This document shows, piece by piece, positions 1-34,974 of a stretch of DNA of 34,974 nt (within the stretch, counting starts at the first letter, position 1; the number at the start of each line of letters is the position of its first letter). The notes beneath the pieces are model-generated. The model saw only the letters and a program-made list of their open reading frames with translations. It was not told the origin of the DNA and made no database searches. A program made the translations under genes and the position numbers. Source of the stretch: Opitutus sp. GAS368. Lineage in GTDB: Bacteria > Verrucomicrobiota > Verrucomicrobiia > Opitutales > Opitutaceae. The stretch is taken from positions 1-34,974 of the forward strand of contig CAMBLN010000007.1 of assembly GCA_945868215.1 (NCBI GenBank). The letters run 5' to 3'.

Positions 1-1373
1 GCGCTGAGGCGTGCTTGGGAGAGTTTTAACTCAAATTCATCAAGCGTCTTAAGGCAGTTTGTAACGTAATAAGTTACAAGTTGGCTTTGTCCGGTGGCGT
101 GGTGGCGGCGGAGTTTGGCGACGGCGCGGGCGGCCTGGCGGATGAAGGACTCGCGGGCGGCGAGGTAGGCGTTGAGGGCGGCGCTGGCGGCGAAGGGGGC
201 GGGGAGGTTGGGCTTGGCGGCGAGGCGGGTGAAGAATTTGGCGCTGCGCTCGGCGCGGGCGGGGCCTTCGGGGCCGGCGAGGTTGTCCCAGCGATCGTGG
301 GTTTCCCATTTGGCGTAGCCGGCGAAAGCGTGTTCGTCGCAGGCGAGCGCGGCGCGGGCGGACTCGCGCGATCCGGCTTTGCCGAAGACGCGTTCGAAGC
401 CTTTCGAGAGCATGCCGGCGTGGTCGTCGATCTCGGGGTTGAGCCAGAGACAGGCGGCGGCGGCATCGACCACCATCGGCATTTCGAAGGCGAGGCGTTG
501 AGGCTCCCAACCTGTCATGAGGAAACCGCCGGCGTGCGTCTGGCGGCAGCGGCGCCACCAGGATTGGGCGTTGGCGAGGCGTTCGCCGAAGACGGGGAGC
601 GGTTCGTGGCGGAAACCGCCGTTCATGGGGCAGCCCCAGTATTCGATGCCTTGTTTCGCGAAGGCGGGGGCGAGGTTGTAGTCGGCGAAGTTGTGCAGCT
701 CCATGCGCGGGTGGCGCGGGAACGGATAATAATACCAGTCGTAGGCGATGAGGCCGCGCGGGAGTTGGGGAATCGCTTCGGGGAGGAGGGCGAGCATGTC
801 GGCCCAGAGGCCCATGCGGAGGCCGAGCGGTTGGATGAGCATGTGGAGACGGTTGACGTATCCAGAAAAATGCGACGCGAGTCCGATGCGTTTCACCTCG
901 GCGCGGGAGAGCGGATGTTTGCCGAGATGAAAAGATTCGTCGAGGCCGACGTGGACTTTGCCCGCGGTGCAGAACGGGGCCATGTCGCGCAGGAGTTTGT
1001 CGGCGACTTCGAGCGTGCGCGGGTGGAGGGGGCAGAGTTGTCCGCGGGGGAGCGGGGTGCCGTCTGGGGCGCGGAGCTCGTTGAGGTCGCGCAGACCGGG
1101 GGTTTTGATCAGGTATTGGGTGTGGCCGAGGAGGTTGACGATGGGGACGACCTTGATGCCGGCGCGGGTGGCGGCGCGGACGAGTTTTTCAAAATCGCGG
1201 GTGCTGTAGGCATCGGCGCGGGCGACTTCGGGGAGGCTCGGGTAGTGGACGGCGTCTTCGAGGTGAAGGTAGAGTTCCTGGTAGCCCCAGTCGGCATAGC
1301 GGGGGAGTTGGTCCAAGAGGAAACCGAGACGCTCGACCTGGCGGGCGAGGTCCCATTGGAAGGCGCGGATCAT
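1..1373 (-). CDS. Glycoside hydrolase family 20-like (beta-N-acetylhexosaminidase-type TIM barrel), C-terminus truncated by window edge
   Basis: Own translation of the minus strand from ATG at 1373 (MIRAFQWDLARQVERLGFLLDQLPRYADWGYQELYLHLEDAVHYPSLPEVARADAYSTRDFEKLVRAATRAGIKVVPIVNLLGHTQYL...GKVHVGLDESFHLGKHPLS...) is open to base 1. It is absent from the ORF track, which seems to require a stop. HVGLDE resembles the GH20 H-x-G-x-D-E catalytic signature. The start overlaps the upstream stop (ATGA). Confidence 0.75.
   Translation of the reverse strand, partial: MIRAFQWDLARQVERLGFLLDQLPRYADWGYQELYLHLEDAVHYPSLPEVARADAYSTRDFEKLVRAATRAGIKVVPIVNLLGHTQYLIKTPGLRDLNELRAPDGTPLPRGQLCPLHPRTLEVADKLLRDMAPFCTAGKVHVGLDESFHLGKHPLSRAEVKRIGLASHFSGYVNRLHMLIQPLGLRMGLWADMLALLPEAIPQLPRGLIAYDWYYYPFPRHPRMELHNFADYNLAPAFAKQGIEYWGCPMNGGFRHEPLPVFGERLANAQSWWRRCRQTHAGGFLMTGWEPQRLAFEMPMVVDAAAACLWLNPEIDDHAGMLSKGFERVFGKAGSRESARAALACDEHAFAGYAKWETHDRWDNLAGPEGPARAERSAKFFTRLAAKPNLPAPFAASAALNAYLAARESFIRQAARAVAKLRRHHATGQSQLVTYYVTNCLKTLDEFELKLSQARLS
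57..79. repeat. Palindrome copy GTTTGTAACGTAATAAGTTACAA inside the GH20-like gene, related to 24148..24172
   Basis: 19/23 identity to the other copy; the position-7 A-to-C change is matched by the symmetric T-to-G change. Confidence 0.75.
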
Positions 1374-3700
1374 GCCGAGGCGATGGGGAAGGGCGGGATG
1401 GTTTCGCCGCCGCCGCGGAGCCAGCGGCGGAAGGCGCGGAGTTCTTCGAGCGTGCCGACCACGAGGAGGTTGTCGCCGGCCTGGAGGGATTGGTTGCCGT
1501 CGGGGTTGATGATTTTTGTATCGTCGCGGTGGATACCCACGACGCGCACGCCGGTTTCGCGGGCGATCTGGAGTTGGGCGAGGGTTTTTCCGGCGTGGGG
1601 TCCGGCGGGGACGGCGTGGGTCTGAAGGATGGAGCCGTGGAATTCCTCGGCGGTTTCCTCGACGGTTTTGGTGGTGCCTTGGAGGAAGTCGCGGGCGGCG
1701 GCGAGGCCGTGGTCTTTGCCGAGGAGGAGCAGTTTATCGCCGGGATAGATGCGGAGGTCGGGGCCGGTGCGGGTGATGACGTAGCCGTTGCGTTCGACTT
1801 CGATGACGGAGCAGCCGAAGCGGGACGGGATGGCGAGTTGCGCGAGGTCGTGGCCGGCGTAGGCGGCATCGTCGGGCACGGTGTAGTCGTCGAGGCGCAT
1901 GTCCCAGCCTTCGAGGCCTTGATCGAGCGCGGTGCGGGCTTCGGTGCGGAGGCCGGCGGGGCGGTCGGGGTCTTCGCGGAGGACATCCTGCACGGAGGAT
2001 TGCCAGGTGCTGTGCCAGTAGACGAGGCGGCTGGAAAAGATGGCGACGACGACGAGGGCGGCGGCGGCGATGACGACCCAGCCCCAAGCGGGGAGGGCGT
2101 CGATGGGCAGGATGACGTAGAGCCAGTAGCCGAGAAGTACGGCGGAGAGCGCGCGGAGTCCGTTGTAGATGACGGGTGTAGGCAGACGCGTGCCCTGGCC
2201 GAGGCCCTCGGAAAGGATCATGACGATGGCCGTGACGTTGCGCCACAGGGCGACCAGCATCACGAGGATGATAAGGCCGATGACGCCCCAGAAAATGTAG
2301 TTGAGGCGGGCGGTTTCGATCCAGTCGGACGAGAACGATCCTTCGACAAACGACAGGATCTGTCCGGAGAAAATCAGCAGCCCGGTGGTGACGAGCATTT
2401 CGATGGCGATCTGCGGAATGCGGCTGCGGATGAGCTTCCAGGCGAGCGGGGAAGATTTGTCGTTTTGGGCCTGTTGGAGCCAGCCGTGGTAGGCTTCGAA
2501 GGCGCGGGTGAGCCAGTCGGGTTCGATGCGTTCGGCGAAGCGGAGGATGGGGGCGGCGTTGCGGTTGATGAGCGGGGTGGCGAGGACGGTGAGAATGGAG
2601 ACGCCGACGGCGAGCGGGTAGTAGTCTTTGGGCAGCACGGAGGTGGTGACGCCGAGCTGGGCGATGATGAAGGAGAATTCGCCGAGAGGCGTGAGCAGGA
2701 GGCCGGCGCGGCGGGCTTCGCGTGGGTGCGTGCCGCAGATGATCATGGCGAGTCCGCAGGCGACGGGGCGGCAGATCATCACGAAGACGAAGAGCCCGAG
2801 GATGAGCGGCCAGACGCCGAGCAGGAGTCGGGCGTCGATCATCATGCCGATGGACACGAAGAAGACGCTGCTGAAGAGGTCCCGCATGCCGGCGAAGGAT
2901 TTCTCCACGCCGACTTTCTGGGGCATTTCAGCGACGATGGCGCCGAGGAGGAAGGCGCCGAGGGCGAGGGAGTAGCCGGCTTTGGCGGCGAGGATGGAGA
3001 GAAGGAAGAGGACGCCCGCGACGATGATCGTCTGGAGTTCGGCGTCGGCGCGGGCTTCGAGGCGGCGGAGCAGGCGCGGGACAAAGAGAAGGCCGGCGCC
3101 TACGAGGAGGACGACGAAGGCGCTCATGGTGGCGAGGAGCGTGCCGACGTTGGCGCCGCCTCCTTCGGCGCCGCCGACTGTCTGGGCTGCGAGGATGGTA
3201 AGCATGACGACGGCGACGACGTCTTCCATCACGGTGATGCCGAGGGCGCGTTGGGCGGAGCCTTCGTGGGTGAGTTTGAGTTCGCTGACGATCTTGGCGA
3301 TGACGGCGGAACTGGAGACGACAAACATGCTCGCGATGAAGAGACTCTGCATCGAGGACCAGCCCATGAAGATGCCGAGGAGCTGGGTGAGGTTGAGCAT
3401 CAGGAACGCGCCGAGGCCCGTGGCGATGAGCGTAGGCAGGCCCATGCGGCCGAGCTTGGTGAGGCTCAGGCCGAGACCGATGGCGAACATGAGGAAGACG
3501 AGGCCGACCTGGGAGAGCGTCTGGATGCGCGCGACGTCGGTGACGAACGAGAACGGCGGCGTGTAGGGGCCGATGACGAGACCGGCGGCGAGGTAGCCGA
3601 CGATGACGGAGAGGCCGATGCGTTTGCAGAGCGCGCCGGCGAGACCGGCGGCGAGCAACACGATGGCGAGGTCTTGGATGAAATTAATGCCGTCGTCCAT
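1370..3700 (-). CDS. Kef-type monovalent cation:proton antiporter with C-terminal TrkA-C-like domains
   Basis: 776 aa; multiple TM segments typical of CPA2 (GLVFLMFAIGLGLSLTKLGRMG, SLALGAFLLGAIVAEMP, FFVSIGMMID) and C-terminal TrkA-C-like repeats (IYPGDKLLLLGK, LQAGDNLLVVGTLEELRAF). Confidence 0.88.
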   Translation of the reverse strand: MDDGINFIQDLAIVLLAAGLAGALCKRIGLSVIVGYLAAGLVIGPYTPPFSFVTDVARIQTLSQVGLVFLMFAIGLGLSLTKLGRMGLPTLIATGLGAFLMLNLTQLLGIFMGWSSMQSLFIASMFVVSSSAVIAKIVSELKLTHEGSAQRALGITVMEDVVAVVMLTILAAQTVGGAEGGGANVGTLLATMSAFVVLLVGAGLLFVPRLLRRLEARADAELQTIIVAGVLFLLSILAAKAGYSLALGAFLLGAIVAEMPQKVGVEKSFAGMRDLFSSVFFVSIGMMIDARLLLGVWPLILGLFVFVMICRPVACGLAMIICGTHPREARRAGLLLTPLGEFSFIIAQLGVTTSVLPKDYYPLAVGVSILTVLATPLINRNAAPILRFAERIEPDWLTRAFEAYHGWLQQAQNDKSSPLAWKLIRSRIPQIAIEMLVTTGLLIFSGQILSFVEGSFSSDWIETARLNYIFWGVIGLIILVMLVALWRNVTAIVMILSEGLGQGTRLPTPVIYNGLRALSAVLLGYWLYVILPIDALPAWGWVVIAAAALVVVAIFSSRLVYWHSTWQSSVQDVLREDPDRPAGLRTEARTALDQGLEGWDMRLDDYTVPDDAAYAGHDLAQLAIPSRFGCSVIEVERNGYVITRTGPDLRIYPGDKLLLLGKDHGLAAARDFLQGTTKTVEETAEEFHGSILQTHAVPAGPHAGKTLAQLQIARETGVRVVGIHRDDTKIINPDGNQSLQAGDNLLVVGTLEELRAFRRWLRGGGETIPPFPIASA

Positions 3701-3854
3701 GGGTGAGAGTGAAGGCAGGAGCGGCGGCGGGTGTTGTCAACGCGCGGGGAAGGACGGGTGCGAAAAAGCCCGGCGCGGATGAGGCGGCGGGCTCGGGGAG
3801 GGGGCAAACTGCGGACAGCCTCGATACCTCGGCTGCTACGGGGAGGAAGAAAGT

Positions 3855-4802
3855 TTAGCCGCGTTTTTGGGCGATGAGTTGTTCGAGTTTGACGATGTCG
3901 GCGGAGAAGAGACGGATGCCTTCGGCGGTTTTTTCGGTGGCCATCGGGTCTTCGTTGAGGGCGAAGCGGAAGGCGGCTTCGTTGAAGGTGGCTTTCTTGA
4001 GGTCGGCGGACGCGGCGGCGGCGGGGTCGAGCTTGCGGACGAGGGGGGCGTCGGAGGCTTTGAGCTCGGCGAGGAGCGCGGGGGCGATGGTGAGGAGATC
4101 GCAGCCGGCGAGCTCGACGATCTCGCCGGTGTTGCGGAAGGAGGCACCCATGACCTCGGTCTTGTAGCCGAATTTTTTGTAGTAGGTGTAGATCTGCGTG
4201 ACGGAGATCACGCCGGGGTCGGCGGCGCCGGCGAAGTTGGCGGTGGGGTTCCTGGCCTTGTGCCAGTCGAGGATGCGTCCGACGAAAGGAGAAATGAGGG
4301 TGATGCCGGCCTCGGCGCAGGCGACGGCCTGGGCGAATGAGAAGAGGAGGGTGAGATTACAGTGAATCCCCTGCTTTTCGAGGATCTCGGCGGCCTTGAT
4401 ACCTTCCCACGTCGAGGCAATTTTGATGAGCACGCGTTCGCGGCCGATGCCGGACTTTTCGTAGAGTGCGATGATCTCAAGGGCCTTGGCCACGGTGGCG
4501 TCGGTGTCGAAGGAGAGGCGGGCGTCCACTTCGGAGGAGACGCGGCCGGGGACGATTTTGAGGATTTCGAGACCGAAGACGACGAGCAGGCGGTCGATGA
4601 CGGTGGGGAGCGAGGCGGAAGGTCCGGCGTCGGCGATGGCTTGGTCGAGGAGAGCGGCGTAGGCGGGCATCGTGGCGGCCTTGAGGATGAGCGACGGATT
4701 GGTGGTGGCGTCGCGCGGGGAGAACTCCTTCATGGAGGCGAAGTCGCCGGTGTCGGCGACCACAACGGTGAGCTGCTTCAGTTGGTCGAGTTGGTTGGGC
4801 AT
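3855..4802 (-). CDS. tal: Transaldolase
   Basis: [43 protein letters not shown]...[58 protein letters not shown] is classical transaldolase. Confidence 0.97.
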
Positions 4803-4849
4803 GGGTTAAAGTGTGAAGATGTTGATGTAAGCGACTTGTGGGGGTGATG

Positions 4850-6253
4850 TCACGATCTGTGCATACCGGACATGGTTAAATAATTTCTTAACCAGATAAG
4901 TGCGGTTTCTTCATCGTGAAAAGCGCCATCCAGCTGGAGCTCAAAGGCGGTGGCGAGGATTTCGGTGAAATGGGGGCCGGGTTTTTGGCCGAGTGCGATG
5001 AGGTGGCGACCGAACAAAATGGGACGCGGCGGGGACTGGCGTATCGAAAGTTGGTGGGCGCGGGTGCGAAGTTTTTCGATCAGGACAAGCGTTTCCGATC
5101 CGTTCAAGGGCGGGCGACCGAGGCTGTCGGCGATCATGACCGCGCAGAGATCGTCGATGGTGGAGGGGAAGAGCTTGCGTGCGAGCCGACGGATATGGGT
5201 GTCGCTGAAATCCCCTCCGCCATGGTGGTGGGCGAGGTGGAGCACCACCAGAGGACGCACGCACTCTATAATAGTGTGGGGGGCGCCGATGCGTTGAAGG
5301 AACGCATCGGCAATCGGCCTGCCTGCAGCCTCATGCCCGAGACTTCTCCAGCGCATACGCCCTTGATGTTCGCTTTGGCGGGTCGTGGAGGGTTTGCCCA
5401 CATCGTGGGTGAGGGTGGCGAACATCAGCATTCGCCGTCGGGAGGACGGAGCTTCCTGCCAGGCGGGTAACCGCACCAAGGCATCGCAGCAGTGCTGGGT
5501 ATGGGTGAAGACATCGCCTTCAGGATGCCAATCAGGGTCTTGCGGACATCCGCGCAGGGCGGCGAGTTCAGGGAAGTGCATCAACCAGCCGGTTTCTTCG
5601 AGCACGGCCAGTCCGCGGGAAGGGTGTGCGGACTGGTATGCCCACTTATCCCACTCGCCCCAGACGCGTTCGACGGGAAGTTCATTGAAAGTTGCCGTCA
5701 TCGCTCGGCACAACGCGGCGGTTTCCGGTGCCAAGGTAAGGTTGAATCGCCCGGCGAATTGAAAGGCCCGTAGCACCCGCAGGGGGTCTTCGACAAAAGC
5801 CGGACTGGTGTGGCGTAAAATACGTTTTTCCAAGTCAACCCGTCCGCCGTGAGGATCAAAAATGTCGCGGGTAAAGGGATCGAAGGTGATCGAGTTAATC
5901 GTGAAGTCGCGGCGGGCGGCGGCATCGCTATCATTCAGGTCGGGATCAGGGGTGACGGCGAAACCGCGGTGGCCGGCCCCTCGCTTGGATTCCCGGCGAG
6001 GCAGGCTGAAATCGTAGTCCGTGGAACCGAGTCGAAGTTTGATCACCCCAAAGCTGCGCCCGACTACATCCGTGGACCCAAACGGGGCCAATAAGGCCTG
6101 TAAATCGTCAAAATCGATGCCCTGAACCTCAATATCGAAGTCTTTGGGGGTTAATCCGAGCAACCAGTCGCGCACGCAACCACCCGCCAAACGGGGGCGG
6201 GCAACCGGCCGTATAGCCTTAAGCACGTGCTGAAGCGGCGCCGGAATATCCAT
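4850..6253 (-). CDS. CCA-adding enzyme / poly(A) polymerase family nucleotidyltransferase with HD domain
   Basis: GGCVRDWLLG, DFDIEVQG, RRESKRGAGHRGF, RRDFTINS (class II nucleotidyltransferase motifs) and an HD motif, THDVGKPSTT. Confidence 0.92.
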   Translation of the reverse strand: MDIPAPLQHVLKAIRPVARPRLAGGCVRDWLLGLTPKDFDIEVQGIDFDDLQALLAPFGSTDVVGRSFGVIKLRLGSTDYDFSLPRRESKRGAGHRGFAVTPDPDLNDSDAAARRDFTINSITFDPFTRDIFDPHGGRVDLEKRILRHTSPAFVEDPLRVLRAFQFAGRFNLTLAPETAALCRAMTATFNELPVERVWGEWDKWAYQSAHPSRGLAVLEETGWLMHFPELAALRGCPQDPDWHPEGDVFTHTQHCCDALVRLPAWQEAPSSRRRMLMFATLTHDVGKPSTTRQSEHQGRMRWRSLGHEAAGRPIADAFLQRIGAPHTIIECVRPLVVLHLAHHHGGGDFSDTHIRRLARKLFPSTIDDLCAVMIADSLGRPPLNGSETLVLIEKLRTRAHQLSIRQSPPRPILFGRHLIALGQKPGPHFTEILATAFELQLDGAFHDEETALIWLRNYLTMSGMHRS

Positions 6254-6266
6254 GGGTGAGGCTGAT

Positions 6267-6656
6267 TTAAGCCTTTGGGGTCATTTTAAAGGCCCCGACA
6301 CCGATCCAAATCCATCCGCTAATAAGAAAAAGCCCACCTAGTGGTGTGATGGGGCCGAGGAACTTCGGACCGCCGAGAGCCAGTCCGTAGAGTGACCCTG
6401 AAAAGAGCACACTTCCTACGATCCATGATTGGGCTGCACGTATGAACCACGCCCTCGCAGCGGCCGGCGGTTCACACTGCGGCATGCCCACCGTGAGGAG
6501 CGCGAGAGCATGAATGAGATTGTATAACACTGCTGTATTCCAGGTGGATAGCATGTTGTTTGCCGTTAGTGATTCCTTGAGGCCGTGGGCACCGAATGCA
6601 CCTGCACCCACGGCGGTTGCTCCGGCCAAACTCGCTGCCACCAGGAATTTTCTCAT
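6267..6656 (-). CDS. DUF423 family membrane protein
   Basis: Small TM protein: GAGAFGAHGLKESL...WNTAVLYNLIHALALL...GSLYGLAL...ITPLGGLFLISGW. Confidence 0.85.
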   Translation of the reverse strand: MRKFLVAASLAGATAVGAGAFGAHGLKESLTANNMLSTWNTAVLYNLIHALALLTVGMPQCEPPAAARAWFIRAAQSWIVGSVLFSGSLYGLALGGPKFLGPITPLGGLFLISGWIWIGVGAFKMTPKA

Positions 6657-6845
6657 GGCTGCAACATAGATCAGATGACGGGCAGCGGGGACAGTCTTTT
6701 GGCGTGCAGTCGGGAATTCACCCGAATGTAACCGCGTTCGGACGGGGTGAGTATTGACTTGAAGTATTGCTAGTAATTCTTTGCATACCTCGGCCGGACC
6801 CTAACCCGGCACAGACAGAACTACAAAACTACAGAACTACTACAC

Positions 6846-7538
6846 ATGAAAAAGACGATCCTCGCGCTCGCTGCTATCGCCGCCTGCGTGTCCGCCTCCG
6901 CTCAAGACGCTGCCAAGACCTCCGCTCTGGCCGTTACCCTTGATACCACGTATGTTAGCGATTACGTTTTCCGCGGCCAAAAGGTTGCGGATGCGTCCAT
7001 CCAGCCCTCCGTTGAAGCCTCCTACGGTGACTTCTACGCCGGTATCTGGTATTCCGATGCCCTCAGCAACAAGGTTGGCCCCCTGGCCTTCGACTCCGAG
7101 GCTGACCTCTATGCCGGTTACAACCTCGCCATCAACGAGACCTTCTCGGCTGATTTCGGCGTGACCCGCTACACCTACAGCGGCGGCAGCCAGAGCGACA
7201 CCACCGAGGCTTTCGGCGGCATCAAGGCCGACGTTCTCCTCAGCCCCAGCGCCTACTACTACTACGACTTCGACCTCGAGACCTCCACCTACGTTCTCTC
7301 TGTCGGTCACTCCGTGCCCGTCGCGAAGCTCGGCGTCTCCGTTGATTTCTCCGGTTCCTTTGGTTACGTCCAGATCCCTGGCGCTGACTACAGCTACTGG
7401 GGCGTCGGCGCTGCCGTTCCCTACAAGCTGAGCGACACCGCCACCCTCACCGGTGCGGTCAACTACACCCACAACGACATCAGCTCCCTTATTCAGGATC
7501 AGGTCGTTTTCTCGGTTGGTCTCTCCGTCGGCTTCTAA
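6846..7538 (+). CDS. Predicted outer-membrane beta-barrel protein, gcw_chp (TIGR02001)-like
   Basis: Signal peptide MKKTILALAAIAACVSASAQ, then VTLDTTYVSDYVFRGQKVADASIQPSVEASYGDFYAGIWYSD and a terminal aromatic (SVGLSVGF). Confidence 0.75.
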   Translation: MKKTILALAAIAACVSASAQDAAKTSALAVTLDTTYVSDYVFRGQKVADASIQPSVEASYGDFYAGIWYSDALSNKVGPLAFDSEADLYAGYNLAINETFSADFGVTRYTYSGGSQSDTTEAFGGIKADVLLSPSAYYYYDFDLETSTYVLSVGHSVPVAKLGVSVDFSGSFGYVQIPGADYSYWGVGAAVPYKLSDTATLTGAVNYTHNDISSLIQDQVVFSVGLSVGF

Positions 7539-7571
7539 GCTGACTCGGACGATTGTCTGATACACTTCAAG

Positions 7572-7606
7572 GCCCGCTCCGCTTTATTGCGGGGCGGGCT
7601 TTTTTA
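7572..7606 (+). terminator. Rho-independent terminator after the gcw_chp-like gene
   Basis: GCCCGCTCCGC-tttatt-GCGGGGCGGGC hairpin followed by TTTTTT. Confidence 0.9.
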
Positions 7607-7669
7607 TTCACAACCGAAAAGAGGGGTTGACACCACTCTCGCTAACCTACCGAATCCGCCTCTTTTCTC

Positions 7670-8098
7670 ATGAAAACGTTCCTCGCCAAAAAAGAGACCG
7701 TGCAACCCAAGTGGCATCTTATCGATGCCGAGGGCGTGGTCCTTGGCCGTCTCGCGGTCAAAGCAGCCAACCTCATCCGCGGCCGCCATAAAGCTTCCTA
7801 CACTCCGAGCGTCGATACCGGCGACTTCGTTGTCATCATCAACGCCGAGAAGGTTGTTCTGACCGGCAAAAAAGAAGAGCAGAACAAGTATATGTTCTTC
7901 TCGGGCTTCGTCGGTGGCGAGAGCTACAAGACCATGCAGCAGATGCGTGAGAAGAACCCCGCCTTCATCATCGAGCACGCCGTCAAAGGCATGCTTCCCA
8001 AGAACCGCATCGCGCGCACCATGCTCACCAAGCTCCGCGTGTTCGCCGGTCCGACCCACACCCACGAGGCCCAGAGCCCCGTCAAGACCACCGTCTGA
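7670..8098 (+). CDS. rplM: 50S ribosomal protein L13
   Basis: WHLIDAEGVVLGRLAVKAANLIRGRHKASYTPSVDTGDFVVIINAEKVVLTGKK...MLPKNRIARTMLTKLRVFAGPTHTHEAQ. Confidence 0.97.
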   Translation: MKTFLAKKETVQPKWHLIDAEGVVLGRLAVKAANLIRGRHKASYTPSVDTGDFVVIINAEKVVLTGKKEEQNKYMFFSGFVGGESYKTMQQMREKNPAFIIEHAVKGMLPKNRIARTMLTKLRVFAGPTHTHEAQSPVKTTV

Positions 8099-8103
8099 TA
8101 ACC

Positions 8104-8502
8104 ATGAGCGCTGAAAAGACCATTTTCCTCGGCACCGGCCGCCGTAAGACCTCGACCGCCCGCGTCCGCCTCTCCGAAGGCACCGGCAAGCTCACCGCCA
8201 ACGGCAGTGACTTCGACACCTACTTCTCCCACGAGAATTTCTCCAAGCAGGCGTTCCGCCCGCTGCTGACTGTCGAGCTGAAGGACAAGGTTGACGTTGA
8301 CGTCAACGTGTCCGGCGGCGGTGTCACCGGTCAGGCCGGCGCGACCGCCCACGGCATCGCCCGCGCCCTCCAGAAGCTCAATCCCGAGCTCCGCGCCGCC
8401 CTCAAGAAGGCCGGCCACCTCAAGCGCGACCCGCGCGAAAAAGAGCGCAAGAAGCCCGGCCAGCCCGGCGCCCGCAAGCGTTTCCAGTTCTCGAAGCGCT
8501 AA
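8104..8502 (+). CDS. rpsI: 30S ribosomal protein S9
   Basis: FLGTGRRKTSTARVRLSEGTGK...GGGVTGQAGATAHGIARAL...GHLKRDPREKERKKPGQPGARKRFQFSKR. Confidence 0.97.
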   Translation: MSAEKTIFLGTGRRKTSTARVRLSEGTGKLTANGSDFDTYFSHENFSKQAFRPLLTVELKDKVDVDVNVSGGGVTGQAGATAHGIARALQKLNPELRAALKKAGHLKRDPREKERKKPGQPGARKRFQFSKR

Positions 8503-8525
8503 GCTGTCAGTAACGTTTTCAAACC

Positions 8526-8557
8526 AAAGCCGCCCTTCGCGAGAGGGCGGCTTTTTT
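8526..8557 (+). terminator. Rho-independent terminator after rpsI
   Basis: AAAGCCGCCCT-tcgcgag-AGGGCGGCTTTTTT. Confidence 0.92.
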
Positions 8558-8572
8558 GTGTCCGCAATTTGG

Positions 8573-8606
8573 ATACAAAAAGCGGAGACCTGCGAAGGTC
8601 TCCGCT
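8573..8606 (-). terminator. Rho-independent terminator for argJ (minus strand)
   Basis: AGCGGAGACC-tgcgaa-GGTCTCCGCT, perfect 10-bp arms; minus-strand tail TTTTTGT. Confidence 0.88.
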
Positions 8607-8630
8607 TGAGGCGGCGGATTTGCGTCGGGA

Positions 8631-9995
8631 TCAGCTCCGGTAGTCGGCGTTTTCGCTGACGTATTCGTGCGTGAGATCGCCGCCGAAAACCGTCGCGGCG
8701 GCGTGGCCGCTGCCGAGATCGACTTCGATTTCGACGCAGCGTTCGTGCGGCGGATAATCCACCGGAGGAACGAAGGCGCCGTCGGCGGTGGGTTTGCTCA
8801 CGTAGAGTTCCGCGCCTTTCAGATGCGCGACGAGGGCGGTTTCTTTTTCCGGATTCAGGCGGAACGCGCCGTTGGCGAAAATCTCGATGCCGCCGATGCT
8901 CGCGCGGAGTTTCGAGAGATCGGTTTCAGGCGCATGCGCACCCACGTGCTTGCCTATGGCCTGGACGAGGCGGCCGACATTCGGATCGTTGCCGGCGACC
9001 GCACATTTGAAGAGCGGGGCGTTGACGATGGACTTGCCGAGCGCGACGGCGAGCGAGGGCGTGGCGGCGTTGGTCACTTCGACGCGGATGACGTGGCGGA
9101 CGCCTTCGCCGTTGCGCACGACATCCTCGGCGAGGTCGCGGCATACGAGCGCGAGCGCGTTTTCGAACGCGGCTAGGTCATCGCAAGGCACGAGGCCGGA
9201 TGAAACGAGGGCGACGGTATCCGAAGTGCTCGTGTCGCTGTCGATGCTGATGCGGTTGAAACTCGCGTTGACCGTTTTCGTGAGCAGCGCGCGCAACGTG
9301 TCGCGCGGCACGGCGAGGTCGGTGAGGATGTAAACCAGCATCGTCGCCATGTTGGGCTCGATCATGCCTGCACCCTTTGCGATGCCGACGACGCGGCCCG
9401 CGCCGACGGCGGCGCTGCGGACCTTCGGATAAAGATCGGTCGTCACGATGCCCTCGGCGGCGGGCATGATGGAGCCGGCGGCGAGCGCGGCGGCGGCCTT
9501 GGGAAGGTTGGCGACAATGTCGTCGGAGGGCAGGCCCCAGCCGATCACTCCGGTGGAGCTGGGGAGCACGGCGGTGGCGGGCAGGCCGAGGAGTTTCGCG
9601 GTCTCGGTGCACACGCGCTCGGAGGTTTCGACGCCGCCGGGGGCGCAGACGTTGGAAATTTTGTTGTTGATGATGATCGCGCCGAGCGCGGGTTCGCGGA
9701 GACGTTGGCGGCCGACGATCACGGGAGCGCCGGGAAAGGCGTTTTTGGTGAACATCGCGGCGAAGTCAGGCGTGGGCCGGTCGAGCGCGATGAGCGTGAG
9801 CGTCATCTTGGCCGGCTTCGGAGCCTCCTTGGGCATGAATTCGAAGCGCGTCGTGCCGACGCGGAAGCCGAGCGGGAGGGCGGCTTGCGTGGCGAGCCAC
9901 GCGCGATGTTCGTCGCGGGAAGAGAAGGTGAGGGCGGTGCTGGGCACGCGTTCACAAGTGGCGCGACGGCGCGTGGAGTGAAGCCGATTCTGCAT
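8631..9995 (-). CDS. argJ: Bifunctional ornithine acetyltransferase / N-acetylglutamate synthase
   Basis: GIAKGAGMIEPNMATMLVYILTD (autocleavage motif), NASFNRISIDSDTSTSDTV, C-terminal YVSENADYRS. The exact start is uncertain and may lie downstream of 9995. Confidence 0.95.
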   Translation of the reverse strand: MQNRLHSTRRRATCERVPSTALTFSSRDEHRAWLATQAALPLGFRVGTTRFEFMPKEAPKPAKMTLTLIALDRPTPDFAAMFTKNAFPGAPVIVGRQRLREPALGAIIINNKISNVCAPGGVETSERVCTETAKLLGLPATAVLPSSTGVIGWGLPSDDIVANLPKAAAALAAGSIMPAAEGIVTTDLYPKVRSAAVGAGRVVGIAKGAGMIEPNMATMLVYILTDLAVPRDTLRALLTKTVNASFNRISIDSDTSTSDTVALVSSGLVPCDDLAAFENALALVCRDLAEDVVRNGEGVRHVIRVEVTNAATPSLAVALGKSIVNAPLFKCAVAGNDPNVGRLVQAIGKHVGAHAPETDLSKLRASIGGIEIFANGAFRLNPEKETALVAHLKGAELYVSKPTADGAFVPPVDYPPHERCVEIEVDLGSGHAAATVFGGDLTHEYVSENADYRS

Positions 9996-10095
9996 CAGGT
10001 GTGCGGCGGACGGGTTAATTCGAGTGTCAGGCCGAGAAATAAGATGGAAATGCCGGCCACGCGTGATTTACCCGTTATCACTCCAATACCGCTAA

Positions 10096-10980
10096 GTGAA
10101 CGTATCTGAAATTACCATCAAGGCGAAGGTGCTCCTCGAGGCGCTTCCCTACATCCAAGACTTCAGGGGCTCCACGTTCGTCGTGAAATACGGCGGCAGC
10201 TTCATGGACGATCCCAATCCCGAGGTGCGCAACCGCGTCGCCTACGACATCGCGTTCCTTGCGGCGTGCGGCATCAACGTCGTCGTCGTGCACGGCGGCG
10301 GCAAGGCGATCACCAAGGCCATGGAGCAATCCGGTCTGAAATCCCAATTCGCGCCCAACGGCATGCGCATCACCGACGAGGCCACCGTGGCCATCGTCAA
10401 GCGCACGCTCGACGAGATCGTCAACAAAGACGTGTGCGCGGCCGTTTCGCTCGCCAAGGGCAAACCCAAGGGCCTCGCCGGCGACACCGTCCTCGTGTGC
10501 GAAAAACTCACGATCGATGACAACGGCGCGCCCGTGGATCTTGGTTACGTCGGCGAAGTCACCGAGGTGAAGGTGAAGCTTATCAAAAAAGAAATTGCCG
10601 AGGGCTACACGCCGATCATTTCGCCTGTGGCTGAAGGCCTCGACGGCAAACCTTACAACGTGAACGCCGATCTCGTTGCCGGCCGCGTCGCGAGCGCGCT
10701 GCGCGCCCGCCGTCTCGTTTACATGAGCGACGTCCCGGGTCTGCTTTCCGATCCTTCGAATCCCGAGTCGCTCATCTCGACGCTTAAAATTTCCCAAGTG
10801 GACGATCTCAAGAAACGCGGCGTGATCGACAAGGGCATGCGCCCGAAAGTCATGAGCGCGGTGCGCGCGCTGCAAGAAGGCGTGCAACGCGTTCACTTCA
10901 TTGACGGACGTCTGCCGCACTCGTTGTTGATGGAAATCTTCACCGACACCGGCATCGGCACGGAAATCGTGCACGGTTGA
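10096..10980 (+). CDS. argB: Acetylglutamate kinase
   Basis: GTG start; [58 protein letters not shown]. Confidence 0.96.
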
Positions 10981-10987
10981 TTCTCCC

Positions 10988-12211
10988 ATGAGCAACCGCC
11001 CCGATGTCGTTCGCACGAGCACGGCCGATCTTTACGACGCGCATGTGCTGAAAAATTACGGCCGCCCCGCGCTCACGCTCACGCGGGGCAGCGGGTCCTG
11101 GGTGTGGGATGATCAGGGCGGCAAGTATCTCGACTTCACCTCGGGCATCGCGGTGAGCGCGCTCGGGCATTGCCATCCGCATTGGGTCGCCTCGGTGCAG
11201 CACCAGGCGGGCGAGCTGATTCACGTTAGCAATCTGTTCCGCAATCCAAACCAGGGCGAACTCGCGCGGCGGCTTGTCGGCTACGCCGGTCCCGGTCGTG
11301 TCTTTTTCTGTAACAGCGGCGCGGAGGCCAACGAAGGGCTGCTGAAGCTCGCGCGTTTGCACGGCGCGACCAAGGCCGGCGGACAGGAAGGCGTTTGCTA
11401 CAAGGTGATCTGCGCGAAGAGCGCATTTCACGGTCGCACGTTTGGCGGCATGAGCGCGACGCCGCAGGAAAAAATCCAGAAGGGGTTTCGTCCGCTGGTG
11501 CCGGGCTTCGCGTTTGGCGAGTTGAACAATCTCGCTTCGTTCGAGGCGCTGATCGACGACCAAACTGCGGCGATTTTTGTCGAGACGATCCAGGGTGAAG
11601 GCGGCGTAAATCCCGCGACACCCGAGTTTCTGCTTGGGCTGCGCAAGCTGTGCAACGACCACAATCTGCTGCTTATCTTGGACGAAGTGCAGTGCGGCAT
11701 CGGGCGCACCGGAAAGTTCTACGCGTTCGAGCATGCCGGCGTGCGGCCGGATGCCATCGGAATGGCAAAGGGACTCGGCGGGGGTTTTCCCATAGGTGCG
11801 ATCTGGATCGGCGAAAAAGCGGCGGAGTTGTTTCAGCCGGGCATGCATGGCACCACGTTTGGCGGCACTCCGCTGGCGTGTGCGGCGGGTCTGGCCGTGC
11901 TCGATATCATCGAGCGCGAAAACCTGCTGGCTCATGTCACGAAGGCCAGCGTGGTCTGGCACGCGGCGTTGCAGACGCTCGCAAAGGAGTTCCCTGCGCA
12001 GGTGCTCGGCGTGCGCGGCCTCGGCTTTATGGTGGGCCTTCAGCTTGCCAGTGACCCGGCGGCGTATGTCGCGGCGTTGCGCGAGGCGGGCCTGCTGGTG
12101 CCTTCGGCTGGCGGGAATGTCATCCGGTTGCTACCGCCGCTGAACGCGACGGCGGACGAACTGGCGCGTTCGGTGGCGATTCTGCGCGCGGTGTTTGTCG
12201 CGAAATCGTAA
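10988..12211 (+). CDS. argD: Acetylornithine aminotransferase (class III PLP)
   Basis: LDFTSGIAVSALGHCHP, FFCNSGAEANEGLLKLAR, ILDEVQCGIGRTGKFYAFEHAGVRPDAIGMAKGLGGGFPIGA, position between argB and argF. Confidence 0.95.
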   Translation: MSNRPDVVRTSTADLYDAHVLKNYGRPALTLTRGSGSWVWDDQGGKYLDFTSGIAVSALGHCHPHWVASVQHQAGELIHVSNLFRNPNQGELARRLVGYAGPGRVFFCNSGAEANEGLLKLARLHGATKAGGQEGVCYKVICAKSAFHGRTFGGMSATPQEKIQKGFRPLVPGFAFGELNNLASFEALIDDQTAAIFVETIQGEGGVNPATPEFLLGLRKLCNDHNLLLILDEVQCGIGRTGKFYAFEHAGVRPDAIGMAKGLGGGFPIGAIWIGEKAAELFQPGMHGTTFGGTPLACAAGLAVLDIIERENLLAHVTKASVVWHAALQTLAKEFPAQVLGVRGLGFMVGLQLASDPAAYVAALREAGLLVPSAGGNVIRLLPPLNATADELARSVAILRAVFVAKS

Positions 12212-12280
12212 TCACGAGGCCTGCATTTTGCTCTCGTAGGAACGAGGCGGACGGCCTAGGCATGTTCGCTTCGTTTTACC

Positions 12281-13231
12281 ATGAAGCACTTCCTCAAAGA
12301 GACGGACTTCACGCCCCAAGAGGTGGCGGAAGTTTTCGCATTGGCCCGTAAACTGAAGGCGGAGCGTGGCCAAGAGACACTGGACGTGCTCAAGCATCAG
12401 ACATGGGCGCTGATCTTTTCGAAGTCTTCCACGCGCACGCGCGTGTCGTTCGAGGTCGGTGTGCATGAGCTCGGCGGTAATCCGCTTTTTTTGAACAAAA
12501 ACGACATCCAACTCGGTCGCGGCGAGTCGGTTGAAGACACGGCGAAGGTGTTGTCACGCTTCGTTCACGGTCTGATCGTGCGCACTTACGAACACGCCGA
12601 AGTCGATCGGCTCGCGGCGAGCGGAACGATCCCGGTGATCAATGCCCTCACGGATTTTCTGCACCCGTGCCAGATTTATACGGATGCCTTCACGATGGCT
12701 GAGCGTTGGGCGCCGAAGGGCGGCGACATGTTCGCGTCGTTGAAAGGCCGGAAGATCGCGTTTCTGGGCGACACGGCGTGCAACATGGCCAACTCGTGGA
12801 TCCTCGGGGCGGCGCTCTTTGGTATGAAAATTTCGTTGTCAGGGCCGAAGGGGTTTGAGCCCGGTCCGGAGATTGACGCGCTGTTGAAGCAGGAAGGGTT
12901 CGAGAAAAATTATCACTACACCACAGACGCGTTTGAGGCGGTGAAGGATGCTGACGTCGTTTACACCGATGTATGGGTCAGCATGGGCAAGGAAGAGGAG
13001 ACGAAGCAGCGCATCGCGCTGATGTCGCCTTATGCGGTGACGCCCGAGCTTTTCGCGGCGGCGAAGGCCGATGCGTTGTTCATGCACTGCCTGCCCGCGC
13101 ATCCGGGTGAAGAGGTGAGCCAGGGTGTGTTGGATAATCCGCGCTCGATCATCTTCGATCAGGCGGAGAATCGTCTGCACGTGCAGAAGGCGATCATGGC
13201 CAGCCTTGTTTCGGAAAAAACTTGCGCCTGA
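12281..13231 (+). CDS. argF: Ornithine carbamoyltransferase
   Basis: FSKSSTRTRVSFEVGVHELGG, RTYEH, DFLHPCQ, FMHCLPAHPGEEVS. Confidence 0.96.
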   Translation: MKHFLKETDFTPQEVAEVFALARKLKAERGQETLDVLKHQTWALIFSKSSTRTRVSFEVGVHELGGNPLFLNKNDIQLGRGESVEDTAKVLSRFVHGLIVRTYEHAEVDRLAASGTIPVINALTDFLHPCQIYTDAFTMAERWAPKGGDMFASLKGRKIAFLGDTACNMANSWILGAALFGMKISLSGPKGFEPGPEIDALLKQEGFEKNYHYTTDAFEAVKDADVVYTDVWVSMGKEEETKQRIALMSPYAVTPELFAAAKADALFMHCLPAHPGEEVSQGVLDNPRSIIFDQAENRLHVQKAIMASLVSEKTCA

Positions 13232-13280
13232 TTGTTAGACGCGAATCACGGACTTTCGGATCCCGGAGATATAGTTTTGG

Positions 13281-13760
13281 TTAAAGGGATGGTTCCCGTT
13301 GCAAGACGTATACCAAGGACGGTCCTGATTTGACGAGGTTGCCGGTGGTGAGGTCCCCGTCGTCGATCATCTTATCAAGATCGAGGGTTTGATCAGCCGA
13401 GATCGTGTAATCGTTAATGCGCAGTGATGCCAAAGCATCGTCGGTATTTAAAGCCCAAGCCCAGGTGCCGCCAATCGGGGTGGGTTTGCTCCAGCGATCT
13501 GGCGGGGGCAGGTAGCCGGTGAGTTCTTCAGGCCAGCCGCCAGCGCCGTCGGGAGGCCATGTGCCTTTTTCAAAAACATAAAAATCGAGCGCGCCGGCAA
13601 CGACCCGGATTTCATTACTAAGCGCGGTATTCGTGCTCCGGCGTTGCAATTTTTGATAGGCGGGCAAAGCGATTGCAGAGAGCAATCCGATGATGGTGAC
13701 GATTACGATAAGCTCCAGAAGCGAGAAGCCTGCTTGGCGGGGAGATTTAAAAGCGCGCAT
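13281..13760 (-). CDS. Type IV pilin-like / type II secretion pseudopilin (prepilin N-methylation motif)
   Basis: MRAFKSPRQAGFSLLELIVIVTIIGLLSAIALPAYQKLQRRS. Confidence 0.88.
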   Translation of the reverse strand: MRAFKSPRQAGFSLLELIVIVTIIGLLSAIALPAYQKLQRRSTNTALSNEIRVVAGALDFYVFEKGTWPPDGAGGWPEELTGYLPPPDRWSKPTPIGGTWAWALNTDDALASLRINDYTISADQTLDLDKMIDDGDLTTGNLVKSGPSLVYVLQREPSL

Positions 13761-13926
13761 GTGAGAGGGGTTTATTTAAGAGCAACTTTTACGCCATTTT
13801 TACATTTATGTTATTCATGGCAAGATGGAGTTTTCGGGCGGCGTCCTAATTGGCCGGATGGGACTGGCCGTGTCTTTTGCTTTGCGCAGTGGCGTTCACT
13901 GGCTCACATCTCACCGTCTTTTAACC

Positions 13927-15153
13927 ATGAAAATCGTCCTCGCTTACTCCGGTGGTCTCGACACCTCCGTCATCGTCAAATGGCTCAAGGAAACCTACGA
14001 CGCCGAGATCATCACTTTCGCGGCCGACGTCGGCCAGGAAGAGGAACTCAAGGGCCTCGACAAGAAGGCCAAGGCCACCGGCGCCTCCAAGCACTACACC
14101 CTCGATCTCGTCGAGGAGTTCGCGAAGGACTACATCTACCCGATGATCCGCGCCAACGCGGTTTACGAGGGCCAGTATTATCTCGGCACCTCCATCGCGC
14201 GTCCGCTCATCGCCAAGGCCCAAGTGGAAATCGCCCTCAAGGAAAAGGCCGACACCGTCGCCCATGGCGCCACCGGCAAGGGCAACGACCAGTGCCGCTT
14301 CGAGCTCACCTACATGGCTCTCGCCCCGCACCTCACCATCATCGCTCCTTGGAAGATGGAGAACTATCGCGCCGAGTTCCCCGGCCGCGCCGAGATGATC
14401 GCCTACTGCGCCAAGCATAAGATCCCGGTCGAGGCCTCGCTCAAGAAGCCCTATTCGATGGATCGCAACCTCCTCCACATCTCCTATGAGGCCGGCATCC
14501 TTGAGGATCCGTGGTTCGACCCGACGACCAAGGCCAACAAGGCCATGTTCAAACTGTCCGTCTCGCCCGAAGATGCGCCCGACAAAGCCGAATACGTCGA
14601 GATCGAGTTTGCCAAGGGCAACGCAGTCGCCGTCAACGGCAAGAAGCTTACCCCCGGCCAGGTCCTCAAAACCCTCAACAAGCTTGGCGGCAAACACGGG
14701 ATCGGCCGCGTTGACCTCGTTGAGAACCGTTTCGTCGGCATGAAGAGCCGCGGCGTTTATGAGACTCCGGGTGGCACCATCCTCATGCAGGCGCACAAGC
14801 AGATCGAGAGCCTCACGATGGATCGCGAGGTCGAGCATCTGCGCGACAGCCTCATTCCGAAATACGCCGAGCTCGTTTACAACGGCTTCTGGTTCGCCCC
14901 CGAGCGCGAGGCGCTTCAGGCGCTCGTTGATGAGAGCCAGAAATTTGTTTCCGGCACCGTCCGCCTGAAGCTCTACAAGGGCAATATCATCACGGTCGGC
15001 CGCAAGTCGAAGTATTCACTTTACGACGACAAGATCGCTTCGATGGAAGGCGTGCAGAGCTGGTATAACCAAAGCGATGCCACCGGCTTCATCCGCCTCA
15101 ACGGCCTTCGCCTCCGCGCGCGCAAGCTCTCGCAGGGCGGACCGAAGCTCTGA
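13927..15153 (+). CDS. argG: Argininosuccinate synthase
   Basis: [37 protein letters not shown]...[17 protein letters not shown] track starts at 13825, but the conserved N-terminus begins at ATG 13927. Confidence 0.97.
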
Positions 15154-15176
15154 AATCACGCCTTCCTTTCCCGCTT

Positions 15177-15206
15177 AAAAGCGCGCTCTTCTGGGTGCGC
15201 TTTTTT
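15177..15206 (+). terminator. Rho-independent terminator after argG
   Basis: AAAAGCGC...GCGCTTTTTT hairpin with T tract. Confidence 0.82.
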
Positions 15207-15212
15207 GTGTTC

Positions 15213-16313
15213 TCACGAAAGCCTCTTGAGCAATTCCGTCACCGGCGGGCCGATTTTTTTCACGGTGCCGTTCTCAATCCAGCGGCCTTCGATCAACAAC
15301 CGCAGGGGAGTCGCGGGCACGCCCCGTTCGCCCGACTGGAACAAGCTGATGAGCAACTCGACCGCGCGCGCGCCGATTTCTTTTTCCTGCTGGTCGATGC
15401 CGGTCCACTCCGGATCGAAGATGCGTGACAAGGTCACGAGGCTGATGTCCCCGGGGATGTCGTAATCTGCGGCTTCGAGCCACGTTTTCACTTCGGACAC
15501 GGTCGAGACGATCGCGGTCGGGCGGTGTTTTTCCACCCAAGCGAGGAAACGCTCGCGCCACGGATTCACCACGGCCGGTTCGTCGCGCCCCTCGATCATA
15601 AAGAGCGGAATTTTGGTCTGTTCCTCCTGCGTATCGTGAAAAAAACAGTAGGGCGTTTCGAAATTATGCTCCGCGCGGCGCAGTGTTTCCGACGCGCTCA
15701 CCATGCCGATGCGCGTGTGTCCTTTGCGGCACAACTCGCGCAGACACGTGAGCGTCGAGCTGTGCTGGTGGTTGGCGACGACATGCAGACGCGGAGACTC
15801 GACCGAGTAACCGATCGCGACGCCGGCGAACGCTTCCACGGGCAGCTTTAATTCCATCTTGGCCGCCGGTTGCGGACAGAAAATGAGTCCGCGGATATTG
15901 CGCGCCAGCAGCACTTCACGCGCGCGCTTCGGGCTCAGGTTGGGCTCGGCCAGCCAGAATTCCTCCAGCTTGTAGCCCATCGACGCGGCGAACGCGGTCG
16001 CGCCCTCATGATACGCCTTGAGGTGAACCGAATCCTGCCAGCCGTGTTTTTTGGGAAACGCATGCACCCACGCGAAGGTCGAGCGATACGCCGGCGTGTG
16101 CTGCTTGCGCCGGTAATGGCTGAGCGCGGTGAGCATCGGATCGGGAACGTAGCCCAGGCGTGTCGAAATCGCGCGAATGTGCGCGCGTTTGGCCGGATCG
16201 ACGTAGGTGTCGTTTTTCAACGCGCGCCACGCCGTGGAGACGTGCACGCCGGCCTCGGCGGCGACTTGCTTCAGGGTGATTCGGGCGGGGATCGCGGGAA
16301 TAGGGTCGTCCAT
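15213..16313 (-). CDS. LacI-family transcriptional regulator
   Basis: ARITLKQVAAEAGVHVSTAWRALKNDTYVDPAKRAHIRAISTRLGYVPDPMLTALSHYRR (LacI HTH and linker); C-term VELLISLFQSGERGVPATPLRLLIEGRWIENGTV. ORF track extends to 16403; ATG at 16313 is preferred. Confidence 0.9.
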   Translation of the reverse strand: MDDPIPAIPARITLKQVAAEAGVHVSTAWRALKNDTYVDPAKRAHIRAISTRLGYVPDPMLTALSHYRRKQHTPAYRSTFAWVHAFPKKHGWQDSVHLKAYHEGATAFAASMGYKLEEFWLAEPNLSPKRAREVLLARNIRGLIFCPQPAAKMELKLPVEAFAGVAIGYSVESPRLHVVANHQHSSTLTCLRELCRKGHTRIGMVSASETLRRAEHNFETPYCFFHDTQEEQTKIPLFMIEGRDEPAVVNPWRERFLAWVEKHRPTAIVSTVSEVKTWLEAADYDIPGDISLVTLSRIFDPEWTGIDQQEKEIGARAVELLISLFQSGERGVPATPLRLLIEGRWIENGTVKKIGPPVTELLKRLS

Positions 16314-16420
16314 GAAATTGTTTGCAGATACTCGCCGTCGCACTCGCCAAGGCAAGATTTTCGATGACAACCTGCCTCTTTGAATCAGGCAGTATCCCTT
16401 CACCCCTTCTCATTCTCTCT

Positions 16421-17581
16421 ATGAAAACCGTCCGCATTGGCATCGTTGGCATTGGCAACATGGGCTCCGTCCACGCTCGCAATATTCTCGCCGGCAAAAT
16501 CGAGCGGCTCGAACTCACCGCCGTGGCCGATTCCGATCCGCAAAAGGTCGCCCGCGTTCCCCAGGTTAAAGGATTCTCGACCGCCGACGAGATGATCGCC
16601 TCCGGTCTTATCGACGCCATTCTGATCGCCACGCCGCACTACGATCACACGACCATCGGCATCAAAGCCCTCAAGGCCGGCATGCACGTGCTCGTTGAAA
16701 AACCGCTCTCCGTGCACCGCGCCGACTGCGAGCGCCTCATTGCCGCGCACACCAACAAAAAGCAGGTGTTCGCCGCGATGTTTAACCAGCGCACCGACCA
16801 CTATTACCTCAAGATCCGCGACCTCATCCAGAGCGGCGAACTCGGTGAAATCCGCCGCGTCAATTGGATCATCACCGACTGGTTCCGCACCGAGACCTAC
16901 TATTCCTCCGGCGGTTGGCGCGCGACCTGGGGCGGCGAAGGCGGCGGCGTGCTGCTCAACCAGTGCCCGCACAACCTCGACCTCTTCCAGTGGATGTTCG
17001 GCCTGCCTGTGACGCTCCGCGCCAATTGCCAGTTCGGCAAATACCACGACATCGAAGTCGAGGACGACGTCACCGCCACGATGACCTTCAAGAACGGTGC
17101 CACCGGCGTGTTCATCACCTCCACCGGCGAGGCCCCCGGCACCAACCGTCTCGAAATCACCGCCGAACGCGGCAAGGTCGTATACGAAAAGGACAAGATC
17201 ACCTACACCCGGAACGTGCAGGAGATGACTGCGTTCAGCCGCACCACCGACCAATCCTTCGGCCGTCCCGACGTGTGGGAGGTTAACATCCCGGCCCCCA
17301 GCCACGGTGAGCAGCACAACGGCATTCTGAAAAACTTCACCGACGCCATCCTCGACGGCGCGCCGCTGGTTGCCCCCGCGGCCGAAGGCATTCGCTCGGT
17401 CGAACTCGCCAACGCCATGTTGATGTCCGCCTGGACCGACAAAGCGGTCACCTTCCCGATCGACGGCAAAAAATACGAGCGTCTGCTCAAGGCGAAGATC
17501 GCCGCTTCAAAGGCCTCGAAGAAAAAGAAAAAAGCCGTCAAGGTGACCGGTGACGACTTCTCGAAGTCATTCAAAGGTTAA
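16421..17581 (+). CDS. Gfo/Idh/MocA-family NAD(P)-dependent oxidoreductase
   Basis: MKTVRIGIVGIGNMGSVHARNI (Rossmann fold), HVLVEKPLSVHRADC (EKP motif). True start 16421 rather than 16322. Confidence 0.92.
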   Translation: MKTVRIGIVGIGNMGSVHARNILAGKIERLELTAVADSDPQKVARVPQVKGFSTADEMIASGLIDAILIATPHYDHTTIGIKALKAGMHVLVEKPLSVHRADCERLIAAHTNKKQVFAAMFNQRTDHYYLKIRDLIQSGELGEIRRVNWIITDWFRTETYYSSGGWRATWGGEGGGVLLNQCPHNLDLFQWMFGLPVTLRANCQFGKYHDIEVEDDVTATMTFKNGATGVFITSTGEAPGTNRLEITAERGKVVYEKDKITYTRNVQEMTAFSRTTDQSFGRPDVWEVNIPAPSHGEQHNGILKNFTDAILDGAPLVAPAAEGIRSVELANAMLMSAWTDKAVTFPIDGKKYERLLKAKIAASKASKKKKKAVKVTGDDFSKSFKG

Positions 17582-17601
17582 CCCTCTCCGCATCCCCTTC
17601 C

Positions 17602-18375
17602 ATGAAACTCTCCCAAGTAGCCATCCAGCTCTACACGCTCCGCGATTTCTGCAAAACCGCCCCCGACTTCGCCGCCGCCATGAAAAAGGTGCGCGAGATC
17701 GGCTATACTGCCGTGCAGATCAGCGGCGTCGGCCCGATTCCCGAGGCCGAGCTCGTCGCCATGTGTAAAGCCGAAGGTCTCACCATCTGCGCCACTCACG
17801 AGCCCGGTGTGAAGATCCTCGACGAAACAGAAGCCGTCATCGCCCGACTCGCCGCGCTCGGCACCAAGCTCACCGCGTATCCGTTTCCGGCCGGCATCGA
17901 TTTCGACAACCCCGAGCACATCGACACGCTTATCAAGAAGCTCGACATCGCCGGAGCCAAGTTTCGCGCCGCCGGCATGAAGCTCGGCTATCACAATCAT
18001 GCCAACGAATTCTACCGCCCGGCCGGCGGGAAGATGTTCCTTGAGCGCGTTTATGACGAAACCTCGCCTGAAAACATCGTGGCCGAGCTCGACACCTTCT
18101 GGGTGCAGCGCGGAGGCGGCGACGTCGTCGAGTGGGTCAAACGTGTGAAGGGCCGCACGCCTTTCATCCACCTCAAGGATTACCACGTGAATCCGAAGGG
18201 TGAATCGCACTTCTGCGAAGTCGGCTCCGGCACCCTCGATTTCAAGCGCATCGTCGCCGAGGCCGAGGCCGGCGGCTGCGAATGGTTCATCGTCGAGCAG
18301 GACAGCTGCCCCGGCGATCCCTTCGTCTCCATCAAGCAGAGCTTCGATTACATCAAGGCCAACCTCGTTTCATAA
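17602..18375 (+). CDS. Sugar phosphate isomerase/epimerase (xylose isomerase-like TIM barrel)
   Basis: VAIQLYTLRDFCKTAPDFAAAMKKVREIGYTAVQISGVGPI...KLGYHNHANEFY...AELDTFWVQRGGGDVVEWVKRVKGRTPFIHLKDY. Confidence 0.88.
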   Translation: MKLSQVAIQLYTLRDFCKTAPDFAAAMKKVREIGYTAVQISGVGPIPEAELVAMCKAEGLTICATHEPGVKILDETEAVIARLAALGTKLTAYPFPAGIDFDNPEHIDTLIKKLDIAGAKFRAAGMKLGYHNHANEFYRPAGGKMFLERVYDETSPENIVAELDTFWVQRGGGDVVEWVKRVKGRTPFIHLKDYHVNPKGESHFCEVGSGTLDFKRIVAEAEAGGCEWFIVEQDSCPGDPFVSIKQSFDYIKANLVS

Positions 18376-18386
18376 ACCCTCAATCC

Positions 18387-18416
18387 GGGCGCGCCACCAG
18401 CGCGCCCTTTTTATTT
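18387..18416 (+). terminator. Rho-independent terminator downstream of the sugar isomerase
   Basis: GGGCGCGC-cacca-GCGCGCCC perfect 8-bp stem followed by TTTTTATTTT. Confidence 0.88.
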
Positions 18417-18420
18417 TCCC

Positions 18421-19848
18421 ATGTCCGTTGCCTCCGCCTTTCTTCACGACGATTTCCTCCTGACCACCGGATGGTCGCGGCTGCTGTATCATACCTACGC
18501 CAAGCCGCAGCCGATCTACGACTATCACTGCCACCTGCCGCCGGACCAGATCGCCGCGAACCGGAAGTTTGAAAACCTCACGCAGATCTGGCTCGCCGGC
18601 GACCACTACAAGTGGCGCGCGATGCGCTCGGCCGGTGTGAACGAAGATCTCATCACGGGCAACTCGACTTCCGACTACGACAAGTTCCTCGCCTACTGCC
18701 GCGTCGTTCCGCAGCTCCTGCGCAATCCCCTCCACCACTGGTCGCACCTCGAACTGCGCCGCTACTTCGGCATCGACCTTCTCATCAATGAGGCCAACGC
18801 CCCGCAGATCTGGGAACTCGCCAACGCCGAACTCGCCAAGCCGGCGCTCTCGACCCACGGCATCCTCACCGCGAACAAAGTCGCCGTCGTCTGCACCACT
18901 GACGACCCCGCCGATTCGCTCGAGCATCACGTAGCCATCGCGAAGTCCGGCATCACGACGCGCGTGTATCCGACCTTCCGCGCCGACAAACTCATGGCCG
19001 TCGGCGCCCCCGCCGTGTTCAACGCTTGGGCCGACCAGCTCGCCGCCCGCGCCGACGTGAATGTCAACTCGCTCGCCGCGCTCCTCGACGCCCTCGACAA
19101 ACGCCACGCGTTTTTCCACTCCATCGGCGGACGCCTCTCCGACCACGGACTCGAAAACCTCCCCGAAGCCGACTGCACGCGCGCCGAGGCCGAGGCGATT
19201 TTCAACGCCGTGCGCTCCGGTGCCGCCGCCTCGCCCGCCGACACGGCGAAGTGGGTGTGGTTCATCATGATTTATCTCGGCCAGCTCGACGCCTCGCGCG
19301 GCTGGACCAAGCAGCTGCACCTCGGTGCGCTGCGTAACAACAACAGCCGCCTGCTCAAGCGTCTTGGCGCCGACGCCGGCGTTGATTCCATCGGCGACTT
19401 CCCGCAGGCCCGCGCGCTCTCGCGCTACCTCGACACGCTCGACCGCGAGAACCAGTTGCCGAAGGTCGTGCTCTACAACCTCAACCCGGCCGACAACTAC
19501 GTCTTCGCGACGATGATCGGCAATTTCCAGGACGGCTCCGTCGCCGGCAAAATTCAATTCGGCAGCGGCTGGTGGTTCCTCGATCAGAAGGAGGGCATGG
19601 AAATGCAGATCAACGCACTCTCGCAACTCGGTCTGCTGTCGAAGTTTGTCGGCATGTTGACCGATTCACGCAGCTTCCTGAGCTACCCGCGTCACGAATA
19701 CTTCCGTCGTATTCTCTGCTCGTTGCTGGGCGCCGATGTCGAAGCCGGCCTGATTCCCGCCGACGAAGGTGCGCTCGGCAAACTGGTGACCGACATCTGC
19801 CACGACAACGCCGCGGCTTATTTCGGACTCGAATACGGCAAGTTCTGA
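18421..19848 (+). CDS. uxaC: Glucuronate (uronate) isomerase
   Basis: YDYHCHLPPDQIAANRKFENLTQIWLAGDHYKWRAMRSAGVNEDLITG...GWWFLDQKEGMEMQINALSQLGLLSKFVGMLTDSRSFLSYPRHEYFRRILC. Confidence 0.96.
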   Translation: MSVASAFLHDDFLLTTGWSRLLYHTYAKPQPIYDYHCHLPPDQIAANRKFENLTQIWLAGDHYKWRAMRSAGVNEDLITGNSTSDYDKFLAYCRVVPQLLRNPLHHWSHLELRRYFGIDLLINEANAPQIWELANAELAKPALSTHGILTANKVAVVCTTDDPADSLEHHVAIAKSGITTRVYPTFRADKLMAVGAPAVFNAWADQLAARADVNVNSLAALLDALDKRHAFFHSIGGRLSDHGLENLPEADCTRAEAEAIFNAVRSGAAASPADTAKWVWFIMIYLGQLDASRGWTKQLHLGALRNNNSRLLKRLGADAGVDSIGDFPQARALSRYLDTLDRENQLPKVVLYNLNPADNYVFATMIGNFQDGSVAGKIQFGSGWWFLDQKEGMEMQINALSQLGLLSKFVGMLTDSRSFLSYPRHEYFRRILCSLLGADVEAGLIPADEGALGKLVTDICHDNAAAYFGLEYGKF

Positions 19849-19928
19849 CCTCGCCTGAACAGGGTGGGCGAGCCATGCCACGCCGTCCTTGCCTGCACGG
19901 GCCGAATGCGTAGGGTCACGGGTTTTCC

Positions 19929-20714
19929 ATGACCCGCGCCCTCGGCCACTACACGCTACGCATCGTCAATGAACTCGGTGATTTCACCTTGTTCACGACG
20001 CGCGCGTTCACGGCCGCCGTCGGTTCACGCAAACTCGGTCGCCGCGTGATCCGCGCGATTTACGAGCAAGGTGTCCGCTGTTTGCCGGTCATCGTGATCG
20101 TCGGCTTGTTCACCGGCCTCGTGCTCGGCCTTCAAGGTTATTACGTGCTCAACCGCTTCGGCTCCGAAGGCCTTCTAGGCACTCTGGTCTCGCTCACGCT
20201 CGTGCGCGAACTCGCCCCGGTGCTCGCCGCGTTGATGCTCGTGGGGCAGGCCGGTTCCGCGCTTGCGGCCGAGCTCGGCATCCAGCGCAACAGCGAGCAA
20301 ATCGACGCCCTCGAAACGATGGGGGCCAGCGTGCACGCCTATCTGATTTCGCCGCGTCTGATCGCCGCGCTGATCGTGTTTCCCATCCACACGGCGATCT
20401 TTGCGCTCGTCGGTCTCTACGGCGGTTATCTTTCCGGCTCCGTCCTCCTGAACCTCCAGCCGGGCGTGTATTGGTCGGCTGTTCACAACGCCGTGCGCGG
20501 CGGAGATATCCGCGAGTGTTTCACCAAGGCCGCCGTCTTCGGTCTGCTCACCATCGCGATCTGCGCCTACAACGGCTTCAACTCCCACCGCCGCCGCAGT
20601 TCCACCGGCGCGCGCGCGGTCAGTGCTTCGACGACCCGCGCCGTGGTCTTCTCCAGCATCACCGTGCTGGCGGCGGACTACATCATCACCTCGCTGCTGG
20701 TGAAAGGACCATGA
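19929..20714 (+). CDS. mlaE: MlaE-like ABC transporter permease (phospholipid transport)
   Basis: Architecture IVIVGLFTGLVLGLQGYYVLNRFGSEGLLGTLVSLTLVRELAPVLAALMLVGQAGSALAAELGIQRNSEQIDALETMG. Confidence 0.93.
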   Translation: MTRALGHYTLRIVNELGDFTLFTTRAFTAAVGSRKLGRRVIRAIYEQGVRCLPVIVIVGLFTGLVLGLQGYYVLNRFGSEGLLGTLVSLTLVRELAPVLAALMLVGQAGSALAAELGIQRNSEQIDALETMGASVHAYLISPRLIAALIVFPIHTAIFALVGLYGGYLSGSVLLNLQPGVYWSAVHNAVRGGDIRECFTKAAVFGLLTIAICAYNGFNSHRRRSSTGARAVSASTTRAVVFSSITVLAADYIITSLLVKGP

Positions 20715-21529
20715 GCACTCCCGCCACCACCTCCACGGATCTTTTTCTCGACGTTCGCGGCATCACCAAACGCTTCGGCGACAACACCGTGCTTGCCGGC
20801 GTCGATCTCGCCGTGCCGCGCGGCAGCGTCATCACCGTGCTCGGCAAGAGCGGCACCGGCAAATCCGTGTTCCTCAAATGCCTCGCCGGCATCGTGCGCC
20901 CCGACGCGGGCGAAATCCGTTTCGACGGGCATGTGCTCAACGCCGGCAACGCCGACGCGCGCGCCGAGTTCCGCCGCCGCTGCAGCTACCTTTTCCAGAG
21001 CAACGCGCTCCTCGACTCGCTCACCGCTCTGGAAAACGTCGCGCTCCCGCTGGAGCAGACCACGCAGATCCCCAACCGCGAAATCCGCGAACGCTCCCTC
21101 GAAGCGCTCCGCCAGCTCGACCTGGAAAAACATCGCGACCGTTTCCCCGGCCAACTCTCCGGCGGCATGCAGAAACGCCTCGCGCTCGCCCGCGCCATTG
21201 TCACGCGTCCGGAACTGGTGCTCTTCGACGAACCCACCGCGGGCCTCGATCCCCTGCGGCGCAACGCCGTGTTCGAGATGATCGTCAAATACCAGCGCCA
21301 GTTCGGGTTTACCGCCTTGCTCGTGACCCACGATCTGCCCGAAGCGCTCGCCGCCAGCGACCAGGTTGCGCTGCTCAATGGCGGACGCATGCAATTTCAG
21401 GGAACGCCCGAGGCCTTTAACGAGTCCGCCAACCCCATAGTCTGCGCCTTCCGCGACAGCGCGGGTGCCTTGAGGGACACCATTGCGGCTCTCCGCCGCG
21501 GAGAAATCATTCAATCGGAGGAAGACTAA
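20711..21529 (+). CDS. mlaF: MlaF-like ABC transporter ATP-binding protein
   Basis: Walker A GKSGTGKS, LSGGMQKRLALARAI signature, VLFDEPTAGLDP; start 20711 overlaps the mlaE stop (ATGA). Confidence 0.94.
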   Translation: MSTPATTSTDLFLDVRGITKRFGDNTVLAGVDLAVPRGSVITVLGKSGTGKSVFLKCLAGIVRPDAGEIRFDGHVLNAGNADARAEFRRRCSYLFQSNALLDSLTALENVALPLEQTTQIPNREIRERSLEALRQLDLEKHRDRFPGQLSGGMQKRLALARAIVTRPELVLFDEPTAGLDPLRRNAVFEMIVKYQRQFGFTALLVTHDLPEALAASDQVALLNGGRMQFQGTPEAFNESANPIVCAFRDSAGALRDTIAALRRGEIIQSEED

Positions 21530-21531
21530 TC

Positions 21532-22032
21532 ATGAAGCAACAATCCAAACTTGAGTTGATCGTCGGGGTATTTGTCCTCGCCGGTCTCGTCGCCGTGGCC
21601 TACCTCGCGCTGCGCATCGGCGCGGGTTCCCTGGTGGGTGGCGACACCTATACGCTTCAGGCGCGCTTCACCAATTCCGGCGGACTCAATCCCGGCAGCA
21701 ACGTGATCATCGCCGGTGTGCCCGTCGGCCGCGTTGATTCGGTGAAACTCAATCCCGCCGACTACAGTTCGCTCGTGCATTTCAGCGTGCGCAAAGACGT
21801 GCAGCTCCCCGTCGACACCATCGCCTCCATCCGCACCACCGGCCTCATCGGCGACAAATTCCTCGCGCTCGCCCCCGGCGGCGAAAGCGAATTCCTCCCC
21901 GCCGACGCCCTCATCACCGACACCGAATCGACCGTCGATTTGGAGTCGCTCATCAGCCGCTTTGCCTTTGGCAACGTGAACGATAAACCCAAGACATCCG
22001 AAGTCTCCGCGCCCGCCGCATCCCAGCCATGA
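21532..22032 (+). CDS. mlaD: MlaD-like MCE-domain protein
   Basis: N-terminal TM followed by MCE motif YTLQARFTNSGGLNPGSNVIIAGVPVGRVDSVKL...TTGLIGDKFLALAPGG. Confidence 0.92.
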   Translation: MKQQSKLELIVGVFVLAGLVAVAYLALRIGAGSLVGGDTYTLQARFTNSGGLNPGSNVIIAGVPVGRVDSVKLNPADYSSLVHFSVRKDVQLPVDTIASIRTTGLIGDKFLALAPGGESEFLPADALITDTESTVDLESLISRFAFGNVNDKPKTSEVSAPAASQP

Positions 22033-22637
22033 ACCTTAACGTCCTCAAATCCTTCGTCTGCGGCGCCGTGCTCACGCTCGCCGCCGCCGGTTCGCTCAAC
22101 GCCGTCGAACCCGAAGTGATGCTCAAGACTTCAGTCGATGAAGTCCTGGCCATCGCCTACGACGGACAAACCGCCACCACGCCGCTCTCGCAGCGCGTGC
22201 GCCCCTTGTTGGAAAAAAACTTCAACTTCGAGGCCATCACCCGCCGCGCCATCGGCCCCGGTTGGCGTCAGTTCACCCCCGAGCAGCAGGCGCGCACCGT
22301 CGCGCTGTTCACCGATGTCGTCATCCGCAGCTATGCCGACCGCTTCGAAATCGGCGAACGTCCGGGCATTACCTACGCCAAGTCGGTCGCCCCCGATCCC
22401 AAGCGCCCCGCGCTCCGCGAGCTCCCCACGACCATCGACTACGCCGGGAAAAAATACTCCGTCCTTTACCGCCTCGAGCAGGCCGGCGACAGCTGGCGCA
22501 TCTACGACGTCATTATTGAAGGCGTCAGCATGATTGCCAACTGGCGCGCCCAGCTCGACCCGATCTACCAGAAGAGCGGCGCGGCTGGCGTCATAGCTGC
22601 TCTTGAAAAAAACCTTTCCCAGACTCCCGCCAAATGA
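22029..22637 (+). CDS. mlaC: MlaC-like (Ttg2D family) phospholipid-binding periplasmic protein
   Basis: Signal peptide; VRPLLEKNFNFEAITRRAIGPGWRQFTPEQQARTVALFTDVVIRSYADRFE; VIIEGVSMIANWRAQLDPI; ATGA overlaps both neighbours. Confidence 0.92.
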   Translation: MNLNVLKSFVCGAVLTLAAAGSLNAVEPEVMLKTSVDEVLAIAYDGQTATTPLSQRVRPLLEKNFNFEAITRRAIGPGWRQFTPEQQARTVALFTDVVIRSYADRFEIGERPGITYAKSVAPDPKRPALRELPTTIDYAGKKYSVLYRLEQAGDSWRIYDVIIEGVSMIANWRAQLDPIYQKSGAAGVIAALEKNLSQTPAK

Positions 22638-23386
22638 AACCGAACATTCCCTTTTTCGCGCTGGTCGCCTGTATCACCGCGACCGCGGCGTTTGCCCAGA
22701 AAACGCCTTCCCAGCCCGATCCCGCCGTGGTCGATGAGATGGACGAATACGCCGTCGTGCAGATATCCGACCCCTTCGAGCCCGTGAACCGCGCGATCTT
22801 CGGCTTCAACGACGGACTCTACGATTACGTGTTCCGCCCCGTGTCGAAGGGCTACACCACCGTCGTGCCCAAGCCCGCGCGCCACGGCATCCGCAATTTT
22901 TTCGACAACATCAAATTCCCGATTCGTTTCGTGAACAGCGCGCTGCAGGGCAAGTTCAAGCGCGCGGGCCTTGAGACCGGCAAGTTCGCCGTCAACACCG
23001 TCGCCGGTCTCGGAGGCTTCATCCGCGTCTCCGACGACGTGCCCGCGCTCGCGCAGATTCCGCGCGAAGACACCGGCCAGACCTTCGGCGTATGGGGCAT
23101 CGGCAAGGGGCCCTACCTCGTCCTTCCGGTGTTCGGCCCTGGCACCGCCCGCGACACCGTTGGGTTTGTCGGCGATTATTTCCTTAATCCCCTCAACTGG
23201 AACCTGCGCGAGAACATCGAGTGGTATACCTGGGAGGTGGAGACCGGTGTGACCGTGGTCAATGTGGTCAACACCATCCCCGATCTGCTCGCCTCGTATG
23301 ATGCGCCCCGCAAGGACGCGATCGACCCCTACCTCGCGGTGCGCAACGCCTACGTGCAATACCGCGAGGCCGCGGTGAAGCAGTAA
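22634..23386 (+). CDS. mlaA: MlaA/VacJ-like outer-membrane lipid asymmetry protein
   Basis: DPFEPVNRAIFGFNDGLYDYVFRPVSKGYTTVVPKPARHGIRNFFDNIKFPIRFVNSALQGKFKRAGLETGKFAVNTVAGLGGF. Confidence 0.93.
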   Translation: MKPNIPFFALVACITATAAFAQKTPSQPDPAVVDEMDEYAVVQISDPFEPVNRAIFGFNDGLYDYVFRPVSKGYTTVVPKPARHGIRNFFDNIKFPIRFVNSALQGKFKRAGLETGKFAVNTVAGLGGFIRVSDDVPALAQIPREDTGQTFGVWGIGKGPYLVLPVFGPGTARDTVGFVGDYFLNPLNWNLRENIEWYTWEVETGVTVVNVVNTIPDLLASYDAPRKDAIDPYLAVRNAYVQYREAAVKQ

Positions 23387-23408
23387 GCGCGCGGTCGTTC
23401 AACGCACC

Positions 23409-23972
23409 ATGCGCATCAGCGGAGGAGCCGCGCGCGGCGTAATCTTGCTCGTCCCGAAAGGCGACCTGACCCGCCCCGCGACCGACGGGATGCGCCAGTC
23501 GGTGTTTTCAAGTCTCGCCGCGCGTCTGCCCGGTGCCCGCTTCGCCGATCTTTTCGCCGGCAGCGGCGCGTATGGGCTGGAGGCTTTCAGCCGGGGCGCG
23601 GCCGGCGGCGTGTTTATCGAGAAGAATCCGAAGGCGGCGGACTGTATCCGGAAAAACATGACAACCGTGGCCAAGAGCGCCGCGCGACCCGCCGGCGACC
23701 TGAAACTAATCGCGGCCGACGCGCTCGCCTGGGAGCCCGCGGCCGGGGAAGCGCCCGACCTGGTTTTTATCGACCCGCCCTACGAGATGATAGCCGAAGT
23801 CGGCCCGAAGCTGTTTGAGCGCATGGCCGCGTGGTGGCCGGCGGACGCCGATCCGGTCGTGGTATTTGAAATGCCCGGCGAACTCACGCTGGAACCGGCG
23901 GGATGGAGTTGCGTGAAGCGCCTGGGCAAAGGCGCGCACCAGCCGACGGTGTGTTTTTACCGGAAAGCGTGA
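23409..23972 (+). CDS. rsmD: 16S rRNA (guanine966-N2)-methyltransferase RsmD
   Basis: MRISGGAARGVIL, RPATDGMRQSVFSSL, FADLFAGSGAYGLEAFSRGA, FIDPPYEM. Confidence 0.93.
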   Translation: MRISGGAARGVILLVPKGDLTRPATDGMRQSVFSSLAARLPGARFADLFAGSGAYGLEAFSRGAAGGVFIEKNPKAADCIRKNMTTVAKSAARPAGDLKLIAADALAWEPAAGEAPDLVFIDPPYEMIAEVGPKLFERMAAWWPADADPVVVFEMPGELTLEPAGWSCVKRLGKGAHQPTVCFYRKA

Positions 23973-23974
23973 GT

Positions 23975-24700
23975 TCAGCCGGCGCGCGTGATCGCGAGGG
24001 CGGCGACGACGGCGGTTTCGACCCGCAGAACCCGGGTCCCCAAATGCGCGAGCGCAAACCCCGCCGACCGCAATACCTCGCGATCTACCGGCCCGAAACC
24101 GCGCTCAGGACCAAACACAAGTATCAGTTCTTCAGTGGAATCGGAAGGTTTGTCACTTATTAAGTGACAAACTTGCAGGGGGGAGGAGGCCTCGTAGTTG
24201 TCGAGGGCGAGGCGGGTGGCGGAGGGGGGCAGGGTGGCGAGGGCGGAGGCGAGGGTGTGGGTCCAGGTGACCTCGGGGATGCGGGTGTCGAAGGCTTGCG
24301 CGGCGCCGGCGAGGCAGTGGCGGCGCCATTCGCCGGAGGTCCAGAGCGTGCTGGTCGCGTAATTGGGGTCGGCGCGTTCTGTCGCGATAAAATGGATACA
24401 CGTCGCGCCGAGCGTGGTGGCGTCGCGGAGGATGTCGCGGGCGGTCTGCGGACGCGGCAGGCCGATCAGCAGCGTGGTCGGGGGCAGGGGAGGTTGTGGG
24501 GCGTCCCAGGCGAAAGTAAGCGCGAGCGAATCGGCGGAGAGGGAGGCGAGGGTCGCTTTGCCCCGGGGGCCGTTGACGGTGCCCGCGTCGAAGGTGTCAC
24601 CGGGCTGGCGGCGGAGCACATTCAGGATATGGGCGGCGCGCGGGTCGGTGCGCGGGAGCGGCGCGGAGAGTTCGGACGGCTCGAAGAGGACGAGGTTCAT
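23975..24700 (-). CDS. rsmE: 16S rRNA (uracil1498-N3)-methyltransferase RsmE family
   Basis: HILNVLRRQPGDTFDAGT, TLGATCIHFIATERADP, ILVFGPERGFGPVDREVL, LGTRVLRVETAVVAALA (SPOUT knot). Confidence 0.92.
   Translation of the reverse strand: MNLVLFEPSELSAPLPRTDPRAAHILNVLRRQPGDTFDAGTVNGPRGKATLASLSADSLALTFAWDAPQPPLPPTTLLIGLPRPQTARDILRDATTLGATCIHFIATERADPNYATSTLWTSGEWRRHCLAGAAQAFDTRIPEVTWTHTLASALATLPPSATRLALDNYEASSPLQVCHLISDKPSDSTEELILVFGPERGFGPVDREVLRSAGFALAHLGTRVLRVETAVVAALAITRAG
24148..24172. repeat. 25-nt palindrome GTTTGTCACTTA-T-TAAGTGACAAAC inside rsmE; related copy at 57..79
   Basis: Perfect 12-bp arms around one central base, read directly. Confidence 0.9.
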
Positions 24701-24717
24701 TCTAGCGGCTAGGAATT

Positions 24718-24914
24718 AGTGTAGTGTCGCTTGAATAGCTCTACGGAAGATAGGTTATCTAACGGATTCGGTCGGAGTGATGAGGGAGAACGGACATTCT
24801 TGTCCGTTTGTTGATATCCCTGTGCTGACCGAACCTACGGGCCAACGGACAGGAATGTCCGTTCTCCTTAGGACACCCTGTTTATCCGCATACTTGTTTG
24901 TGCGACACTACACT
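24718..24914. repeat. ~197 bp intergenic element with 13-bp perfect terminal inverted repeats and internal REP-like hairpins
   Basis: AGTGTAGTGTCGC at 24718..24730 and its reverse complement GCGACACTACACT at 24902..24914; inner inverted arms at 24785..24810 and 24843..24867. Confidence 0.85.
24785..24867. repeat. REPIN-like doublet: two inverted GGAGAACGGACA-N4-TGTCCGTT(T)G palindromes
   Basis: Left ACGGACA-TTCT-TGTCCGT and right ACGGACA-GGAA-TGTCCGT, each with perfect 7-bp arms, in inverted orientation with ~25 bp of similarity between arms. Confidence 0.85.
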
Positions 24915-24926
24915 CGAAGCCAGCGA

Positions 24927-25919
24927 CTAGGCGGCGAGGATCGCGTCGATCTTGGCGAGCTCGTCCGAGGTGAAGTCGAGCGTCTGCAGCGCGGCGAAGT
25001 TGTCCTCGAGCTGTGAGACCTTGCTGGCGCCGATGAGGGCGGTGGTCACGCGGGTGTCGCGCACGGTCCAGGCGAGGGACATCTGGGCGAGGGACTGGCC
25101 GCGGGCTTGGGCGATGACGTTGAGCTTTTGAACCTTCGCGATGGTCTCGGGGGAGACCTGTTCGGTCTTGAGGAAACCGTGGGCTTTGGCGGCGCGGGAA
25201 TCCTCGGGAATGCCGCCAAGGTAGCGGTTGGTGAGCAGGCCTTGCGCGAGGGGTGAAAAAGGAATGCAACCCATGCCTTCGGCGGCCAGCACATCGAGGA
25301 GGGCGGGCTCGATCCAGCGGTTGAACATGTTGTAGATCGGCTGGTGGATGAGGGCGGGGGTGCCGAGGTCGCGGAGGATTTTGGCGGCGCGGGCGGTTTC
25401 CTCGGGTTTGTAATTAGAGAGGCCGACGTAGAGGGCCTTGCCGGAATGCACGGCGTGGGCGAGGGCGCCCATGGACTCTTCGAGCGGGGTGTTGGGGTCC
25501 GGGCGGTGGTGGTAGAAGATGTCGACGTAATCGAGCTTCAGGCGCTTGAGCGACTGGTCGAGGGAGGAGAGGAGGTATTTGCGGGAGCCCCATTCGCCGT
25601 AGGGGCCTTTCCACATGCCGTAGCCGGCCTTGGTGGAGATGATGAGTTCGTCGCGGTGGGCGGTGAGATCGCTGTGGAGGATTTTGCCGAAGTTTTCCTC
25701 GGCGGAACCGGGAGGAGGACCGTAGTTGTTGGCGAGATCGAAGTGGGTGATGCCGAGGTCGAAGGCGCGGCGGACGATGGCACGTCCGTTTTCAAACACA
25801 TCGACGCCGCCGAAGTTGTGCCAGAGGCCGAGGGAGATCAGCGGGAGCTGGATGCCGGAGCGACCGCAGCGGCGGTAAATGGACGGTTTGTCGTAACGGG
25901 TCGAAGCAGGGGAATACAT
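24927..25919 (-). CDS. Aldo/keto reductase, YghZ-like
   Basis: IYRRCGRSGIQLPLISLGLWHNFG...RAFDLGITHFDLANNYGPPPGSAEENFGKIL...DYVDIFYHHRPDPNTPLEESMGAL. ATG at 25919 preferred over 26006. Confidence 0.93.
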   Translation of the reverse strand: MYSPASTRYDKPSIYRRCGRSGIQLPLISLGLWHNFGGVDVFENGRAIVRRAFDLGITHFDLANNYGPPPGSAEENFGKILHSDLTAHRDELIISTKAGYGMWKGPYGEWGSRKYLLSSLDQSLKRLKLDYVDIFYHHRPDPNTPLEESMGALAHAVHSGKALYVGLSNYKPEETARAAKILRDLGTPALIHQPIYNMFNRWIEPALLDVLAAEGMGCIPFSPLAQGLLTNRYLGGIPEDSRAAKAHGFLKTEQVSPETIAKVQKLNVIAQARGQSLAQMSLAWTVRDTRVTTALIGASKVSQLEDNFAALQTLDFTSDELAKIDAILAA

Positions 25920-25997
25920 GAGCGACAGGGGTTTGGTGGATGAAGCCAGCAACCAACCCGTCCGCCGGAAAAAGGTGAACAAAAAAGAGCGGTCCTG

Positions 25998-26664
25998 TTG
26001 AAGCAACTGTATCAGTGCGGTAACCGGGCGGGCTGCGGAAGGTCGTGGGGGGGACCAGGAGGGCTATGTGCAGATTGGCAGAGGCGAGCAGCACGGAGGC
26101 GTCTTGATCGGGGGCGCGGTAGCCGAGTTCGATGCGCAGTCGGTGGACGCGGCGGCCGGGCGATGGGTGGCGGGCATGTAGGGCTCGCCCGCGTGGCAAT
26201 CGACCACGGCGACGCCATCGATGAACAGCGTTGCACCGCCGCGCGCGAGGGCGACGAAGACGTGGGGTTTGCCGGGATGGGCGGGGATCCAGTGCCACTC
26301 GCCGCCCCCGGCTTTTTTGACGGCTTCGGGGAGTTCGCCGTTGGCCCAGAGAACCGGCGCGCCGCCATCGAGCGGGTGGAGTGAGATCGTGCCCGGCAGC
26401 GAGGCCAGATCGACGGCGGGAATCGCGGGTGACCAGTCGAGGTCGGACCAGGACTTGGGCTGCAATTTTCCGATCTAGGCGAGCGTGCGGGTGGTGAGTT
26501 CGTCGAGGTTGGCGGGGGCGCGGATGCCGATGATGCCTGGGCCGACGAACACGCCCTCGCCGATGGGTTGACGCCAGCGTTCGGGAATGGCGTCGGCACC
26601 GAGGGCGAGGCCGAGGGTGGCCCCACGGTGGCGGCGGTGGCGCTGGGCTTAAGCCTGCAATCAA
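25998..26664 (-). pseudogene. Decayed 3' remnant of an ADP-ribosylglycohydrolase-like gene plus a following beta-sandwich-like ORF, with frameshifts
   Basis: Minus-strand pieces: SATAATVG / (frame change at GGGG) / ATLGLALGADAIPERWRQPIGEGVFVGPGIIGIRAPANLDELTTRTLA-stop (26475); then WSDLDWSPAIPAVDLASLPGTISLHPLDGGAPVLWANGELPEAVKKAGGGEWHWIPAHPGKPHVFVALARGGATLFIDGVAVVDCHAGEPYMPATHRP / (frame change) / RVHRLRIELGYRAPDQDASVLLASANLHIALLVPP. Confidence 0.65.
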
Positions 26665-26701
26665 CGCCGCTGGAGCGTGTATCCAACGATCAATACAATC
26701 G

Positions 26702-27168
26702 ATGGGACTGGCTTTTCAGAAATGCCTAGCTCGGCTATCGGCGCGTCGGGTTTATGATCGGGAAAAGTTTTCCGAACGGTTGGAGAACCGCTGGCTCGGA
26801 GCCTATCTGGGCGAGCAGGCGGATGTGCCGGCCGGCCGTCGTTTGCGACCGCTGATACTGGCTTCCGTGCTGCCGAAGGACCGCAATCCGATTATCGAGT
26901 CATGGCATCAACGCGAACGTTCGGATGTGGTGCTTTCTCCGTTGGGAACCGGCTTCCGGATCGGCCGGGAGTGGTAAACCTAACGAGGGCGGCGGGTGCG
27001 AGTGGATGCGCGGAGATTTTGCAGGATACGGCGCGCCTCGGCGAAATCGGAGTGGAGCGCGTGGTGTCACGTCTGCAGCATAATGATTTTGGACCGCTTT
27101 ATCGGATTCAAAACAGCTTGCTTGATGGCTAATGGCTGGACGACCCCTCTTTGCCACGGAAGACGTGA
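26702..27168 (+). pseudogene. Decayed C-terminal half of a LacI-family regulator (frameshift plus in-frame TAA)
   Basis: ENRWLGAYLGEQADVPAGRRLRPLILASVLPKDRNPIIESWHQRERSDVVLSPLGTGF / frame change ~26950 / RLPDRPGVVNLTRAAGASGCAEILQDTARLGEIGVERVVSRLQHNDFGPLYRIQNSLLDG-stop(27130)-WLDDPSLPRKT-stop(27166); the pattern resembles LacI C-termini. Confidence 0.7.
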
Positions 27169-27178
27169 GGTTGGTTGA

Positions 27179-27252
27179 TGGTGCGGTCGCCGGGAATCGA
27201 ACCCGGGACACCTACTTGGAAGGAAGGAGTTTTACCTCTAAACTACGACCGC
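27179..27252 (-). tRNA. tRNA-Gly (anticodon TCC), CCA encoded
   Basis: Minus strand GCGGTCGTAGTTTAGAGGTAAAACTCCTTCCTTCCAAGTAGGTGTCCCGGGTTCGATTCCCGGCGACCGCACCA; acceptor GCGGTCG/CGACCGC pairs, T-arm CCGGGTTCGATTCCCGG, anticodon loop CTTCCAA. Confidence 0.95.
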
Positions 27253-27410
27253 GTTACATCCGGCGCAGAGCTTCAACAGGTGTTCGGGAGGGTCAAGCCT
27301 TGGCTTCCGAAGGCGTCGTCGGGCTCCGTGTTTTCTCAGGGGTTTTTTACGGTATACGAAGGGAAATGGGGTTGCGAGCAGGGGAGCGTCTCGTTTTTGT
27401 TGGCGGCGAA

Positions 27411-28595
27411 ATGGCTTTTATCACTTCCGCACCTGCAGGTCAGAGCACGGTGGTTCGTTCCGCGGCTACACCAGCTCAGAAAGGACAGGGATTCAAGGCG
27501 GCCCAGGCACTGGCCAAGCAAAAGGCGCTCGAGAAAAAATCACTTCGTTACAAGCTGCCGTTGGGTGAACTGGCTCTTTTTACGCAGCAGCTCGCTTCCC
27601 TCTTGAATGCCGGTTTGCCCTTGGTGCAATGCCTGGAGGCTTTGCAGGACCAGACGGAGGATCCGGTTTTTCGCATCATCATTCGCGATGTGCGCATCGA
27701 TATCTCGGCGGGTAATTCTTTTTCCTCTGCGGTCAAAAAATTCCCACGCGCATTCAACTCCCTGTTTACATCGATGATCGAGGCCGGTGAAGCCTCGGGT
27801 GCGTTGGCTGAAATTCTGAGCAAGGTCGCGGTTTATTTCGAGTCCACCGTAAAACTCACAAAGAAGGTCAAGTCGGCGATGACCTACCCGATTGCAGTCA
27901 TTGGTCTGGCGGTGGCCTTGGTTAACGTGCTGCTGATTTTCGTGATTCCAGTATTCGCCGAGATGTTTGCGGATTTCGGTGCAAAGCTTCCGGCACCGAC
28001 CCAGATGCTGATCGATTTAAGCGATTTCTTAAAAGCGAATTTCTTTTACCTGCTGGCGGCGGCTGGCGCGGCTTACTGGATTTTCATGAGGTTCATTTCC
28101 ACTCCGCGTGGACGCCGGATGAAAGATCTCGGATTGGTGCGCGCACCGATTTTCGGCTCGCTTGTTCATAAGATCGCTCTGTCCCGTTTCTGCCGCACCT
28201 ACGCCACGCTCATGCGTTCCGGCGTCCCGATTTTGCGCACGTTGGAAATCGTGTCATCGGCCAGCAACAAGGTTCAGATCGAGGATGCTTGTGTGGAGAT
28301 TGCCAAACATGTGAGCCAGGGCGGACAAGTTTCCGACATCCTCGCGATCAATACGTTTTTTCCGCCTATGATGAAGCACATGGTAAAGGCCGGTGAGGCG
28401 ACGGGTAATGTGGATGGTATGATGAACAAGATCGCCGACTTCTATGATACTGAAAGCGAAGCCACCGTGGCGTCGCTGACCTCGCTTATTGAGCCCATGC
28501 TCATCGTGTTTCTCGGTGTGGTGGTTGGCGGCATTGTGATGGCGATGTTCCTTCCGATCTTCCAACTGGGCGCAGTTGCCGGTGGTGTGCAGTAG
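27411..28595 (+). CDS. Type IV pilus assembly / type II secretion inner membrane protein (PilC/GspF family)
   Basis: LALFTQQLASLLNAGLPLVQCLEALQDQTEDP...SGALAEILSKVAVYFE...SRFCRTYATLMRSGVPILRTLEIV...FFPPMMKHMVKAGEATGNVDGMM. ORF track start (27132) runs through the tRNA; ATG 27411 is preferred. Confidence 0.94.
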   Translation: MAFITSAPAGQSTVVRSAATPAQKGQGFKAAQALAKQKALEKKSLRYKLPLGELALFTQQLASLLNAGLPLVQCLEALQDQTEDPVFRIIIRDVRIDISAGNSFSSAVKKFPRAFNSLFTSMIEAGEASGALAEILSKVAVYFESTVKLTKKVKSAMTYPIAVIGLAVALVNVLLIFVIPVFAEMFADFGAKLPAPTQMLIDLSDFLKANFFYLLAAAGAAYWIFMRFISTPRGRRMKDLGLVRAPIFGSLVHKIALSRFCRTYATLMRSGVPILRTLEIVSSASNKVQIEDACVEIAKHVSQGGQVSDILAINTFFPPMMKHMVKAGEATGNVDGMMNKIADFYDTESEATVASLTSLIEPMLIVFLGVVVGGIVMAMFLPIFQLGAVAGGVQ

Positions 28596-28647
28596 GTTCA
28601 AAGCCTTGCGTTTTTCGCATCCTTGACGCTGTTTCAGCGTTTCATCC

Positions 28648-29907
28648 ATGCCTTCTGTTCTTATCGTCGACGACCTCCTCTCCATCCACGAAATGCTGGA
28701 TGCGGTGATTCAGCCAACGGGCTTTATCACCGCGTTTGCAACGGATGGTGAAAAGGCGCTCGCCCGCTACAAGATCGAGAAATTCGATCTCGTTCTCGCG
28801 GATATCGACATGAAGCCGATGGACGGAATCACGTTGCTCAAGCAACTCAAGGTTTACGATCCCAGCGCGGTGATCGTCATCATGACGGCATATGCGAGCA
28901 CCGAGAGCGCGATTCAGGCGCTAAAGTTCGGCGCGTTCGATTACATGCAGAAACCGTTCCGCGTGGATGAACTCATCGCCACGTTGAAGCGCGGACTCGA
29001 GTTCAAGCAATTCCATGCCGAGCGGGCCAACACCTCCGCGATGCCCGTCATCAAGGCTGCGGATGTCGATAGCCGTCTGGTGGGTCAGAGTGCGGTCAAC
29101 AAGCGCCTCGTCCAGCAGGTCAAAAAACTCGCCACGGTGCGCACCCCCGTCCTGTTGCAGGGCGAGAGCGGCACCGGTCGCACCACGGTAGCGGAAATTC
29201 TCCATGCAGGCAGCGCCTCGGCCGAGGCCCCCCTCGTTCGTATCGATTGTGCGTTGAGCTCCGATGGCGAGTTTCGTGAGGGATTGCTTGGGCACAACGG
29301 CACCGGTGGCGTTTGGGTGGAAAAAGCCCGAGGTGGCACCCTTTTACTGCAGAATCTCCACAATCTTGAGCTGTCCACCCAACAGGAGCTTGTCGGCGTG
29401 TTACGCAATACCGCGCATGGCTTCCGGTTGATCTGCACGACGACCGAGGATCTTGAAAAGCTGACCGACGACGGGCGGTTTAACGACGAATTGTTTTATC
29501 GGGTGGCATCCCTTCCCGTGGTGCTTTCCCCGCTGCGCGACCGGTTGGATGATATTCCGCTGCTGGTCCGGTATTTTCTGGGGACCGCTTCGAATCCTGC
29601 GTTCGACGCCAATCTCATCGAGTTCACCGAAGATGCGATCAATACCCTGCAAGCCTACCATTGGCCGGGTAATTTATCCGAGATCGGACAACTCGTCACC
29701 AAGATCGCCGCGACCACCACGACGCGAGTGGTCACATCGGAGCAACTTCCCCTGCGCCTCAAGGAAGTCAAAGACTGGCCCAAGCTCGCCGATTACCTTG
29801 CAGGTCAGGAACGCCAATACATCGAGATGGTTCTCAATGCATGTCGCGGCGACAAAATCTCGGCCGCCAAGGTGCTCGGCGTGGATATGGCCCGCCTTTT
29901 GAAGTAA
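28648..29907 (+). CDS. NtrC-like response regulator: intact receiver, degenerate sigma54-activator AAA+ domain, short Fis-like C-terminus
   Basis: Receiver [34 protein letters not shown]+ [56 protein letters not shown]; end [23 protein letters not shown]. Confidence 0.9.
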
Positions 29908-30034
29908 CCTTCCTGGCCTGCGCGGCCGGCAGCTTTTCAACGGTTCGTTGACGGCTTGGTTACTTGGGCGGTTGATCCCGCCTTTCCGCTTGCCCCGCCG
30001 CAGGTGCGTCCCAACCTCGCAAGCACTCACGTCC

Positions 30035-33283
<3,249 letters not shown>

Positions 33284-33292
33284 GTCCGTCCG

Positions 33293-34144
33293 ATGTCGTC
33301 CACCACGCTCGTTGCCCTCCTGCACGGCCCCGACCAACCGGGCTTGGTGGCGCGCGTGGCCGGCTGGATTTTCGAGCGCGGGGGCAACATTCTCCATGCC
33401 GACCAGCATCGCGACATGGAGGCGGGCGTCTTTTTCCAGCGAGTCGAGTGGGTTCCCGCCAACGGCGACGCCTCCGCCGACACCGCCGCGTTCAACGCCT
33501 TCGCCGCCTCCCTCGGCATGGCTGCGCGTGTAACGTCCTCCGCCCGCCGCCCGCGCATCGCGATCTTCGTCTCCAAGTTCGACCACTGCTTCCACGACCT
33601 CGTGCTTCGCTGGAAGTCCGGCGAATACGCCTGCGACCTCGTCGCCATCGTCTCCAATCATACCGCCCTGGAAACCGCCGCGCACGGCTACGGCCTGCCG
33701 TATCACGTCATTCCCGTGACCGCCGCCACCAAGGCCGCCGGAGAGGCCGCGCAACTCGAACTCCTCCGCTCGCTCGACGTCGAACTCGTCATTCTTGCCC
33801 GCTACATGCAGGTGCTCTCCGACGACTTCCTCAAAAAGTTCGGCCGCCCCGTCATCAACATCCACCACTCATTCCTTCCCGCGTTCGCCGGTGGCAAGCC
33901 CTACCATCAGGCCGCCGAGCGTGGCGTGAAATTGATCGGCGCCACCGCCCACTATGCGACCGCCGTCCTCGATGACGGACCGATCATCCAGCAGGACGTG
34001 ACCCGCGTCACCCACCGTCACGGCGTCGAAGACCTCGTGCGCAAAGGCCGCGACCTCGAAAAAATCGTCCTCGCCCAGGCCGTGCGCTGGCACCTCGAAA
34101 GCCGGGTGCTTGTTTACGGCAACAAAACCGTCGTCTTCGACTGA
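33293..34144 (+). CDS. purU: Formyltetrahydrofolate deformylase
   Basis: N-terminal ACT-like LHGPDQPGLVARVAGWIFERGGNILHADQHRD; formyltransferase fold INIHHSFLPAFAGGKPYHQAAERGVKLIGATAHYAT. Confidence 0.95.
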   Translation: MSSTTLVALLHGPDQPGLVARVAGWIFERGGNILHADQHRDMEAGVFFQRVEWVPANGDASADTAAFNAFAASLGMAARVTSSARRPRIAIFVSKFDHCFHDLVLRWKSGEYACDLVAIVSNHTALETAAHGYGLPYHVIPVTAATKAAGEAAQLELLRSLDVELVILARYMQVLSDDFLKKFGRPVINIHHSFLPAFAGGKPYHQAAERGVKLIGATAHYATAVLDDGPIIQQDVTRVTHRHGVEDLVRKGRDLEKIVLAQAVRWHLESRVLVYGNKTVVFD

Positions 34145-34209
34145 GCGATCCCGCCTTTACGCCCTGCAAACGATCTGTTTCGTTGTTCACTCAATCCCCT
34201 TTTTAACGT

Positions 34210-34941
34210 ATGTCCTCGACTTCCAGCCCCGCTCCCTCTTCCGGTGATGATCGCAATCTCGTCACCGTCGATGAGAACTACCTTGCCCCGACTTTCGAGG
34301 ACCGCCTCCGCCTCTTCTGGGAAAAGAACTCCCGCGCCGTGCTCGCCGCCATCGCCCTCGTTTTTGCCGTCATCCTCGGCAAGGGCGCCTACGAGATCAT
34401 CTCGGCCCAGCGCGAAAAGGCGCTCGCTTCCGAATTCGGCACCGCCGTTACCGACGAACAGCTCAAGACCTTCGTCAACGCCCACGGCGACCACGTGCTC
34501 GGTGGCCTTGCCCAGCTCACTTTGGCGGACCGGGCGTATTCCGCCGCTGATTACGCGGGTGCCCGTGCCGCCTACGAAAAAGCATCCGGTATCCTGAAAT
34601 CGAATACATTTGGCGGTCGCGCCCGGCTGGGCGCCGCGATTTCCGCCGTGCAGGCCGGTGCCGGCGCGGAGGGCGAGGCGGCGCTCAAGCAGCTTGCCGC
34701 CGATCTCACGCTGGAAAAAACGATTCGCGCCGAGGCGGCCTACCATCTCGCCTTGATTGCGGCAGCCGCAGGCAACACCGCCGAAGCCATCCGCCTGATC
34801 GAGCAGACCACGGTGATCGATGCCGAAGGCCCGTGGGCTGATCGCGCTTCGATGTTGCGCTCCACGCTTCCGGCCGTCACCGCAGCCTCTGAAGCATCTC
34901 CTGAAGCTGGTCAACCTGTTCCATCGGTGAGTCTTAAGTGA
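34210..34941 (+). CDS. TPR-like membrane-anchored protein (YfgM-like)
   Basis: N-terminal cytoplasmic stretch, one TM (AVLAAIALVFAVILGKGAYEII), then helical TPR-like repeats. Confidence 0.6.
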   Translation: MSSTSSPAPSSGDDRNLVTVDENYLAPTFEDRLRLFWEKNSRAVLAAIALVFAVILGKGAYEIISAQREKALASEFGTAVTDEQLKTFVNAHGDHVLGGLAQLTLADRAYSAADYAGARAAYEKASGILKSNTFGGRARLGAAISAVQAGAGAEGEAALKQLAADLTLEKTIRAEAAYHLALIAAAAGNTAEAIRLIEQTTVIDAEGPWADRASMLRSTLPAVTAASEASPEAGQPVPSVSLK

Positions 34942-34974
34942 CTCAATGATGCCTTTAAAAGCCCGGAAAAAAGC

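Follow-up and report, generated by a model that had tools for sequence, protein, structure and literature searches.

A degenerate NtrC-type response regulator linked to PilC in Opitutaceae

Described regulators and the proposed role of the pilC-linked protein

The sigma54 bEBPs of the NtrC family, which include NtrC, NtrX, NtrC1, ZraR and PilR, are built in the order receiver, AAA+ domain, lid and Fis-type tail. GAFTGA mutants are mostly unable to activate transcription (PMC7175178), and in PspF the pre-sensor-I insertion is needed for sigma54 engagement (PMC2745333). In the PilR/PilS system, an NtrC-type regulator is tied to pilus genes. The sigma54-contact L1 loop has been lost in Rhodobacter and Caulobacter NtrC as well as in VpsR/VspR, and GAFTGA-less sigma70 regulators keep a DNA-binding domain. 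The Caulobacter and Rhodobacter NtrC proteins, which are GAFTGA-less, have a sigma70-type DNA-binding role (PMC10274813). EmvR, a receiver-only regulator, attaches to the pilus ATPase PilB and reduces PilB activity by about 40%, and EmvR function is lost when D15, D59 or T87 is replaced (PMC11973254). In addition, EpsW-P acts post-translationally on a glycosyltransferase (PMC12802240).

Here we describe a response regulator from a 34,974-nucleotide stretch of DNA (contig CAMBLN010000007.1, the whole of which is referred to as the window) of an Opitutaceae genome whose nearest named relative is Rariglobus. The protein has the domain order of the NtrC-family bEBPs, which are its best sequence and structure matches, but it is devoid of the GAFTGA loop, the pre-sensor-I loop, Walker B, sensors I and II and the first Arg finger, and its HTH is truncated. 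It shares the loss of the sigma54-contact loop with the GAFTGA-less DNA-binding regulators; unlike these, it has also lost hydrolysis residues and the recognition helix, and its gene is locked to pilC. Like EmvR acting on PilB, EpsW acting on EpsZ and CheY, it combines an intact phospho-switch with the lack of a plausible DNA or sigma54 output. In contrast to receiver-only regulators, however, it is not a single-domain protein (419 residues with the AAA+ domain), most members of its family keep a full-length, predicted-folded pseudo-AAA+, and its protein partner is hypothetical. It also differs from PilR/PilS, since its motifs predict no sigma54 output, its PilC is a stand-alone paralogue rather than part of a pil cluster, and no PilS-type sensor kinase was found among the neighbouring genes scanned in the window.

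The intact phospho-switch, the lost hydrolysis, sigma54 and recognition-helix parts and the association with PilC and GspE are together best read as marks of a protein-contact regulator. With a rough probability of 60%, the protein is an NtrC-derived pseudo-ATPase response regulator without sigma54 activation, which acts by phosphorylation and probably by protein contact on a PilC/GspE machine. From sequence, we infer that its ATPase, sigma54 and DNA-binding activities are lost, and we put forward direct binding to PilC or GspE, as well as the direction of control, as hypotheses only. The best family matches would annotate the gene as a sigma54-dependent Fis-family regulator in many genomes, which is probably functionally wrong. 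The family forms a natural series that shows a two-component transcription factor losing its catalysis and its contacts with sigma54 and DNA, with the phospho-switch staying fixed.

Gene neighbourhood and motifs of the regulator

The initial annotation had placed the regulator directly downstream of a PilC/GspF gene, and this link turned out to be strong, with pilC upstream wherever the sequence can be read, although the start of the listed pilC ORF had to be corrected. As listed, this ORF begins at 27132 and reads through the opposite-strand tRNA-Gly (Table 1), therefore the true start of pilC is probably near 27411, and the first 93 residues of the listed ORF (27132-27410) are probably not real protein. 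No promoter or terminator signal above chance level emerged from a scan of the gap that separates pilC from the regulator. About 1 kb between an aldo/keto reductase gene and pilC (26012-27130) holds no recognised gene, and the two ORFs tested there have no Pfam match. The window also carries a single-run Mla-type lipid transport cluster (MlaE, ABC ATPase, MlaD, MlaC and MlaA) at 19929-23386. In the regulator, Pfam detects Response_reg (4e-26), Sigma54_activat (7e-24), AAA_lid_14 (3e-15) and HTH_8 (positions 5-30 of 42), and the NCBIfam cut-offs lie far above its score, which is 242 bits at best where 714 are required.

Table 1. Features of the regulator locus and their positions in the window.
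Feature	Position	Strand	Remarks
tRNA-Gly(TCC)	27179..27252	-	inside the longer pilC ORF listed from 27132
PilC/GspF (T2SSF) platform protein, orphan paralogue	27411..28595	+	Pfam T2SSF; 52 bp upstream of regulator
PilC-linked degenerate NtrC-type response regulator	28648..29907	+	419 aa, ATG to TAA
Receiver domain, residues 1-116	28648..28995	+	Pfam Response_reg; D8, D9, D52, T80, K102 intact
Degenerate AAA+ (Sigma54_activat + lid), residues 143-375	29074..29772	+	predicted fold intact
Walker A GESGTGRTT, K to R at residue 178	29161..29187	+	R common to a clade of nine rows
D200 at switch-Asn position	29245..29247	+	invariant in regulator family; canonical paralogues have N in 3/4, H in 1/4
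L1 loop deletion site (16 residues)	29290..29337	+	GAFTGA loop of the paralogues is 8 residues longer
Walker B acidic pair replaced by Q235-N236 (GGTLLLQNL)	29350..29355	+	from alignment of orthologues
Pre-sensor-I (L2) deletion junction	29407..29412	+	11 residues missing between N254 and T255; from alignment with same-genome canonical paralogues
Sensor I position, T266 instead of N	29443..29445	+	N in 10/95 orthologues
First Arg-finger position, N279 instead of R	29482..29484	+	R in 0/95 orthologues
Sensor II position, S344 instead of R	29677..29679	+	R in 0/95 orthologues
Fis-type tail, truncated to two helices and about one turn of the recognition helix	29806..29904	+	HTH_8 5-30/42; predicted helices
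carB	30035..33283	+	usual downstream neighbour of regulator; marks synteny, considered to lie outside the system

Related genomes and GTDB species genomes were searched for orthologues, which yielded the window's protein and 94 further distinct sequences, almost all of them from Opitutaceae. The phosphorylation residues of the receiver, which had been noted as kept in the window, are essentially invariant across this set: where aligned, D8/D9 are found in 92 of 92 sequences, D52 in 93 of 93, K102 in 95 of 95 and T80 in 93 of 94, with S in the remaining one.

The initial annotation listed several lesions in the AAA+ domain, and among those whose fixation across the clade it had proposed to test, the loss of GAFTGA and the replacement of the Walker B DE pair hold as such, while the Walker A change from K to R does not. 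The GAFTGA L1 loop is missing from the window's protein and from every orthologue aligned, as a loop deletion that the orthologues share. The Walker B pair is indeed Gln-Asn in the window, but the family is mostly Q-H (95 orthologues: Q in 74 and D in 1 at the D position; H in 59, N in 22 and E in 2 at the E position), and DE is lost almost everywhere. The Walker A Arg is likewise real in the window, yet it is not a family feature, since the position is occupied by K in 79, R in 11 and H in 5 of the 95 orthologues. The tree of orthologues suggests about four losses of this Lys, and the nine rows that share the window's Arg have sister rows with K. The K-to-R change was therefore rejected as a defining lesion, being late, confined in this form to one subclade, and repeated. 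The glycines of Walker A persist in 94-95 of the 95 sequences. Retention of Walker A in most relatives means that nucleotide binding may matter, and the P-loop may, as far as its residues tell, still be nucleotide-binding in most of them.

The first Arg of the FREDLYYR-like motif is Asn, as had been described; this requires a correction, however, in that the second Arg of the motif (R285, the position of PspF R168 and NtrC1 R299) is kept in 94 of 95 orthologues. R297 is kept in 93 of 95. Three further changes were absent from the initial annotation, namely the 11-residue L2 deletion, the loss of the sensor-I Asn and the loss of the sensor-II Arg. Structure prediction, which had been recommended as a check, gave an intact AAA+ fold (AlphaFold, mean pLDDT 82.9). 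In a Foldseek search, NtrX was the best full-length match of the regulator model, the AAA+ domains of FleQ, NtrC1 and PspF matched the predicted fold with a TM of about 0.75-0.80 by target length, and VpsR and FleQ were among the best solved-structure matches.

The resemblance to the FleQ and VpsR structures, together with the Walker A glycines and Lys that persist despite the loss of Walker B, would suit a nucleotide or c-di-GMP sensor, in which the pseudo-AAA+ would bind ATP or c-di-GMP but not hydrolyse it, and would join the receiver in integrating two signals for the PilC/GspE machine. The co-occurring GspE paralogues have MshEN domains, a c-di-GMP-binding domain type, which also fits such a sensor. 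The Lys has been lost about four times, however, with the window's clade included, so binding is not required everywhere, and we consider a sensor of this kind unlikely. The predicted fold and the two retained arginines are also compatible with a trans-acting modulator, a phospho-regulated dominant negative whose degenerate AAA+ subunit mixes into canonical bEBP hexamers or sequesters them, and the genome does encode rpoN and at least four canonical NtrC paralogues. Such a modulator is nevertheless quite unlikely, since it does not account for the constant pilC linkage, for the loss of the gene together with PilC and GspE or for an AAA-less form found in one genome (G020, see below), and identity to the paralogues is only about 30%.

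The C-terminal Fis-like helix had been described as ending abruptly, and the HTH is in fact cut within the recognition helix, also in the scored orthologues. In the latter, 7-12 residues follow AAxxL, compared to 17-30 in the paralogues in which the motif was found. The tail helices are predicted at residues 388-398, 403-410 and 414-418, and the tail is wholly missing in two members from other families (loci L140 and L142). This region is central to the main rival of the protein-contact reading, according to which the protein is a sigma70-type transcription regulator that is now without GAFTGA yet retains DNA binding, and regulates genes such as pilC or pilins without sigma54 in the manner of Rhodobacter NtrC, Caulobacter NtrC and VpsR/VspR. 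GAFTGA-less bEBPs at sigma70 promoters are known, an 8-residue L1 deletion occurs in Caulobacter NtrC (PMC10274813), VpsR and FleQ appear among the best solved-structure matches, and a two-helix Fis remnant remains. On the other hand, Caulobacter NtrC requires its Walker A and B residues (PMC10274813), whereas Walker B is lost here almost everywhere, the recognition helix is short in the scored orthologues or the whole tail is gone, and the pre-sensor-I loop is deleted as well. A DNA-binding role of the sigma70 type is thus possible but doubtful.

Age of the losses and selection on the gene

Loss of the sigma54 and hydrolysis motifs extends over the window's genus and many other Opitutaceae genera, and the regulator, degenerate in the same form, also follows pilC in four more families belonging to the order (f5, f8, f9 and f24). 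In a class-wide sample of 237 genomes, strong matches were obtained only in the window's family, plus two weak ones with about 35% identity, at a score threshold that would miss divergent forms of the regulator. The pilC loci of the order carry a degenerate regulator, a divergent receiver or nothing recognised, and no canonical GAFTGA-bearing regulator was found beside pilC among them. For this reason, a canonical pilC-adjoining regulator in sister families was rejected as the ancestral state. Orthologues with canonical motifs in sister species, which the initial annotation had named as evidence of recent decay, were looked for and not found. The loss of the ATPase, of the sigma54-contact loops and of the DNA-binding helix is one that took place in a common ancestor of Opitutaceae and related families. 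The divergent receiver is a stand-alone protein encoded directly behind pilC in another family (L145 2653-3054, genome G073) and possibly represents an independent recruitment.

The gene is under clear purifying selection. By NG86 over 13 close relatives, the median dN/dS values are 0.04 (receiver), 0.06 (AAA+), 0.08 (tail) and 0.23 (linker). Synonymous sites approach saturation in this set, but the least saturated pair agrees, with 0.047 for AAA+ at a dS of 0.66. The expectation of a dN/dS below 1 among the orthologues is therefore borne out at about 0.06, and relaxed selection on the AAA+ domain was not found, even though this domain changes more quickly than its counterpart in a canonical paralogue. 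The latter, an NtrC paralogue from the same genus that served as a control, has GESGTGK, GAFTGA and GTLFLDE in 11 of 11 readable copies. Mean identity of receiver and AAA+ is 0.92 and 0.90 in this paralogue, compared to 0.93 and 0.82 in the pilC-linked regulator, which suggests that constraint on the receiver matches that in a working regulator, whereas the constraint on AAA+ is looser, though the domain is clearly selected.

The faster evolution of AAA+ is what might be expected of a slowly decaying gene that is carried along in a stable pilC-carB neighbourhood, and the gene can evidently be lost, as a whole domain is deleted in G020 and the copy in G255 looks broken. Slow decay is nevertheless highly improbable, as the ORFs are intact in essentially all orthologues, dN/dS is low overall, the receiver active-site residues are kept over at least five families, and the losses form a shared pattern with no scattered stops. 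Recent decay is ruled out by the conserved losses, the dN/dS and the intact ORFs. The shared losses and the dN/dS support the retained non-ATPase role, rather than decay, that had been proposed from the window; the adaptor role proposed along with it is one that we infer.

The G020 gene (L222 3323-3853) encodes a 177-aa protein between pilC and carB, in which a short linker joins an intact receiver to what is left of the Fis tail. AAA+ is absent, and the protein is close to a receiver-only architecture. It is known from one genome, the sole genome of its genus. The G255 copy (L250 2863-3483), also seen in one genome, lies beside pilC and appears to have decayed, with the receiver Thr changed, most of AAA+ missing and no start found.

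Linkage to pilC and co-occurrence with GspE-type ATPases

At every orthologous locus whose upstream side can be read, pilC lies directly upstream of the regulator on the same strand; in the exceptions, the side is made unreadable by contig ends or, in G019, by a run of N. Upstream of pilC, the gene content differs between genomes, and a conserved partner there was therefore rejected. A regulator-free version of the neighbourhood also exists, in which pilC and carB adjoin (L133), and PilC orthologues are present in many families without such a regulator behind them. The regulator is thus found with PilC, while PilC is often found without the regulator, which suggests that PilC is independent of it and that the regulator resembles an accessory of the machine. 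The PilC encoded in the window is a paralogue, with 41% identity, of the PilC on contig C90, which occurs with PilB/PilT-type ATPases.

Two orphan GspE-type ATPases are encoded on other contigs, so a clustering of GspE with pilC was rejected. Presence of the PilC orthologue and of the C109-type GspE agrees in 25 of 26 Opitutaceae genomes with a completeness of at least 90% (p 1e-5), and that of PilC and the regulator in 24 of the same 26 (p 9e-5). Outside Opitutaceae, 49 genomes were compared, and the presence of PilC and GspE matches in 45 of them (p 2e-9), or in 47 when either GspE paralogue is counted (p 6e-12). These p values come from Fisher tests on hand-drawn tables in which shared ancestry is ignored.

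In the protein-contact reading, a sensor kinase encoded elsewhere would most likely phosphorylate D52 of the regulator, and the folded AAA+ domain would serve the receiver as a scaffold, a dimerisation body or a nucleotide-sensing body. The phosphorylated regulator would then change its binding to a partner in a PilC/GspE-type machine, and this altered binding would act among the proteins themselves to raise or lower pilus or secretion assembly. Against this reading, adjacency and co-occurrence would fit a regulator of pilC expression as well, and the agreement of the regulator and PilC trees beyond CarB is modest (partial r 0.45). Moreover, PilC occurs in many families that have no regulator, Walker A is kept in most relatives, and the short G020 form comes from a single genome. 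A more far-reaching proposal, which is tentative, holds that an activator was converted in the ancestor of several Verrucomicrobiota families into a dedicated phospho-controlled subunit of the PilC/GspE machine, whose pseudo-AAA+ body would gate assembly on the platform or on the ATPase hexamer. Relatives would have shed the catalytic residues and the sigma54 loops, after which certain lineages would have dropped the DNA-binding tail or AAA+ altogether.

The PilC paralogue and the two orphan ATPases mark out an unlinked Verrucomicrobiota module for functional testing. One ATPase (G000:C109, L217 2792-4495) is a 568-aa protein with MshEN and T2SSE, and the other (G000:C146, L218 3215-5395) is a 727-aa protein with GAF, MshEN and T2SSE; the neighbours of both genes are unrelated.
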